Positions 1 through 64,000 of a stretch of DNA of 64,000 bases are shown here, piece after piece. The stretch spans positions 62,001-126,000 of the forward strand of contig JAFLEF010000016.1 of the NCBI GenBank assembly GCA_017309115.1. The letters are read 5' to 3'. A model generated the notes under the pieces. The model worked only from the letters and a program-made list of their open reading frames with translations. It was not told the DNA's origin and did not search any database. Origin of the DNA: Verrucomicrobiota bacterium. Its GTDB lineage: Bacteria > Verrucomicrobiota > Verrucomicrobiia > Limisphaerales > UBA9464. A program made the position numbers and the translations under genes. Numbering within the stretch: position 1 is the first letter of the stretch; every line of letters begins with the position of its first letter.

Positions 1-2520
1 GAGACCGATGTAGTTACCGGCAATCACAATGTTGGTTCCGGGCGTCTGGCCGTAGAACTCCAGCGAGTGATCATAGCCACCCAGGCTTTCGCGCACCATG
101 CCACCGAAGATATTGCGCTCTTCCGCGTCATTCACGCCGTCGCCATCCACGCCAATGATGGTGTTGTTTCCCGCGCGACCAATTTCGATGAAGCCTTCAA
201 AGAAAGTCGCCAGTTCCGGCACCAAGGCCACGTTGTAGTCGGTCACGCCATCCGGCAGCACGCCGAAGAAGTTACCGGAGAAACGATGATTCTCGCCTTC
301 CAGAATGACCGGAATCGCCGGCACGCCGGTGATCACATTGAACTCGGCACGGGGATTGGTGGAGTTCTTGGCCACACCAATGGTGACCCCGCTGACCAAG
401 ATCGTGTTGGTCACGTTGTTGTTCTCGTCCCGCCCGCGGTAACGGAATCCAGTGACACCGTCGGCCGGCGCGATGAACGGAGCGGTCTTGCCATTGAGGT
501 CGGTACCGATCCAGCACCCGGCGATATGACCGTTGGCACCCTTGGCGAACGCCACACCGTAAACCGAGACGTCCTGTTCCGGCCCGGTCAGCGGCACGGC
601 CAGCATGCCCACGCCCTTGATGGTGACATTGGTGGCACCCAGAACGCCGAAGATGGCGGATTCGCCCGAGCCGTAGCCAGTGTCGTCATTCGGCGTGTCA
701 CCCGGGAAATCCATGATCTTGGAATTCCCGTTTCGGGAATCGAGGACGATTTTGATCTGCGCGTTGTTGGCCGCCAGAATGGGATTCGTGTTCGGCACCG
801 CGCCCGGCTGACTGTAGCCATTGATCGTGACGTTGTTCGCCGTGATGTACGGATAGCCACCGGCCGGAGTGAGAATGTAGTGAGGTCCGGCTCCCGGGAT
901 GGCGAAGTTGATGGTATCGCCGTCGCCCAGCATTTCGATCGCCTGGGTCAGATTGGTCTGGCCGGCGACGATCGCGCTGTTGGCCGAGGTGACCGTGATG
1001 GTCTTCGGACCGACGGCTGTTCCAGCCACCTTCAACACCACGGTCGTAGGATTGTACTGCACCTCCCAAGTCAACCCAGTCTTGAGGGACGCATTCTCGA
1101 AGTCGGTGGACAGGAACTGGCCATCGAAGCTTCCCGCAGTGATCAGGGTGTAGGTCTCACCACCCGTCGGCGAATAGCCACTGAGGTTGACCTTCAGATG
1201 ACCATTGGCGATCCGGCCGATGTTGGTCACGACCACGGTGGTGTGAGTCGGACCGGTGATCGTCGCCGCGAAGGTTCCGCGTCCCGGGGTCGCGGCGCCG
1301 TCGAGGTCCACGGCGAGGCTCAGGTTGCCGCCAATGTGAACCTTGGCGTTGGGTCCCACGACTTCGAAAGTGCCGATCGAACTTTCCGCCGCGCCCGTGC
1401 CCACGGCCAGGTCTTGATTGATTACCAAAGAGGCCCGGTCGAGAACGCGCATGATGGCGGTGCCACCGGGATTGCCGAAATCACGCGGACCCGAAATGGC
1501 GATGCCCTTCGTCGGTCCCGATTCCGGATCCGAGTTGACGGTCATCTGCGCGTCATCCTGAAGAACAAATTCACCATAGCCCGGGTCGGCCGAGACAAAG
1601 GTGCTATTGGGTCCCGTCTCCGGCGGACGATTCTCCGGGGAACCTCCAGACCCGGCGAACACGTCGAAAATGTGGAACTGCCCCTTACCCTTGACGGTGA
1701 TGTAGCTGTTGCCGTTGCGGGCGCTAAGGCGGCGCAGGTTGAAGATCGCATTGTCCTCAATCGTGAGGCGGCCGGTGCTGTCGACCGCAGAGGCCATCGT
1801 CAGGTAACCTTCGTCGGTCGAACCTTCCGGACTGCCCGCGCCCATGCTGTTCCCGGAGTCGACCCGGGCATTGCCGCGGAGAATCATGATCTGGTCATTC
1901 GGATTGGGTCCGCCTTCCGACACGCTCACGCCGCTGCCGACGGAGGCCACAGAGTTGCCGTCCATCAGGACATACCCGTTACCCGCGGCATTGGCGCCGA
2001 CCTTGATGTCATCGCCCGCCCGGAAAATGGCATCATTGTGCATCTCAAAACGGCCGAGACCCTTTTCGCCGACTTCCCAGTCCAGTCCATTCAGCCCGTC
2101 GTCACCCTTGCTGCCCGGGAAACATTCGGGGCAATCGAAGTAAATCGTTCCCCCGTTCATCACGAACGTGGAGATGACGCTGCTAAAGCCGATGACCGCT
2201 TTGGGATCCCCCTCGGTGCCGCCGATTTTAAGGAAACCGCCGTTCATGATGACGTTCCCCGACTCGGTGCTGCCTTCAGTGACCCCCAGTCGAATGGCTC
2301 CGAGTAAGCGTTCTCCCGCAGTGGCGCCGATGGTGGCGGTTCCGGCGTTGTTGATGACGGCAATTTCGGCGACGCCCGGTACAGAGCCGGAGTCCCAATT
2401 GCTGCCCAGGTAGAAATCTCCTGCCCCGGCTGTCCAGGTCTTGATCGTCTGCGCCTGAGCTACGGAGGCCAGCGCGAGCGCCAGCACAGCCGAATAGCCG
2501 GCGAGTGTTTTCGTGTTCAT
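1..2520 (-). CDS. Secreted beta-helix / autotransporter-like repeat protein, C-terminal part outside window
   Basis: The minus strand is open from an ATG at 2520 to the window edge: 840 codons, no stop in this frame (checked codon by codon). Residues 1-23 are a clear Sec signal peptide with a short charged start, a hydrophobic core and an AQA cleavage site. The mature part is rich in G, N, T and V and has repeated short strands with NGG and GNA turns, as in passenger-like beta-strand repeat proteins. From about residue 480 the style changes to a right-handed beta-helix (VTINGYSQPG, HIAGCWIGTD), as seen in pectate-lyase-like surface proteins. It is probably exported and surface-exposed or cell-wall associated; substrate and role are unknown. 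The C-terminus, where a sorting signal would lie, is missing. The long plus-strand frame over the same DNA is an antisense shadow. Confidence 0.8.
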   Translation of the reverse strand, partial: MNTKTLAGYSAVLALALASVAQAQTIKTWTAGAGDFYLGSNWDSGSVPGVAEIAVINNAGTATIGATAGERLLGAIRLGVTEGSTESGNVIMNGGFLKIGGTEGDPKAVIGFSSVISTFVMNGGTIYFDCPECFPGSKGDDGLNGLDWEVGEKGLGRFEMHNDAIFRAGDDIKVGANAAGNGYVLMDGNSVASVGSGVSVSEGGPNPNDQIMILRGNARVDSGNSMGAGSPEGSTDEGYLTMASAVDSTGRLTIEDNAIFNLRRLSARNGNSYITVKGKGQFHIFDVFAGSGGSPENRPPETGPNSTFVSADPGYGEFVLQDDAQMTVNSDPESGPTKGIAISGPRDFGNPGGTAIMRVLDRASLVINQDLAVGTGAAESSIGTFEVVGPNAKVHIGGNLSLAVDLDGAATPGRGTFAATITGPTHTTVVVTNIGRIANGHLKVNLSGYSPTGGETYTLITAGSFDGQFLSTDFENASLKTGLTWEVQYNPTTVVLKVAGTAVGPKTITVTSANSAIVAGQTNLTQAIEMLGDGDTINFAIPGAGPHYILTPAGGYPYITANNVTINGYSQPGAVPNTNPILAANNAQIKIVLDSRNGNSKIMDFPGDTPNDDTGYGSGESAIFGVLGATNVTIKGVGMLAVPLTGPEQDVSVYGVAFAKGANGHIAGCWIGTDLNGKTAPFIAPADGVTGFRYRGRDENNNVTNTILVSGVTIGVAKNSTNPRAEFNVITGVPAIPVILEGENHRFSGNFFGVLPDGVTDYNVALVPELATFFEGFIEIGRAGNNTIIGVDGDGVNDAEERNIFGGMVRESLGGYDHSLEFYGQTPGTNIVIAGNYIGL

Positions 2521-2843
2521 AGTGGTTTAGTTCAGGATTGGGACGCACATCTGCGCGCCCAGTATTGGCTTTCGTATCCCGTGGTAAGCCGACACCCGAA
2601 GCGGGAGAGCGCCCTGGGCGTCGGAATGGGAAGAATTACAACTTGCTGGCTAACAGCGTCGTCGTTCACTGGCAAGAACTTTGGAACCCGCGGCCAACTC
2701 ACGAACGGCTGCAAATTTCGGGCTCGCCGCCGCTTCGACGAGCGCGTTCGTCCCACCCCGCCTTTGCTAAGTCAGAATCACTTCCAGGATTGCATGCGCC
2801 GGCTCAGCCGAGATGATGCCCGTCCGCTTTGAAACCATCCGGA
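2521..2843. other. Intergenic region between divergent genes
   Basis: About 320 bases separate the divergent starts of the secreted beta-helix protein and the CmcI-like gene. Short GC-rich self-complementary stretches occur (for example GCGCCC-T-GGGCGT around 2611-2624), but I see no tRNA, no recognisable riboswitch and no convincing -35/-10 pair. Open frames here on both strands overlap each other, have PVC-atypical composition and no family resemblance. The region presumably holds promoters for both flanking genes. Confidence 0.5.
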
Positions 2844-3572
2844 ATGAATCCGCACGATCCCAAGGACCCCGGTCTGATTGCCCAAATGGGTGCTGATCCT
2901 GAAGTCCAAGCCACCAGCCGACGGCTCTTCAACCTGACCTGTCGCTATCGCTACTCCTACAACTTCTCGTGGATGGGTCGACCTGTCATTCAGTACCCAC
3001 AGGACCTCGTGGCGATGCAGGAGATCCTGTGGGAGGTTCAACCCGATCTGATTGTTGAGACCGGCGTGGCCCACGGAGGCTCGCTGGTCTACTACGCTTC
3101 CCTGCTCGAACTGATCGGCAAACCCGCCAAGGTGCTGGGAATCGACATTGAGATTAGACCGCACAACCGCGCTGCCCTGGAAGCCCACCCCATGTTCCGG
3201 CGGATTGAGCTCCTGGAAGGCTCCTCGGTGTCACCGGAAATTGTTGCGCAAGTCCGGCAACGGGCAGCCGGAGCCCAACGGGTTTTGGTGGTGCTCGACT
3301 CCAATCACTCGCACGACCATGTCCTGAAAGAATTGCAGCTATACTCCCCGCTCGTCCGGGCCGGCAGCTACGTGGTGGTTTTTGACACCGTGGTCGAGGA
3401 CATGGATCCGGAATTGGTGGGAGAGCGGCCCTGGGGCAAGGGCGACAACGCCAAAACCGCCGTGCATGAGTTCCTCAAAAGCAACTCCCGGTTTGAGATC
3501 GATCATCAGATCGAAGACAAACTGCTGCTGACCGTAGCTCCGGACGGATACCTCCGGTGCCTACAGGACTGA
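2844..3572 (+). CDS. CmcI-family (cephalosporin hydroxylase-like) methyltransferase
   Basis: A protein of about 242 residues matching the CmcI/rhamnosyl O-methyltransferase family (Pfam cephalosporin hydroxylase), a class I Rossmann methyltransferase fold. The family signatures are visible: PDLIVETGVAHGGS (SAM-binding loop) around residue 65, VLGIDIEIRPHNR around 100, LEGSSVSPE, and LDSNHSHDHVLKEL around 155, which contains the metal/SAM region. Members methylate hydroxyl groups on sugars or natural products, usually near glycan genes; the substrate here cannot be told. A TTG five codons upstream (2829) is an alternative start. The next gene, a small methyltransferase, converges on it, which hints at a small glycan- or metabolite-modifying locus but proves nothing. 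Confidence 0.8.
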   Translation: MNPHDPKDPGLIAQMGADPEVQATSRRLFNLTCRYRYSYNFSWMGRPVIQYPQDLVAMQEILWEVQPDLIVETGVAHGGSLVYYASLLELIGKPAKVLGIDIEIRPHNRAALEAHPMFRRIELLEGSSVSPEIVAQVRQRAAGAQRVLVVLDSNHSHDHVLKELQLYSPLVRAGSYVVVFDTVVEDMDPELVGERPWGKGDNAKTAVHEFLKSNSRFEIDHQIEDKLLLTVAPDGYLRCLQD

Positions 3573-3641
3573 GGTTTCTCCAACGGTCGGCCCGAGCCTC
3601 CCACCGGCGGCGCCCAACTCCTGTTCGAAACCATTATCCAA

Positions 3642-4205
3642 TCACGCGCCACCGGTACGTTCGAACACGTAAAAATTATTCAGGCCCAATTGAAACCGTT
3701 GGTGCTTCACCAAGCGGAACCGGGGCGCACCGAAGAGTTGGGCGGTGCTCTCCACATCGAATCCGTGGTGTTCCTCCAGGGACATGCCATCCACTAGTCG
3801 CAACTGCTTGAGGATTCGAAGCAACCCATCAACCCGGGGACTGGGAACCGTCAGGAGAACCCGGCCGCCAGAGTGCAAATACTGGGCAATCCCCTCCACA
3901 AACGGACCCAGATGATTCCCGGGAATGTGCTCCAAAACGGCCAGCATGACGATGACATCGAACTGACCTGCGTTGGCGGGCATCTGGTCCGGAAAAAAGC
4001 CCCGACACAGTCGGAAGCCACCCGTAGTGCAGGTGTCCCGAGCCAGGGTTGGATCAATTCCCAAACTCCCCGCAGCCGCCTGCGAAAAGATCTGAAACAG
4101 CGCGCCGTTGGCACTACCCAGATCAAGAATCTTCTGACCAGGCTTCAGCCACGGCAGCACCCGGTTCAGGCGTTGGTGTTGTAACCATCGATCCAAAGGT
4201 TTCAT
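3642..4205 (-). CDS. Class I SAM-dependent methyltransferase
   Basis: A 187-residue protein of the Methyltransf_11/23 type. Motif I is KILDLGSANGALF (about residues 24-36), the acidic motif II residue is in SLGIDPTL, and motif IV is FDVIVMLAVLEHIP near residue 85. A post-motif GGRVLLTVPSPR strand follows, as in small-molecule and lipid methyltransferases. The length is short for the family, but both ends look intact. The ATG at 4205 has no clear ribosome binding site. It converges with the CmcI-like gene, ending 70 bases from its stop. The acceptor molecule is unknown. Confidence 0.75.
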   Translation of the reverse strand: MKPLDRWLQHQRLNRVLPWLKPGQKILDLGSANGALFQIFSQAAAGSLGIDPTLARDTCTTGGFRLCRGFFPDQMPANAGQFDVIVMLAVLEHIPGNHLGPFVEGIAQYLHSGGRVLLTVPSPRVDGLLRILKQLRLVDGMSLEEHHGFDVESTAQLFGAPRFRLVKHQRFQLGLNNFYVFERTGGA

Positions 4206-4336
4206 GAAGTCCGGTTTCGGGTCAGACCACCGTAAGAGCTGCCCGTCGGTGCCCGAAGCAAAATCAGAATCGACCTGGATTCAACTGCTCCGGGATTTCT
4301 CCAAACTCGCTATTTCCCGACGTTCGCAAATGAGGT

Positions 4337-5863
4337 ATGTCCTCGGAGGTGAGCCCTGATCTGCCGACGCGCGACGCCACCAGTCTGCGCGACCTCATGC
4401 TCATCCGGGAGGCTCACCGGTCCACGTTGCAAGCCCGTCCGGGCTATCTGGGGTCAGCCGTGGGCTTCAAGTATTCCGAATCCAATCGCCGGCTCACCGA
4501 AGGTTCGCCGGGCGGAAGTTGTCGGTTCATTCCGGCGATTCTGCTGTTCGTTGATCGTAAGTTGGGTCCCGACTCCGGCGCCTCCTTGCTGGCGACGGAA
4601 TTGACGGCCCAGGGGATTCGCTGTGCAACCGACGTCGTGGTGGGGCGTCCGCCAGTTCAGGCGAATCATTTGCCCGACCTCTCCCCGGAAAGCAGCCGAC
4701 TGCGAACAGTTCTGCGCGAAGCGGGCCAGGGCGCCTTTCCCGGCATGCCGTTGTCGTCCACCGAGGGACTGGGAGCCGTCACGTGTCTGGTGCGGTCACG
4801 CCAGGATCCAGCCGTCGTCGGACTGCTGACGGCCGAACATGTCGCCGGGCGACCGGGAACCGTGATTGAACGCCCCCTGCCCCGAGCCGCCCGTTTAGGC
4901 CGCACGCGGCACGCAATTCGGGAACGCTCGGCCTCGGATCACTTGGGCGAACCCATTCTGTCTGAAGGCGCCTTTCGTCTCGACGCTGCCTTCGTGCAAC
5001 TGTCTCCGGGACTCCCGTGGGAACAAGGAATCGATCCCATTTCGTTTGCGGGAGATCCGCCCCGGCTGGACCTGGGCTCGTTTGACCTGTTGGGCGAAGA
5101 CGTCGAAAGCGTCGGGCCAGTCCGCGGCCTTCAGCGCGGTCAAGTGGTCGGGTTCGCCTACGAATGGGGAATCGGACATCCGCGGCAGTTCACCGATTGG
5201 CTCATTGTGGGCGAAGACGGCGCGGTCTTTGCTGAACCCGGCGACAGCGGCAAATTGGTGGTGCGCTCCGCGGATCGACGTCCGGTGGCTCTGCTCTGGG
5301 GAGGCCGTCCCTGGATTCATTCCCAGTCGGGACACCAGGAGACGTGGTGTTACGCCAGCCACCTCCATTCCATTCTCGAACAACTTGACCTCCAGATCAT
5401 CAGCCCGGATTCCACCACTGAGTCGTTCTCCCCTCCTCTACTTCCGAGCACTATGAGTTCACCCGCTTCCCTCCCCGCCTCCGGCCTGGCCGGTCCGGAC
5501 ACCTTAAACCTCCGGTATTCCGGAGCGACGAATGACGTTGAAGTGCATTACGACGGAAGACTCGTGATCCACTCAATCAAGGGTGAGAACGGGGCCGTGC
5601 GCTATCTGGTCTCCCTATTTGGGGGGCCCTGTCTGATTCACACTCAGCGTGCTCAAAACGTGTTCGTCGCCGCCGGTCGCGTGGTGAAGCAGACCGCTCT
5701 GGAAGCCGAACCGACGGATCACAAGGACAACGGACGCTTCGAGGTGCCCGCGAGCAGCTCCTGCTGGCTCAACGCGGTGGAAGGCTTCTGCCAGTTGCTG
5801 CTGACTCCGGTGGCGGATCCGGCCTTTGGCGGCCGGGACAAGGAACGTCCGATTCTGCGCTGA
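4337..5863 (+). CDS. NAL1-like trypsin-fold protein with H/D/S triad
   Basis: A 508-residue cytoplasmic-looking protein with no signal peptide. The middle part resembles chymotrypsin-fold proteases of the Nal1-like type. A His sits in LLTAEHVAG (residue 168), an Asp in RLDAAFVQL (216) and a Ser in the classic PGDSGKLVV motif (304), spaced and ordered as in a trypsin triad. The N-terminal 140 residues hold a domain seen with Nal1-like proteins (SRLRTVL...PLSSTEG lead-in). The last 140 residues are a separate beta-rich region after a Ser/Pro linker around 360-385. Function is unknown: in plants NAL1 is a processing protease, but bacterial members are uncharacterised. The next gene (kinase-WD40) converges, with stops 10 bases apart. 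Confidence 0.65.
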   Translation: MSSEVSPDLPTRDATSLRDLMLIREAHRSTLQARPGYLGSAVGFKYSESNRRLTEGSPGGSCRFIPAILLFVDRKLGPDSGASLLATELTAQGIRCATDVVVGRPPVQANHLPDLSPESSRLRTVLREAGQGAFPGMPLSSTEGLGAVTCLVRSRQDPAVVGLLTAEHVAGRPGTVIERPLPRAARLGRTRHAIRERSASDHLGEPILSEGAFRLDAAFVQLSPGLPWEQGIDPISFAGDPPRLDLGSFDLLGEDVESVGPVRGLQRGQVVGFAYEWGIGHPRQFTDWLIVGEDGAVFAEPGDSGKLVVRSADRRPVALLWGGRPWIHSQSGHQETWCYASHLHSILEQLDLQIISPDSTTESFSPPLLPSTMSSPASLPASGLAGPDTLNLRYSGATNDVEVHYDGRLVIHSIKGENGAVRYLVSLFGGPCLIHTQRAQNVFVAAGRVVKQTALEAEPTDHKDNGRFEVPASSSCWLNAVEGFCQLLLTPVADPAFGGRDKERPILR

Positions 5864-5873
5864 ACCGACCCGC

Positions 5874-8861
5874 TCACGGGCTACCGCGCCAGGCCACCAA
5901 GCGTCCATCCTCGGTCAGGACCACCAGCCATCGGCCCAGTCGGTCGAAGGCGAGTTGACTAACCCCGGAATCCTGGTTTCCCGACTCGTTCGGCGGAATC
6001 ACCAGGGAGGTCAGGCGTCGGAATCCCGGAAGTTCCCAGAAGACCACCGTTCCCTCGTTGCCACCCGTGACCAGACGGGTTCCGTCCGGGCTGAACGCGA
6101 GGGCTCGAACGGATCCACTGTGGGCTTGCCAGGATCCGATCTTGTCTTGGGAAGGCCAGCGATAGGCGGCGATTCGCCCGCTCGCCCAACCTGCCACGAC
6201 CCACTGTCCTTGGGGCGCGAAGGCTGCGGCGGAAACCCGTCCTTGGCCCGGGTCTGCATCCAGAATCCGGGGCGCACCGCCGGTCACTGGCCAGAGTTGG
6301 ACCCGCCCATCTTCGCTCCCGCTCACAATCCAGGTGCCTTCGGTGGAGAGCGCCACCGACCAAACTGCCGAATTGGTCACCGCTTCCGTCACCCGCAACC
6401 GTAGTGTCGCCAGAGGATCAAACACCCGGAGACCTCCTTCCGAGAACCCAAACGCCACCCTGGGCGTGGCCTCCGACGCAGCAATCACCAACGGCGCCAC
6501 CCCTTCCAAGAGCTTCGGCCCTTGTTCGACCAACCGCCGCTCCCTGGTGTCCCAGCGTTGCAAATTCCACTCGGCTGAAAGGGCCCAAAGCTGCGAGTTC
6601 GTCCCGGCGGTTCCCAGGGGCAGAAACGCATTGGTCAGAACCCCGCGACGCTTCCCCGATGTCAGATCGACCACGGTTACGATCCCCGTCTGATCCGTTA
6701 CGGCCACTTGATCCCGAGCGTCCAACAGCGCCATTCCACCCAAAGGGTCGGCCCAAAAACCAGTGGCCCGGACCACCCCTTGCTGGCCGGTCAACGGCCA
6801 CACCCGCGAGGTCCGATCTTCACTGGCCGAAACCAAGGCCGCGCCGTCGGCAGTCCAAGCCACCGACCGGATGGATTGTTCATGCCCCAACCAGTTGCGG
6901 ACGGGGCGTCGGCTGGCCAGATCCCAAAGCCGGAGAACCCGATCCTCACCTGCCGACACCAACCGATCGCCCGTCGGAGAAAAAGCCAAGGTCCAAGTCT
7001 GACCCAAGGGACCCATCAGGGAGAAGGCCCCGGCTGATGTCGCGGTTTCGCCTCCGGCTTCCGGATACAATCGGACACCCTGTCCGGCGAGGCCCACGGC
7101 GAGAACCCGATGATTCGGTGAGAATGCCATGGACCCCACGCGTTCCACCGAAGCGTCGCGCCAAAGTTCCTTTCCACTGGGGATGTCCCACACCACCAAG
7201 GCTCGTTTCCACTGCGGACTCCGCTCATCAAAAAAACTCACCGCCAAACGGCGTGCGTCGGAAGTCGTCGCCATCCCACTGACCGACCAACCCGACCATT
7301 CTGCGGGAATCTGGAATTGCGCCCGTTCCGCTCGCGCCTCCAAGTCCCACCAATGAACCGACAGTGGTTCGTCGGGCGGACTGACCACCAGAACTCGTTC
7401 CGGCGAACCCCAAAGTCCCGCCAATGTGCCCCGGCCGGGCATCCATTCCGAAGTCCCTCCCGGGACGGTCCGCCAACCAAAGCGCCGATCCTGGGTGGAC
7501 AGGGACACTCGTTGTCCGTCGGAACTGAACCCGCCCAAACGCCAGACCCTAGGCACGAAGGCCAGAGGCGCGGGATTTCCCTCCTCCCACACCCGCAATT
7601 CTTGGGAATCTTCCAAGACGGCCAGTCGGCGACCATCAGGCGAAAGTGCGGCTTCGGTATTCGGTCCGATGCCGACCTGGACCCAACGATTGGAATCCCC
7701 CTGGGCCAACTGCTGCAACGCCTCCCACTCGAAGCCTCGTTGGGGAGGATCCACAGAGGTGGCTGCCGACCGAAGAGCCTGCCGGGCCACGCCCAGATCG
7801 CCAATCTGCAGCGCCAATTGCGCGCGATTTAGTTCCGACTGATACCACGCTTGTCGGGTCTCCCGCTCCTGGCGTTCACTGCGGATCCGGGCTTCGGTCT
7901 GCTGTTGAGCCAGTCGCCGATTGGACCGGCTCTCCTGCCACAGGAAGGTCAACGCCAACAGAAGGATCACGGCCGCCCAGGAACCCCAGCGGGCCACCCG
8001 CCGCCACCGCCGCCGCAATGTTGATAGTTCCTTGAGCGATCGGCCCGCCTCGATGAGCCGGAGATCGGCCATCATCGCCCCGAGATCAGGATACCGTTCC
8101 GACGGGCGATAGGAGCAGGCCCGAGTGATCACTTCGTTTAGCTCAAACACTTTGGTCGCGTCTGGCCAACCGATGAGCTCGGGAGGCAATCGGGGAAACT
8201 CCGCGGGCGCCATTCCGGTCGAGGCCACATAGAGCACTTTGCCCAGACTGAACTGGTCCGCCGGCTTGCTTCCGGGACCCTCGGGCGACTCGTAGCCTGG
8301 GGTGCCGACAGATGTAAGGGTCACTTCGGCGGAACTGACCAGCCCGACATCGGCAATTTTGGGCCGACCACCAACATAAATCAGGTTCGAGGGCTTAATG
8401 TCCCGATGGATGAGTCCCAAACCATGCAATTCGCCCAAGGCCGACGTCAGATCGACCGCCAACCGCAAGGCCTCGTCGGCCGACAGCCGACCCTTTTCCA
8501 ACAGCCGTTCCTTTAAGGTAAGCGGTTCGTAGGTCGCCGGATCGATCTCAGTTCCGCGGTGGAGATCATCCGCCAACTCCATCACATAGAAGAAGAACCC
8601 TTCAGCTTCATTGAGCCCCACATGAAGGAGCGCCAACTGACGGGCTTTGCCGAACGCGTGGCGTTGGAAGCGGGTAATGCCGTCCAACTCCCGCTGATAC
8701 GGACGGGGCGAATCAAACCGGCTGCGGGCCACAATTTTGACCGCCCGGTAAACGCCCGTAACACCTCGGGCCAGCCAGACATCCCCGTAACTTCCTCCGC
8801 CGATCCGACGGAGCAGTTCGTAGTCCGGAACCCGGGGCGCTGAAGAAGGCGAAGCGGCCAT
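5874..8861 (-). CDS. Serine/threonine protein kinase with WD40 repeats
   Basis: About 995 residues. The Hanks-type kinase domain covers roughly 14-270: glycine loop IGGGSYGDVW, Lys42 in AVKIV, catalytic HRDIKPSN (Asp154), metal-binding Asp171 in IADVGL (DVG in place of DFG), and GTPGYESPE in the activation/P+1 region. A transmembrane helix at about 295-308 (WAAVILLLALTFLW) follows, then a Gln/Arg-rich coiled coil. The remaining ~600 residues form WD40-type blades, e.g. LAFSPTGDRLVSAGEDRVLRLWD and similar units, enough for one or two propellers. It is probably an inner-membrane kinase, with the propeller side reading a protein partner or signal. The ECF sigma gene lies 87 bases upstream in the same direction, so the pair is likely one operon. 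ATG 8861 was preferred to the TTG two codons earlier. Confidence 0.9.
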   Translation of the reverse strand: MAASPSSAPRVPDYELLRRIGGGSYGDVWLARGVTGVYRAVKIVARSRFDSPRPYQRELDGITRFQRHAFGKARQLALLHVGLNEAEGFFFYVMELADDLHRGTEIDPATYEPLTLKERLLEKGRLSADEALRLAVDLTSALGELHGLGLIHRDIKPSNLIYVGGRPKIADVGLVSSAEVTLTSVGTPGYESPEGPGSKPADQFSLGKVLYVASTGMAPAEFPRLPPELIGWPDATKVFELNEVITRACSYRPSERYPDLGAMMADLRLIEAGRSLKELSTLRRRWRRVARWGSWAAVILLLALTFLWQESRSNRRLAQQQTEARIRSERQERETRQAWYQSELNRAQLALQIGDLGVARQALRSAATSVDPPQRGFEWEALQQLAQGDSNRWVQVGIGPNTEAALSPDGRRLAVLEDSQELRVWEEGNPAPLAFVPRVWRLGGFSSDGQRVSLSTQDRRFGWRTVPGGTSEWMPGRGTLAGLWGSPERVLVVSPPDEPLSVHWWDLEARAERAQFQIPAEWSGWSVSGMATTSDARRLAVSFFDERSPQWKRALVVWDIPSGKELWRDASVERVGSMAFSPNHRVLAVGLAGQGVRLYPEAGGETATSAGAFSLMGPLGQTWTLAFSPTGDRLVSAGEDRVLRLWDLASRRPVRNWLGHEQSIRSVAWTADGAALVSASEDRTSRVWPLTGQQGVVRATGFWADPLGGMALLDARDQVAVTDQTGIVTVVDLTSGKRRGVLTNAFLPLGTAGTNSQLWALSAEWNLQRWDTRERRLVEQGPKLLEGVAPLVIAASEATPRVAFGFSEGGLRVFDPLATLRLRVTEAVTNSAVWSVALSTEGTWIVSGSEDGRVQLWPVTGGAPRILDADPGQGRVSAAAFAPQGQWVVAGWASGRIAAYRWPSQDKIGSWQAHSGSVRALAFSPDGTRLVTGGNEGTVVFWELPGFRRLTSLVIPPNESGNQDSGVSQLAFDRLGRWLVVLTEDGRLVAWRGSP

Positions 8862-8948
8862 GGCCAATCGGGAACCGAACCAGACGCGCGAAGACTCGTC
8901 CCGGGAAAAACCACCGGAAAACCGGCGGTCACGGCCCGAAGCGAGACA

Positions 8949-9566
8949 TTAACCCACCATTTCCCCCAGTCGTTCCAGTTCCCGCCGGGCACTTTGCCGG
9001 GTTCGGCAGATAATGGTGTCGACGGTTCCCCGACGCATTTTGAAGTGTTCGGCGACTTGGACCGGGGTCCAGCCATCAAACGTGATGAGGTGGTAAATTT
9101 GGTAATCCTTGGCCGAGACAATCTGCTTTAGCCGTCGCAGGAGCAGTTCGTGGAAGTCGCGATCGGTCACTTCACCCAATGGATCATCCGATCCGGGTGC
9201 TGCCACCCGTTCCGCGGTGGAGGTCCGCTCCTCCATGCCCTCCCGGTGCATTGGACTGGTCACCAGTCGCCGCTTCCGTTGCGCGTCAATCGCACACCAG
9301 GTCGTCAGTTGACCCAGCCAGCGCCGAAACGCTCCTGGGCGCCCCCCCGTTTCGAACACGCCGATGTTCCGGGCAACCCGGGAGAAGACTTCCTGCCCCA
9401 CTTCTTCCGCCTCGGATTCGGTGAGGCCATGCTGACGGCCAATGCTCAGCACCAACCGGCGATAGCGGTCGAAAAACTGACGCCAACCCTCGTCGTCTTC
9501 GAGGTCTTTGACGCGATTGATCAGTGTGCAGCTGGTGCGACGGCTGGAGTTAGTGGCGGTACCCAT
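8949..9566 (-). CDS. ECF-type sigma-70 family RNA polymerase sigma factor
   Basis: A 205-residue protein with region 2 at about 28-95 (FFDRYRRLVLSIGRQHG, EAEEVGQEVFSRVARN, FRRWLGQLTTWCAID) and region 4 near the C-terminus (GWTPVQVAEHFKMRRGTVDTI, a helix-turn-helix). It recruits core RNA polymerase to dedicated promoters. There is no anti-sigma factor next to it; instead the membrane Ser/Thr kinase with WD40 repeats follows in the same direction. ECF sigma factors paired with a Ser/Thr kinase are known in other phyla (EcfP/PknT in Vibrio), where phosphorylation of the sigma factor switches it on; that this holds here is inference. The ATG at 9566 has no obvious ribosome binding site. Confidence 0.9.
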   Translation of the reverse strand: MGTATNSSRRTSCTLINRVKDLEDDEGWRQFFDRYRRLVLSIGRQHGLTESEAEEVGQEVFSRVARNIGVFETGGRPGAFRRWLGQLTTWCAIDAQRKRRLVTSPMHREGMEERTSTAERVAAPGSDDPLGEVTDRDFHELLLRRLKQIVSAKDYQIYHLITFDGWTPVQVAEHFKMRRGTVDTIICRTRQSARRELERLGEMVG

Positions 9567-9718
9567 GGCTCGGAGAGAACGAATTCGGTGGGACTTTTCT
9601 TGCGAAGGTTCTCGCCCGGGAAGGCAGTTCGCTCAAGTTGATTATTGGTCGACGCGAGCGGAGGGAGGCATCGACCGAGGTCGGTGAACGGCGAGTTTTG
9701 ATCAGCCCGACGCGAAAC

Positions 9719-9733
9719 GCGTGAATTTCACGC
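9719..9733. promoter_or_regulatory. Short perfect palindrome, possible operator
   Basis: GCGTGAA-T-TTCACGC is a perfect 7+1+7 dyad in the 341-base gap between the divergent ECF sigma gene and the pseudopilin gene, about 150 bases from the sigma start and 110 bases before the pilin promoter. Its size and symmetry would suit a dimeric regulator. It occurs once in what I checked, so it may be chance. Confidence 0.3.
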
Positions 9734-9843
9734 ACCCGGGGTCTAAACGGGGAGTGCGAAATCACCCCAGAAAGCGCAGAAAACCCAATATTTTCAGGGT
9801 CGAGATGCGCTGGCACTGCTGCTGCTCTCGGAGGAGAAAGGCG

Positions 9844-9873
9844 TTGACACAAAAAGTGAGCGATCACTACTGT
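9844..9873 (+). promoter_or_regulatory. Candidate sigma-70-type promoter of the pseudopilin gene
   Basis: A perfect -35 TTGACA (9844-9849) is followed 18 bases later by TACTGT (9868-9873), which matches the -10 consensus at three of six positions including the two most conserved ends. The pseudopilin ATG begins 34 bases downstream, leaving a short leader. The gene also ends in its own strong terminator, so it is probably a single-gene, well-expressed unit. Confidence 0.5.
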
Positions 9874-9907
9874 CCGCGCCACATCACTCCGTTACACAAC
9901 CAAAGTT

Positions 9908-10738
9908 ATGAATCGTCTCCGTCAGCAAAAGGTCAGCGCGTTCACGCTGATCGAGCTCCTCGTGGTGATCGCCATCATCGCGATTCTCGCCGGCATGCTT
10001 CTGCCCGCTCTGGCCAAAGCCAAAGCCAAGGCCAACCGCATCGCCTGTGTGAACAACCTCAAGAACGTGGGCCTAGCCTGCCGTATCTTTGCCACCGACA
10101 ACAACGGACGCTTCCCTTGGGATGTTCCGGTCGCTGAAGGCGGCGCTGCCGACTACGTTGCGGCCTCCGGTGGTACTAACTTCCCGGGTGGACCCAATGG
10201 CCAAGTCAACATTCAAGCGAACCCCGCTTGGGCCATCTTTGCGGTTCTCTCCAATGAGCTGAGCACTCCGAAGATCATCCTCTGTCCTTCTGACTCCAAG
10301 AAAAAGCCCGCCTCCACTTGGCGCGCCATGTTGGCCTCCAACGGCACTGCGGTGACCGACCCGAACAAGAGCGTCAGCTACTATGTGGGTCTGACCGCGA
10401 GCGAAGAACAGCCGCAGTCGATCCTCAGCGGCGACCGCAACCTCACCAACGGCGTGGTTGGCAGCAATCCGCTTGTGTTTAACGGTGACACCGGCACCAG
10501 CACTCGTCAGATCCGGGTTGTCATCTTGGCCCCTGCCGGCTCTCCGATCCGGACGGTGAACAACAACGCCGGCTTCACCGGCAGCATCCACCAAAACGCT
10601 GGTAACTTCCTGCTGGGTGACGGTTCCGTTCAACAGGTCACCTCCGGCCGCGCTCGGGAACAGATCCGGGACGCTGGCGTGGCCACTGATTCCACCCAGG
10701 AATTCATCTTCCCCTGGGACTCCGAATCCACCAAGTAA
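9908..10738 (+). CDS. Prepilin-type pseudopilin with H-X9-DG motif
   Basis: 276 residues. The N-terminus has the type IV prepilin signal: a short basic leader, then [15 protein letters not shown], in which a prepilin peptidase would cut before F12 and E16 is the conserved glutamate; the hydrophobic helix anchors the protein and drives assembly. Near the C-terminus, [12 protein letters not shown] fits the 'H-X9-DG' processing-associated motif common in Planctomycetes and Verrucomicrobia, where such proteins occur in many copies. The role is unknown; most are thought to be surface or pseudopilus-like proteins rather than true pili. No pilus or type II secretion gene is nearby. It is flanked by its own promoter and terminator. 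Confidence 0.9.
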
Positions 10739-10757
10739 GGATTCGTCAGACCTTTCC

Positions 10758-10786
10758 AAGGCGCCCCCTCCGGGGCGCCTTTTTTT
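10758..10786 (+). terminator. Rho-independent terminator after the pseudopilin gene
   Basis: A ten-base-pair stem (10758-10767 with 10772-10781, AAGGCGCCCC and its complement), a four-base loop and a run of seven T (10780-10786) lie 20 bases after the pseudopilin stop. It separates that gene from terC. Confidence 0.9.
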
Positions 10787-10847
10787 GTTTTCCCTGTTCT
10801 TCCCGGATGAACTGGCGTCCGACGACGTGGTTCAGCCATTCTCGCGC

Positions 10848-11588
10848 ATGGATTTTACCAATCCTGATCTTTGGATCAGTTTGCTCACGTTGACCCTGCT
10901 CGAGATCGTTCTCGGCATCGACAACCTCATTTTCATTTCCATTCTGAGCGGTAAACTACCCCTCGATCAGCAAGCCAAAGCCAGAAAAGTCGGCCTCAGC
11001 CTCGCCCTTATCACCCGAATCCTCCTGTTGCTATCCTTGTCCTGGGTGATGAAGCTGGATAAGCCATTTTGGCAATCAGAACTCGGCAGTTACACCCTCT
11101 CACTCTCCGGTAAAGACCTGATTCTCCTGCTCGGTGGCCTCTTCCTGATCGGTAAGAGTACGTACGAAATCCACGAAAAGCTCGAAGGGGTCGACGGGGA
11201 GAAAAGCACCAAGCTTGCTCCCACCTTCACGTCGGTAGTTACTCAGATTCTCCTGCTTGATATCGTCTTCTCCTTGGATTCCGTCATTACCGCGGTCGGC
11301 ATGGCCAACCAAGTCATCGTGATGGTCGCCGCGGTCGTCCTTGCGATGGTGGTGATGCTCCTGTTCGTCAACCAGATCTCCTCCTTCGTTGACCGTCATC
11401 CCACCATCAAAATGTTGGCCCTCTCGTTCCTGATCCTGATCGGCACGATGCTGGTCGCCGAAGGGTTCCATCAGCACATCAACAAAGGCTACATCTACTT
11501 CGCCATGGCGTTCTCGGTCATGGTGGAACTTTTGAACATGCGCCTGCGCAAGGCCCAGAAGGTCGAACTCCACCAACCCTACCGATGA
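10848..11588 (+). CDS. TerC family integral membrane protein
   Basis: 246 residues with about seven transmembrane segments. The family signature is clear: LEIVLGIDNLIFISIL in the first helix and LLDIVFSLDSVITAVGM in the middle, the paired acidic motifs (E/D-hydrophobic-D) thought to bind metal ions. C-terminal WVMKL, FLILIGTMLVAEGFH and YIYFAMAFSVMVELLN also fit YjbE/TerC members. Related proteins export manganese or work beside secreted metalloenzymes; tellurite resistance itself is not implied. A longer reading frame starts in the preceding gene at 10617, but crosses the terminator, so ATG 10848 is the likely start. The stop overlaps the next gene's ATG by four bases (ATGA), which indicates translational coupling. 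Confidence 0.9.
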   Translation: MDFTNPDLWISLLTLTLLEIVLGIDNLIFISILSGKLPLDQQAKARKVGLSLALITRILLLLSLSWVMKLDKPFWQSELGSYTLSLSGKDLILLLGGLFLIGKSTYEIHEKLEGVDGEKSTKLAPTFTSVVTQILLLDIVFSLDSVITAVGMANQVIVMVAAVVLAMVVMLLFVNQISSFVDRHPTIKMLALSFLILIGTMLVAEGFHQHINKGYIYFAMAFSVMVELLNMRLRKAQKVELHQPYR

Positions 11589-12739
11589 CCCCCGCGGAAC
11601 TGCAATCCAACGAAGAATTACGGCGGCACGAGTTCCCCGTGGTCGGCGAGAAGATTTTTCTCGCTCACGCCGCAGTTTGTCCCCTGCCCCGCCGAATTGC
11701 CGAAGCGGTTTCCAACCGAGCCCGGGTGGGGATGCTGGATGATCAGGAAGCGGCGCTCCCAGCGGGCTATTTCAGTGACACCCGACGCCTCATTGCCGAT
11801 GCCCTGAAAGCGCAACCCAACGAGATCGCCTTGGTCGGGCCAACTTCCCTGGCCCTCAGCTACATCGCCGGAGGACTTCCATGGCGCAAAGGGCAGAACG
11901 TCGTCATCTACCACGATGACTATCCCTCCAATGTTTACCCTTGGATGGCTTTGTCGGATCGCGGGGTCCAGGTGCGAATGCTCAATGTCCGCGAACTGGG
12001 GAGAATTCGTCCGTTTGAGGTCCAGGGCCAGGTCGACGAAGATACGCGGCTCGTCGCTCTGGCGAGTTGTCACTTCATCAGCGGTTGGCGACTAGAGTTG
12101 GAGGCCTTGGGCAAATGGCTGCGTTCTCGCGGCATTTGGTTTTGTGTGGACGGAATTCAGACCTTGGGCGCCTTTCCAACGTCCGTGGAGTGGGTGGACT
12201 TTCTCGCGGCCGACAGCCACAAATGGCTGCTGGGCCCGTGCGGAGCCGGGGTCATGTATGTCCGTCAGGCGCTGCAGGATAAGCTCAAGCCCCTGGTGTA
12301 CGGTTGGAACAACGTCCGGTGCCCCGACTTCGTCACCCAGGAGGATCTGGTCCTGCGCACCGATGCCCGCCGGTATGAAGTGGGCAGTCACAGCTTGTTA
12401 GGGCTGGCGGGATTGCGGGCCGCTTTCGCGCTTCTGGAAGAGGTCGGCGTCGACGCCATCGCCGCGGATCTGGTGGCCAAACGCCAGTTCCTCTCCCAGG
12501 CGTTGACCGCCCAGGGATGCGAAGTTCTGTTTCCGGAACTTCCCCCAGCCAATACCGGCGGCATTGTGACCTTCGCGCATCCCGAACACAACACGACCGC
12601 CCTCCACACCCGGCTTACCGCCGCCGGAGTGGTTACATCGCTCCGAACCACACGGGATGGTCGGCAGTGGATTCGGCTAAGCCCGCACTACTACAACACC
12701 CAAGCCGAATTGGAACGAGTGTTGGAGTTGATTCCCTAA
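11585..12739 (+). CDS. Class V aminotransferase (cysteine desulfurase / epimerase-like), PLP enzyme
   Basis: 384 residues of fold-type I PLP enzyme, class V. The Schiff-base lysine is in ADSHKWLLGPCGAGVM, preceded by the PLP-binding Asp in WFCVDGIQTLGAFP and the SCHFISGWR segment. The C-terminal small domain ends with GVVTSLRTTRDGRQWIRLSPHYYNT, typical of the SufS/isopenicillin-epimerase-like group. A clear mobile catalytic cysteine like that of cysteine desulfurases is not evident, so the exact reaction (desulfurase, kynureninase-like or epimerase) is open. It is coupled to terC by a four-base overlap. Confidence 0.85.
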   Translation: MTPAELQSNEELRRHEFPVVGEKIFLAHAAVCPLPRRIAEAVSNRARVGMLDDQEAALPAGYFSDTRRLIADALKAQPNEIALVGPTSLALSYIAGGLPWRKGQNVVIYHDDYPSNVYPWMALSDRGVQVRMLNVRELGRIRPFEVQGQVDEDTRLVALASCHFISGWRLELEALGKWLRSRGIWFCVDGIQTLGAFPTSVEWVDFLAADSHKWLLGPCGAGVMYVRQALQDKLKPLVYGWNNVRCPDFVTQEDLVLRTDARRYEVGSHSLLGLAGLRAAFALLEEVGVDAIAADLVAKRQFLSQALTAQGCEVLFPELPPANTGGIVTFAHPEHNTTALHTRLTAAGVVTSLRTTRDGRQWIRLSPHYYNTQAELERVLELIP

Positions 12740-12870
12740 TCCTTACCATTTCACCCATCCATGCGGACCTTGGCCTTGTTCGCCGGGCGCCCGATCCGTT
12801 ACTCTATCGTTACCTGCGCGGGACTTCCCTCCGGACTTCCGCCTAAGCGTTTGTCATCGTCTTTCCAGCC

Positions 12871-13674
12871 ATGTCGACAGCTACTGCCACTGCTTCAGCT
12901 TCGTCTCCGTCTGTTCCCGACCTTCGCCATCGCCATCACACCCTCCGCAAGGACCGGACGTTCCTCCAGAACCTGGGTCTGAAGTTTCAGCAATGGTTGG
13001 AGTCCCGCGTGGCCGCCGCCTCTCCCTTGGGTGATCCGCACATTTACGACACCCGGCAGTTCCCTTGGGCGGCCGAAATTGAGAAAGACTGGAAGCAAGT
13101 CCGGGAAGAACTGGATGCGGTAATGGTCTTCCGGGATCAAATGCCCAGCTTCCAGGACATTTTGAAGGAAGTCGGCATGATCCAATCGGACAACAACTGG
13201 AAGACCTACTTCCTCGCGGGCATCGGCATGGATTGCACTGAAAACGCGAAGCGTTGTCCGGCCACGATGCGGTTGTTGGGAAAGATTCCGGGCATGACCA
13301 CGGCGTTTTTCAGCATCCTGTCGCCCGGCAAACACATTCCCGCCCACCGTGGAGCCTGGAATGGAATCCTTCGCCTTCACCTGGGGCTAATGGTCCCTGA
13401 ACCGCGCAATCAGGTGAAGATTCGCGTGGGCAACGACTACTACTCGTGGCGCGAGGGTGAAGCCTTCATTTTTGACGACACCTTCAACCACGAAGTTTGG
13501 AACGATACCAACGGCTATCGGGTGGTGCTCTTCGTCGACTTTGCCCGGCCTTTGAACCAACCCTGGCGCGGCATCAATGAACGCGTGCTCAAGTGGGGGG
13601 CCCTCGCTCCCTTCCTCCGGGAAGCCGGCGAGAAGCAGAAGAAATGGCAGGATCTGCTCTGGAAGAAAACGTGA
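12871..13674 (+). CDS. Aspartyl/asparaginyl beta-hydroxylase family dioxygenase
   Basis: 267 residues of the Asp_Arg_Hydrox family (double-stranded beta-helix, Fe(II)/2-oxoglutarate). Visible hallmarks are IPAHRGAWNGILRLHLGL (first iron-binding His, plus the conserved R), GEAFIFDDTFNHEVWN (second His) and GYRVVLFVDFARPL. The family hydroxylates protein side chains or, in bacteria such as LpxO-like members, lipid A acyl chains; the substrate here is not known. The N-terminal ~40 residues are low-complexity (Thr/Ala/Ser-rich) and then basic. It lies in an isolated position with 131 bases before it. Confidence 0.85.
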   Translation: MSTATATASASSPSVPDLRHRHHTLRKDRTFLQNLGLKFQQWLESRVAAASPLGDPHIYDTRQFPWAAEIEKDWKQVREELDAVMVFRDQMPSFQDILKEVGMIQSDNNWKTYFLAGIGMDCTENAKRCPATMRLLGKIPGMTTAFFSILSPGKHIPAHRGAWNGILRLHLGLMVPEPRNQVKIRVGNDYYSWREGEAFIFDDTFNHEVWNDTNGYRVVLFVDFARPLNQPWRGINERVLKWGALAPFLREAGEKQKKWQDLLWKKT

Positions 13675-13799
13675 CCTGCCCAAGGGATCGGTGACACCGT
13701 CGGGCACGGAAGCGCAGCCCGTTGCCCAACCCGGGCGGGCCCTGCACCGAGCGTCATCTCGTTGCAGCTTCGCGGCTCCAATTTAGTTTCGGTGAGGAC

Positions 13800-14987
13800 A
13801 TGAGAAACCGATACGCGGTCACCGCACATTTTGCTGGGGAATGGGACGAAGCCCGCGTGAAACGCTGGGCGGAGACCACACGGGCGCGTCTCGATGCGCC
13901 CGCCGTCTCGCTGGGCATCGTGTTCATGACGCCCCAGTTTTTCGAAGTCGCGTCGGACGTACTCGAAGTGCTTCGGCTCCACGCTCGGATTCCCCTCCTG
14001 GTCGGTTGCTCCAGCCAATCCCTCATCGCCAACGGTGAGGAACTCGAGGACCAAGCCGGACTTGTTCTGCAACTGTTGCATCTCCCGGGCGCCACCCTTC
14101 AGGCACTCCACTTTGATCAGGAGTCCATCGAATCCCTCGCCGGACCCGCCGCGTGGCATGATCGAACCCAGGTACTCCCGCCGGACTGCAAAGGCTGGTT
14201 CATTTTTGCCGATCCGTTTCATCTGGATGGCGAATCTTGGCTTCGGGAATGGAATGCCGCCTACCCCGGCATTCCGAGTATCGGTGGTCTCGCCAGCGGG
14301 GTCTTCGAAGATCAACGCACGCAACTGTATCTCAACGGGCAGGTCCACGAAGAAGGGGTGGTCGCCATTAGTGTGGGCGGGGCGGTTCGTCTGGAATGTG
14401 TCATTTCCCAGGGCTGCACCCCGATCGGCGCGCCTTGGACGGTGACGAAAGCCGAGCGCAATCTGATCTTTTCCATCGCCAATCGTCCGGCGTACAGCGT
14501 TCTAGTCGATACCGTGAATGCCCTACCCAAAGAGGAACAATCCCGGGCGCAGGGCAACCTCTTCGTCGGCTTCGCCAGCAGCGAGTACCGGGAGGAATTT
14601 CAACGCGGCGACTTTCTCGTGCGAAATCTCCTGGGCGCCAACCCGCAAAACGGAGTTCTGGCCGTCGGCGCCCTGCCGCGAACCGGACAAACCATCCAGT
14701 TCCATCGTCGCGATGCCCAGTCCGCCTCGGAGGATTTGGCGGCCTGCCTGACACAAGCCCGGCTGCGGCTGCGAGGTGAAGTGCTGCTCGGGGGAGTCCT
14801 GGGCGTTTGCAATGGCCGAGGCATCCATCTGTTCGGCAAACCCCATCACGACGCCGGCTTGATCCAGGAACAACTGGGGCCTTTGCCGCTGGCGGGATTC
14901 TTCTGCAATGGCGAATTGGGACCCGTAGGCGGCCGGAATTTCCTTCACGGCTACACCGCTTCCCTCGGACTTCTCGTCAAGGCGTGA
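13800..14987 (+). CDS. FIST N/C domain signal-transduction protein
   Basis: About 395 residues. The N-terminal half matches the FIST_N domain (PLLVGCSSQSLIANGEE, IPSIGGLASG) and the C-terminal half FIST_C (LLGGVLGVCNGRGIHLFGKPHHDA, PLAGFFCNGELGPVGG). FIST is a predicted small-ligand (amino acid) sensory module often joined or linked to kinases or methyl-accepting proteins; here it stands alone. ATG 13800 is preceded by GGTGAGG at a good distance, so it is preferred to the upstream in-frame start at 13722. trmB begins inside the last codons (GTGA overlap), then a secreted protein follows, suggesting a three-gene operon. Confidence 0.85.
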   Translation: MRNRYAVTAHFAGEWDEARVKRWAETTRARLDAPAVSLGIVFMTPQFFEVASDVLEVLRLHARIPLLVGCSSQSLIANGEELEDQAGLVLQLLHLPGATLQALHFDQESIESLAGPAAWHDRTQVLPPDCKGWFIFADPFHLDGESWLREWNAAYPGIPSIGGLASGVFEDQRTQLYLNGQVHEEGVVAISVGGAVRLECVISQGCTPIGAPWTVTKAERNLIFSIANRPAYSVLVDTVNALPKEEQSRAQGNLFVGFASSEYREEFQRGDFLVRNLLGANPQNGVLAVGALPRTGQTIQFHRRDAQSASEDLAACLTQARLRLRGEVLLGGVLGVCNGRGIHLFGKPHHDAGLIQEQLGPLPLAGFFCNGELGPVGGRNFLHGYTASLGLLVKA

Positions 14988-15646
14988 ACACCGACGCCCC
15001 TCCGATCCGGTCCCTCGAACCCGAGGAACCCCACCGTCTTCGTCCCGATGTCATGGCCCGGCTCGACTTCGGGTCAATCTTCGGAGGATCGGATCCCGTC
15101 GAATTGGAACTAGGGTCCGGCGATGGCTCGTTCCTGGCCCAGTATGCCGCCCTCCACCCAGAACGCTCGTTCCTCGGAGTCGAACGACTACTCGGCCGCT
15201 TGCGCAAGCTTGGCCGCAAGGCAGACCGCGCGGGCCTCACCAATCTGCGCTCCCTGCGATTGGAGGCCTCCTATGTCTTGGAATGGATGATTCCCCCCCG
15301 ATCGCTCGCCGCACTGCACGTTTACTTTCCGGATCCCTGGCCCAAGCGCCGGCATTGGAAACGCCGATTGATCAACAGCGAATTCGTCCGCCACGCCGCC
15401 ACCGCGTTGAAGCCCGGAGGGGTAGTCTACCTGCGCACCGACAATGCCCCGTACTTCGAACAAATGGTCGAAGTCTTTGGAGCCAGCACTGCGTTTGCCG
15501 TCACGGAAACTCCCGCCGAACTTGCAGCCGTGGTGACTGACTTTGAGCGCGACTTTAATGCCTCAGGCATCCCCACACTTCGGGCGGCCTATCGGGTTCA
15601 AACTACCGTCGCGCTTGCCAACGACCCGCCGACATCGGCAAGTTGA
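14984..15646 (+). CDS. trmB: tRNA (guanine-N7-)-methyltransferase TrmB
   Basis: 220 residues. It makes m7G46 in the variable loop of many tRNAs using SAM. TrmB signatures are present: LELGSGDGSFLAQYA (motif I), FLGVERLLGRLRKLGRKADRAG, LHVYFPDPWPKRRHWKRRL (the typical PDPWPKxRHxKRR segment), then GGVVYLRTDNAPYF. The GTG start at 14984 overlaps the FIST stop by four bases. A longer in-frame extension to 14807 lies inside the FIST gene and is not needed. Confidence 0.93.
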   Translation: MNTDAPPIRSLEPEEPHRLRPDVMARLDFGSIFGGSDPVELELGSGDGSFLAQYAALHPERSFLGVERLLGRLRKLGRKADRAGLTNLRSLRLEASYVLEWMIPPRSLAALHVYFPDPWPKRRHWKRRLINSEFVRHAATALKPGGVVYLRTDNAPYFEQMVEVFGASTAFAVTETPAELAAVVTDFERDFNASGIPTLRAAYRVQTTVALANDPPTSAS

Positions 15647-15652
15647 ATCGCA

Positions 15653-17131
15653 ATGAACCTCCGCCGCATCTGGATCTGCTGGTGGCTTAGTTTCGTCTGC
15701 GGGGGCGGAATGGCTTGGGGCCAAAACGCGGTACCCGCGCTCACTGAGAAGCAGGACCGCGTCCTGCGGGGCCTCGCCCGGGATCGATTCGGAGGCCGCT
15801 GGGTGGATCTTACGCCCGCTCAGTTAGGAGAGCTCCGCAAACGCGCCGACGGCTATCTGGATCTCCAACGAAAATGGCATCTGCCCTGGGGCCAAGTGGC
15901 CAGTGTCCGTTTTGCCGACACCAATCGGAGCACGATCGCCTCCTACGAGGCTCTGGATTTGGGGGCTGCCCAAACGGGTTATCTGCTGGGCGCTCTCGCC
16001 ATCCGCTTCAATGTCCTTCGGGATGCGCGTTCTCAAACGGAGATCAGCAATGTGCTGAACGGAGTGGAACTCCTACTGCGGAGCGGCCCCAAGCCCGGCT
16101 ATCTGCCGTCGTTCGTCGGACCGGCGGATAATGCCGCCTACCAAGCTTTTTACTCAAAGTATGGCGGGCCGGATCCGCAGCGCCCTGGGTTCGGTCGCCT
16201 CGCCTTCCCGAGCAAAGACACCAACGGAACTCCGCTGGTCTGGCTCGTGGGCGGGGAACGCGACCAGTATTCCGCGCTCAATTTTGGACTTAGCCTGGTC
16301 CGCAAAGGCGCCCGCGACCCGGCGCTTCGCGAGCGGGCCGAGCGCGCCACCCTCAAGATTTTGGACCGCGTCATCGCGGATGGCTGGCGGCTCGACGATG
16401 GTCAGGGACGAACCACGTTCATCACGCAGGAACTCAAGACCGCGTTGCTGTTTGCCGGAGCGACGGTGGATTCCAAGAAGTTTTTGGACGCCTACAAGAC
16501 CAATGCGGTCGCGCTGTTGGAACAACCGGCGCCGTCCTTGATCCGGTTCGGCAACTACGCCGCAAACCTCGCGCATTTCGCGAATTTCTATCTGTTTTCA
16601 AGATCGGACCCGGATGATGGCCGCCGACTCCAGTTTCAACGGATCCTGACCCAGATGTGGCAGACGGGAGAGGTGGACCTCAATCCATTTTATGCTGCGT
16701 TCTATGAAGACGCCTTCCTCTTTGAGGAACCTCCCAACAGTTCCGGCGCACAAAGCATTCTCCAGGGGATTCTTTATTCGTTCCCCCCACCACCCCGGAG
16801 ATCATTGCCGCCAGTCCCTGACCCGACCATGGTCCGCCTCACCGCCAACGGAAGGGAATGGTCCCGCCATGCCCTCCTCTTGCCCGAACGGCCAGTCGCC
16901 CCGTTCCAGTGGATGCAATCGCCGCACCGTTTCGACGGTCCCATTGATCCTCTCTTGGAGCATCCTGGGGTCGACTACCTACTCCCGTTCTGGATGGGCC
17001 GGGATTCGGCAATCATTCAGCCTGAGGATGCCCTTCCCGCCAGTGCCCTGGGCCGGCGAAGGGGGGCTACCAACTCGGGAGTCACCAATCTGCCAACCGC
17101 TCCGATTGTGGCTCCCAAGTTGACTCCCTAA
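15653..17131 (+). CDS. Secreted protein of unknown function
   Basis: 492 residues, six bases after trmB and so probably co-transcribed. Residues 1-23 form a Sec signal peptide (MNLRRIW... GGGMAWGQ). The mature part is largely alpha-helical with ordered repeats (e.g. LLGALAIRFNVLRDA, LNGVELLLRSGPKPGYLPS, ATLKILDRVIADGWRLDDGQG, TQELKTALLFAGATVD), which suggests an alpha/alpha-toroid-like body such as those of some polysaccharide-active enzymes; that is inference. The last 60 residues are Pro-rich. I do not recognise a family, and no catalytic motif is obvious. Confidence 0.65.
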   Translation: MNLRRIWICWWLSFVCGGGMAWGQNAVPALTEKQDRVLRGLARDRFGGRWVDLTPAQLGELRKRADGYLDLQRKWHLPWGQVASVRFADTNRSTIASYEALDLGAAQTGYLLGALAIRFNVLRDARSQTEISNVLNGVELLLRSGPKPGYLPSFVGPADNAAYQAFYSKYGGPDPQRPGFGRLAFPSKDTNGTPLVWLVGGERDQYSALNFGLSLVRKGARDPALRERAERATLKILDRVIADGWRLDDGQGRTTFITQELKTALLFAGATVDSKKFLDAYKTNAVALLEQPAPSLIRFGNYAANLAHFANFYLFSRSDPDDGRRLQFQRILTQMWQTGEVDLNPFYAAFYEDAFLFEEPPNSSGAQSILQGILYSFPPPPRRSLPPVPDPTMVRLTANGREWSRHALLLPERPVAPFQWMQSPHRFDGPIDPLLEHPGVDYLLPFWMGRDSAIIQPEDALPASALGRRRGATNSGVTNLPTAPIVAPKLTP

Positions 17132-17178
17132 GGCGAACTGGTTTGCGGCTTCCCCCGGGATGGGGTCACGCCGCCATC

Positions 17179-19875
17179 TCAAACGCAGACTCCAAAGGCT
17201 TTTTCCGGATCAACCCCGAGGTCATGAATTGCCTGGGCGACCGTCGTCATCGGCAGCTCACCTTTCTTCGCCAGGGCATAGAGGACGCCAATCGCGGTGC
17301 ACTCGGCATCGATCTCGAAGAACCGACGCAGCACGGGCCGAGCTTCACTTCGACCGAACCCGTCGGTTCCCAAGGTGAGGAGACCCCCCGGAATCCACGG
17401 AGCGATTTGATCGGCCACTAACTTGAGATTGTCGCTAACAGCAATCCACGGACCCGCTTCCCGAGCCACGGTTTCCTCCAAATAACTCGTTCTCGGAGTC
17501 TCGGTCGGATGAAACATGTTCCACCGCTTGGCCGCTTGAGCTTCGGAACGCAAACGCTTGTAACTCGTGACGCTCCAGACATCGGCACTCACCCCAAACT
17601 TCTCAAGCAAATGTTGGGCTTTCACTGCTTGCTGCAGAATGGAACCCGAGCCGAGGAGTTGAGCCTTGTGAGCCAAACCCGCAGCGCCCGGACGCACCTT
17701 GTACATGCCTCGCAAGACGCCTTCGGCCACCTGCGGATCCTCCGGAAGCGCGGGATGGGAGTAATCCTCATTGTGCAGGCTGATGTAGTAGAAGACGTCC
17801 TCGCCTTCCTGATACATCCGCTTCAGACCATCGGCCACGATGATCGCGAGTTCGTATCCGTAGGCCGGCTCATAGGCCAGGAGGTTGGGAACAGTCGAAG
17901 CTACCAAATGGCTGTGGGCATCCTGATGCTGCAGTCCTTCGCCGTTCAGCGTCGTCCGACCGGAGGTTGCGCCCAACAGGAACCCCCGGGCTCGGGAATC
18001 GCCCGCTAGCCAGATTTGGTCCCCGACCCGTTGGAACCCGAACATCGAGTAGTAAATGTAGAAGGGAATGGAGGGAACCCCGTAAGTCGTGTGGGCGGTT
18101 CCGGCCGCCACGAAACTCGCCATGGAGCCCGCTTCATTGATTCCTTCCTCGAGCAACTGACCTGATTTGGATTCGCGGTAATACGCCGCATTGCTCCGGT
18201 CGACCGGGTCGTAGAGCTGACCTTTGGAGCTATAGATGCCGATCTCACTAAAGAGTCCGTCCATGCCGAAGGTCCGCGCTTCGTCTGGCACGATCGGAAC
18301 GATGAACTTGCCCAATTCCCGATGGCGCAGCAGCGAACTGAGCAATAAGACAAATGCCTTCGTCGTCGAAGCACCCCGCATGCCCTTGGTTAATTGCGTG
18401 AACTCCGTCGCAGCCGGCGCCTGCAGCAACGGAGCCTTGACCACCCGTTGAGGGAGATATCCACCCAGGGCCTGACGCCGGGCGACGAGATACTGGTACT
18501 CGGGAGAGTCCTGAGGAGGCCGATAGAACGGCATATCCGCAATGACATCGTCGCCAATGGGAACCTTAAACCGACCTCGGAATTCGCGGAGTTCGCGTTC
18601 GTTGAGCTTCTTCTGCTGGTGGGACGGGTTTCGACCTTCACCCGCTTCGCCCAATCCGTATCCCTTCACCGTCTTGGCCAGGATAACCGTGGGTCGTCCG
18701 TTCGCCTTGTTCACCGCGAAATCGTAGGCGGCGTAAACTTTCTTCGGATCGTGGCCGCCACGCATCAGGCGCTTTAGTTGGTCGTCGGTCAGATGGTTCA
18801 CCAACGCCAGCAGTTCCTTGTACTTGCCGAAGAAATTTCGGCGGATGTAGCTGCCGGGTTCGACGATGTATTTTTGATACTCGCCATCGACGACTTCTTC
18901 CATTCGTTTGGCCAGCAACCCTGTCCGGTCCTTGGCCAAGAGAGCGTCCCAATCGCTCCCCCAGATCACTTTGACCACATTCCAGCCTGCCCCACGGAAG
19001 ACGCCTTCAAGTTCCTGAATAATCTTGCCGTTGCCCCGCACGGGACCGTCCAGTCGCTGGAGATTGCAATTGACCACCCAGATCAAGTTGTCGAGGCCTT
19101 CCCGGCCCGCGAGGTTGATTTGACCCAGCGTTTCCGGTTCGTCGCTTTCGCCATCCCCAATGAAGCACCAAACTCGCGGTTCCCGCTCCGGAGCGATCAG
19201 ACCACGATGTTGCAGATATCGGCTGTACCGCGCCTGATAAATCGATCCGATTGGCCCCAACCCCATCGAAACCGTGGGGAACTGCCAGTAATCCGGCATC
19301 AGATACGGATGCGGGTACGAACTCAGCCCGGCGTGAGGTTGCAGTTCCTGGCGGAAATTGAGGAGATGTTGATCATCCAGTCGGTATTCCAGATAGGAGC
19401 GGGCGTAATTGCCCGGGGAAGCGTGTCCTTGAAAGTAAACCATATCGGCGATTCCCTGATCGCCGCCTCGGAAAAAGTGGTTGAAGCCCACCTCGTACAA
19501 CGTGGCCAGCGAGGCGTACGTGGAGATGTGGCCGCCCACACCCAAGTTTCCCGAATTGGCCCGAACGACCATCGCCATCGCGTTCCACCGAACGTAGGAC
19601 TTGATCAGTCGCTCGACTGCCAGGTCGCCAGGATACGCTGGCTCCTGATCTGGCGGAATGGTGTTGAGGTAGGGGGTCGAAGTTACGGTCGGGATGCTGT
19701 GTCCCCGAGCCCGTAGGCCTTCGATGAAATCCGCCATCATCAGCTTTTGCTGTTCGGGCGGTTTGCCGGAGAGAATCACATCCGCCAACTCTTCCAAGGA
19801 ATCACTCATGCGGATCAACGCGGCCCCAGGCCGATTCACCAGCGAAGTTTCAGGAGTAGGAGGAGAGATGCGCAT
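17179..19875 (-). CDS. aceE: Pyruvate dehydrogenase E1 component, homodimeric type
   Basis: About 898 residues, close to E. coli AceE (887). It decarboxylates pyruvate with thiamine diphosphate and passes the acetyl group to lipoyl-E2. The TPP motif is complete: GDGESDEPETLGQINLA to VNCNLQ (about residues 240-275). Other AceE hallmarks are NSGNLGVGGHISTYAS near the start, GKTVKGYGLGEAGEG, and YYRESKSGQLLEEGINEAGS. No E2 or E3 gene lies in the window. The start is uncertain: the frame opens at a TTG (19932); ATG at 19875 and 19809 follow, and none has a good ribosome binding site. The divergent neighbour is a lipoate ligase, and the upstream region contains a terminator and a structured leader (see below). 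Confidence 0.93.
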   Translation of the reverse strand: MRISPPTPETSLVNRPGAALIRMSDSLEELADVILSGKPPEQQKLMMADFIEGLRARGHSIPTVTSTPYLNTIPPDQEPAYPGDLAVERLIKSYVRWNAMAMVVRANSGNLGVGGHISTYASLATLYEVGFNHFFRGGDQGIADMVYFQGHASPGNYARSYLEYRLDDQHLLNFRQELQPHAGLSSYPHPYLMPDYWQFPTVSMGLGPIGSIYQARYSRYLQHRGLIAPEREPRVWCFIGDGESDEPETLGQINLAGREGLDNLIWVVNCNLQRLDGPVRGNGKIIQELEGVFRGAGWNVVKVIWGSDWDALLAKDRTGLLAKRMEEVVDGEYQKYIVEPGSYIRRNFFGKYKELLALVNHLTDDQLKRLMRGGHDPKKVYAAYDFAVNKANGRPTVILAKTVKGYGLGEAGEGRNPSHQQKKLNERELREFRGRFKVPIGDDVIADMPFYRPPQDSPEYQYLVARRQALGGYLPQRVVKAPLLQAPAATEFTQLTKGMRGASTTKAFVLLLSSLLRHRELGKFIVPIVPDEARTFGMDGLFSEIGIYSSKGQLYDPVDRSNAAYYRESKSGQLLEEGINEAGSMASFVAAGTAHTTYGVPSIPFYIYYSMFGFQRVGDQIWLAGDSRARGFLLGATSGRTTLNGEGLQHQDAHSHLVASTVPNLLAYEPAYGYELAIIVADGLKRMYQEGEDVFYYISLHNEDYSHPALPEDPQVAEGVLRGMYKVRPGAAGLAHKAQLLGSGSILQQAVKAQHLLEKFGVSADVWSVTSYKRLRSEAQAAKRWNMFHPTETPRTSYLEETVAREAGPWIAVSDNLKLVADQIAPWIPGGLLTLGTDGFGRSEARPVLRRFFEIDAECTAIGVLYALAKKGELPMTTVAQAIHDLGVDPEKAFGVCV

Positions 19876-20026
19876 GCCAGAGGAAACGGAATCAGTGAGA
19901 GACGTCACTTTAGATCGCTGAGGGTAGCCCAAACCCTGCCAGTGCCAAGGGAACTAATCGAAACACCCACACTAGAACCCTCACGAATAATGGTTCCCGG
20001 GCAGTTTTGAACTTCTGATAACCACG

Positions 20027-20058
20027 AAAAAACCGCCGCGCCCTTGCGGACGCGGCGG
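20027..20058 (-). terminator. Minus-strand intrinsic terminator upstream of aceE
   Basis: Read on the minus strand: CGCCGCGT-like GC-rich stem of eight pairs (20058-20051 with 20040-20033), a ten-base loop and six U (20032-20027). It lies about 150 bases before the aceE ATG and points toward it, with no minus-strand gene between lplA and here. It could end a small RNA or act as an attenuator in the aceE leader. Confidence 0.7.
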
Positions 20059-20138
20059 CCACGACCAGCCACGGTGGGGGTCAACCAGGGCGGTGGCTCA
20101 CCGGGAGGACGCATCCTCCCAGCAGGGTCATTCCACCG
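20059..20138 (-). promoter_or_regulatory. Structured leader or small RNA upstream of aceE
   Basis: Just before the terminator, the minus strand folds into GGGAGGA-TGCG-TCCTCCC (20120-20103), seven perfect pairs closed by a UNCG-type tetraloop on this strand only, which argues that the minus strand is the transcribed one. It is followed by partly complementary segments AGCCAC and GTGGCT that could compete with the terminator. A 16-codon reading frame (ATG 20131 to TGA 20081) overlaps the hairpin and could be a leader peptide. No known riboswitch motif was recognised. Confidence 0.4.
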
Positions 20139-20276
20139 ACGCTGACGAGAAAGTTACTGGGAGTCCGAGGTCATGGGCGTTTTCACCCGAGCGAACTCCA
20201 ACCGACTTTCCTGGAGCACGGTTTGGGCCGTTCTCATTCTCGCCAAATCCCGCCCGCGATTGGCCTGTAAGGCGGA

Positions 20277-21080
20277 TTGCGACATTCTTTCCAGGTGGAG
20301 TTCATTCAACTGACCAACGGCCATCCCGCCGAGTTTCTCGCTTGGGATGAGGCCTTTTTGGCGGAAACCGAGGCCACTGGGCGGGAATTTCTTTGGTTTT
20401 GGGAGTCCTCCACCCCCTTCGTCGTCTTGGGGTATGGCCAGACTCTCGCTCGTGAAGTCCTTGAGGTTCCCTGCCGGGAACGGGGAATTCCGATTCTCCG
20501 GCGCTGCTCCGGGGGCGGAGCTGTGGTTCAAGGGCCGGGCTGCCTCAATTACGCCCTCTCTCTCCACCTCCCGAGCCATTCAGCCCTAGCGAGCGTAACT
20601 AGTACCAACCAATGGATCATGAACCGCCAGGCGCAAAGCCTTAGTTCCCGCTTGAAGAACCAAGTGGTGGTTCGCGGCCACACCGACCTCGCTCTGACCG
20701 ATTCGAACGGCGAACGCAAATTCTCGGGGAATGCCCAGCGCCGGACCCGCGATGCTGTCCTGTTTCACGGAACCCTGCTGTATCAGTTCGATCTCCCGTG
20801 GATCACTACCTTGCTCGCCCACCCCACCGACCAACCCGCCTATCGAGCCCAACGATCCCATCAAGACTTCGTCACCAACCTGCCCCTGACTCAGACGGAA
20901 CTGATCAACCTGCTGCTCGCCGAATGGCGTCCGAACCAACCGGTCATAACCCTTCCGACTGAACATCATCAGGCTGCTCTGCGTCGCCGATACGCGCATC
21001 CGGAATGGCACCGCAGTCGCCAATCCGTCGCAACTTCCGCCGACCCGGATCCAACCAAACCGTTTGGAATCAACAAGTAA
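20277..21080 (+). CDS. Lipoate-protein ligase A / lipoyl- or octanoyltransferase family (BPL/LplA/LipB)
   Basis: 267 residues of the biotin/lipoate ligase fold. Signatures: ILRRCSGGGAVVQGPGCLNYAL (the RRxSGGGAVxH/QGxxN(Y) loop), HTDLAL, and RKFSGNAQRR with the catalytic Lys. It would attach lipoate or octanoate to the E2 of pyruvate dehydrogenase and to GcvH; whether it uses free lipoate (LplA) or octanoyl-ACP (LipM-like) cannot be decided. It faces aceE, the enzyme that uses lipoylated E2. The start TTG 20277 is preceded by AAGG; GTG 20295 is an alternative. The extreme C-terminus is short compared with two-domain LplA, so the accessory domain is absent or minimal. Confidence 0.85.
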   Translation: MRHSFQVEFIQLTNGHPAEFLAWDEAFLAETEATGREFLWFWESSTPFVVLGYGQTLAREVLEVPCRERGIPILRRCSGGGAVVQGPGCLNYALSLHLPSHSALASVTSTNQWIMNRQAQSLSSRLKNQVVVRGHTDLALTDSNGERKFSGNAQRRTRDAVLFHGTLLYQFDLPWITTLLAHPTDQPAYRAQRSHQDFVTNLPLTQTELINLLLAEWRPNQPVITLPTEHHQAALRRRYAHPEWHRSRQSVATSADPDPTKPFGINK

Positions 21081-21206
21081 AGCACCAGTCGGCCCAGTTT
21101 GATCCAACTGCTTAACCCGGCCGCTCGGTTGACACCCCCGGCGGCCCACCGGTAACGTCCAAAAGACTTAACGGCGGAGCTGAAGGGCTCCGCCTTGGAG
21201 GATTGT

Positions 21207-21395
21207 ATGGCCGAAGGATATTGTGTTCGGTGCAAAGCGAAGCAGCCAATCGCTGATGCCGTAGAGGAAACCATGAAGAACGGCCGCAAAGCAGTGAAGG
21301 GTAAGTGCCCGGTCTGCGGAGCGGTGATGTTCAAAATTTTGGGCGGCAAAGCAGTCGCTGCGCCCAGCTCGATGACGCCCGCCCCGCCGGCTTGA
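21207..21395 (+). CDS. DUF5679 zinc-ribbon protein
   Basis: 62 residues. CxxC pairs in YCVRCKAKQPI and CPVCGAVMFKI form a small zinc ribbon; the centre (TMKNGRKAVKGKCP) is the conserved DUF5679 segment. The ATG at 21207 is preceded by GGAGGA at five bases, an excellent ribosome binding site by the standard of this window, so the upstream TTG is discarded. The C-terminal 15 residues are an Ala/Pro tail. The next gene (tandem NDK) starts eight bases after the stop, so they are likely co-transcribed. The function of DUF5679 is unknown; similar ribbons occur at the C-terminus of topoisomerase I. Confidence 0.85.
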   Translation: MAEGYCVRCKAKQPIADAVEETMKNGRKAVKGKCPVCGAVMFKILGGKAVAAPSSMTPAPPA

Positions 21396-21402
21396 TCCGC
21401 CC

Positions 21403-22578
21403 ATGGCCCTCGAACTCGCCTACGTCCTCGTCACTCCCTATTCGCTCTCAAAATCACGAACCGGAGGAATCCTTGCGCGACTCCTGACCCGCTCCGGTTG
21501 TGATTTGGTGGCGACCCGAATGTTCGCTCCGGGTGCGGAACTGATCCGGGAATACTCTGAACAAATCGTCACCGCTTCCGACCCCCAAGACCGGTCCACC
21601 CAGGAAACGCTTCGCGACTACGTTCGCCGTCAGTTTGCCCCGGATACCCGAACGGGCCGGCGGCGTCGGGTCCTGATGCTGTTGTTTCAGGGAGAGGACG
21701 CTGTCCGCCGCGTCCGCTCGGTTGTTGGCAATCTGGCTCCAAGATTTGTCAGCGGCGACACCATCCGAGGAACGTTTGGCGACTACGTGACCAATGCTGA
21801 TGGCGACGTCACTTACTTCGAACCCGCTGTCCTCGCGGCCCCTACCGCTGAAGAAGCCCAAACCAAGCTTCGCCTCTGGGCCCGTTACTCAAACTCCGAT
21901 GGCGGCATCATCTCCGATTCCATCGCCTACCCCCCGGACACGACTCCCCAGCGTACGTTGGTCCTCGTCAAACCGGATAACTTTCGCGCCGCTGCGGGAC
22001 GTCCCGGAAGTGTTCTCGACTTCTTTAGTCGCACCGGACTTTACCTCACAGGAACGCGCCTCATTCACCTGAGCACGGCCCAGGCGCTCCAGTTTTATGG
22101 CCCGGTACGCGACGCTCTACGCACTCGGCTCAACACCTTTGTTGGTGCGGAATGCCGCAAGATCCTCACGAGTCATCCGGAGTTTGCCTTTAACCTTCCG
22201 CCGACAGTCGAATCGCAACTGGGACAACTGCTGGGACCACTCTATGGCGAGCACCGGTTCGAGAACCTGGTGCGCTTCATGAGTGGTCGCTCGGAACGGG
22301 AGTGTCCCGTGGCCGAACTGGATCAACCCGGTACCGAACCTTGTTTGGCGGTGGTCTACGAAGGACCCGACGCCGTCGCCAAATGTCGCGATGTCTTGGG
22401 ACCCACCGATCCCGGACAAGCTCCCCGAGGCACCATTCGACGGGAGTTCGGTTCCAGCATTCTGGTCAATGCCGCCCACGCCAGCGACAGCGTGGAGGCC
22501 GCCCGTCGAGAAATCGCCATCGTCCGTCCTGAAGAGGATGATCTGGTTCGAGTGCTGTCCTCAGTTTGGGGGGCGTAA
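21403..22578 (+). CDS. Tandem nucleoside diphosphate kinase-like protein
   Basis: 391 residues made of two ferredoxin-like NDK domains (about 5-165 and 183-375). Normal NDK is about 140-150 residues with one domain. The second half keeps the phosphate-binding KPD (TLVLVKPDNF, residue 190) and the active His region NAAHASDSVEAARREI (His359, equal to the NxxHGSDS motif). The first half has RGTFGDYV but no histidine in the equivalent loop (TNADGDVTYFEPAV), so it is probably catalytically dead and structural or regulatory. NDKs convert NDP plus ATP to NTP plus ADP. It follows the DUF5679 ribbon closely. Both halves have insertions relative to ordinary NDK. Confidence 0.8.
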   Translation: MALELAYVLVTPYSLSKSRTGGILARLLTRSGCDLVATRMFAPGAELIREYSEQIVTASDPQDRSTQETLRDYVRRQFAPDTRTGRRRRVLMLLFQGEDAVRRVRSVVGNLAPRFVSGDTIRGTFGDYVTNADGDVTYFEPAVLAAPTAEEAQTKLRLWARYSNSDGGIISDSIAYPPDTTPQRTLVLVKPDNFRAAAGRPGSVLDFFSRTGLYLTGTRLIHLSTAQALQFYGPVRDALRTRLNTFVGAECRKILTSHPEFAFNLPPTVESQLGQLLGPLYGEHRFENLVRFMSGRSERECPVAELDQPGTEPCLAVVYEGPDAVAKCRDVLGPTDPGQAPRGTIRREFGSSILVNAAHASDSVEAARREIAIVRPEEDDLVRVLSSVWGA

Positions 22579-22650
22579 TCGGCGATTTCACGCTCGGGCT
22601 CGAGATACGGACGTTGACCTACGGTCCGCTCCTTTCACTCTTGCGGCGCG

Positions 22651-23676
22651 ATGAACGTCCTTTCCCGCCGCAGTTTTCTGACGACTTCAACCACCGTCTT
22701 GGCTGGCAGCTTCGCCCTTCCCTCGGTTCAGGCTGCCCGCCAACCCGCCGTTGACCAACTCATCGCCCCCGCGCCAGTTTTTGTTTCGACTTGGCCCTTC
22801 GGCCGACCGGCCAATGAAGCCGCCTTGACCGTTTTCAAACGAGGCGGTTCCGGACTGGACGCGATCGAGCAGGGAATCTGGGTCACCGAGTCCGATCCCA
22901 CCAATCCGAGCGTCGGTCTGGCAGGAATCCCAAACGCTGAGGGCGTCGTGCAACTTGATGCGTGCATCATGTCCGGCCCGGGACACCGCGCTGGCGGGGT
23001 GGCCGCAGTCGAAGGATTTGTGCACCCTATCAGCATTGCCCGCCGCGTCATGGAAACAACGCCGCACGTGCTGCTGGTCGGAGACGGAGCCATGGCGTTC
23101 GCCGGGAAACACGGCTTCGAGCGGGGGCCGAAAGTATCGCCGGGACAAAAGAAGGCCTGGCGCAAGTGGCGGGAAGATCAGGCCAAGAAACAGAAGGCAG
23201 AGAAGGACAAGAACCACGACACCATTGCCATGGTCGCCCTGCTCCCGGATGGAAATCTCTTCGGCGGCTGTTCCACCAGTGGCCGTGGCTACAAGCTTCC
23301 CGGGCGCGTCGGCGACTCGCCCATCATTGGCAGCGGCCTGTACGTGGACAACGAAGTCGGCGCCGCCGGCGCCACCGGCATCGGGGAGAATGTCATGCGG
23401 TATTGCGGCTCATTTCTGGTGGTGGAATTCATGCGCCAGGGTCTGCACCCCCAGGAGGCTTGCCTGGAAACCATTCGCCGCATTGCCCGACTCGACCCCT
23501 TGGGATTCGACCTTTCGATCTGCTTTATCGCGCTCGACAAGAAGGGACGCTTTGGTGCCGCTGGAACCGGTCAGGGCTTCGAGTACGCCGTCACCTGCGA
23601 TCGTTTCAGCGAGGTGTTCCAGAGCCCCGGACTCACGCAGGCCAGCGTGGGCCCGGTCGGAGGAAACCAAAAGTAA
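22651..23676 (+). CDS. Exported Ntn-type asparaginase / N4-(beta-GlcNAc)-asparaginase (Asparaginase_2)
   Basis: 341 residues. A twin-arginine-like signal (MNVLSRRSFLTTSTTVLAGS) is followed by a family T2 hydrolase: nucleophile Thr in NHDTIAMVALLPDG with CSTSGRGYKLPGRVGDSPIIGSGLYVDNEVGAAGATGIGE, the standard glycosylasparaginase region after autocleavage. The insertion of about 30 Lys/Gln/Asp residues before the cleavage site is a linker typical of the secreted forms. It would hydrolyse aspartylglucosamine or isoaspartyl/asparagine bonds outside the cytoplasm. ATG 22651; convergent with the sensor genes behind it. Confidence 0.9.
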   Translation: MNVLSRRSFLTTSTTVLAGSFALPSVQAARQPAVDQLIAPAPVFVSTWPFGRPANEAALTVFKRGGSGLDAIEQGIWVTESDPTNPSVGLAGIPNAEGVVQLDACIMSGPGHRAGGVAAVEGFVHPISIARRVMETTPHVLLVGDGAMAFAGKHGFERGPKVSPGQKKAWRKWREDQAKKQKAEKDKNHDTIAMVALLPDGNLFGGCSTSGRGYKLPGRVGDSPIIGSGLYVDNEVGAAGATGIGENVMRYCGSFLVVEFMRQGLHPQEACLETIRRIARLDPLGFDLSICFIALDKKGRFGAAGTGQGFEYAVTCDRFSEVFQSPGLTQASVGPVGGNQK

Positions 23677-23683
23677 GCTGATC

Positions 23684-24796
23684 CTACAGGTCCGGTGGAC
23701 GCGGCAGAAGGACGCCGAACTCCGCCCACTCACCCAACTTCGAGTCCGCCCAGACTCGGCCGCCGTGGCGATGGATGATGCGGTGGACATTGGCCAACCC
23801 GATTCCGTTTCCTTCAAATTGATCGGCACTATGGAGCCGCTGGAAGGCTCCAAATAGTCGATCGGCAAAGCGCTGGTCGAAACCCACTCCGTTGTCGCGC
23901 ACCCGCACTTCCAGCCCCTCCGCAACCGGCCGCGACTTCAACTCAATCACCGCCGGCGACCGTGGCCGGGTAAATTTAAGAGCGTTCCCCAGCAGGTTAA
24001 CAAACACCTGACGCAACAGCGACCGGTCACCCCACACCGTCGGCAATGGAGGGACCTGCCATTCCACCGCCCGGCCAGCAGTGTCCGGACCGATCTCCTG
24101 AATCACCTCCGCCACCAGATCACCAAGTTCCACCGGTCCCGCCTTTAGCCCGACTCGGCCGGTCTTCGAATAGGCCAGCAGATCGCTGATCAACTGGTCC
24201 ATCTTGCGGGCCGCCGTTACCGCTGATTCCAAATCCTGACGCGCCGCCGGAGGTAGTCGTTCTCCGGAAGCTTCCAGGGCAAACCCCAGAAAACCCAGAA
24301 TGTGTCGCAGTGGCGCCCGCAAGTCATGGGACACCGACGAGGAAAACGCCTCCAATTCCTTGTTGGCCGCCTCCAATTCCTCGGTTCGCTCCCGGATTCG
24401 CCGCTCCAAAAGAGCATTCTCCTGGTGCAAACGCCGCACCGAAAGCGCCCGGGACAAGACCGGCAGAATTACACTCAGTCGGAACGGCTTCAGAATATAG
24501 TCCAAGGCGCCGGCTTTCATCGCTTCCACCGCCGTATCAATGGAGCCTTCTCCCGTCATAATGACTCCCACCAAGTCCGGATCCTTGCTCCGCAACGCCC
24601 GAAGCAGGGCGATCCCATCGAGTTCCGGCATCATCAAGTCGGCCACCAGCAAATCAAACTTCGCCTCCTCCACCGCCGCCAGAGCTGCCCGAGCCGAACT
24701 GAATCCCGTTGTTACGTAGCCATGCTCGCCCAAGGTTCGACATAACGCCTCCATCTGGGCGACTTCGTCGTCCACAATCAGGATGCGGGCGGCCAT
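23684..24796 (-). CDS. Response regulator-histidine kinase hybrid (REC-HisKA-HATPase)
   Basis: About 370 residues. A receiver domain at the start (ILIVDDE, phospho-Asp in DLLVADLMMPELDG, Lys in LKPFR) is joined through a coiled coil to a kinase with HisKA (SSSVSHDLRAPLRHI, phospho-His), N box LLGNALKFTRP, and G boxes VRDNGVGFDQ and FEGNGIGLANVHRI. This receiver-first order suits a second step in a phosphorelay: it probably receives phosphate from, or is sensed with, the larger kinase just upstream. No output domain. The frame can open at ATG 24814, which would overlap the upstream gene by 14 bases; ATG 24796 leaves no overlap and gives the usual N-terminus. Confidence 0.88.
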   Translation of the reverse strand: MAARILIVDDEVAQMEALCRTLGEHGYVTTGFSSARAALAAVEEAKFDLLVADLMMPELDGIALLRALRSKDPDLVGVIMTGEGSIDTAVEAMKAGALDYILKPFRLSVILPVLSRALSVRRLHQENALLERRIRERTEELEAANKELEAFSSSVSHDLRAPLRHILGFLGFALEASGERLPPAARQDLESAVTAARKMDQLISDLLAYSKTGRVGLKAGPVELGDLVAEVIQEIGPDTAGRAVEWQVPPLPTVWGDRSLLRQVFVNLLGNALKFTRPRSPAVIELKSRPVAEGLEVRVRDNGVGFDQRFADRLFGAFQRLHSADQFEGNGIGLANVHRIIHRHGGRVWADSKLGEWAEFGVLLPRPPDL

Positions 24797-24800
24797 CGTA

Positions 24801-27800
24801 TCAAGCTTCAACATGGGTAATAGGGAACGTGGTTTGCCGATCGCGACCGGATCGCCGACAAACCAACCGGGCGATCGCCTGCCGAATCTCGGGAAGTTTC
24901 GGCGGTTTGCTCAAAACACAGTCCACATGGGGCGGAAGTTCATGGTCATTCATCCGCCGGCCCCAACCGGTCAACATCACCACCGGCGTTTGCGGCGAGT
25001 CCACCTTCACCGCCGCCGCCACCTTGTTGCCATCCACGTACGGCATGCCCAAATCCGTCAGGACCAACCCAAAGGGTTCACCCCGCGCCTGAGCCGCCCG
25101 GAACAGATCAATGCCCTTCTGTCCCCCTTCGGCCATCTCCACTTCATGACCGTCTCCCTCCAAGGCATCGACCAGCGAATGCAGGAGGACGTTGTCGTCG
25201 TCGATCAGCAGGATCCGACAACTCTGCCGGGGGGGATTCGCGGAAAACTCCAAAGTCGCCGGACTCGCGGTCGCCGGCGATACTTTGAAACTTAAGCGAG
25301 CCACTGTTCCCTGCCCGGGCGAACTATCGATCTCAATCTCGGCTCCATGGCGCTGCACCATCCCGAAGACCATCGCTAAACCCAGTCCGGTTCCCCGCTC
25401 TCCCTTGGTCGTGAAAAAAGGTTCCAAACAACGGCGCCGGGTCGACTCATCCATGCCCATTCCGGTATCCATCACTTCCACCACCACCCGGGTCGGCACA
25501 CTGACCTCATCCGGATACGACGCCAAACATTGAGTCCGCGTGCGCAACGTCAGCGTCCCGCCTTCGGGCATCGCGTCAACCGCATTGAAAATCAAGTTGG
25601 TCAAAGCATCCCGGATCTCGCTCTCCACGCCCGACACTACTGGTAAATCCTTCTCCAGGTCGGTCACCGCATGGACCACGACTCCCCGCTCCTGCGGCAT
25701 GTCACTCCACCGAACGCGGGTAAGGTCCAGTACCTGCCGAATCGTTCGGTTTAGATCCACCGCCGCCAGCTCGATTTGCGGCTGCCGTTGACGGTAGAAT
25801 TCCCGCATTCGCGCCACCGTTTGCGCCACATCGTCAATCGCCCGCTGGATAGTTCCGAGGTAACTCCGTGCTCGCTCACTGAGATTGGGTTCCCGCTCCA
25901 GCAAGGCCTCGGTATAAAGCGCCACCGGCGAGATGGCGTTGTTGATGTCATGGGCAATGCCACTGGCCATCTGCCCCAGGGCTCCCAAGCGCTCCTGCTG
26001 TAACACGGCTTCTTGAGTCTGCCGGAGATCGTCGTAGGCCTGCTGCAACGCGCTGTAGATCTGGGCCTGATTCGCTGCCAAGGCCACATGCTCACTCAAC
26101 TGCCGGAGGAACTCGCAGTCCTGACTGGCGAACGCTCCCACCTGACGGCGAGCCGCCAGCAACACGCCAAAGACCTGCCGCTCCACCTGCAGCGGTGCCA
26201 CCACCAGGGAACGAATTCCTTCCCGACACAACTGCCGGGCGAATTCCGTGTTCGACCGACTGATGTCTGCTTCGTGGATCAACTGACCCTCCCGACACGG
26301 CGTCAGTCCGTTGGGATCAATCCGAATCTTGGCTTCCCGAACCATGACGGTGTTCTGACCCAGAACTGGCCATCGGACGCCCACGGTTGTGACGTTGAGG
26401 AGGTTCGACACCGAGTCGTAGAGGCAGACCCCGCATAGGTCCAACGGCATTCGTTCCTCCAGATCGCGCACCACCACTTGGAAGATACTTGGCAGATCCT
26501 GACGTTCCCCAATCGCCCGGGTGATCTGATTGAGCAACGCCATTCGTGCCATTTGCCCGCGCAATTGTTCTTCGGCCCGCCGCCGCTCGGTGATGTCGGT
26601 GTTCGATCCAAACCACTTTACGATCTGCCTTGATTCATCCCGCAGCGCCACCGCCCGGGTATCAAACCAGCGATACTCTCCGTCGTGACCTCGAATTCGA
26701 AATTCCAGATGAACCTCTGAACCGGTAGCCACGGCTGCATCCCAGGCGGCGCGAAGTCCGGGACGATCGTCCGGATGAACCTGCTTCATCCAAGCTGAAC
26801 CCAACTGCTGTTCGGAGGGCAATCCGGTGAAGTCAGCCCATTGTTTACTCAGAAAATCGCACGATCCATCCGGGTCACAGGTCCACACCAGTTGCGGCAA
26901 CGTTTCCGTCAGAATGCGGAACCGGCGTTCACTCCGGCGGAGGGTGCTTTCCTCACGATCCCGAATAATGGCCACCGCCGCCAAGTGGGTTGCTAGACCG
27001 AGGAGGCGCTGATGATCCGGTCGCGGTCGACCCGGTGTCCGCCGATAGACCGCGAGGGTGCCCAAGACGCGCCCCACCGAGTCCATGATGGGAGTGGACC
27101 AACAGGCCTGCAGACCATGGTAAAGGGCCAGATCACGGAAATCGGCCCACAAGGGATCTTGGCCAATGTTTTCCACCACCACCGGGCACCTCCGCCAAGC
27201 GGCAGTCCCACAGGAGCCCGCCCCCTCGCCGATCCGCAAGCCATCGACCGCCCGGAGGTATTCCGGCGGCAGGCTGGGTGCGGCCCCATGACGCAAACGG
27301 ACGCCGTCGTCCTCTAGGAACAAGATGGAGGCTTTCAACTCGGAATCCTGTTCCTCGACCAGTCGCAACAACTTGTTCAGCGTCTCAGGTAGCGGAGCGG
27401 CGGCGGCAATCCGTTCCAGAACCTCGGTCTGCACCGCCACCGCATCCTCAGCTCTCCGCCGGGCAGTAATGTCATAGATGACGACCACCACCTGCATCAT
27501 TCCGGAAGCGTCCGGGTGAGGTTCGTAGGTGACCGAAAATATCCGCTCCTGGCCACTTCCTCGGAGAGGCATCCGACGGGATTCAAACGCCTGACGCTCT
27601 CCGGCAAAGGCCCGTTGCAGCCGAGGAAGAATCTGGTCCGGATAGGTTCCTCCCAGGATTTCCTCGACGTGCCGCCCGACGAGGGATTCGCCTTCGCAAC
27701 CCATCATTTCCAGGTAGGTGGAGTTGGCGAAAAGGTACCGATGTTGCGGGTCCAACATCACCAAGCCAACGCCGGCATTGTTAGTTACCGTTCGCAGGAG

Positions 27801-28796
27801 GTTTTCACTAATGCGAAGCGATTCGTTGCTGCACGCCAACTCCCGAGTCCGCTCCTGCACTCGCGCCTCCAACTGCTCATGCAGGCCCCGCAGGCGCTCC
27901 TCTGACCGCAACCGTTCGGTGATGTCGTGGTTGATCTCCAGCACGGCTTCCGGCTCGCCGGCCGCATTTCGGCGCAGACTCCAGTGACTCTCCACCACGA
28001 TGCGCCGGCGGTCCTTCGTGGTGTGGACGAGTTGACCTTCCCAATGGCCCAACTCTTTCAACTGCTCCAACAGGCGCGAACGCTCGATGGGAAACTCCGT
28101 GGCGAGAAGTTCGAATGCCACCTTTCCCAAGGCCTCTTCGGTCGTCCATCCGTAGAGTCTCTGGGCACCCAGGTTCCAGTATTGAATTCGCTTCTCCAAA
28201 TCGCAGACGAAGATCGAATCCGTAGCCAATTCCAGTAGTTCTGCCTGCCGCCGAATGACGTCCTCAGCTTGGCGTCGCCCTTTCACAAGCCGTCGCAGAA
28301 AGACCAATCCCATGGCGCCGCACCCACACCCCAGGACCGCCATTCCAAAAGTGAGCCACCGGAACCGGACCGACGCCCGCTGCGCCTCCTCGGTGGTCCT
28401 CGTCGTTGGTGGAAGCTCGTGTCGACCCCATTCAACCCAGTGGGCGAACACAGCCGCCAACGCCATGAACCCCAACGCCAGCGCAAAGGATACTTGGACG
28501 AGATAAACCGAGCGCCGGCGACGATGAGTGACTCCACCCCTGCCGTTTTCAGTCGCTGTCGTTTGCGACGATCCCCAGAGCAAGGCACCGACCCCCCCAG
28601 ACCACAACCAGGGAAAGCCAATAGGGGATTCGGAGAGCACGAGGCCTTCTAGCTCCGTCTGCACGAGGTGAAGCAATGCGCCCAGGCCGCTCGACGCGCA
28701 GTCGAGACGCCAATACAGCGTCGCCACAGTGGCTAGAGTTGCCGGAATCAGGAAGGTCCACCGCGGGCAACACCCCATTTGGAGTTTAGCCCACAT
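24801..28796 (-). CDS. Large multi-sensor hybrid histidine kinase (PAS, GAF, HK, REC)
   Basis: About 1331 residues. Up to three transmembrane segments in the first 170 residues, then in order: PAS (about 185-300; ELATDSIFVCDLEKRIQYWN), PAS (330-440; TVTNNAGVGLVMLDPQHRYLF), GAF (about 460-610), PAS with a PAC end (about 630-740), GAF (about 760-920), HisKA (GIAHDINNAISPVALY near 965), HATPase (N box TNLIFNAVDAMPEGG, G boxes EVMDTGMGMD, GTGLGLAMVFGMV) and a C-terminal receiver (DDDNVLLHS, DLVLTDLGMPYVDG, LSKPPK). No DNA-binding output. It likely senses redox or small-molecule cues at the membrane and starts a phosphorelay with the next gene. ATG 28796 was chosen over an upstream TTG (28835). 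Confidence 0.9.
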   Translation of the reverse strand: MWAKLQMGCCPRWTFLIPATLATVATLYWRLDCASSGLGALLHLVQTELEGLVLSESPIGFPWLWSGGVGALLWGSSQTTATENGRGGVTHRRRRSVYLVQVSFALALGFMALAAVFAHWVEWGRHELPPTTRTTEEAQRASVRFRWLTFGMAVLGCGCGAMGLVFLRRLVKGRRQAEDVIRRQAELLELATDSIFVCDLEKRIQYWNLGAQRLYGWTTEEALGKVAFELLATEFPIERSRLLEQLKELGHWEGQLVHTTKDRRRIVVESHWSLRRNAAGEPEAVLEINHDITERLRSEERLRGLHEQLEARVQERTRELACSNESLRISENLLRTVTNNAGVGLVMLDPQHRYLFANSTYLEMMGCEGESLVGRHVEEILGGTYPDQILPRLQRAFAGERQAFESRRMPLRGSGQERIFSVTYEPHPDASGMMQVVVVIYDITARRRAEDAVAVQTEVLERIAAAAPLPETLNKLLRLVEEQDSELKASILFLEDDGVRLRHGAAPSLPPEYLRAVDGLRIGEGAGSCGTAAWRRCPVVVENIGQDPLWADFRDLALYHGLQACWSTPIMDSVGRVLGTLAVYRRTPGRPRPDHQRLLGLATHLAAVAIIRDREESTLRRSERRFRILTETLPQLVWTCDPDGSCDFLSKQWADFTGLPSEQQLGSAWMKQVHPDDRPGLRAAWDAAVATGSEVHLEFRIRGHDGEYRWFDTRAVALRDESRQIVKWFGSNTDITERRRAEEQLRGQMARMALLNQITRAIGERQDLPSIFQVVVRDLEERMPLDLCGVCLYDSVSNLLNVTTVGVRWPVLGQNTVMVREAKIRIDPNGLTPCREGQLIHEADISRSNTEFARQLCREGIRSLVVAPLQVERQVFGVLLAARRQVGAFASQDCEFLRQLSEHVALAANQAQIYSALQQAYDDLRQTQEAVLQQERLGALGQMASGIAHDINNAISPVALYTEALLEREPNLSERARSYLGTIQRAIDDVAQTVARMREFYRQRQPQIELAAVDLNRTIRQVLDLTRVRWSDMPQERGVVVHAVTDLEKDLPVVSGVESEIRDALTNLIFNAVDAMPEGGTLTLRTRTQCLASYPDEVSVPTRVVVEVMDTGMGMDESTRRRCLEPFFTTKGERGTGLGLAMVFGMVQRHGAEIEIDSSPGQGTVARLSFKVSPATASPATLEFSANPPRQSCRILLIDDDNVLLHSLVDALEGDGHEVEMAEGGQKGIDLFRAAQARGEPFGLVLTDLGMPYVDGNKVAAAVKVDSPQTPVVMLTGWGRRMNDHELPPHVDCVLSKPPKLPEIRQAIARLVCRRSGRDRQTTFPITHVEA

Positions 28797-29005
28797 TCTA
28801 CTGGGTTGTTTGGTGGGCGGAGCTTTGCACCCCAACCGTTAGGTTCAACCGAAAAATCCGTTACCTCGTTGTGCCAGTAGTGTGCGCCTCAGCACCTTCA
28901 GCAAATCCACAAGCCGCCTAACCAGGCCCGCTGACCCGGTCCAGAGCCGACCTCCCGGCGTCATTGACGGCTCGCGAGTGTCGATATCCAGCGTAGGATC
29001 CGCCC

Positions 29006-30412
29006 GTGCACACGGTCATCCACTGGTTTCGGCGAGATCTGCGAATCTCTGACAATACCGCCCTGCACGAGGCCTGGAATCGTTCCCAGATTCTCATCCC
29101 GGTCTTCATCTGGGACGACGCCATCTTACGATCCCCGGACGTTGGGCCCGCCCGAGTGGCGTTTCTGCTCCGTTCCCTGGAAGCGCTCGCGCGGAATTTG
29201 GAGACTTTGGGACACCGGTTGATTGTTCGCCACGGCCCCCCGGCCGAGCAATTGGTGCGAATCGCCCAGCAGACCAAGGCCGCCGCGGTATTCACTAACC
29301 GGGACTACGAGCCCTACTCCGTACATCGAGACCGCCACGCCGCCGCCGAACTCTACCAGGCCGGCGTCTACTTTGAGTCGTTCAAAGATTCGGTCCTCTG
29401 GGAAGGAAAGGAGATTCTGACCCAGGCCGGAGCTCCCTACACGGTCTTTACCCCCTATTCCAAAGCCTGGCGGGCGCGACCACGGCCAGCACCCGTACCG
29501 CGAATCGGTCCGGCCAAACGGCAACTTGATCCCAGCCTCTCATCCTTGCCACTCCCCCAGGACAGCTCAGCGTTGGACCATCCGCTCAGCCAGTCTCTCT
29601 TCCCTGCGGGAGAACATGCGGCCCAAGCGGCCCTCAAACACTTTGTGCAATCCGCGGTCCACCAGTACGACGAGGACCGAAACTTTCCCGCCAAGGAATC
29701 CGGCACCTCCCGGCTGTCCCCCCACCTCCGCTTCGGCACGATCAACATCCGAACCATTCTGCATCGCCTGACTCAGGTCGCTGCCGACCGTCCCGTCCAG
29801 CGCGGCATTCAAGTTTGGGAATCAGAACTGATTTGGCGCGAGTTCTACCTCCAGATACTGGCCAATTTCCCCCGGGTCGCGACGGGCAATTTCCGACCGG
29901 AGTACGACCAACTTGAATGGTCCGGGACGGACGAACAATTCCAGGCGTGGTGCGCGGGCCGGACGGGGTTCCCGATTGTCGACGCCGCGATGCGATGCCT
30001 GAACGCCACCGGTTGGATGCACAATCGGCTCCGTATGATCGTCGCCATGTTCTTAACGAAGGATCTTCTGATCTCCTGGCAGCGCGGGGAACGATACTTC
30101 ATGCGCCAACTCGTGGACGGTGATCTCGCCGCCAACAATGGTGGTTGGCAATGGAGTGCGGGCACGGGTACGGACGCCGCGCCTTACTTCCGCATCTTCA
30201 ATCCCGTTACTCAGGGCGAAAAGTTTGACCCTTCCGGCGAGTTCATCCGCCAATGGGTGCCTGAGCTTTCCCAACTGGACTCTAAACAATTGCACCGATT
30301 GGCGGATAACCCGCTGCTGCTATCGCGCACCGGCTATCCGCCTCCTCTGATTGATCACGCTCGTCAGCGGGAGAAATGCCTGGCCATGTTCAAGGCCGTG
30401 AAAGGCGCTTGA
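29006..30412 (+). CDS. phrB: Cryptochrome / DNA photolyase (class I)
   Basis: 468 residues, full length. The N-terminal photolyase domain (HWFRRDLRISDNTALHEAW) is followed by the FAD-binding domain with family-typical SRLSPHLRFGTINIRTI, GIQVWESELIWREFYLQIL, GFPIVDAAMRCLNATGWMHNRLR and NNGGWQWSAGTGTDAAPYFRIFNPVTQGEKFDP. It repairs cyclobutane pyrimidine dimers using blue light; the antenna cofactor cannot be read. GTG 29006 is preceded by AGGA. A photolyase in this clade suggests a lit surface or shallow-water habitat, which is inference. Confidence 0.95.
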   Translation: MHTVIHWFRRDLRISDNTALHEAWNRSQILIPVFIWDDAILRSPDVGPARVAFLLRSLEALARNLETLGHRLIVRHGPPAEQLVRIAQQTKAAAVFTNRDYEPYSVHRDRHAAAELYQAGVYFESFKDSVLWEGKEILTQAGAPYTVFTPYSKAWRARPRPAPVPRIGPAKRQLDPSLSSLPLPQDSSALDHPLSQSLFPAGEHAAQAALKHFVQSAVHQYDEDRNFPAKESGTSRLSPHLRFGTINIRTILHRLTQVAADRPVQRGIQVWESELIWREFYLQILANFPRVATGNFRPEYDQLEWSGTDEQFQAWCAGRTGFPIVDAAMRCLNATGWMHNRLRMIVAMFLTKDLLISWQRGERYFMRQLVDGDLAANNGGWQWSAGTGTDAAPYFRIFNPVTQGEKFDPSGEFIRQWVPELSQLDSKQLHRLADNPLLLSRTGYPPPLIDHARQREKCLAMFKAVKGA

Positions 30413-30435
30413 GAACTTCCCAAGCCGGGAAGGAA

Positions 30436-30497
30436 GTTGAGTGCTGATTCCCAGGCTTTTTCTCTCAACACTCAGCTCTCAGCTCAACTGGCTTGCT
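30436..30497. repeat. Short repetitive segment with CTCA-AC units
   Basis: Between the photolyase and the acyltransferase pair is a GTTGAGTGCTGA arm (30436-30447) facing an incomplete complement (30479-30488) across a stretch built of short CTCAAC/CTCAGC units. It could form a weak hairpin and acts perhaps as a bidirectional terminator, though there is no clear T run at its end. Similar CTCA-rich spacers occur between other convergent genes in related genomes, but I cannot test that here. Confidence 0.35.
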
Positions 30498-30501
30498 GAG
30501 C

Positions 30502-31188
30502 TCAGGCAGCCACCGCATCCCGAGCCGTCTCCCCTCCCAAGGCCCGATGCATCTCCTCACTCCAGGAGTCCGTCAAATACCGGAACAACCAGCTGCGGGA
30601 CGCGCGCAAACGCAGGTAACATTGCTTAAGATCAAGCACCATCGTGATGCGGCGATTCGGGCAGTTCAACTCCCCCACATCATGAGTCGCCACTACTTGG
30701 AAACCCAAAACCCGGGTGTGAAAGTTGAACGGGCTGTGTTCCTCGCCTTCGAACACATCCGTGATGTAGTGCGAATACGAGCGCTGCACGGTTTCAGAGA
30801 CCGCCCCGCGCATCAGCGCCGCTGAAACCAGGACGTTGCCACGCTGCGCCGGAACGACTGCAAACCGCCCGATCTCGGCGATGCGGTTGTGACGAATGAA
30901 GGCGTCCAGATCAATGTCCCGAGCCACCAACTGAAAACCGTAGGCGGCGTACAGGTCCAGAGGCGGCTCATACAATACCCGAAGTACCCCTACGGGCTCG
31001 CCCTCCTGTTCCGCCACAAACCAAGAGATCGCCTCTTCCTGAAGCTCCTCCAGACTGACCAACTTTTCGTCGGCGGAGATCCAGTTCTTTTCATCGCGGT
31101 AGGTGGAACGCATCACGCGGAGCGCCTTTTGGCGCCCCGCTTCGTCGGTGATCCGCGTCACCCGGAGGTCATGCTTTTGCGAAGGCAT
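30502..31188 (-). CDS. GNAT-type N-acyl amino acid synthase-like acyltransferase (FeeM/PEP-CTERM-associated type)
   Basis: About 228 residues. The GNAT fold is visible from RVTRITDEAGRQKALRVMRSTYR to EPVGVLRVLYEPPLDLYAAYGFQLVARDID and AEIGRFAVVPAQRGNVLVSAALMRGA (the acyl-CoA/ACP pyrophosphate loop). The long variant with the aromatic and Arg-rich tail resembles the FeeM/PEP-CTERM-exosortase-associated acyltransferases that make N-acyl amino acids from acyl-ACP. The upstream PlsC-like gene overlaps it by 20 bases in the same direction. ATG 31188 is used; the longer frame up to 31290 lies inside the neighbour. Confidence 0.65.
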   Translation of the reverse strand: MPSQKHDLRVTRITDEAGRQKALRVMRSTYRDEKNWISADEKLVSLEELQEEAISWFVAEQEGEPVGVLRVLYEPPLDLYAAYGFQLVARDIDLDAFIRHNRIAEIGRFAVVPAQRGNVLVSAALMRGAVSETVQRSYSHYITDVFEGEEHSPFNFHTRVLGFQVVATHDVGELNCPNRRITMVLDLKQCYLRLRASRSWLFRYLTDSWSEEMHRALGGETARDAVAA

Positions 31189-31996
31189 ATTTCGTCCGGC
31201 GGGAAGTAGGCTGCCATTGTTTTCCAGAAAGTGTCGAGATGGCGCGCATGATTTGTTCGTGAAAGATCGTCGCCGCCTCTCCCGGATCACCAGGATTCAC
31301 CGGCGGCGTTAGGGGCTCGCCAAAATGCACACTGAACCGCTCGCGATCTTGAATCGGTCCCCCACCCCGGTGCTCCGGAAACCGAATGCCTCCCGGGACC
31401 ACCGGCACCCGGGAATCAATCGCCAACCGGGCCACACCCGCCTGCCCGCGCAGCAGTTCGGTCGGATGCCGATTCGTGGTGGCTTCGGGAAAAATACCCA
31501 CGGAACAGCCCTGACCCAAGCGCCGCTGAGCTTCTTCGAAAGGCGACAAGTGATCGCGAAACCGTTCCTTGAAACGATTCAGAAACTTCGGCTTGGCGTC
31601 CTTGCGAACCACCACGATGGGATCATGTAGCCGGATCACCCACCCCACCACTGGCACCAAGAAAAAATTCCAATCTGCGAGGAAGTGCACCATCCGTCCC
31701 CGGCGATGAAAACAGAGCCAGGTGGGAACCACCAGGGCCTCCGGACGCTGGCTGTGATTAAGCGCCAGGATGAAAGGATCGCGTTCGGGAGCAATGTGCT
31801 CCAAGCCGTGGATCTCCCGGATCTGCCACCGGGAAAGCGATGTGACGACCCGGCACACGGTTCGGATCGTAGGCTGCCCCGCCAGCAGTGGCAGCGGCTG
31901 AGTCCACAGCTCCCGCCATCCGGGAATTCCGGATCGCTGACGCCGAGATTGCGAGGAGGATGGGGTGGCCGATTCCATTCGGAAACCGCGCCTCAT
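31169..31996 (-). CDS. PlsC-type 1-acyl-sn-glycerol-3-phosphate acyltransferase
   Basis: 275 residues. The acyltransferase motifs: LALNHSQRPEA (block I, NHX4E/D type), GIFPEATTNR (block III, FPEGT-like) and VPVVPGGIRFPEH (block IV). A hydrophobic stretch (FHRRGRMVHFLADWNFFLVPVVGWVIRL) probably associates with the membrane. It esterifies glycerol or lipid intermediates with an acyl chain. ATG 31996 has a strong GGAGGAG ribosome binding site at five to six bases, which fixes the start. The partner, a GNAT acyltransferase, follows with an overlap. In ornithine lipid synthesis a GNAT (OlsB) plus a PlsC (OlsA) work together; this pair may make a related aminolipid. Confidence 0.8.
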   Translation of the reverse strand: MRRGFRMESATPSSSQSRRQRSGIPGWRELWTQPLPLLAGQPTIRTVCRVVTSLSRWQIREIHGLEHIAPERDPFILALNHSQRPEALVVPTWLCFHRRGRMVHFLADWNFFLVPVVGWVIRLHDPIVVVRKDAKPKFLNRFKERFRDHLSPFEEAQRRLGQGCSVGIFPEATTNRHPTELLRGQAGVARLAIDSRVPVVPGGIRFPEHRGGGPIQDRERFSVHFGEPLTPPVNPGDPGEAATIFHEQIMRAISTLSGKQWQPTSRRTKYAFAKA

Positions 31997-32133
31997 GGCG
32001 TCTCCTCCGGCCGCGGGCAAGCAGTTTCGTCCCCCCGCCCTGACCAGATCGACCCCACTCCAACCGCAAGAACATCCTCCACCTCGGCTTGCACCCGTAG
32101 CCTCCACTCTCCTAGCGTTACCCCGAATCGCGC

Positions 32134-33006
32134 ATGAAAGTGTACATTGACGGAAAATTCTTCGACGAAGCCGACGCCAAGGTGAGCGTGTTTGACCACG
32201 GTCTCCTGTATGGCGATGGGGTATTCGAAGGGATCCGGATGTATCACAACCGGATTTTCAAACTGCGGGAACACATCGAACGGCTCTTCTGGTCCGCCAA
32301 GGCGCTGCTGCTCGAGATTCCGATGTCACCCGAGGAACTCATCGCCGCCACGGTCGAGACCTGCCGGCAGAACAATCTTCGCGAAGGCTACATCCGACTC
32401 CTGGTCACCCGCGGCAAGGGAACTCTCGGACTCGACCCGCGCCGCTGCCCGAAGGCTTCGGTCATCATCATTGCCGCCACGATCCAACTCTACCCGGAAA
32501 AGTACTACGACGAAGGACTGACCATTGTGACCGTTCCGACCACCCGAAATCTGGTCAACTCCGTCAATCCCGCCATCAAGTCGCTCAACTACCTCAACAA
32601 CATCCTGGCCCGCATTGAGGCGAACAATGCCGGCGTGGAGGAAGCCATCATGTTGAACTCGGACGGTTTCGTGGCGGAATGCACGGGCGATAACGTGTTC
32701 ATCGTCCAAAAGGGCCGACTCTTCACCCCGCCCCTGAGCGCCGGCGCTCTCTACGGCATCACCCGCAACACGGTTCTCGACTGTGCCCACAACCTGGGAA
32801 TCCAAACCGCCGAGCCCAACCTAACCCGGTACGACATCTACATTGCGGACGAGATGTTTCTCACCGGAACCGCCGCAGAAATTGTCCCGGTGGTCAAGGT
32901 GGACGGCCGAGTCATCGGCGACGGCAAGCCCGGACCGTTGACCGCCAAGTTGATTGCCGAGTTCCACGAAAAGACCAAGACCGACGGCGAAGTCATCTTC
33001 GATTGA
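32134..33006 (+). CDS. ilvE: Branched-chain amino acid aminotransferase
   Basis: 290 residues, class IV PLP aminotransferase. Hallmarks: FDHGLLYGDGVFEGIRMYHNRIFKLREHIERL at the start, catalytic Lys in NPAIKSLNYLNNILA, EAIMLNSDGFVAECTGDNVFIV, and SAGALYGITRNTVLD. Transfers amino groups to and from Leu, Ile and Val. It is divergent from plsC with 137 bases between the starts. Downstream mcsA begins 99 bases after the stop. Confidence 0.93.
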   Translation: MKVYIDGKFFDEADAKVSVFDHGLLYGDGVFEGIRMYHNRIFKLREHIERLFWSAKALLLEIPMSPEELIAATVETCRQNNLREGYIRLLVTRGKGTLGLDPRRCPKASVIIIAATIQLYPEKYYDEGLTIVTVPTTRNLVNSVNPAIKSLNYLNNILARIEANNAGVEEAIMLNSDGFVAECTGDNVFIVQKGRLFTPPLSAGALYGITRNTVLDCAHNLGIQTAEPNLTRYDIYIADEMFLTGTAAEIVPVVKVDGRVIGDGKPGPLTAKLIAEFHEKTKTDGEVIFD

Positions 33007-33105
33007 CCCCGGACTTCCGGGAACTGCACTTCGGCCGCCCCCGCGTCCCGCCGCGGGCTAACTTGACTCCCGAGCGTCAGGTGCGGACCTTGGCCTTGCT
33101 GAACC

Positions 33106-33615
33106 ATGCAATGCCAATTCTGCAAAAAGGCGCCGGCCACCGTCCATTACACCCAGATCGTCGCGAACGAGATCAAGAAGGTGGATCTGTGTGACGCCTG
33201 CGCCAAGGAGAAGGGGGTCAACGATCCAACGGGGTTTTCGATCGCCGATCTCCTGTTGGGATTGGGCGCCTCCCAAAAAATGGAGGAAGCCACTGCGGCC
33301 ACCGGAACCGAGGTCTCCTGCCCGACCTGCGGATTCACTCAGGCTGACTTCAAAAAGACCGGCCGGCTCGGTTGCGCCAAATGTTACGAAGTCTTTGCCG
33401 ATGGATTGGAACAGTTGCTCAAAGGCATGCACCGTGGGACCCAGCACAAGGGGAAGGTCCCCCCGGCCCTACGTCGGGCAGTGGACGCCGAGGCGCGACT
33501 GAACCGTCTGGAAGCCGATCTGCGGGCCGCCATTGCCAAGGAAGACTTCGAACGAGCCGCCACGCTGCGGGATGAAATCAAACAGGCCCGCAAGGCTGCC
33601 GCTGCCGCCGTCTGA
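33106..33615 (+). CDS. mcsA: McsA, zinc-finger activator of the McsB arginine kinase
   Basis: 169 residues. Four CxxC pairs (CQFCKK, CDACAKE, CPTCGF, CAKCYE) form two zinc sites, and a UvrB/UvrC-type coiled coil ends the protein (RAAIAKEDFERAATLRDEIKQ). Together with McsB it labels misfolded proteins with phosphoarginine for ClpC. In Firmicutes it belongs to the ctsR-mcsA-mcsB-clpC operon; here mcsA-mcsB-clpC follow in the same order, without ctsR. The mcsB start is 16 bases after the stop. Confidence 0.9.
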   Translation: MQCQFCKKAPATVHYTQIVANEIKKVDLCDACAKEKGVNDPTGFSIADLLLGLGASQKMEEATAATGTEVSCPTCGFTQADFKKTGRLGCAKCYEVFADGLEQLLKGMHRGTQHKGKVPPALRRAVDAEARLNRLEADLRAAIAKEDFERAATLRDEIKQARKAAAAAV

Positions 33616-33631
33616 CCTCACGCCTTCGTCC

Positions 33632-34729
33632 ATGAAGATTCTCGAATTCCTCTCCCCACCCGAAGCCGTCAGCCAACGAACCGGGCCTCATGACCAGATT
33701 GTCCTGTCCTCCCGCGTCCGTCTTGCTCGCAATCTGACCGATGCCCCCTTCCCCGGACACGCGAAGAAGCCGGACCGTATCAAGTCGTACGAACTCTTGA
33801 TGCCGTTGGTCGCCGGCATGCCGCAAATGGGACCCGACCCGTTCGCCGAAGGCCTCGACAAACTCACCCCCTTGGACAAGCAAGTCCTGGTCGAACGTCA
33901 TCTCATCAGCCGGGAACTGGCCGCCAAAAGCGCCGGCGGCGGTTTTGTCCTCAATCGGGAGGAGAGTTTCTGCGTGATGGTGAACGAAGAGGATCATCTT
34001 CGCATGCAAGCCCTCCGCCCCGGACTCCAACTCAAGCAAGCCTGGCTGGCGTTGGACGGACTCGATTCCGCGTTGCAGGAGCACGTGCAATTCGCCTTCA
34101 CCGAACAGTACGGCTACCTGACGGCCTGTCCGACCAACCTGGGCACTGGCATCCGCGTGAGCGCCATGCTTCATCTGCCGGGATTGGTCCTCGCCGAGCA
34201 CATCAACCAGATCATCCAGGCGGTCAACAAGCTCGGCCTAGCCGTTCGCGGTCTGTATGGCGAAGGCACCGAGGCTCTCGGCAACATCTTCCAGGTCTCC
34301 AATCAGCAAACGCTCGGAGAATCAGAAAGCGAGATTGTGGAACGCCTCAACAAAGTGGCGTTACAGATCATCGATGCCGAGCTGAACGCCCGAGCGGCCC
34401 AACTGGAAAAGAAGCCCCGTCAGCTCTTCAACCAGATTGGCCGCGCCTACGGAGCCTTGAGCCAAGCCCACGTGATTGCCTCGAAAGAGACCATGAACCA
34501 GTTGAGCTTGCTGCGCCTGGGAGTTGATCTCGGCATGTTCGAGGGGATTTCCAAGGCGGTGGTGGACGAATTGTTCCTCATCAGTCAGCCGTGGCACCTG
34601 CAAGTCTCCCGGCCGGAGAAGCTCGACGCCGAACAACGCGACGCCCTGCGGGCCGAAATGCTGCGGCAGCGGATGAAGCAGTTCCCGACTCCGGACCACA
34701 CCAAGGCGGTCGCTCCCAAGCCCGCCTGA
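33632..34729 (+). CDS. mcsB: Protein arginine kinase McsB
   Basis: 365 residues, full length. It transfers phosphate from ATP to protein arginine, marking substrates for ClpCP. The guanido-kinase fold is shown by SSRVRLARNL near residue 25, NREESFCVMVNEEDHLRMQ (the phosphagen kinase loop), DSALQEHVQFAFTEQYGYLTACPTNLGTGIRVSAMLHLPGL, then GTEALGNIFQVSNQQTLG and KETMNQLSLLRLGVDLGMFE. The longer open frame upstream (from 33533) sits inside mcsA; ATG 33632 is the correct start. Confidence 0.95.
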   Translation: MKILEFLSPPEAVSQRTGPHDQIVLSSRVRLARNLTDAPFPGHAKKPDRIKSYELLMPLVAGMPQMGPDPFAEGLDKLTPLDKQVLVERHLISRELAAKSAGGGFVLNREESFCVMVNEEDHLRMQALRPGLQLKQAWLALDGLDSALQEHVQFAFTEQYGYLTACPTNLGTGIRVSAMLHLPGLVLAEHINQIIQAVNKLGLAVRGLYGEGTEALGNIFQVSNQQTLGESESEIVERLNKVALQIIDAELNARAAQLEKKPRQLFNQIGRAYGALSQAHVIASKETMNQLSLLRLGVDLGMFEGISKAVVDELFLISQPWHLQVSRPEKLDAEQRDALRAEMLRQRMKQFPTPDHTKAVAPKPA

Positions 34730-34793
34730 CCAGCCCGACCGATTGCCACAGCCCCTGGCGGAACCGCGTCTCCAGCGGCTCGCGGAAGAACTT

Positions 34794-34822
34794 TTGACCT
34801 TGTCCTTCAAGATGCCCAGATT
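34794..34822 (+). promoter_or_regulatory. Possible internal promoter before clpC
   Basis: TTGACC (34794-34799) and CAGATT (34817-34822), 17 bases apart, lie in the 140-base gap between mcsB and clpC. The -10 matches only at three positions. There is no CIRCE element and no CtsR-like operator here. The gap itself is the strongest hint that clpC can be transcribed separately. Confidence 0.3.
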
Positions 34823-34869
34823 GGAAGCGTTGCGGTGGGAATAAAATTGGCACCGCGCACCACGACCCC

Positions 34870-37407
34870 ATGAGTGAAGAAAATCTGAACAGCTTTACCC
34901 CCCGCGCCCAGCAGGTCCTCGCCCTCGCTCGCAAGGAGGCGGATCGTTTCAGTCACAATTTTGTGGGCACCGAACACCTGCTCCTGGGCCTGATTAAGTT
35001 GGGCCAGGGGGTGGCGGTCAATGTCCTCCAACGCATGGGACTCGACCTCGAGAACGTGCGCCAGGAGGTGGAAAAGGAAGTCCGCAGCAACGGCGGCGAG
35101 GGCAAGGTCAGCGGCAATATTCCCTACACGCCCCGGGTCAAGAAGGTGCTCGCCCTGGCCGCCCGCGAAGCCAAGGCGCTCAATCACACCTACGTTGGAA
35201 CGGAACACATTCTCCTGGGTCTATTGCGCGAGGGCGACGGCGTCGCCGCCAAGGTGCTGAAGAACCTCGACGTCGATATCGAGGCCTGCCGACAGGAAAT
35301 CCTCAAGGAACTCGATCCCGGATTTCAGCAGAACGAAGGCGAAGAATCCGCCGCCTCGGGCGAACCACCCAACGAACAGGTCAAGGCCGGCAAGTCCGAG
35401 GACGGCAAGAAGCCCGTCAAGACGCCCGCCCTAAAAGCGTTCGGACGTGATCTGACTGAACTCGCCCGCAAGGGTGAAATGGACCCGGTTATCGGGCGCC
35501 AGGCGGAAATCGAACGGGTCATTCAGATTCTGTGCCGCCGGACCAAGAATAATCCGGTCCTGTTGGGTGAAGCCGGTGTGGGCAAAACGGCCATCGTCGA
35601 AGGCCTCGCTCAGGAGATCGCCAAGGGCAACGTGCCCGAACTGTTGGCCACCAAGCGGGTGATCACCCTGGATCTCGCCCTAATGGTTGCGGGCACCAAG
35701 TACCGGGGTCAGTTCGAGGAACGCATCAAAGCGGTCATGGACGAGATCCGGAAGTCGAAGAACATCATTCTGTTCATCGACGAATTGCACACGATCGTGG
35801 GTGCCGGTTCCGCTGAAGGCACCATGGATGCCTCGAACATTTTCAAGCCCGCCCTGAGCCGCGGCGAAATGCAGATCGTCGGCGCCACCACCCTCAACGA
35901 GTATCGGAAGTACATCGAAAAGGATTCCGCCCTCGAGCGCCGCTTCCAGACGGTCAAGGTCGAGCCGCCGTCCGTGGAAGACGCCATCGTAATCCTCAAC
36001 GGACTCAAGCCGAAATACGAAGAACACCATAAGGCCGAATTCGAACCGAACGCCATCAAGGCCTGCGTCGAACTCTCCGATCGTTACATCACCGCCCGCT
36101 TCCTGCCGGACAAGGCCATCGACGTGATGGATGAAGCCGGCGCCAAGGCGCGAATCGGGGCCATGCAACGGCCGCCGAACGTGAAGGACATCGAGGCCGA
36201 GATCGAACAGCTCAAACACAAGAAGGAGCAGGCGATCAAGGATCAGGACTTCGAAGGCGCCGCCCAATTGCGGGATAAGGAAAAGGCTACCAAGGAGCGG
36301 CTGGAGCGGATCCTTCTCGAGTGGAAGACGAACAAGGAAGAACGCCGGGTCCGCGTGACCGAGGATGACATCCTGCATGTCGTTTCCAAATGGACCGGCA
36401 TCCCGCTGCAACGCATGGGCCAAACCGAGACCCAGAAGTTGCTTAACGTGGAAGTGGAGTTGGCCAAGGTGGTCATCGGACAGGCGAACGCGGTCTCGGC
36501 CCTCGCCAAGGCCCTGCGCCGAGCCCGGGCCGACCTCAAGGATCCCAAACGCCCCATCGGTTGTTTCGCTCTCCTCGGACCCACGGGTGTCGGCAAGACA
36601 CTCCTCGCCCGGACCCTCGCCGAACAAATGTTCGGTTCTGCTCAGAACTTCATCCAGCTCGACATGAGCGAGTACATGGAGAAGTTCACCGTGAGCCGCC
36701 TGATCGGTTCGCCTCCGGGTTACGTTGGTTACGAAGAGGGCGGCCAACTGACGGAGAAGGTCCGCCGCCAGCCATACTCCGTGGTGCTCTTCGACGAAAT
36801 CGAGAAGGCACATCCCGACGTAATGAACATGCTCCTCCAGATTCTAGAGGAAGGTAAACTCACCGATTCCCTGGGTCGTTCGGTCGACTTCCGCAATACC
36901 ATCATTCTGCTGACCTCCAACGTGGGTTCCGACGTACTGCGAAAGAACAATGTGATCGGGTTCGGCAAGTCCAGCGAAGCCACCGATTACGAAGCCATGC
37001 GAGGCAAGACGCTCGATGAGGCGAAGAAGTTTTTCCGGCCAGAATTCCTGAACCGGTTGGACGACATCATCGTGTTCCGCACCCTCGGCAAACCCGAGCT
37101 CGTGCAAATTCTCGAACTGGAAGTGCAAAAAGTCGTGGAGCGCATCTCCCGCCGAAACGTGAATGTAATTTTCGACGACAAGGCCAAGGACTTCCTGATT
37201 ACCAAGGGTTTCGACCCGCAATACGGTGCCCGGCCGATGCGCCGCGCCGTGGAGAAGGAGTTGGAAGATCCTCTGGCCGAGGAGATTCTGCGAGGAACCC
37301 TGGTGGAGGGAGAGCCGGTCAACGTCACTTCCGACGGCCAAAAGCTCATTTTCTCGCAGAAAAAGGCCAGTTCTGAAGGTGCCGCCGAGGGCGCACTCGC
37401 CTCGTAA
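34870..37407 (+). CDS. clpC: ClpC AAA+ unfoldase (Clp ATP-binding subunit)
   Basis: 845 residues. Order: two N-repeats ([40 protein letters not shown]), D1 AAA+ with Walker A GEAGVGKT and Walker [10 protein letters not shown], a middle domain carrying a UVR motif ([16 protein letters not shown]), then D2 with Walker A GPTGVGKT and Walker [12 protein letters not shown], and a C-terminal D2-small domain. It unfolds substrates, chiefly phosphoarginine-tagged ones, and passes them to ClpP, which is not in this window. Adjacent McsA/McsB fit this role. ClpC-type, not ClpA/ClpB, because of the UVR motif and overall length. Confidence 0.96.
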
Positions 37408-37483
37408 CCATCGCCCCTGAACTGTCACGAAGCTTCGCCGGGGTTTAACGTGCGCTTGCCACGGGACGCCTCATTGTTCATCC

Positions 37484-38293
37484 ATGCGCCGGACGATGTC
37501 CGCACCTGATCGCACAACTTCGGAGCCCGAACGCGTTGAGCTGGGTTCCCGCATGCTCGCCCGGGCCACGGCGGAGATTCCCTACCGCCTTCGCCTGGCC
37601 GAGACCGCCGAAGATTTACGGGCCGCGCAAACCCTCCGTTTCCTCGTGTTCAATCTCGAATTGAACGAAGGACTCGAGAGCTCATTCTCCACACTTCGGG
37701 ACGAGGATCCGTTTGACGCCATCTGTGATCACCTGCTGGTGGAGAACAAAACGAATGGCGAAATCGTTGGTACCTACCGCCTCCAAAGCGGCTCGGTCGC
37801 GATGAAGAACCGAGGGTTTTATTCCGAGCAGGAGTTCGATTTCACTCCCTTCCGTCCCATCCACGAACAGATCGTGGAACTCGGCCGAGCCTGCGTGCAC
37901 AGCGACCATCGCAGCCTGCCGGTGATTGGTCTGCTCTGGCAGGGCATTTCGGATTACGCCCGCCAAGTCGGCGCACGCTACCTGGTCGGCTGCAGTTCGC
38001 TCACTTCGCAGGATCCCGCCGTCGGCGCCGCGGCCTTCGCGGACTTGGCCAAGGATCATTTGGTGGAACCCGCGTTCCAGACCCTGCCCCGACCGCAATA
38101 CGTTTGCCCGTTGGACACCATCACCAGCCCGGCACCCAAGATCCCAAAACTCCTCCGGGCCTACCTTTCCTTTGGCGCCAAGATCTGCGGCGCGCCCGCG
38201 ATTGATCGGGAGTTCAAAACCATCGACTTCCTCACTTGGATGGACCTGGAACGACTGCCCGCCGTGACCCGCCGCATCTTGGGCCGCGACTAA
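37484..38293 (+). CDS. OlsB-like N-acyltransferase (Acetyltransf_5, hemolysin-like)
   Basis: 269 residues. The segment LRLAETAEDLRAAQTLRFLVFNLELNEGL to EDPFDAICDHLLVENKTNGEIVGTYRLQSG, then VELGRACVHSDHRSLPVIGLLWQGI and ARYLVGCSSL, matches the ornithine-acyl-ACP N-acyltransferase type of GNAT (PF13444). It transfers a 3-hydroxyacyl chain from ACP to an amino acid amine such as ornithine. The start could be ATG 37484 or 37496. cdsA, a phospholipid synthesis gene, follows 67 bases later, consistent with a lipid role. Confidence 0.8.
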   Translation: MRRTMSAPDRTTSEPERVELGSRMLARATAEIPYRLRLAETAEDLRAAQTLRFLVFNLELNEGLESSFSTLRDEDPFDAICDHLLVENKTNGEIVGTYRLQSGSVAMKNRGFYSEQEFDFTPFRPIHEQIVELGRACVHSDHRSLPVIGLLWQGISDYARQVGARYLVGCSSLTSQDPAVGAAAFADLAKDHLVEPAFQTLPRPQYVCPLDTITSPAPKIPKLLRAYLSFGAKICGAPAIDREFKTIDFLTWMDLERLPAVTRRILGRD

Positions 38294-38360
38294 CCGCTCG
38301 TGAGTTTCCTGATTCCGGGCCTTCCGTCCGGGCATCCAGCCTGTTAGCAGAGCGTCCGAC

Positions 38361-39275
38361 ATGCCTGACGCGTCCACTTCCCCGCCGGCCCCTCTGTCCA
38401 AAGGTCAGGTCTTCGTTCGCCGTCTCGCCAGTACGATTGTCCTCTGGACCATCGTTCTCACCGCGATTTTCTCTCAGAACCCGGTCATCGCCAACTACGT
38501 CTTCCTGCTCCTGATGATTGGCTTGGCCGGAGCGGGCCTTTGGGAGTTCTACGGTCTGATCGAAAAGCGAGGGTTGAAGTGCTTCAAGTGGTGGGGACTG
38601 ACCGCCGGTATCGCGCTGATGGCGAGCACGCACTACTACGTCACCCACGCCCAAGGCCACCAGTTGATGGCCTCCAAACCCAACGACTTTGAGACAGGTG
38701 TCCTGGTGCTGTTCGTCCTCGGACTCTGCCTGCGCCAACTCTTCGACCGAAACAACACTCAGGGATTCGCCGGCATCGCCACCACGCTGATGGGTCTGAT
38801 GTACGTGCCGTGGCTGCTGAACTTCATTCAGAAGATCAACTACATCTCCGGGATCGATGGCCGATTCTTCGTACTCTATCTGCTGATCGTCACGAAATTC
38901 AGCGACATCGGCGCCTACTGCGTGGGCTCCCTGTTCGGTCGGCACAAAATGATTCCCCGAATCAGTCCCGGGAAAACCTGGGAAGGGTTCGCCGGAGCGG
39001 TGTTGGTTTCGACGGGAGCCAGCGTGGCCATGGTTCTCCTCGCCGGCAGTCGGCTCAAGGAACTGAACGTGGGGCACGCCATCATCATTGGACTGATTCT
39101 GAGCCTGGGCGCCGTGGTGGGCGATCTGATCGAATCCGCCTTTAAGCGCGAAGCGGGAGTTAAGGATTCCGGCCGTCTGTTTCCCGGCATCGGCGGCATT
39201 CTCGATCTGATCGACAGCCCGCTGTTCAACGCCCCGCTGCTCTACCTGTACTTGCGTCACGTCATCACCGTTTAG
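38361..39275 (+). CDS. cdsA: Phosphatidate cytidylyltransferase
   Basis: 304 residues with about seven transmembrane helices. The cytidylyltransferase signature is complete: ISPGKTWEGFAGA and GDLIESAFKREAGVKDSGRLFPGIGGILDLIDS. Makes CDP-diacylglycerol from phosphatidic acid and CTP at the membrane. The stop overlaps the end of the convergent Rsm22-type methyltransferase gene by four bases. Confidence 0.95.
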   Translation: MPDASTSPPAPLSKGQVFVRRLASTIVLWTIVLTAIFSQNPVIANYVFLLLMIGLAGAGLWEFYGLIEKRGLKCFKWWGLTAGIALMASTHYYVTHAQGHQLMASKPNDFETGVLVLFVLGLCLRQLFDRNNTQGFAGIATTLMGLMYVPWLLNFIQKINYISGIDGRFFVLYLLIVTKFSDIGAYCVGSLFGRHKMIPRISPGKTWEGFAGAVLVSTGASVAMVLLAGSRLKELNVGHAIIIGLILSLGAVVGDLIESAFKREAGVKDSGRLFPGIGGILDLIDSPLFNAPLLYLYLRHVITV

Positions 39276-40303
39276 TCCCCGGTGGTCTCACTCTCCTCCG
39301 GTGGCAAGGGTGGCACTGGCTCCAGACTTTGGATCTCCGCCTCCTCGGTCTCCAGGCGGAACAGCGAGCCCGCCTCCTCATTCTTCACACGCTTGAACAG
39401 CGGTCCCGCGTGGCGTTTGGCCCAGTTGAACTCCGTTACTCCGTCATCCCGACACCCAAACAGTCGCGCATACCCCTTGTAAAAGCGCGGGGTTCCCAGA
39501 ACTCGCGTGCAACCTTCGACCGGCTCCTTTGGATTGGCCGCCCGGTCGCGGCGATCAAGAATCAGATAGCTGAACGGCAGGCTCCTGAGGTCGATACCCA
39601 TGCGATCGGCAAACGCCGCCCATTCCGGATCGGCAAAAATCTCCCAGGGCGGTCGTCCAAAAAAGTGGCACCAGTGCCGTTCGTTTCCTGGAGTCCGCAG
39701 TCCGCAGGCTGAACCATGCGTGCACGGCGCCACCGGCCGAAACTCCGCCAACAACGCTTCGCGCATGTCGATCAACGCATGGCTGTCGGCATGGGTGCCG
39801 GGTTCGACCCAGAGAACCGCGGCCGCCCGCCGAACACATTCCCGCAGTCGCTCGCGACCCGCCTCGGGTAGTTCGCCGAGAACGTGGCTGATCACCACTG
39901 TGGCTCCTTCCGCCGCCGCCTCGACGTTCCCTCCGGGAATGATTCGCAGCGGCAGGTCGGGAAACAGCGTTCGCGCCTTTTCCGCCGCGAACTCCTCGGC
40001 CAGCGGCGACTTGTCGTTCAACCTGAGTTCTGAACATCCACCTCTCGCCAGTGCCGACAAAACCCGGCGCCCAGCGATCCCACTGCCACAGCCAAAGTCG
40101 AGCATGGGGCCGGGCGGCGGGGTCCATCCCAACCGCTGAAGCTCCCCCAATACCGCGTCCCACTTCCAACCGATCCGCTCGCCCAACGTGGCGTCGTAAC
40201 TGGCCAGGTCGGCCCGAGATTTCCAATACGCCCCCCGCACCGGCGCCCCCTCGAGGAACACCGCGCGCAACCGCTCCAACGTTTGCCAATCGACGCCTTC
40301 CAC
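39272..40303 (-). CDS. Rsm22-like ribosomal methyltransferase family protein
   Basis: 343 residues, GTG start at 40303. Class I methyltransferase motif I is MLDFGCGSGIAGRRVL, followed by VVISHVLGELPEAGR. The segment APCTHGSACGLR, then WCHFFGRPPWE, is the conserved cysteine/histidine region of the Rsm22 (mitochondrial small-subunit assembly, METTL17) family, in which cysteines bind an iron-sulfur cluster or metal. FSYLILDRRD and GTPRFYKGYARLFGCRDDG are also family-like. It probably modifies or assembles the small ribosomal subunit. The convergent cdsA overlaps it by four bases; a second methyltransferase lies 25 bases upstream on the same strand. Confidence 0.75.
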   Translation of the reverse strand: MEGVDWQTLERLRAVFLEGAPVRGAYWKSRADLASYDATLGERIGWKWDAVLGELQRLGWTPPPGPMLDFGCGSGIAGRRVLSALARGGCSELRLNDKSPLAEEFAAEKARTLFPDLPLRIIPGGNVEAAAEGATVVISHVLGELPEAGRERLRECVRRAAAVLWVEPGTHADSHALIDMREALLAEFRPVAPCTHGSACGLRTPGNERHWCHFFGRPPWEIFADPEWAAFADRMGIDLRSLPFSYLILDRRDRAANPKEPVEGCTRVLGTPRFYKGYARLFGCRDDGVTEFNWAKRHAGPLFKRVKNEEAGSLFRLETEEAEIQSLEPVPPLPPEESETTGD

Positions 40304-40328
40304 AGCGCATTCTTTCCCGCTGACCCGC

Positions 40329-41501
40329 TCAGTCCAAGGGGATTCCCAGACGTTCCGCTAGTCGTTGCTGAGTGACTCCATAGAACGCCGCCAACCCCTG
40401 GGCCGCCAACCGAGCCTCATCGTCATTCGCCGGAGTGCGCCGCTTGATGGCAGCAATCATCAAATTCTTGGCCGTGTGCTCCGGCGAAATGAATTCGAAC
40501 ACCCGAGTCTCATAACCCTGCGTTTCCAGCAACAGCGCTCGAAGCGCATCGGTCACGAATTCCGCCTGTCGTTCGCGAAAAATCCCGTGCACCAGCACCC
40601 GCTCCAGAACGGGTGGAGCCTTCAATTGCGGCCGCACCTCCTGGTGACAGCACGGCGATACCAACATTAGCTCGGCACCCGCGGCAATTCCCACCGCCAG
40701 CGCCTCGTCCGTGGCCGTGTTGCAGGCATGTAAGGCCATCAGCACCGAGACTCGCGGTACCGACGTTTCGGCAATGGTTCCGGCGATGAATTCCAACCCG
40801 GCCAAACCGGATTCGCGAGCCACGTAATTGCTGTGTTTCACCAGTTCCGGACGCACTTCGACACCCTGCGTTTGCACCGTTCGCCCGACCATCGCCTGCA
40901 AGTACTCGTGGGCGGCAAACGTGAGGTATCCCTTGCCACATCCCATGTCCACCAACCGCAGAGGCTCGCCCGCTTCGCCAGACTCCTTCCCGGCCAGACC
41001 GGCCGATTCGACCAACGGTCCGAGTAATTCCACAAACCGGTGGATCTGACGGAACTTGGCTTCCATCCCTTTGCACACCTCCCCTTCCGGGGTCGTCACG
41101 CCCAAAGCCGTCAGCCAGGGACGCCGGGCATCCACTTCCCGATGTTTCGCGCGGTCATGGCTCACCACGGGGGGAGGCGTGGGGACCCGCTCCACTCGCA
41201 AGCGCGCGAGACGACCCGGCGGATGGGTCAGATGAAGCTTCTGTTCGGTGGTAATCAGTAAGGCGCTGGCAAACGAACTGCCCAGCAATTCGCCCACCCG
41301 GGTCAGCCCCTCCTCCACCGGAAGATTCTTGGTGAGGTCTTGACGTTCCAATTCCCAGACAAACTGCCAGTGCGGACCCGAGCGCAGTTGCACCGGTCGG
41401 ATGCGCAGTCGACGACACGCGGCTTGCTCACCCGGGGATCCGCCAGCGAAATCCTCACCAACGTTCCAGTGCTCGCGGCCTGTTGCAATTGCCGCTGCCA
41501 T
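40329..41501 (-). CDS. SAM-dependent methyltransferase (Methyltransf_32-like)
   Basis: 390 residues. Motif I is LVDMGCGKGYLTFAAHEYL, followed by VEVRPELVKHSN, then LMALHACNTATDEALAVG and LVSPCCHQEV, a conserved HxC...CC pattern of PF13679 methyltransferases, among which are tRNA and rRNA modifiers. The first 110 residues form an extra N-terminal domain. It sits 25 bases upstream of the Rsm22-type gene in the same direction, suggesting a two-gene operon for RNA modification; the target is unknown. ATG 41501 has GAGGA directly upstream, too close to be ideal. Confidence 0.7.
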   Translation of the reverse strand: MAAAIATGREHWNVGEDFAGGSPGEQAACRRLRIRPVQLRSGPHWQFVWELERQDLTKNLPVEEGLTRVGELLGSSFASALLITTEQKLHLTHPPGRLARLRVERVPTPPPVVSHDRAKHREVDARRPWLTALGVTTPEGEVCKGMEAKFRQIHRFVELLGPLVESAGLAGKESGEAGEPLRLVDMGCGKGYLTFAAHEYLQAMVGRTVQTQGVEVRPELVKHSNYVARESGLAGLEFIAGTIAETSVPRVSVLMALHACNTATDEALAVGIAAGAELMLVSPCCHQEVRPQLKAPPVLERVLVHGIFRERQAEFVTDALRALLLETQGYETRVFEFISPEHTAKNLMIAAIKRRTPANDDEARLAAQGLAAFYGVTQQRLAERLGIPLD

Positions 41502-41609
41502 TCCTCAGTTGCTGTGTCTGCCACCGGCCCAACCTCCGAGTCCCGCCGGGAATCTGCAAGGCTGCGCCGAGGAGATCCCGACCGTCCGGCGACTCTCCCT
41601 CCATCCAAA

Positions 41610-42542
41610 GTGGCTGGCATTTCGCCGGAAGCCCCGCACCGTCCCGGCGTCGTGATTGGCATCATCTTCAACCCGACCGCCCGCGGGGATAAAGCCCGCC
41701 AGTTTCGTGCGCATTTGGCGGAACTGGGACCCGACGTACGGGTGTTGCCCACCGCCGGTCCCGGCCACGCCCGAACTCTGGCCGCGACCCTGGCCGCCGA
41801 AGGCTTCGCCACCATCACCGCCGCCGGCGGCGACGGCACGGTCAATGAAGTTCTCAACGGCCTGGCCGAAACTCCCGGAGGATTGGAGCGTTGTCGTCTG
41901 GCGGTGATCCCGCTGGGGACGGTCAACGTGTTCGCCAAGGAAACCGGGATTCCCACCGGATTTCACCGCGCCTGGTCGGTCATCCAGGCCGGACGCGAAC
42001 GACTCATTGACCTGCCCCAGGCCGAGTTCAGCGATGCCGACGGCAACCTCGAAACCCGTTACTTCATTCTGATGGCCGGTGCCGGTCTGGGCGCTCGGGC
42101 CATTGAGCGGGTCGATTGGGAACTCAAGAAACGCTTCGGCCCACTCGCGTATGTTTGGGCGGGATGTCAGGCCATGCGCCCACCGCACCCCAAGGTGACC
42201 GTGGAGTTCGATGGTACCCGGCATCGGGCTCCCTTGATCGAAGTTGGAGCGGGCCGCTTTTTTGGCGGGCGTTTTGTGCTCTTTCCCGGAGCTCATCTGG
42301 AGGACGGTCAACTGGGCGTCACGCTGCTGACCAAACTGACCTGGCTTTCCCTGATTCGCCTGGGGTGTCGGGTCGTCCTCCGGCAACTGCGCACCAATTC
42401 GGAAACTGTGGTCCGCCGAACCCAGTTGGTGAAACTCTCCTGCCCCACCCCCATGCCCTTGCATTTGGACGGAGACCTAGTGGGCCATCTGCCGGCCACC
42501 TTAACCATCCGCCAGCGAGCCCTGCGCGTCCTCGTGCCTTGA
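41610..42542 (+). CDS. YegS/DagK-type lipid kinase
   Basis: About 310 residues from GTG 41610; the longer frame from 41340 overlaps the opposite-strand methyltransferase and is unlikely to be used. The diacylglycerol kinase catalytic signature is clear: GIIFNPTARGDKARQF, TAAGGDGTVNEVLNGLA (the GGDGT motif), IPLGTVNVFAKETGIP and PLHLDGDLVG near the end. It phosphorylates a lipid alcohol such as diacylglycerol with ATP. Its stop abuts the end of the convergent CPBP protease gene. Confidence 0.85.
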   Translation: MAGISPEAPHRPGVVIGIIFNPTARGDKARQFRAHLAELGPDVRVLPTAGPGHARTLAATLAAEGFATITAAGGDGTVNEVLNGLAETPGGLERCRLAVIPLGTVNVFAKETGIPTGFHRAWSVIQAGRERLIDLPQAEFSDADGNLETRYFILMAGAGLGARAIERVDWELKKRFGPLAYVWAGCQAMRPPHPKVTVEFDGTRHRAPLIEVGAGRFFGGRFVLFPGAHLEDGQLGVTLLTKLTWLSLIRLGCRVVLRQLRTNSETVVRRTQLVKLSCPTPMPLHLDGDLVGHLPATLTIRQRALRVLVP

Positions 42543-43262
42543 TTAAGGAGCGAGGTTCACCCCGGCCGCGACGAGAACGAACGGGATCAAGTTAAAGAGG
42601 ATGTGGGCCACTATGGAGGCCAACAGATTGCCGGTCCGATGGTAGAGCCAGGCGAGATACAGGCCGAACAAGGTCAGCGGCAAAAAGGCCGCGGCGTTGC
42701 CGTGGATCAGACCAAAGAACACCGAAGTTCCCACCCACGCCAACCGCGGCAATCCCAGATCCCGCAAGACCGGGAAGAACAGCCCGCGAAAGATCAATTC
42801 CTCCACCAAGGGCGCCAACCCGACCGCCATCACCCCAATCAGCAGGCGCTCGCGCCAACCCGACTCCAACAGGAGTTTGATGGAATCTTGGGGTTCGGGG
42901 CCCCACCCCAGCCAACCCAATACCGCCGCCGCCGCCGCATGAAGTCCGTAGATCAGCGGTGCCACCACGAGCAAGGTTAGCGCTCCAAAACCCGCAGCGC
43001 GCGCCGGAGCCAGCCCGAACCCGAAAGCCTCCCGCCAGGTTCGCCGCTCCAAACGCAACAGGACCGCCACCATCACCAAACCAGTCCCGTGGAACGCCAG
43101 CCCCGCCAGAGCTAGGAAGACGACCTTGGGGATCTCCACGCCCCGTTCCCGACCGGACGCAGCCACGACGGAGAGCGCGGCCATCGCCAGCATCCAAACC
43201 ATCATCACCAACGCGGTGCCGCGAACCACATTCTCAGCCCGCCAATCCTTCCGGGGCAACAC
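42543..43262 (-). CDS. CPBP family intramembrane metalloprotease
   Basis: 239 residues, about eight transmembrane segments, GTG start at 43262. The family motifs are in order: EELIFRGLFF (EExxxR), FFGLIHGN (second His) and HILFN (HxxxN). Members are Rce1-like proteases or bacteriocin-immunity-related proteins; substrate unknown. Convergent with the lipid kinase gene. Confidence 0.85.
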   Translation of the reverse strand: MLPRKDWRAENVVRGTALVMMVWMLAMAALSVVAASGRERGVEIPKVVFLALAGLAFHGTGLVMVAVLLRLERRTWREAFGFGLAPARAAGFGALTLLVVAPLIYGLHAAAAAVLGWLGWGPEPQDSIKLLLESGWRERLLIGVMAVGLAPLVEELIFRGLFFPVLRDLGLPRLAWVGTSVFFGLIHGNAAAFLPLTLFGLYLAWLYHRTGNLLASIVAHILFNLIPFVLVAAGVNLAP

Positions 43263-43385
43263 GGCCGGGAGTCAACTGGGCGGCGACCGGAATGGGAACC
43301 CAAATCCGCCGGCATCATTTCTACGGTTGGCGCCATCAGGGCCGATGATACTCTGCCGCCCGCAGCGCAGAACTCTCTTTGCCTT

Positions 43386-45623
43386 ATGTCCACCACTCCC
43401 CACACGTGGCGCTTTTTTCGCGCCGGCGGGTTCGATCAAGTCAAACTTGAAACCGGAGCCGATCTCCTGAGCCTTGACCAGCTCGACCAAAAACTCTGGA
43501 CCGCCCTGGCCTGCCCAGTCACCGGTCTGGAATTCGATAAGCAAACCCTGGCGCTGATCGATTCCGACAAGGATGGCCGGGTCCGCGCTCCCGAGCTGAT
43601 TACCGCGCTCAAGTGGGCCGGAAGCCTGCTCAAGGATCCCGATGACTTGGTCAAACACGCCGGAGCCGATTCCCTGCAGCTCAGCACGATCAATGAGTCC
43701 ACGGCCGAAGGCAAAACCTTGGCCGCCTCCGCCCGGGACATTCTCAAGAATCTCGGCAAGAAGGACGCCACCAGCATTTCCGTCGCGGACACCGCCGACA
43801 CCGCCAAAATCTTCGCCCAGACCGCGTTCAATGGCGATGGAGTCATCGTGCCCGAATCGGCCGGCACCGACACCGCCCTGGAATCGCTGATCAAAGACAT
43901 CCAAGCCACCCAGGGATCCTGCCCGGATCGGTCCGGGAAGCCCGGGGTGGACCAGGCCCGAATCGACACGTTCCTGGCGGAATGCACTGCGTTCGACGCG
44001 TGGATGAAAAAGTCCGAGGCCGAAGGAATTCTTTGTCTGGGTGAATCAACTGGGGACGCCGCGGCTGCGTACAAGGCCATCAAAGCCAAGGTGGACGACT
44101 ACTTCGGCCGTTGCCGTCTGGCCGCCTACGACCCACGCGCCATCGCTCTGCTGAACCGCAAGGAAGAGGAGTATCTGGCCATTGCCGTGAAGGACATGAG
44201 CATCACCGCCGCGGAAGTCTGCGGCTTCCCGCTGGCCCAGGTGGCGGCGGACAAACCGCTCCCCCTGAAGACCGGTACCAATCCCGCCTGGGCAGCCGCC
44301 CTCGCCGCGCTGGATTCCAAGGTCGTCACGCCCCTCTTGGGTGAGCGCACGGAACTGTCCGAAGCCGACTGGGCCGCCATCGGATCCAAACTGGCGGCTT
44401 ACGACGCCTGGCTGGCCACCAAGGCTGGCGCTTCCGTCGAAAAGCTCGGCATCGCCCGAGTCCGGGCCATCCTCGCCAGCCAACCCGCGACCCCACTCGC
44501 CGCACTGATTGCTCAGGACAAGGCTCAGGAAGCCAGCGTCAATGCCATCGCCAGTGTCGACCGCCTGATCCGCTATCACCGGGATCTTTACCGCCTGTGT
44601 GTCAACTTCGTTAACTTCAAAGACCTCTATGACGGCGGCGAACCCGCCATCTTCCAGGCCGGAACCCTTTATCTGGACCAACGCTCCTGCACCCTGTGCT
44701 TGCTGGTCGAAGATGTGGGCAAGCACGCCTCCATGGCGGCGCTGGCCGGAACCTATCTGGCCTACTGCGACTGCGTCCGTCGGGGAACCGGAGAAAAGCT
44801 GTCGGTCGTGGCCGCCTTCACCGACGGGGACAGCGACAACCTGATGGTCGGACGCAACGGCCTGTTCTATGACCGCAAGGGACGGGATTACGACGCCACC
44901 ATCACCAAGATCATTGATAATCCGATCAGCCTGCGTCAGGCCTTCTGGTCCCCGTACAAAAAGTTTGTCCGGATGATCGAAGAGCAGGTCAGCAAGCGCG
45001 CCGCTGCCGCTGATGCCGCTGCCACCGACAAGCTGGCCGCCGCCGCCTCCGCCACGGCGAACGTGGACAAGAGCGCCCCCGCTGCCCCGAAGAAAGTGGA
45101 TGTTGGCACGGTCGCGGCCATGGGCGTGGCCTTCGGCGCCATTGGCGCGTTCCTGACCACGTTGGCCGGTTACCTCTTTGGCATCATCAAACTTGGCCCG
45201 TTCGCAATCATTGGAGCGATCATCGGCGTCATCCTGTTGATCTCCGGGCCTTCCATGATTCTGGCCTTCATCAAGCTGCGGAAACGCAATCTCGGCCCCC
45301 TCCTCGACGCCAATGGCTGGGCCGTCAACTCCAGCGCGAAGGTCAATGTGCCGTTCGGAACCTCGCTGACAGGCGTCGCCAAACTCCCGCCGGGATCCCA
45401 GTCCGATTCCACGGATCCCTTTGCGGAAAAGAAGCGTCCGTGGGGCTTCTATCTGGTGCTCGTTCTGGTCCTGTTCGGTCTCTACAAGTGGTACCGGGGA
45501 GACCTCAACGGCAGCCTGCCGGAGAAGTTGTCCAACCGCGCCGTGTTGGGCGCGTTGGCTCCGGGCGGAACCAATACCACCACAATCCCGACCACCCCTT
45601 CGACTCCCGAACCCGCGAAGTAA
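43386..45623 (+). CDS. Large EF-hand membrane protein of unknown function
   Basis: 745 residues. A canonical EF-hand loop occurs at about 58-70 (DSDKDGRVRAPE), with a second degenerate one near 145 (FNGDGVIVPES). A long helical, Ala/Leu-rich body follows (about 180-510). Then an Ala-rich linker, and two transmembrane hairpins at about 580-640 (VGTVAAMGVAFGAIGAF, IIGAIIGVILLISGPSM) and a last one at 695-712 (GFYLVLVLVLFGLYKWYRG). There is no signal peptide, so the large N-terminal part is probably cytoplasmic and the C-terminus crosses the inner membrane. I do not recognise a characterised family. It has a strong terminator and stands alone. Confidence 0.7.
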   Translation: MSTTPHTWRFFRAGGFDQVKLETGADLLSLDQLDQKLWTALACPVTGLEFDKQTLALIDSDKDGRVRAPELITALKWAGSLLKDPDDLVKHAGADSLQLSTINESTAEGKTLAASARDILKNLGKKDATSISVADTADTAKIFAQTAFNGDGVIVPESAGTDTALESLIKDIQATQGSCPDRSGKPGVDQARIDTFLAECTAFDAWMKKSEAEGILCLGESTGDAAAAYKAIKAKVDDYFGRCRLAAYDPRAIALLNRKEEEYLAIAVKDMSITAAEVCGFPLAQVAADKPLPLKTGTNPAWAAALAALDSKVVTPLLGERTELSEADWAAIGSKLAAYDAWLATKAGASVEKLGIARVRAILASQPATPLAALIAQDKAQEASVNAIASVDRLIRYHRDLYRLCVNFVNFKDLYDGGEPAIFQAGTLYLDQRSCTLCLLVEDVGKHASMAALAGTYLAYCDCVRRGTGEKLSVVAAFTDGDSDNLMVGRNGLFYDRKGRDYDATITKIIDNPISLRQAFWSPYKKFVRMIEEQVSKRAAAADAAATDKLAAAASATANVDKSAPAAPKKVDVGTVAAMGVAFGAIGAFLTTLAGYLFGIIKLGPFAIIGAIIGVILLISGPSMILAFIKLRKRNLGPLLDANGWAVNSSAKVNVPFGTSLTGVAKLPPGSQSDSTDPFAEKKRPWGFYLVLVLVLFGLYKWYRGDLNGSLPEKLSNRAVLGALAPGGTNTTTIPTTPSTPEPAK

Positions 45624-45640
45624 ACGTCCCCTGATCAACG

Positions 45641-45669
45641 GGCGCGGAACCTCGGTTCCGCGCCTTTTT
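45641..45669 (+). terminator. Rho-independent terminator after the EF-hand gene
   Basis: Ten perfect pairs (GGCGCGGAAC, 45641-45650, with 45655-45664), a four-base loop and five T (45665-45669), 18 bases after the stop codon. It separates the gene from the DUF255 gene. Confidence 0.9.
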
Positions 45670-45743
45670 GTTTTTCAAATCGCGTCGTTGCCGGCCGCGA
45701 TGCGCTTCGCCTTTCCCCAAAAAACCGATAATCTCCCAATACC

Positions 45744-47828
45744 GTGAACGCCACCAATGCGCCTGCGTCTCCGCCCCGCTCTTCCAATCGACTCGCCCGG
45801 GAGAAGTCGCCTTATCTGCTCCAGCACGCCCACAATCCCGTGGACTGGTACCCTTGGGGCGAAGCGGCCTTCGAACGCGCGCGGAAGGAGGAGAAGCCGA
45901 TCTTCCTGAGCATCGGATATTCCACCTGCCACTGGTGCCACGTGATGGAACGGGAGTCGTTCGAGAATGAGGCCGTCGCCAAGATCCTCAACGAACACTT
46001 CGTCAGCATTAAACTGGACCGCGAGGAACGGCCGGATGTGGACAAGATCTACATGACGTTCGTCCAAGCCACTTCTGGCGGCGGCGGCTGGCCCCTGAAC
46101 GTCTTCCTGACCCCCGAGCTCAAGCCGTTCTACGGCGGCACCTACTGGCCGCCCGAACCCAAGTACGGCCGGCCAAGTTTCAGTCAGGTGCTCAAACGTA
46201 TCGACGAGCTCTGGAAGACCCAGCGCGCCGACGTCCTCGGCTCGGCTGCCGATATCACCGCCAAGCTGCAATCGATGGCCAGCTACGACGCCAACAACGC
46301 CTTTCCCGCCGGGGAACGCGAATTGCACGGTGCCGGACAGACCTTCCTGCATGAGTACGATTCGGTGAATGGCGGTTTCGGAACCGCTCCCAAGTTTCCG
46401 CGCCCCAGTCAGCCGCTGTTCCTGCTGCGGTTTGGTCAACGCTTCGGCGACCCCGAGGCCATCAAAGCCGTGCAACACACCTGTGACGCCATGGCCGCCG
46501 GCGGAATGTACGATCAACTCGGAGGCGGCTTCGCCCGCTACTCAGTGGATGAACGCTGGCTCGTGCCCCACTTCGAAAAGATGCTCTACGACCAGGCGCA
46601 ACTGCTGCAGTTGTACCTGGACACGTATCTCGCCACCGGCGAGGTCCGGAATGCCGAAGTGGCCAGGGGAATTATCCGGTACGTGGCCCGCGACCTGAGC
46701 CATCCCGACGGCGGATTCTTCTCCGCCGAAGACGCCGACAGCGAAGGCAAGGAAGGCAAATTCTACTGCTGGACCACGACTGAACTGAAATCGCTGCTAA
46801 GCCCGGAAGAACTCGCCGTGGTGGTCCGCTACTACGGGATCACCGATGCCGGGAACTTTCTGGATCATTCCGATCCCCAGCCCTTGCCCAACCTCAACGT
46901 CCTGAGCGTGGCGAATCCCAAGCTCTCTGAAGCCGAACGCGCGTTGCTCAACTCAGCCCAACCGAAACTGATCGCCGCCCGCAACCGCCGGGTCCGGCCG
47001 CATTTGGACGATAAAGTCCTCGCCTCCTGGAACGGACTCATGTTGGGAGCGGTGGCGCGGGCTTCCATCATCTTGGCCGAACCGGAATTCAAGCAACTCG
47101 CGGAACGCAATCTCGCGTTCCTGCGGGCGAAGCTCTGGGACCCGGCGACCAAGACGCTGTACAGCCGCTGGCGCGACGGCGAGCGCGATCAGGTTCAACT
47201 GCTCGATGCCTATGCGAATCTGCTCAGCGGCGTCACCGACTTGTACGAAGCCACGGTGGATCCGCGGCACCTGAGCTTCGCCGTGGAGTTGGCTGACGCC
47301 ATGGTGAAGCGGTTTTTCGACGCGGAGGCCGGAGGATTTTGGCAGACGACGGCCGACGCGCCGCATTTGCTCCTGCGCAACAAAGAGGACTACGACGGGG
47401 CCGAACCCAGTGGCAATAGCGTCGCGGCCCTGACGATGTTGCGTTTGGCAGCGATCTGCGATCGGGCCGACTGGCGCACCGCCGGAGAAAAATCCATTCG
47501 GCTGATGGCCCAGCGTCTGCACCAGTTTCCCCAGTCCGTGCCGCATCTGTTGCTGGCCCTCGACTTCTCCCTGCAGGAACCCAAGCGGGTGGTCCTGGCT
47601 GGCGACTTCAGCTGCGGTTCCACTCAGTCGCTGCTGCGGGCGGCCCACAGTGTTTTCCAACCGCACAAGGTTGTCCTGGGAACGGCGGGACCGGTGGAGG
47701 CCTTCGCCCGGACCCTGCCGGTGAATGAGGAATTCACCCAAGCCTACTGTTGTTCCGGAACCGCCTGCCAACCGCCCACCCGGGATCGGGAAGCCGTCCG
47801 AAAATTCCTTCTGACGACCACGCCGTGA
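45744..47828 (+). CDS. DUF255 / YyaL-type thioredoxin-domain protein
   Basis: 694 residues from GTG 45744. N-terminal thioredoxin-like domain with [17 protein letters not shown] (CxxC), then [24 protein letters not shown], as in YyaL and human SPATA20. A C-terminal alpha/alpha-toroid glycosidase-like region follows ([41 protein letters not shown]). The family is widespread, and its activity is not established, although the catalytic-like acids of the toroid are preserved. No signal peptide, so cytoplasmic. It overlaps the DUF202 gene by four bases. Confidence 0.88.
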
Positions 47829-48319
47829 AGCCGGAGCCCCCCATCGTTGATCCCAGGATCTATTTGGCAGCCGAACGGACCCTGCTGGCTTGGATCCGCA
47901 CCGGCATTGCCCTGATGGGATTCGGACTGGTGGTGTCCAAGCTCCGTTTTTTTCTGGAGGAGCTGCGCTGGGTGCGCGGGGAGACCCTCCCGATGTCTTC
48001 GGGAGCGGCCAACGGGAGCGGACTGTTACTCCTGGGTCTCGGGATTATCCTGATCGGCGGAGCGGCGTGGCGGCACCAACGCTACCTTCAGGACTTGGAT
48101 CAATTGGGCCCGGAAACGCCGGTTCCACGACGATTTCCTCTAGTCATTTCGGCCCTCCTGGTGGCGGCCGGCCTGCTATTGGGACTCCATTTGGTCCGCA
48201 CCGCGACGGAATTGCAGACCACCCGTCCGGCGAAACCGGCGGCGGGTCCTCAACCGCCGAACTCACCGCTGTCACCCCCTCTGAACAATAGATTTCCGGA
48301 AAATCGCGTTGACCCCTAG
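47825..48319 (+). CDS. YidH-family DUF202 membrane protein
   Basis: 164 residues from GTG 47825, which overlaps the preceding stop (GTGA). DUF202 signature: [34 protein letters not shown], then two more helices ([17 protein letters not shown] and [18 protein letters not shown]). Three transmembrane helices and a Pro-rich cytoplasmic tail. Function of the family is unknown. The longer frame to 47750 lies within the preceding gene and is not favoured. Confidence 0.8.
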
Positions 48320-48358
48320 CCCTCGTTTGCTAGGAATCCCGCTCCTTTCGTGGGTCGC

Positions 48359-48793
48359 ATGAAGACTTTCCTTCCCAAAGTAGATGTACAGCGCCGTAAC
48401 TGGCGCGTGATTGATGCTAACGGTGCCATTCTCGGTCGCCTGGCGTCGCAAGTTGCCGATGCCCTGCGGGGCAAAGACAAGCCCACGTTCGCTCCGCATC
48501 TCGACGCGGGCGACTTCGTGGTGGTCATCAATGCGGAGAAGGTGGTGCTTTCCGGCAAGAAAGAGACCGACAAGGAGTACATGACCTACTCCGGTTGGAA
48601 GGGTGGCGAAAAACGCCGCACGGTGGCCCAGATCCGTCAGAAGCATCCTGAGCGCCTGGTGGAACACGCCGTTCGCGGCATGCTCCCGAAGAACCGCCTC
48701 GGCGACCGCCTCTTCACCAAGCTCAAAGTGTATCCCGGTGACAAGCATCCCCATGCCGCCCAACAGCCGGCCTCGTTGAGCTACGCTGGTTGA
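48359..48793 (+). CDS. rplM: 50S ribosomal protein L13
   Basis: 144 residues, ATG 48359. Complete L13: [50 protein letters not shown] is at the start, GRLASQVA and the central [11 protein letters not shown] are typical. It binds 23S rRNA early in assembly of the large subunit. rpsI follows 25 bases later, the usual rplM-rpsI pair. Confidence 0.97.
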
Positions 48794-48818
48794 TCCACGT
48801 TTTCCCGAATTGTTGAAC

Positions 48819-49214
48819 ATGTCTCAATCCGTCCAATTCCTCGGAACCGGTCGCCGAAAGACCGCCGTTGCCCGCGTCCGCATCATCCCGGGCAATGGCA
48901 ACATCCTCGTCAACAACCGCCCGTTCGAAGTTTACTTCCCGGTCGAGTCGTTGCGCCTCACGGTGACCCAGCCTTTCGCGGCCACCTCCACGACCGGCAA
49001 GTACGACGTCAAGATCAGCGTCGCTGGCGGCGGTCCCAACGGACAAGCCGGTGCGTGCCGCCACGGCATCGCCCGGGCCTTGCTCGCCAGTGACACCACG
49101 CTCCGCCCGCTCCTCAAGGCGGACAAGCTGCTGACCCGCGATCCGCGTATGCGCGAACGCAAGAAGTACGGCCAGCCCGGTGCCCGCAAGCGCTTCCAGT
49201 TCAGCAAACGCTAA
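48819..49214 (+). CDS. rpsI: 30S ribosomal protein S9
   Basis: 131 residues, ATG 48819. The C-terminal [11 protein letters not shown] tail that reaches the P site is intact, and [14 protein letters not shown] and [20 protein letters not shown] are the standard S9 segments. The gene ends 18 bases before a strong terminator, which closes the rplM-rpsI unit. Confidence 0.97.
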
Positions 49215-49232
49215 GAAGCCCATTTTCAAACA

Positions 49233-49262
49233 CCCTGCTGGTCCTTCCAGCAGGGTTTTTTT
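49233..49262 (+). terminator. Rho-independent terminator after rpsI
   Basis: A nine-base-pair stem (CCCTGCTGG, 49233-49241, with 49247-49255), a five-base loop and seven T (49256-49262). It closes the rplM-rpsI operon, and the acetyltransferase remnant begins on the very next base. Confidence 0.92.
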
Positions 49263-49397
49263 GTGCCCCGTGATGCCCACGACTTGTATCGAAGTTTTGG
49301 GTTTACTGACCTGAGCCAACCCGGCGGATACCTCGAGAAACGTGACCCCGACGTTTACAAGCGGCTGGCGGCCGGGAGAATCTCCCCACCGAACTGA
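49263..49397 (+). pseudogene. C-terminal remnant of a GNAT acetyltransferase
   Basis: A 44-codon open frame, GTG 49263 to TGA 49397. It reads RDAHDLYRSFGF then a PGGYLEKRDPDVYKRL tail. This is the end of a GNAT domain (the DAHxLYxxFGF strand-helix with the final beta strand) seen in single-domain N-acetyltransferases of about 140 residues. The front two thirds are missing: the rpsI terminator precedes it directly, so the break is at or near 49262. It ends three bases before the argC start. It is unlikely to be functional, and is either a truncated relic or a residue of a recombination event beside rpsI. Confidence 0.7.
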
Positions 49398-49400
49398 GTT

Positions 49401-50474
49401 ATGCGCTTTGATCACTCACCCGTCCGAGTCGCCATCGTGGGAGCCTCCGGTTACTCCGGCGAGGAGCTTGTCCGACTGTTGCTCCACCACCCCCGCGTTG
49501 AGCTCGTGGCGGTCACTTCCCGGGCCAATGCGGGCCAAACCGTCGCCCAAGTCTTTCCCAAGTTCGCCAGCCACCCCAAATCGAAGGCGCTGCGCTTCAC
49601 CGATCCCAACCCCGGCGTGCTCGCCACGCAGGCCGATATCGTCTTCCTGGCGCTGCCCCACGGGGTCGCCGCCGAGTTTGCGGTTCCCCTACATCAGGCC
49701 GGCGTCACGGTGATCGACCTGAGCGCCGACTTCCGACTTCGCAGCGCCCAAACGTACCAGGAATTCTATGCGCACGAGCACCCAGCCCCGGAATTGTTGG
49801 CCAAGGCGGTTTACGGACTGCCCGAGGTGTATCGGAGCCAGCTGCCGGATTCCCTGCTGATCGCCTCCCCCGGCTGTTACCCCACCAGCATTCTGCTCCC
49901 CACGCTGCCGCTCCTGCGCGCCAAGTTGATCAAGCCCACGGGAATCATCGCCGACTCACTCAGCGGCGTTAGCGGCGCCGGACGCAAAGCCGACATCGAT
50001 TACCTGTTCGTCGAGTGCAACGAGAGTGTCCGGCCCTACGGACTTCCCAAGCACCGGCACCTTTCCGAGATTGAACAGGAACTCAGTTTGGCGGCCGGCG
50101 ACTCCGTCACCATCCAGTTCACGCCGCACCTCATCCCGGTGAACCGCGGCATTCTCACCACGCTTTACCTCGCCCCGGCGCAGCACTTCTCCACGCCGGA
50201 GGAAACCGCCCGTCTCGGGGAGCAAATCACCGAATGCTACCGGGCCGCCTACAGCCAGGAACCGTTTGTCCGGGTTCTCGAGGGCAAGGCCCTGCCCGAC
50301 ACCAAAAACGTGGTGGGAACCAATGTGCTGGAACTCGCCTGGCGACTCGATCCGCGCACGGGTCGGCTCATCGTGGTCAGCGCCGAAGACAACATCGTGA
50401 AGGGCGCCAGCGGTCAGGCCGTGCAATCCATGAACGTGGTGTGCGGCTTCCCGGAAACGACCGGACTGCTCTAA
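49401..50474 (+). CDS. argC: N-acetyl-gamma-glutamyl-phosphate reductase
   Basis: 357 residues. NADPH-dependent third step of arginine synthesis. Signatures: VAIVGASGYSGEELVRLL (nucleotide binding), PHGVAAEF, catalytic Cys in ASPGCYPTS, GRKADIDYLFVECNES, and the end KGASGQAVQSMNV. It follows the rpsI terminator and the GNAT remnant, with its ATG three bases after the remnant's stop. No other arg gene lies in the window. Confidence 0.96.
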   Translation: MRFDHSPVRVAIVGASGYSGEELVRLLLHHPRVELVAVTSRANAGQTVAQVFPKFASHPKSKALRFTDPNPGVLATQADIVFLALPHGVAAEFAVPLHQAGVTVIDLSADFRLRSAQTYQEFYAHEHPAPELLAKAVYGLPEVYRSQLPDSLLIASPGCYPTSILLPTLPLLRAKLIKPTGIIADSLSGVSGAGRKADIDYLFVECNESVRPYGLPKHRHLSEIEQELSLAAGDSVTIQFTPHLIPVNRGILTTLYLAPAQHFSTPEETARLGEQITECYRAAYSQEPFVRVLEGKALPDTKNVVGTNVLELAWRLDPRTGRLIVVSAEDNIVKGASGQAVQSMNVVCGFPETTGLL

Positions 50475-50492
50475 GCCGGAAGGAGGCAGTTT

Positions 50493-50637
50493 GAACTGCA
50501 GATTAAACGCAGATTTTTTCGGGCAGAAGAAACGTCCCCGTCCGCTCTCCAAACGCTCCTTGAGCACCTCCCCCTGACCCCGAACTCGTCAGAACCCAAA
50601 GTGAAATCTGCGCGAATCTCCGTTTAATCTGCGGTTC
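50493..50637. repeat. Inverted repeat pair built on CGCAGATTAAACG
   Basis: The left arm (50493-50516, GAACTGCAGATTAAACGCAG...) and the complement of the right arm (50604-50637, GAACCGCAGATTAAACGGAG...) match over about 20 bases apart from a few changes; the right arm has an extra 9-10 bases. The interval is about 90 bases. The right arm also repeats AATCTGCG within itself. Such CGCAGATTAAAC-type sequences look like a dispersed intergenic repeat. Nothing else in the window shows a copy. Confidence 0.6.
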
Positions 50638-50747
50638 ACCGTTCCTCCGCAGTAGGTCTGAATCGTTCCGGTGTTCCGGCTAGGACCGAGGTCGGTAGTC
50701 CTTTGGTGGCATAGCCAAAGCCCGCCTCCAAACACTATACCTTGGGG

Positions 50748-50903
50748 GTGCAACGCAGTCTGAATCACTACTCCCCACTGCAAACGTTTTTGGCGTTCTT
50801 GGCGTTCGCTCTGCTCGTCATTCTGGCCGGCAGTCTGCCGCGCGAAGACGAGTCCGCGACCCCCTTCTCTGCCGACCCGGCCGCGGTCTTGCACAGCCGC
50901 TGA
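50748..50903 (+). CDS. Small single-pass membrane protein (hypothetical)
   Basis: A 51-codon frame, GTG 50748 to TGA 50903, shorter than most annotation cutoffs. After a polar start (QRSLNHYSPLQT) it has a long hydrophobic stretch FLAFLAFALLVILAGSLP, then a charged, Ala/Pro-rich tail. This is the shape of a small bitopic protein. It is preceded by GGGG, a possible ribosome binding site. It is unrecognised and may be spurious, but the hydropathy pattern is not random. Confidence 0.4.
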   Translation: MQRSLNHYSPLQTFLAFLAFALLVILAGSLPREDESATPFSADPAAVLHSR

Positions 50904-50910
50904 GCCTCGC

Positions 50911-51687
50911 TCAACTGACCTCAAAGAGCGTCACTTCCGGTCGGCAGTTGAAGCGCAACGAACACGAGGCCAGGGTCCCAATTCCTGGATTCACATAGAT
51001 CCGGCCGGCCGCGGTCTCGAACAGTCCCAGATCATACTTCCCCACCGAACCCGGCAGGAGCAGCGGACCAAAGTACGGAAGCCGCACCTGCCCGCCGTGA
51101 CTGTGGCCGGCCAGCATCAGATCACACCGCTGTTGTCGGAGGCGGTCAATGTGGATGGGAAAGTGGGAGAGAACCAAGTTGAAGACTCCTGCTTCCGCCA
51201 CATAGGAACCGGGAAGCCGGTCCACCCCATGAATCCGCAGGCGATCGTCGGCCAGGATTGCTCGATCCGGCAGCCAAGCCCCACCACTGGTCCGACACAG
51301 CTGGGCCAAGATCCCCAGATTGGCCCGACTCCAGTGATCGTGGTTCCCCGGAACCGCGAACAAGGGAACTCGCAACGGACGCAGCGCCTCCACCGCCCCG
51401 TTGAGATAGGGAGCTTCTTCGATCAGATCGCCGGTAAAGCAGGCAAAGTCCGGCCGCAATTGCTGGATGGCGTGCACCACCGATTCCAGCCAACGGTAAT
51501 CGCCCCGAAAGTGCACATCGGTGAAGTGGACGAAGCGATATCGGATCGGGCCTTCCCCCAAACGGATCGTCTCTATCTTCAACCACCGCGGTTCCACCAA
51601 GGCAGACTGACCCAAACACGCGGCCGGAATTCCCCAAGCCAGGGAGGTCAGGAACGAGCGGCGGGAAACCGGAAAAGCAGCCTTCAA
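50911..51687 (-). CDS. Tat-exported calcineurin-like phosphoesterase (YkuE/YaeI type)
   Basis: 258 residues. A twin-arginine signal (VSRRSFLTSLAW) leads into metallophosphatase motifs in order: FTDVHFRG, CFTGDLIEEAP, VPGNHDHW, SHFPIH and AGHSHGGQ, which provide the two-metal site. YkuE-like enzymes cleave small phosphate esters and some release UDP-linked lipids. The only start seen is TTG 51687. The left copy of the parD repeat begins 11 bases upstream of it, so its original control region may be altered. Confidence 0.88.
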   Translation of the reverse strand: MKAAFPVSRRSFLTSLAWGIPAACLGQSALVEPRWLKIETIRLGEGPIRYRFVHFTDVHFRGDYRWLESVVHAIQQLRPDFACFTGDLIEEAPYLNGAVEALRPLRVPLFAVPGNHDHWSRANLGILAQLCRTSGGAWLPDRAILADDRLRIHGVDRLPGSYVAEAGVFNLVLSHFPIHIDRLRQQRCDLMLAGHSHGGQVRLPYFGPLLLPGSVGKYDLGLFETAAGRIYVNPGIGTLASCSLRFNCRPEVTLFEVS

Positions 51688-51697
51688 GCGGAACGAT

Positions 51698-52011
51698 AGA
51701 CCACGGAGTCCGGCTCTCGTTCAGCAGGAACCGTAAGCACGCGAAACGCGTCCAAGTTTCGTCGCTGGTGAATCCAGCGATTCTCCCGTGGAGGACGCGG
51801 AGTTAGCGGAGGGAGAATCCGCAGCCGACGGCGGTAGAAGGCGGCATCCATCTCCCCATCGCTAGGCCAGACTAGGCCGGGCGGTCGAGCCGCTTCTGCG
51901 CACCGACACCGCGTCGGCACCGAAAAAGCGGTGTGAAACCTTACCGCTCTCGACCTGTCTCGAATCCATCGGCACCCGCGCCGGTCAGGCGCGACTATCC
52001 AAAGAGCGAGC
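51698..52011. repeat. Left copy of the parD direct repeat, with internal deletion
   Basis: This stretch matches 56079-56524 in the same orientation, base for base over most of its length (e.g. GGAGTCCGGCTCTCGTTCAG, and GTAGAAGGCGGCATCCATCT). About 140 bases that exist in the right copy (roughly 56234-56373) are absent at the junction near 51866, and this removes the antitoxin start. A dyad GATTCTCCC...GGGAGAATC (51779-51819) lies in both copies. Confidence 0.85.
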
Positions 52012-52027
52012 TAACGTGTCACTTTAA
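51866..52027 (+). pseudogene. Truncated ParD-like antitoxin remnant (left copy)
   Basis: After the deletion the left copy still reads in frame as the C-terminal half of the ParD-like protein: LGRAVEPLLRTDTA, then PLSTCLESIGTRAGQARLSK, then a new end and TAA at 52025-52027. No start codon or N-terminal ribbon-helix-helix region remains, so it cannot make a working antitoxin. Several base changes against the right copy (e.g. ...SAPKKRCETL against ...ALKKRGETI) show it has been free to drift. Confidence 0.7.
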
Positions 52028-52038
52028 GTCACAGCGAC

Positions 52039-55000
52039 TCACGGTTGTTGGACGGGAATTCGGATCGTTCCCAAATCCACCGGCGGATCATTGAAACTCC
52101 CCGCCGGAATGACGACGGGAACTTCCAGTTTCCCCAACTCCGGACGGTCCCACGCTTGCCCGTCCTCGTCTGAGTCTTTTGGCGGAGCCGTCAGGCGGAT
52201 CTTGAGCATATAGCTTCCCCCCGGAACGTCGTGCAGGTGAAACGTGCCGTCGGGTTGGATGTCGGGATAAAACTTATGAATCTGCCGCTCCCGGCGGGCG
52301 CGCTTCAACGCCATCTTCTGAAACTCAGGACTGCCGGGGTGATCCCGGATCTCCACCGGTGGGAGGTCCGCGCGCACTTGTTCCAGCGTTTGCAGGTCCA
52401 GCCGCCAATCGTATCCGGCGATGGGTTGGGCGAGTTCGAAGCGTCCGGTCACTGCTCGTCCGGTCAGGGCCAACGTCACTTCCGCCACCCCTCCTGAAGG
52501 CACTTCCACCCGTTGGATTGGACCATGGCCTACGATTCCCGTTTCTCCAGGCGAATACTTATAAACCCGACAGACCGCGACCGGTCCGGGAGGAACGTGA
52601 TCGAAGCGGAACCGTCCGGCGTCGTCGGTCATCACTGAATCGCTGACCAATGCCGGAGTCGGGCCGGACTCGTGGTCAGGATACCAAGGTTGCAGTAAAA
52701 CGCTCTGATTCGGAGTCGGCTGCCCGGCCGTGATCATCACGCCTTCGATGGCGCCCCACGGCCTGAGGTTAATGGTGGGCAAATTCGCTCCTGCCACCGG
52801 GACCTGTGCGAAGCCGGATTCATGCACCACCACCAGGCTGGTTGAGTTTGGCTTAAGGCGTAGCGAGAACTTCCCGTCGGCTTCGGTGATGGCCTGCGGC
52901 GCGTCCGCGCTCGAAAACGCCCCCGCACCGCGAACGATAAAGCCAAATCCCAACCCGTTGAGTCCCACCACCGCACCCGCCACCGGGTGGCCCGACCCAT
53001 CGACCACCCGCCCCACGACCGAACCACCCCGCTTCAGTCGAAACGCAAATGCTTGGTCGTCATCTCCTACCGGCCGAATGTCCGAGACCGCTGGTTCGTA
53101 GCCGTCGCCCTCCACCTCCAGGGAGAATTGGTGGTGGAAGGCCATGTGGACGGGCCAGTCAAAGCGCCCCTGGTGCCCCTCGCCGAGGAAGTTCAATGCG
53201 GTCCCGCGATGCTCAAGCAGGCGAACCCGGAATTGGGGAACCGCCTCACCCGATTCCGCATCGACCACGGTGCCCGTGATTCGCACCGTCTTCGCTGCCT
53301 CCCATCCCTGTTCCCAGTCGGTTTTCGAGCCATCCGGAAGGGACAAGCGAACGACCAGTTCCTCGGCTTTAGCCCCCACCGAAACCTCCTGCTCAGAGGA
53401 TTTGAAGCCTTCGGCCCGCACTTCGAGCTTCACGGGTTCCGCGGGAAACGGGCCGATGACGAACCGGCCCTCAGGACCGCTCACGGCTTTTCGTTCATCA
53501 CCGCCATGGGTTCCCGATTCGACCAGGGTGGCGTCAGGAACCGGGTTTTGATCTTCGTCCTCTACCCGTCCGGCGACCCAAAGGCCGGTCTGGAGAACCA
53601 CCTGATGGTTGGTGGACAGAGAGACGGCTCCATCAAGCCACCTCCGAGCCCGCACGAAATCGGGGTGAAGGACGGAATAGCTCATGTGCGACTGATTGCC
53701 TCGGAGGTTAGGGAGTTGGTCGCTGCGGAAGCGCCCGGCGGAATCGGTGGTGACCGCCGTGAAGCGCGGGGAGTAGGCGATGTTGGCCCGCTCTCCCAGA
53801 TCGAATCCGGGCCCGTGAAGGATCACTTGAGCATTGTTCACCGGACGGCCTTGCTCGTCCTGCACCACGCCTTCCAACAATTGCCCGGGCTCCAGGACGC
53901 ATTGATACGGCAGGAAGGGCTCGACGAACTCGTGGCGTTTCCAGGAGATCATTTGCGGAACATGTCCGGCTGCGGAAACGGTGACAAAGACCGCGCTCAC
54001 CTCGACGCCGTTGACCGGAATCTCGACGTAGCCCCGTTCGTCGGTGTGGAAATCCACGGTCCCCAGTCGCCTACGGTCTCCCCAAATGGAGGCGGATACG
54101 GGAGCACTCAGTGCCTGGTTTCCAGCCGACGACCGAACCGTCAGCAGAATCTTGGACGGTCCCGGCTGCGCGGGGCTCAGGGTGCTGGTTGTAGCGCTCA
54201 ACTGGGCCACAGGGATTGACTCCGGGGAGGCGGCCACCGGGGAGGTTAAATCATGCGACGGTCGCGAATGGAGCGAGTGCCACCTAGCCACACCCATAAT
54301 GACCAGTAACGCGGCGATGGCCCAGGGTTGGAATCGTCGCAGGGAGGCGAGCCAGACATCGCGCACGGCCCCGGTGGCGAGGCTGGCCACCGAAGCCGGT
54401 ACTTTGGCCGTTGCTGCCAGGGCGATCTGCCGGGCCAGGCTGGAGGGCGCAGCGGTAGTGGGAAGGTTCCCCAGGAGCACCAACAGGCTGGCCGCTGTGA
54501 GTGTCACGCCCCGTTTCGCCAACCAATGGCGAAGCTTTTCCACAGCCCGGCTAACCCGCTTCTTTGCCGCCTCTTCGTTGATCCCCAGTCGTTCCCCCAC
54601 GGTCCGAAACGACTGATGTTCGAAGAAGCGCAGCAGGATTGCGTCCCGGTCTCCGGTCGGCAGAGCGGCCAGGGCCGCATCCAGATGCGGTTCGACGGAA
54701 CTCCAAGGTTCAGGAGGGTTGGGTAAATCCGAGAGTGTGGTTTGCATGGAGGCGAGGGTTTCGTGTTGGGATCGGCGCTGTTCCGCCCGCAGAGCGCGGG
54801 CAGCCACGAAGCGGGTGGTGCGAAGCAGCCAGCCCGAGAGCACCACCCGGGGACTCAAAGAACCCGCCTTGCGCGCCAACACCAGGAACACGGCTTGAGC
54901 CACGTCATCCGCCAGCGGAGAAGGCCCCACTTGGCGGCGGGCGGCGGCATAGACCGTGTCCAGGTGACGGCTGACAAGTTGGGCAAACGCGGTTTCGTCA

Positions 55001-55053
55001 CGTTGGGTGGCCCAGGCCTGGAGCAGTTCTGAGTCATTCATGGTCTGTTTCAT
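52039..55053 (-). CDS. ECF sigma factor fused to transmembrane and carboxypeptidase-regulatory-like domains
   Basis: About 1004 residues. Region 2 (about 5-75; FAQLVSRHLDTVYAAARRQVG, DDVAQAVFLVLARK) and region 4 (about 120-170; AILLRFFEHQSFRTVGERLGINEEAAKKRVSRA) form an ECF sigma factor. Two hydrophobic segments follow (LTAASLLVLLGNLP, FQPWAIAALLVIMGVARW at about 245). After a Ser/Pro linker about 700 residues carry repeated carboxypeptidase-regulatory-like (CarboxypepD_reg) folds: GxVxDEQGRPVNNAQV, GRVEDEDQNPVPDATLV, GTVVDAESGEAVPQFRV and GRVVDGSGHPVAGAVV, each about 80-120 residues. The sigma part is in the cytoplasm and the repeats in the envelope, so it is likely an integrated sensor-regulator, perhaps freed by proteolysis. 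ATG 55053 was preferred because residue 1 then begins the sigma domain; the longer frame has no family match. Confidence 0.85.
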   Translation of the reverse strand: MKQTMNDSELLQAWATQRDETAFAQLVSRHLDTVYAAARRQVGPSPLADDVAQAVFLVLARKAGSLSPRVVLSGWLLRTTRFVAARALRAEQRRSQHETLASMQTTLSDLPNPPEPWSSVEPHLDAALAALPTGDRDAILLRFFEHQSFRTVGERLGINEEAAKKRVSRAVEKLRHWLAKRGVTLTAASLLVLLGNLPTTAAPSSLARQIALAATAKVPASVASLATGAVRDVWLASLRRFQPWAIAALLVIMGVARWHSLHSRPSHDLTSPVAASPESIPVAQLSATTSTLSPAQPGPSKILLTVRSSAGNQALSAPVSASIWGDRRRLGTVDFHTDERGYVEIPVNGVEVSAVFVTVSAAGHVPQMISWKRHEFVEPFLPYQCVLEPGQLLEGVVQDEQGRPVNNAQVILHGPGFDLGERANIAYSPRFTAVTTDSAGRFRSDQLPNLRGNQSHMSYSVLHPDFVRARRWLDGAVSLSTNHQVVLQTGLWVAGRVEDEDQNPVPDATLVESGTHGGDERKAVSGPEGRFVIGPFPAEPVKLEVRAEGFKSSEQEVSVGAKAEELVVRLSLPDGSKTDWEQGWEAAKTVRITGTVVDAESGEAVPQFRVRLLEHRGTALNFLGEGHQGRFDWPVHMAFHHQFSLEVEGDGYEPAVSDIRPVGDDDQAFAFRLKRGGSVVGRVVDGSGHPVAGAVVGLNGLGFGFIVRGAGAFSSADAPQAITEADGKFSLRLKPNSTSLVVVHESGFAQVPVAGANLPTINLRPWGAIEGVMITAGQPTPNQSVLLQPWYPDHESGPTPALVSDSVMTDDAGRFRFDHVPPGPVAVCRVYKYSPGETGIVGHGPIQRVEVPSGGVAEVTLALTGRAVTGRFELAQPIAGYDWRLDLQTLEQVRADLPPVEIRDHPGSPEFQKMALKRARRERQIHKFYPDIQPDGTFHLHDVPGGSYMLKIRLTAPPKDSDEDGQAWDRPELGKLEVPVVIPAGSFNDPPVDLGTIRIPVQQP

Positions 55054-55236
55054 CTCACCCAGTAGTCCCCGGCCACGGACCAAAGGGACAAGAATCGGTG
55101 ACCGGAGAGAAGTACCTCGACCATGCCAATGAGATCGCCACTCCCTTGTTCCCCGGAATCTAGGTTGCCAAGAGAATCCATTGCCCGAAGCCTGCGGATT
55201 AGTCCCCCCGTCGCTCACCCCGAAACAGAACACCCC

Positions 55237-56061
55237 ATGAAAACCCCGATTTCGACTGCACTTCGCTTGGCTTGCCTCCTCGTCCTACCTCACTCCGTAT
55301 GGTCCATAACGGTGCCGGTCATGTATTACGACTTTCTCGGGGAGGGGGCACCGTCTTCACTCGGCCGAATGGTCCATCCCGATTTCGATTTGGAACCGCG
55401 GCTGACTCCGACTCCCGGGTTGGTCCAACCGCAGTTGACCGGGCTCACGCCGGAGTTTCGGTCAACCGGCGGAGCTCCCCTCGATCGGCCCCAGCTCACC
55501 ACCGCGGAGAACTTGGCGTCCTGGTTTGTCCCGGATCCAACCTACAACCTGGCGATTCCAAGTGGTTTGAACGCCCGTAGGAACTCGGGGCATTTACAGC
55601 TCTATTACCCGACGGGGTTCTTTCCAATCGACGGACAAGGTTTGGGAGATTTCCGAGACACGGGACACAACCCTCATTTCACGATGAGCTTTTCGTGGCG
55701 TTCGACCTATATGGCGAACCGGCCGAATGTCTTCGAGTTCGCCAGCGATGACGACTTGTGGGTGTTCATCAATGGCCGGCTGTGGGTCGACCTTGGAGGC
55801 ATTCGCCCGGCGGAAAACGCGCCGTTGGTCCTGGACCTCAACGCGGACGCCCCCGAACTCGGCTTGATTGACCACCGCCGATTCAGCTTCCAACTCTTCT
55901 ACGCCCAACGAAACGCCGAGCAGGCGGGACTGGTCGCTACCTTACCCATCTACAGCCCGCCCATACCCGAGACCGCCGTCGGGATTCCGCTCAGCCTCCT
56001 CGGCGGCTGGGCCGTCGCGATCAGCGTTCGGCGCCGTCTGGGCACTGGGGTCAGATTCTGA
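55237..56061 (+). CDS. Fibro-slime domain secreted protein with C-terminal sorting-like tail
   Basis: About 274 residues. Signal peptide MKTPIST...VLPHSVWS (about 1-23). The mature domain matches the fibro-slime / PA14-related domain: MYYDFLGEG at the start, FTMSFSWRSTYMANRPNVFEFASDDDLWVFINGRLWVDLGG in the core, and RRFSFQLFYAQRNAEQAGL. The C-terminus has PIPETAVGIPLSLLGGWAVAISVRRRL, a PExT-hydrophobic-RRR pattern that resembles a PEP-CTERM-like exosortase sorting tail, though no exosortase is in view. It is divergent from the sigma-fusion gene, with 183 bases between the starts, and the two are bounded by the parD repeats. Confidence 0.8.
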   Translation: MKTPISTALRLACLLVLPHSVWSITVPVMYYDFLGEGAPSSLGRMVHPDFDLEPRLTPTPGLVQPQLTGLTPEFRSTGGAPLDRPQLTTAENLASWFVPDPTYNLAIPSGLNARRNSGHLQLYYPTGFFPIDGQGLGDFRDTGHNPHFTMSFSWRSTYMANRPNVFEFASDDDLWVFINGRLWVDLGGIRPAENAPLVLDLNADAPELGLIDHRRFSFQLFYAQRNAEQAGLVATLPIYSPPIPETAVGIPLSLLGGWAVAISVRRRLGTGVRF

Positions 56062-56078
56062 CCAACGGACCCCAACAA

Positions 56079-56524
56079 GACCAAGGAGTCCGGCTCTCGT
56101 TCAGAGGGACCAGAAAGCATTCGAGACGCGTCCGCGTATCGTCGCAGCGAATCTCCCGCGGAGGACGCGGAGTTCGCGGAGGGAGAATCCGCAGCCGCCG
56201 GTAGAAGGCGGCATCCATCTCCCCACCGCCAGGTGAGGCTTGCCCCCGAGGTGGCAAAACGCCACTTTAGCTCCATGGGACAACCTGTGAAGCTCTCCGA
56301 AAGTCTCGTCCTGGACGCCCGGCTCACCGGGGAGGTCGCGGAACGTTCCATCGCCGGGCAGATCGAGTTCTGGGCCGGACTAGGCCGGGCGGTCGAGCCG
56401 CTTCTGCGCACCGACACCGCGTTAGCGCTGAAAAAGCGGGGTGAAACCATTCCGCTCTCGACCTGTCTCGAATCCATCGGCACCCGCGCCGGTCAGGCAC
56501 GACTATCCAAAGTGTTGAGCGAGC
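56079..56524. repeat. Right copy of the parD direct repeat, full length
   Basis: The intact counterpart of 51698-52011. It starts 17 bases after the fibro-slime stop and runs into the antitoxin gene. The segment before the gene carries the dyad GAATCTCCC...GGGAGAATC. About 4.4 kb lie between the same points of the two copies. Confidence 0.85.
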
Positions 56525-56646
56525 GCCCTTATCCGCATTTTGAACCCGCCGCGCAAACGGGGTTGATCATCCGGATTGAGAAGGATGGCACTCGAACCAC
56601 GGGCCGATTCGTCAACCGAGAATTCCGTCCGTCCCAGCCCCAGTGA
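56275..56646 (+). CDS. ParD-like antitoxin family protein, without adjacent toxin
   Basis: 123 residues from ATG 56275. The family start is conserved: MGQPVKLSESLVLDARLTGEVAERSIAGQIEFWAGLGRAVEPLLR (quoted in pieces here to mark its two helices). This is the ParD_like (PF11903) type, a ribbon-helix-helix antitoxin region, followed by an unusual basic/Pro tail (RTTGRFVNREFRPSQPQ). No ParE or RelE-type toxin follows: the next gene is a response regulator. It may be an orphan or a regulator in its own right. A weak or absent ribosome binding site makes the exact start uncertain; GTG 56233 is an in-frame alternative. Confidence 0.75.
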   Translation: MGQPVKLSESLVLDARLTGEVAERSIAGQIEFWAGLGRAVEPLLRTDTALALKKRGETIPLSTCLESIGTRAGQARLSKVLSERPYPHFEPAAQTGLIIRIEKDGTRTTGRFVNREFRPSQPQ

Positions 56647-56773
56647 CACCGTCATTGGATTCACGTCCGAACAGGACCCAAACGCATTCGAGACGCCGAT
56701 CTCGGGGCTTAGAGCCCAGACCGCGACGGACTTTATTTGCGAACGGGTTCCCTTCAGAGTCGCCGTGCTGTCC

Positions 56774-57457
56774 ATGCGATTGTTGGTCATTGAGGATGAA
56801 CCCAAGGTGGCGGACGCCCTCGCCTCGGGTCTGGAAGAAGAGGGATTCCGGGTCCGTGTCGCCCGCGATGGCCTCGACGGGGGCCATCGCGCCCTGACGG
56901 AACCCTGGGATCTGGTCGTCCTCGACCTGTATCTCCCCGGAATGGACGGGCTGGAGGTGTTGCGCCGGATGCGCGCTTCGGGCAATCGCACCCGGGTCCT
57001 AATCCTGACCGCTCAGGACTCCGTGGCGGATCGCGTCCGCGGATTGGAAGCCGGAGCGGACGACTACCTGGCCAAGCCCTTTGCGTTTGAGGAATTGCTG
57101 GCCCGGGTGCGCGCGCTGCTTCGACGGGGACGGGAGGTAGAGCCCGAGGTGTTGCGACTGGCAGACTTGGAACTGGACCCGCGCCGGCGTCGGGTGACGC
57201 GCGGGGGACGGGAGGTGGAACTGACCGCCCGGGAATTCGAGGTGCTCGCCTTCCTCCTGCGCCATGCCGGAGAGGTCGTCTCCCGTACCCGGTTGGTCGA
57301 ACATGTGTGGGACGAAAACTTCGACTCCCTGAGCAATGTCGTCGACGTCACTCTGTACCATGTGCGGACCAAGGTGGATCGGGGATTCCCGGAGCCTCTG
57401 ATCCACACTGTCCGGGGGGCCGGGTATGTCATCCGGGAGCCTGACCATGGCCGGTAG
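56774..57457 (+). CDS. OmpR/PhoB-family response regulator (CusR/CopR-like)
   Basis: 227 residues from ATG 56774. Receiver domain with IEDEPKVADALASGL, phospho-Asp in DLVVLDLYLPGMDGL and LAKPFAFEELLARVRALLRR, then a winged-helix DNA-binding domain (VELTAREFEVLAFLLRHAGEVVSRTRLVEHVWDENFD to YHVRTKVDRG). It belongs to the group that controls metal efflux in many bacteria; targets here are unknown. A kinase gene follows 108 bases later. The longer frame at 56576 overlaps the antitoxin gene and is not used. Confidence 0.9.
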   Translation: MRLLVIEDEPKVADALASGLEEEGFRVRVARDGLDGGHRALTEPWDLVVLDLYLPGMDGLEVLRRMRASGNRTRVLILTAQDSVADRVRGLEAGADDYLAKPFAFEELLARVRALLRRGREVEPEVLRLADLELDPRRRRVTRGGREVELTAREFEVLAFLLRHAGEVVSRTRLVEHVWDENFDSLSNVVDVTLYHVRTKVDRGFPEPLIHTVRGAGYVIREPDHGR

Positions 57458-57565
57458 TGCGAACCCGCGAACCCGTTGCCCCGCAAATCCAGGTGTTTCA
57501 TCTGGATTTCATCCGGGACAGGCCAGTCTGCGGTTCAGGTCCGTCTTTTGATCGCCGTGCTCTCG

Positions 57566-58879
57566 ATGCGCCACAGGTTTCTGGCCGGGTTCAGCCTGAT
57601 GCAGGCCGTCTTGGCGGCAGTGGCGGTGTGGCGTGGGGTGATCCGGCTCAATGAGGCCGCGACCGAGGCTCAGGGCCAGCACTTGAAGGATCAGGTGCAG
57701 ATCGCCGGTTTGGTCCTCCGGGAAGGAGTGCCGCCCGAGCGCCTCGCGGACGACCCGCGGTTTGAGGCGGGGAGGATGGGATTCTCGCTCCAGGTGGAAC
57801 GCCTCGGCGGACAGACATCGGAGCCTCCGGGACGGCCCGGCGTTCCGGTGCTGGCGGCGTCGGAATCCGGAACGCCCATGGCGGAGCTGTTGGTGGAATT
57901 GCCGGAAAAGGCCGGTGGCCGGATGAAGCTGCGCCTGTCCGGACAGAGCGCCCCGCAGCACCGGCGGCGGGTCGCTGGCTTGGTGTTGGGAGGAGTGATC
58001 TACGTGGGCTTGAGTGTGGGAGCAGCCGCCGTTCTGACCCGTCGCTGGCTGCGCGCTTTGGGACGCATGTCCGAGGCGGCGCGGCGGTTGGGGCTGGATC
58101 CGACTGCAAAGGGCCGGTTGCCCGTGCCGAAGACCGAGGCGGAACTCGCCGCCTTCGCCGAAACCCTCAACGGCTTTCTGGACCGGCTGGAGGCAGATTA
58201 CGGCGCCCGGAACCGGTTTCTGGCCGATGCCGCCCATGAGTTGCGCACGCCCCTGACGGCCCTGCGCGCCGAAATAGATGTCGCCCTGCGACGGGACCGG
58301 GAGCCCGCGCGGTATCGGCAGGTCCTCGAAAGCAATCGCGAGGAACTCGTCCGGCTTTCGGAGTTGATCGATGGGTTGCTGACACTGGCGCGCGCCGACG
58401 CCGGCGAAAGCATCCGCCCGACCGCGCCGCTGGACAGTGTTCCGCTGGCAGCACAGGCCGTGGAACGGTTTCGTCCCCTGGCACTGCAACGGGGGATTGA
58501 CCTGGTGCTTTCCCAGGAAAGCGGGCCCGGGGCGGCGATCCCGGTCCGCGCCGATGCCCGATCGGTGGAGCGGATCCTCGACAATCTGCTCTCGAACGCC
58601 CTCCGCCACACCGATGCGGGAGGCCGGGTGACAGTGAGCGGGAGGACCGCGGGATCCCGGGCGATTCTGGAGATCACCGACACTGGAACGGGCATTCCTC
58701 CGGCGCATGTTGCCCGGGTGTTCGACCGCTTCTACCGGGTGGAATCCGGGCGAGGTGCGGGCGCGGGACTGGGACTGGCGATCGTGAAGGCCTTGGTGGA
58801 GGCCCTCGGTGGAGACGTCCGGCTAGAGAGCGAGCTGGGCCGGGGCACACGGGTGGAAGTTCGCCTACCTTTGGCGTGA
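57566..58879 (+). CDS. Sensor histidine kinase, partner of the upstream response regulator
   Basis: 437 residues from ATG 57566. Two transmembrane helices (MQAVLAAVAVW near 12 and VAGLVLGGVIYVGLSVGAAAVL near 135) bracket a short periplasmic domain, with HAMP (RALGRMSEAARRLG), HisKA (DAAHELRTPLTALRAEID, phospho-His), N box LDNLLSNALRHTDAGG, and G boxes ITDTGTGIPPAH and GAGLGLAIVKAL. Typical CusS/heavy-metal type length. It probably senses an envelope stress or metal. No metal-transport gene is seen downstream; an FG-GAP/NHL secreted protein follows instead. Confidence 0.9.
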   Translation: MRHRFLAGFSLMQAVLAAVAVWRGVIRLNEAATEAQGQHLKDQVQIAGLVLREGVPPERLADDPRFEAGRMGFSLQVERLGGQTSEPPGRPGVPVLAASESGTPMAELLVELPEKAGGRMKLRLSGQSAPQHRRRVAGLVLGGVIYVGLSVGAAAVLTRRWLRALGRMSEAARRLGLDPTAKGRLPVPKTEAELAAFAETLNGFLDRLEADYGARNRFLADAAHELRTPLTALRAEIDVALRRDREPARYRQVLESNREELVRLSELIDGLLTLARADAGESIRPTAPLDSVPLAAQAVERFRPLALQRGIDLVLSQESGPGAAIPVRADARSVERILDNLLSNALRHTDAGGRVTVSGRTAGSRAILEITDTGTGIPPAHVARVFDRFYRVESGRGAGAGLGLAIVKALVEALGGDVRLESELGRGTRVEVRLPLA

Positions 58880-58922
58880 GCCGTTCATCTTCCTTTCACC
58901 TGGGCTGGCGCAATGTTTCCCC

Positions 58923-61900
58923 ATGGATTGGAGACATCGAGGCAAGATCGGAAGTTGGTTGCGGAGGTTCGCGTTGGTGTTGGCGCTGGGCGGTGCTGAG
59001 CTGTCTGCGCAGACCGGTGCGCCCCCTGAATTCCGCCTGAACAAGAGTGGGCAGCAGTTGGGGGAGGCGGCGGATCTCGCGATGGATGTGGTGTCGGGCG
59101 ACGTCGATGGAGATGGGGACGCGGACGTTCTCGTCGCCGGACTGGGGATGCCGACCCGCGTTTGGATCAACTCGGGCAACGGTCAATTCGTGGCCGGCCC
59201 GCAGTCCCTGGGAAGCAATGCCGTGGCGGTCGCCTGGATGCCCCCCGGCCCCACCTGGGCCGGCCGGGCGGTGACCCTCCATGATGAGGCCAACGGGACC
59301 CTGAGGTCGTGGTTCCGTTCGGATCCGCAGGGCTTTGTGGCGGGGGAAACGCGGGAGAATTGCGGTGACCTTCCCAGCGCGCTGGCCCTGGCCGATCTAG
59401 GCGGGGGCTCATTGCCGGAGGTGGTGATGGCCCGGTACCTGGGGCGGCCGGCCCAGATCTGGATCACCTCGGGCGAACTGATGTTCGCAGGGGAACCCAT
59501 CGCGCTGGAGAGCGATTCGGGCAGCAAAGTGGCCCTGGGGGATCTGGATCAGGATGGCGATGTGGATGTGGTCCTGGCGGAGCAGGCGTTGTCGGTCTGG
59601 CTGAATTCCGGTCGGACGGCCAGCGGGTTCCAAGGTTCCTTCACGCCGGCGGGGCCGGCCTTGGGGTCCGGATTGTTCCTAGGAGTGGCCCTGGCGGATC
59701 TCGACAGGGACGGCGATCTGGATGCCGTCACCGCGGAATCCGATCCCAGCCATGACCGGGTGTGGATCAACCAAGGCGGAGCCCAGAGGGGCACCCCCGC
59801 CCGGTTTGCGGACAGTGGCCAGCGGTTGGGCCCAGGAACCGGCCAAAGTCGCGATGTGGCCTTGGGCGATCTGGACCGGGATGGGGACATTGATGCGGTC
59901 GTGGCCCGTCCGCGGGGCAACCTGGTCTATTGGAACGACGGCACAGGGAGGTTCACGGAGGCCGGAACCAAGTTTGGGAATGGACCGTCTGAAGCGATTG
60001 CCCTGGCCGACTTTGACCTGGATGGGAACCTGGATGTGTTCGTCGCCTCGTTCGGAGCCCCCGCCGAGGTCTGGCTGGCGGAGTATCCCGTACCGTCGGC
60101 GAAGGTCTTTGAACACGATGTCGAGGCTTGGGCGGGGACCGGGGAGTTCGGTTCGACTGGCGATGGCGGGCCCGCCTTGGCGGCACGGTTTGAGAGCCCG
60201 AAGGACTTGGCGGTGGATTCGGCCGGAGTGGTCTACGTGGTGGAAGGCAATCCGGGACGGGTCCGGCGCATCGGCTTGGATGGCATCGTCTCCACGGTAC
60301 TCAGTGGTTCCGAGAGTGCAGCCACCGGGGATGGTGGGCCGTTGAGTCAGGCCACGTTTGGGCGCATCGCCAGTGTGGCCGCGGAGGGTCGGGGCGCTCT
60401 TTACTTGGCCGAGAGTTCGACCCATCGGATTCGGAAAATTTCGCCGGAAGGTACGGTGACCACGGTGGCCGGGACGGGCGTTCCTGGGTTTCACGGAGAC
60501 GGTGGTCCGGCGGTCGCTGCGCAATTCAACCAGCCCTCGGTGGTACGCGTGGATACGGCGGGCAATCTGTACGTGGTCGACCGGAGGAACCGGGTGGTCC
60601 GCCGGGTGGACACGAATGGAGTGGTCACCACGGTAGCGGGAAACGGTGGGCTGGGGAATGACGGGGATGGCGGGCCCGCCGTGGCCGCCGCCATTGGGGA
60701 ACCGGATGATCTTTTGGTAGGGCCGGATGGCAGTCTGTTTCTGTCCTACTTGTTCGAGCATCGTGTTCGCCGGGTTTCGCCGGCCGGCATCCTCTCGACC
60801 GTGGCGGGGACGGGGCCGAGCCGACTGACCGGGAACGGGTTCCCGGCGAGCACCGGGACCTTGTCCTATCCACTGGGCATGGTGTTGGACCAAAACCAGA
60901 ATCTCCTCATCGGGCAGTACGACTCGATCCGTTACGTGGATGAAATGGGCATCCTGGCGACCGTGGCAGGCGGCTTGCCTGCCTGGGATGGCGACGGCGA
61001 CGGAGGACCGGCCAGTCGTGCTCGCATTCAAGGTCCGGTAGAGGCCATGGCACGATTGCCAGACGGGACAATGCTCTTTACCCACGGGCATCGCATTCGC
61101 CAGTTGGTTCCCAGGCGGAACCAACTGCCAGTGGTGGGCAGGTTGGATTCAATTCTGTTACCGGCCCAGACGCTCGACTTTGGAACCATCGAACAAGGTT
61201 CCCGGCAGCGATGGTTCCCCATTCGCGTGCGCCTGCGGAATGCGGGGACCGGCGACCTGACCGTGCGCTCGATCGAATGGGCCGGACAGCCGACCGCCTT
61301 TCGGTTCTTTCCGGAGGCCGCCTGGGATCCCGCAGGACGCCCTCCCTTCCGTCTCCCGGCGTTCTCCACGAACGAGCCCCTCTTCGTTGTGATCGAGTGC
61401 GTCGCTGACCCCGGGGTGGCTGCCACGAACACTGCCATCCTCCGCGTGACGACGGATAGCCCGGTGACTCCGGTCCGGGAAGTCACCGTTCAGGCGACGG
61501 TCACGCCCGCGCAGCCGGTTGCCGTGGCGAATTCGTATATCGAAGTACCGGAGGAGTCCTGGCTGACCGTGATCATTCGCCGGATCCTGGAAGCGAATGA
61601 CAACAGCGAGTCCGCGGGGTCAGTCCGACGGCACGACGTTGGGACGGAGCCCCAGGAATTCACCCTCCGTCTGGATCCCAAGCACAGTCAGAGTGTCACC
61701 ACCGATATCCCGGAGTATCTGGGGGGCGGTTCCGTGACAATTGACCGGTTTGACGGCGAGGTGAGATTCCGCGCGGAACCCGATCCGAACGACACAGGCT
61801 TCCTGAAGTTGACGGTCCTGCAGGGCCAGTTCACGGCGCCCTCCTTTTCCCTGCCGAGCGGAATCTTGAGCGGGCCGACGACGCTGACCTTCGCTGATCC

Positions 61901-62273
61901 GGCTCTCAGCTCGGGGCGTCTGAACCAGGCCACCGGCGAGTATTCGGCCGAGGCGTCGGCGACCATTGTCAACGCCCTGTTTCCCCGTGGGCTTCCGGTC
62001 CGCGGCTTCTACCGCGGTGAGTATGACGCCGCTTCCAGCCGGGCGACCGTTCGATCCTTCTCGTTCGATCGGGTGCCGCGGACCGAAGGCCTTCAGGTCG
62101 TCCAGGACGTCGACGGAGCGGTGGTGACGTGGATGTCCACGGCCGCCCTGGAGTCGGCTCCGAGCGTGGGCGGTCCCTGGCAGGCGGAGGCGAATGCGGT
62201 GAGTCCGTATCGGCTGGATCTGCGCAATGACGGCCCCCGGTTCTACCGGCTGAACGGGGCGACGAACCCATGA
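58923..62273 (+). CDS. Secreted FG-GAP/VCBS and NHL repeat protein
   Basis: 1116 residues. A signal peptide (about 1-30, ending LSAQT) leads to five FG-GAP/VCBS-type calcium-binding repeats (GDVDGDGDADVLV, GDLDQDGDVDVVL, ADLDRDGDLDAVT, GDLDRDGDIDAVV, ADFDLDGNLDVFV; about 55-400). Next come about five NHL repeats (e.g. TVAGTGVPGFHGDGGPAVAAQFNQP, VTTVAGNGGLGNDGDGGP; about 410-720). An ASH-like Ig region follows (LDFGTIEQGS..., about 760-870), then a C-terminal beta-rich region of a secreted-protein type. It has no clear sorting tail. It is probably an extracellular or surface-associated beta-propeller protein; role unknown. The kinase gene ends 43 bases upstream. Confidence 0.88.
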   Translation: MDWRHRGKIGSWLRRFALVLALGGAELSAQTGAPPEFRLNKSGQQLGEAADLAMDVVSGDVDGDGDADVLVAGLGMPTRVWINSGNGQFVAGPQSLGSNAVAVAWMPPGPTWAGRAVTLHDEANGTLRSWFRSDPQGFVAGETRENCGDLPSALALADLGGGSLPEVVMARYLGRPAQIWITSGELMFAGEPIALESDSGSKVALGDLDQDGDVDVVLAEQALSVWLNSGRTASGFQGSFTPAGPALGSGLFLGVALADLDRDGDLDAVTAESDPSHDRVWINQGGAQRGTPARFADSGQRLGPGTGQSRDVALGDLDRDGDIDAVVARPRGNLVYWNDGTGRFTEAGTKFGNGPSEAIALADFDLDGNLDVFVASFGAPAEVWLAEYPVPSAKVFEHDVEAWAGTGEFGSTGDGGPALAARFESPKDLAVDSAGVVYVVEGNPGRVRRIGLDGIVSTVLSGSESAATGDGGPLSQATFGRIASVAAEGRGALYLAESSTHRIRKISPEGTVTTVAGTGVPGFHGDGGPAVAAQFNQPSVVRVDTAGNLYVVDRRNRVVRRVDTNGVVTTVAGNGGLGNDGDGGPAVAAAIGEPDDLLVGPDGSLFLSYLFEHRVRRVSPAGILSTVAGTGPSRLTGNGFPASTGTLSYPLGMVLDQNQNLLIGQYDSIRYVDEMGILATVAGGLPAWDGDGDGGPASRARIQGPVEAMARLPDGTMLFTHGHRIRQLVPRRNQLPVVGRLDSILLPAQTLDFGTIEQGSRQRWFPIRVRLRNAGTGDLTVRSIEWAGQPTAFRFFPEAAWDPAGRPPFRLPAFSTNEPLFVVIECVADPGVAATNTAILRVTTDSPVTPVREVTVQATVTPAQPVAVANSYIEVPEESWLTVIIRRILEANDNSESAGSVRRHDVGTEPQEFTLRLDPKHSQSVTTDIPEYLGGGSVTIDRFDGEVRFRAEPDPNDTGFLKLTVLQGQFTAPSFSLPSGILSGPTTLTFADPALSSGRLNQATGEYSAEASATIVNALFPRGLPVRGFYRGEYDAASSRATVRSFSFDRVPRTEGLQVVQDVDGAVVTWMSTAALESAPSVGGPWQAEANAVSPYRLDLRNDGPRFYRLNGATNP

Positions 62274-62329
62274 TGCCGCTCCATGAACCGCCGTAGCCGC
62301 GGACGGCAGGACGCGCCTACTGAATTCCC

Positions 62330-62843
62330 TTACGCCCAACCATGCCCATGGTCTTGTTCATGGTTTATGGCGCTTGGGGTCGCCGAACGCTCCGGACTAG
62401 TGACCCCGCGCCAGTGATGCACGACTGCAAACTGCGACGCAATCGCGGGGTTCACTGCATCCGGTTTGTTCGCCAATTCCACACGTCTCATCGCTCTCTC
62501 TGCCAAACTTCGAATCCATGCGAAAGCAAATGCTGACGAACGCGATCGATCTCATCGATAGGACATCCGGGCCTTCGGTGCCGTACGCGTCGTTCAACAC
62601 GTCGCGAACCTCTATATCAAAACACGCTTCCATGGCCTCGGCGACACCTCGAAACGACATTCCCTTCTGTCGAAACAGACAGAGCAAGGGAAAATAGTCC
62701 CAGAGCGGCAATCCATCTGGGAAGGCACTCTGAATCATCCTCGCTGTACTGCGATGACACTCCGGAAGCCTATCTATATCTCCTGACTTCAGTGAAAGGT
62801 GAGACGGATTCTTCTGAAGATACTCCTCTGTGTCATCACGCAT
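62330..62843 (-). pseudogene. DUF3349-like gene with a frameshift
   Basis: From ATG 62843 the frame gives RMIQSAFPDGLPLWDYFPLLCLFRQKG and VRDVLNDAYG, which match the start and middle of DUF3349. The expected end (DxIDRVRxHLxxxGW) is absent in this frame but present in another: DEIDRVRQHLLSHGFEVW. Reading passes from one to the other between about 62558 and 62575 by a net one-base loss, so the gene looks disrupted, or the sequence carries an error. The second frame then runs to a TAA at 62330-62332. Function of the family is unknown. Confidence 0.6.
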
Positions 62844-63185
62844 ATGCTGGCGAACGGAAAAGCTCACCGAGCGCTGCCGGCAACGTGGGCGGGCTGCAAG
62901 CGTGGCGTGCGAAAACCTCGATGCCCCGAAAACGAGACGCTGGCGGCGGTTCGTGTGGAGCGACCTGTTGAACTAAGCCGCTGCGCGGCGAAGCGGGGGT
63001 TGGGGCGGGGTTCGTAACTGGGCTGCCCCTGACTGACTGCATGGGCGGTGCGAATAGGCTGGATGGAGCCTGAAAAGGACCAAGCCCTAAACCTTTTATC
63101 CCAAGTGCCTCTAGAACGCCCGTGCTCGGCAACGCGAGCGAACCCGAGAATCGGGCCAGCGGACTGCTCCTGTGGCTGCTTTGTT
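62844..63185. other. Intergenic segment with no recognised feature
   Basis: No open frame here has family features; one minus-strand frame across it is Ser/Pro-rich and looks non-coding. I see no tRNA, no insertion-sequence ends and no terminator. The composition resembles accessory DNA between the frameshifted gene and the toxin-antitoxin pair, with repeated short GC-rich words (CGCTGCGCGGCG, GGGGTTGGGGCGGGG). Confidence 0.4.
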
Positions 63186-63680
63186 TCACAGTCTCGACTC
63201 CTCTTCCAAAACCATACTGACCAAGGTTGGGTCGAGGTGGATTCCCTTGGCCACCAGGCGGTCTGTCGCAGCTTTCATGGACGGAATCAGCCTCCGTCGT
63301 CGCAAAGCCAGCAAGATCCCGAGCGTGCCGGTGACACGCAGGCCATGGAGCGCGGCCCAGCGGCGGCCTTTGCGCTCGTCAATCACTACCGTGCCCACGC
63401 TTTCCGTTAGCGCGGTGTGGAGTACCGCCGCTTCGCCCGGTCCGAGGACCCCCTGAAAAATGGGCGGCAAAGAAGGAAATTCCGGCCTAATCTGGCAAAA
63501 CTCCGCAGCCCGAACCGCCACGGCTGCGTGGTCACGGTCGGCTCCCGCAGTGAGTTCGGTCAGCACCTCACCGGGAACAATCAGCGTCGCGACTTCCGCC
63601 AAGACCCGAAAGTCATCCAACCCCGCAACCAGCGCAACGAGCGGACTGGTGTTAATGACCAGCGAGGGCTTGTTCTGCAT
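63186..63680 (-). CDS. DUF3368 PIN-like toxin
   Basis: 164 residues from ATG 63680. DUF3368 signatures: VINTSPLVALVAG (PIN entry with Asn in place of Asp), LGPGEAAVLHTA and VVIDERKGRRWAALHGLRVTGTLGILL. It is a predicted ribonuclease toxin. It overlaps the UPF0175 antitoxin gene upstream by 29 bases, the usual arrangement of this type II toxin-antitoxin system. Confidence 0.85.
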   Translation of the reverse strand: MQNKPSLVINTSPLVALVAGLDDFRVLAEVATLIVPGEVLTELTAGADRDHAAVAVRAAEFCQIRPEFPSLPPIFQGVLGPGEAAVLHTALTESVGTVVIDERKGRRWAALHGLRVTGTLGILLALRRRRLIPSMKAATDRLVAKGIHLDPTLVSMVLEEESRL

Positions 63681-63927
63681 GAGCGAGTTCGGTGGCCAAC
63701 TCCGCCGCGTTGAGCTGGAGGGGCGAGGTCCCGAAACGACCGAGTTCATAGAGGAAGTGGACTCGGGGCATCTGCGCGATGCCGGCCGCCTGGCTGGAGG
63801 AGAGGCGGCCGGTTTCGTAAAGCTTCACCGCCATGGCCAGTCGAGCCTCGCGCTCAAACTCCGCCGGGCTCATGTGGAGCAGGTCGGGTAGCGTGTCCGG
63901 GTATTCCAGCGTCAACGTCTTGCTCAT
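63652..63927 (-). CDS. UPF0175 family antitoxin
   Basis: 91 residues from ATG 63927. Family match: LTLEYPDTLPDLLHMSPAEFEREARLAMAVKLYETGRLSSSQAAGIAQMPRVHFLYELGRFGTSPL (shown in part), which forms a helix-turn-helix at the end, as in DUF3368-linked antitoxins. It would repress its own promoter and neutralise the DUF3368 protein that overlaps it. The longer frame from 63999 is not needed. Confidence 0.85.
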   Translation of the reverse strand: MSKTLTLEYPDTLPDLLHMSPAEFEREARLAMAVKLYETGRLSSSQAAGIAQMPRVHFLYELGRFGTSPLQLNAAELATELAHAEQALAGH

Positions 63928-64000
63928 GTTCAGTAGATAGCGGGACGACTGGAGGAGGTCGAGCCGGGAGTCGCTCAGCAACCCACCAGCGGCGTCCACC

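Follow-up and report, generated by a model that had tools for sequence, protein, structure and literature searches.

The window, a 64,000-nt stretch of a Verrucomicrobiota bacterium (GCA_017309115.1, JAFLEF010000016.1, positions 62,001-126,000 of the forward strand), contains two similar segments in the same orientation which carry parD-like sequence and enclose two genes. The question is whether this layout represents a parD locus bordering a surface regulatory unit that may be lost by recombination, as was proposed in the first-pass annotation, or the remains of another system. The genome of origin comprises 7.53 Mb in 111 contigs, with a completeness of 95.3% and a contamination of 3.69%.

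The repeat pair and the genes it encloses

The features of the locus are listed below by position in the window, with U denoting the segment upstream of parD.

50911..51687, minus strand: YaeI-like metallophosphoesterase, left flank (Pfam/NCBIfam searches)
51697..51861, plus strand: left copy of U, 134/152 identical to 56077-56228 in three blocks; its core at 51788-51811 has two mismatches
51862..52003, plus strand: left parD-like fragment, a probable pseudogene, codons ~33-80, N- and C-terminal parts absent (132/142 vs 56370-56511)
52039..55041, minus strand: ECF sigma factor with three CarboxypepD_reg stretches, 1000 aa (Pfam/NCBIfam)
55237..56061, plus strand: fibro-slime domain protein, 274 aa (TIGR02148, E 1.6e-16)
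56077..56228, plus strand: right copy of U (pairwise alignment, core-free probe)
56158..56181, plus strand: dispersed core GCGGAGGACGCGGAGTTCGCGGAG inside U, exact (core search)
56275..56646, plus strand: intact ParD-like antitoxin gene, probably an orphan (PF11903, E 6.8e-11)
56643..56673, plus strand: putative remnant of the start of a Zeta toxin gene, about ten codons (DNA homology of 56237-56673 to locus L044 of genome G004)
56674..56696, plus strand: third, short stretch resembling U where zeta breaks off (20/23 vs 56107-56129)
56774..57457, plus strand: OmpR-type response regulator, right flank (Pfam/NCBIfam)
57476-58879: sensor kinase after the response regulator (profile searches)

The left copy (51697-52003, 307 nt) and the right copy (56077-56511, 435 nt) form a direct repeat. 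Their near identity, first noted at ~51698 and ~56079, holds up on full alignment, with 266 of 294 ungapped positions identical (90.5%) in blocks of 55/68, 48/51, 31/33 and 132/142. Relative to the right copy, the left one carries two additional stretches (10 and 3 nt) and is missing 141 nt corresponding to 56229-56369, including the parD start at 56275, in agreement with the earlier estimate of ~140 lost bases. It ends at about codon 80 of the 123 codons of parD, and an in-frame stop is also present.

Probes of 20 and 25 nt matched exactly at both copies and at no other position of the window with up to three mismatches (shuffle expectation 0.01 and 0.00, respectively). In the whole genome a 631-nt probe produced 46 matches, with 40 of the 129 first-look candidates scored; three of them represent the two copies and 43 fall within probe positions 62-121, that is, the dispersed core. 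This search revealed no further copy of the long repeat, and scattering over many unrelated sites, which would have made the flanking coincidental, applies to the ~30-nt core alone. An 85-nt core-free probe matched only the two copies across 59 genomes, and on these grounds U was rejected as a mobile repeat. The dispersed element of ~30 nt (56158-56181 and 51788-51811) has TCTCCC/GGGAGA inverted ends, and a 26-nt form of its core is found with up to one mismatch at 21 places of the same genome and in none of the 58 relatives.

As first described, only two genes lie between the copies and they are divergent, namely the ECF sigma/CarboxypepD_reg fusion (minus strand) and the fibro-slime gene (plus strand). 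The sigma fusion has two paralogues in its own genome. Among 38 other genomes, full-length relatives were found in G016, G007 and G018, and a relative split over two contigs in G003. In the stretches fetched around these relatives, where the G003 contigs break within the gene, neither parD nor zeta nor a fibro-slime gene was detected at E <= 1e-5. The fibro-slime gene has three further matches in its own genome and none at E <= 0.001 in 58 other genomes. Because the sigma relatives have no fibro-slime gene nearby and the fibro-slime gene is unmatched in the 58 genomes, the pair does not appear to be a conserved two-gene unit, and the idea of a 4.4-kb module for surface regulation that is gained and lost as a whole is not supported. 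Judged from these comparisons, the two genes look like passengers. No RNA family at gathering score and no tRNA was found. The literature search returned no paper on ECF sigma factors with a carboxypeptidase regulatory-like domain or on ECF factors of Verrucomicrobia.

The antitoxin and its missing toxin

The right copy contains a complete ParD-like antitoxin gene, as the first-pass annotation had suggested. Its product matches PF11903 with 42.4 bits (cut-off 23) and agrees with the consensus at 37 of the 38 columns that are at least 90% conserved in 37 relatives. The predicted structure was weak (pLDDT 72.8, pTM 0.37) and provided no ribbon-helix-helix match, with no PDB structure matched at E <= 0.001; a PDB sequence match was not found either.

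The partner of this family is a Zeta toxin. In G004, which belongs to the same genus, an antitoxin of 91-93% identity is directly followed by a PF06414 Zeta gene. A search in contigs of other genomes provided 545 relatives, the best 80 of which were taken for neighbourhood analysis, and zeta is located just downstream in 78 of the 79 evaluable loci. The exceptions among these 80 are L137, without zeta, and L142, whose contig ends too early to be evaluated. Within the 58 other genomes the antitoxin has matches in seven, five of them with adjacent zeta (G004, G056, G005, G050 and G026). Of the other two, G011 showed no zeta and G047 carries a parD/zeta remnant of reduced length. Since the relatives have zeta downstream, the gene of the repeats is assigned to the ParD-like (PF11903) antitoxins of the Zeta-paired kind and not to those paired with ParE. 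A ParDE system was rejected on the same grounds, and the gene downstream in the window is a response regulator and not a ParE partner. Thus, of the parD locus initially proposed, the flanking by a ParD-like segment stands, but an ordinary parD locus is not supported, as the partner in this family is Zeta and the window seems to have lost it.

A short open reading frame at L082:8282-8563 fuses a ParD-like start with zeta-like end pieces and has the form of a shortened remnant. In the window, a DUF3368 protein (PF11848) is encoded at 63186-63749 on the minus strand, which we take as a possible member of another toxin-antitoxin pair.

Pairs of the same two Pfam families are described for mycobacteria in PMC5728571 and PMC6362051, and according to the former (MHSD3) the toxin is neutralised by the ParD-like antitoxin in E. 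coli. The mycobacterial pairs resemble the window locus in having the antitoxin first and an antitoxin of ~120-130 aa. In contrast to them, the window locus appears to have its toxin gene deleted and its antitoxin region duplicated and partly decayed.

The DNA homology between the window and the L044 locus of G004 extends from 56237 to 56673 and stops about ten codons into zeta. Only residues 1-9 of zeta are recognizable in the window, at E 6.3, and no PF06414 gene lies downstream of the antitoxin. A zeta match in the same genome was absent at E <= 0.001, in a search without a positive control and in a genome 95.3% complete. Because the zeta homology ends at 56673 and the genome shows no zeta match, the locus is read as a remnant and not as a working ParD-like/Zeta module. 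The right copy, a complete antitoxin without a cognate toxin within the limits of this completeness, is for the same reasons very probably an orphan, and the left copy a pseudogene. A zeta gene placed in the missing part of the genome would count against the loss of the toxin. Exactly where the homology stops, the U-like stretch at 56674-56696 scores 31, a value reached by none of 1000 shuffles, while the best score in the rest of the window, the copies excluded, is 27; this stretch was spotted by eye before it was scored.

For orphan antitoxins, the reviews PMC7354431 and PMC2654758 propose degraded pairs or anti-addiction. The window gene shares with them a complete antitoxin without toxin. 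In contrast to the anti-addiction systems described there, an incoming Zeta carrier was not seen: the antitoxin has 0 matches in 72,556 plasmid records and five partial matches (44-49%) in viral contigs. The orphan, if made, may have kept the ability to bind related Zeta toxins that enter the cell and to neutralise them, and it would be expected to bind its own promoter.

With G004 as the outgroup, differences between the copies were polarised, on a small number of coding substitutions (10). Seven of the 10 are derived in the left copy, six of these seven at codon positions 1 or 2. Two are derived in the right copy, both at codon position 3, and one is ambiguous. The right parD differs from that of G004 at 48 sites (11 first, 4 second and 33 third codon positions), with dN 0.04 and dS 0.51. 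This pattern suggests purifying selection on the right copy, in which the periods before and after the loss of the toxin are inseparable.

The dS between the window and G004 is 0.74 for rpsI, 1.02 for rplM, 1.14 for argC and 1.66 for the phosphoesterase, and the genomic context of the antitoxin differs between the two genomes. Since the dS of parD lies below these four values and the context differs, the antitoxin seems in this comparison to be younger than the other four genes, in line with a transfer; the patchy dS evidence comes from a single gene pair. The ParD-like/Zeta locus would therefore have been gained horizontally.

Origin of the two copies

In all likelihood, each repeat corresponds to the 5' part of a ParD-like/Zeta locus which entered the genome, was duplicated and decayed. 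According to this explanation, a ParD-like/Zeta locus would have been gained and then duplicated, leaving two copies of its 5' part. In the right copy the toxin gene would have been deleted about ten codons from its start, resulting in a solitary antitoxin, and the left copy would have decayed to a pseudogene. The duplication itself could have occurred through a tandem event followed by losses or through an insertion with a long target duplication, both of which fit the arrangement.

A tandem duplication of U-parD-zeta, followed by deletions and the insertion of the sigma and fibro-slime genes (or the duplication of a larger unit, the rest of which was lost), is plausible, if not quite probable. 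Direct repeats in proximity are common in this genome, a fact that weighs against the window pair being special. In 780 kb of its other DNA, 51 direct-repeat alignments were found (at least 100 nt, at least 75% identity, spacing up to 15 kb), 39 of which are spaced by at least 1 kb. Their distribution is uneven, with 33 in one 180-kb stretch and two in another 200 kb. A tandem origin is also in line with the AbiEi/AbiEii locus of contig C1, where a 255-nt partial copy lies 2.5 kb away, and with the G+C content of the insert (0.621), which equals that of the window (0.614). On the other hand, it leaves unexplained why exactly two genes are bracketed, with the copies trimmed to 35 nt from the stop codon of the sigma fusion and 15 nt from that of the fibro-slime gene.

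The AbiEi/AbiEii-like locus mentioned above (C1 95248-98567, L215) has an AbiEii match at E 4e-37 and an AbiEi_4 match below its cut-off. Its partial copy, downstream, corresponds to the start of the toxin gene and is identical at 253 of 255 positions; the longer copy has an interrupted frame, and the other one is cut short. A dense family of 100-250 nt repeats is located at ~97-109 kb of contig C90, and one of its members has 64 matches in 864 kb.

Insertion with a long target duplication in the order U-parD ... short-U, followed by a deletion that removed the toxin and stopped at the third U-like stretch, is possible but rather unlikely. Such insertions are described for restriction-modification genes (Nobusato et al. 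2000, as cited in PMC1643837). There, as in the window, a gene unit is enclosed by long direct repeats; a transposase is lacking in the described insertions, and none was seen among the 13 window proteins scanned with Pfam. The restriction-modification insertion is known through the comparison of two genomes, whereas an empty site was not found for the window locus. No relative that keeps both flanks adjacent was found by searches with the phosphoesterase, the kinase, argC and the sigma fusion and in the neighbourhoods fetched. The rplM-rpsI-argC order is kept in G001-G004, and none of the window genes that lie to the right of it turned up in the stretches fetched there. A region of G003 (C444) was considered as an orthologous empty site, with a phosphoesterase of 54% identity and a regulator/kinase pair of 36% and 34% located ~4 kb away, and was rejected as too distant.

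The 23-nt U-like stretch exactly at the point where the zeta homology stops is in favour of insertion, and so is locus L112 of another bacterium, which closely parallels the window in having, beside repeats, an antitoxin copy whose zeta was lost immediately behind the toxin start. At L112, the homology of parD#1 (2242-2607, PF11903) to parD#2 ends at 2693, ~80 nt past its stop, and no zeta match accompanies parD#1 at E <= 0.01. It is followed by repeat X (2712-3691), 3.4 kb of DNA, X' (7100-7882), parD#2, zeta#2 (PF06414) and X'' (8969-9525). The last of these corresponds to the 3' end of a gene for an ATP synthase V/A-type subunit. The whole region (L112:2209-9525) thus adds to the window a second case of an antitoxin copy deprived of zeta, here beside repeats of this gene end.

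Among 55 parD-zeta loci, four also have tight flanking direct repeats, where placements within the same loci (54 of them with sufficient room) predict 0.37; the criteria were fixed after a looser look (8/54 loci, then the stricter 4/55). Against a gene-boundary control, where 2 of 165 placements (49 loci) carried such repeats, the excess is weak (Fisher p 0.035; expectation 1.5, Poisson p 0.066). A replication set matched 6 of 387 genomes, the present one included, which provided too few loci. Because of this weak excess, insertion is ranked below tandem duplication plus loss. The broader proposal is doubtful: in Verrucomicrobiota and neighbouring groups, ParD-like/Zeta modules would insert with long target duplication, and the repeats would then help to delete the toxin and leave orphans, with the window and L112 as independent cases at one and the same stage.

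A reversible or strain-variable 4.4-kb surface module recombining between the repeats is very improbable: the identical runs of 47 and 45 nt shared by the copies make loss of the unit by recombination possible in principle, but identity between the copies has dropped to 90.5% and the left copy seems to be decaying as a pseudogene, the enclosed genes are not a conserved unit, no transposase, recombinase or other mobility gene was found among 13 nearby window proteins scanned with Pfam, and the deletion form was not seen in the relatives examined. An assembly artefact joining two haplotypes or strains, conceivable for 111 contigs with 3.69% contamination, is just as improbable, as decay is clear on one side only and the copies have different coherent flanks.

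The reading of the locus is thus corrected from a surface switch to what is most probably a decayed toxin-antitoxin remnant. A duplicated ParD-like/Zeta remnant with a solitary antitoxin would be ordinary in kind. Here the toxin seems to have been lost and the antitoxin kept in a family where the pair is nearly always whole (78/79 evaluable loci, drawn from the 80 best of 545 relatives). If it holds in a larger set, the flanking-repeat pattern would represent a testable route from the entry of a module to orphan antitoxins.
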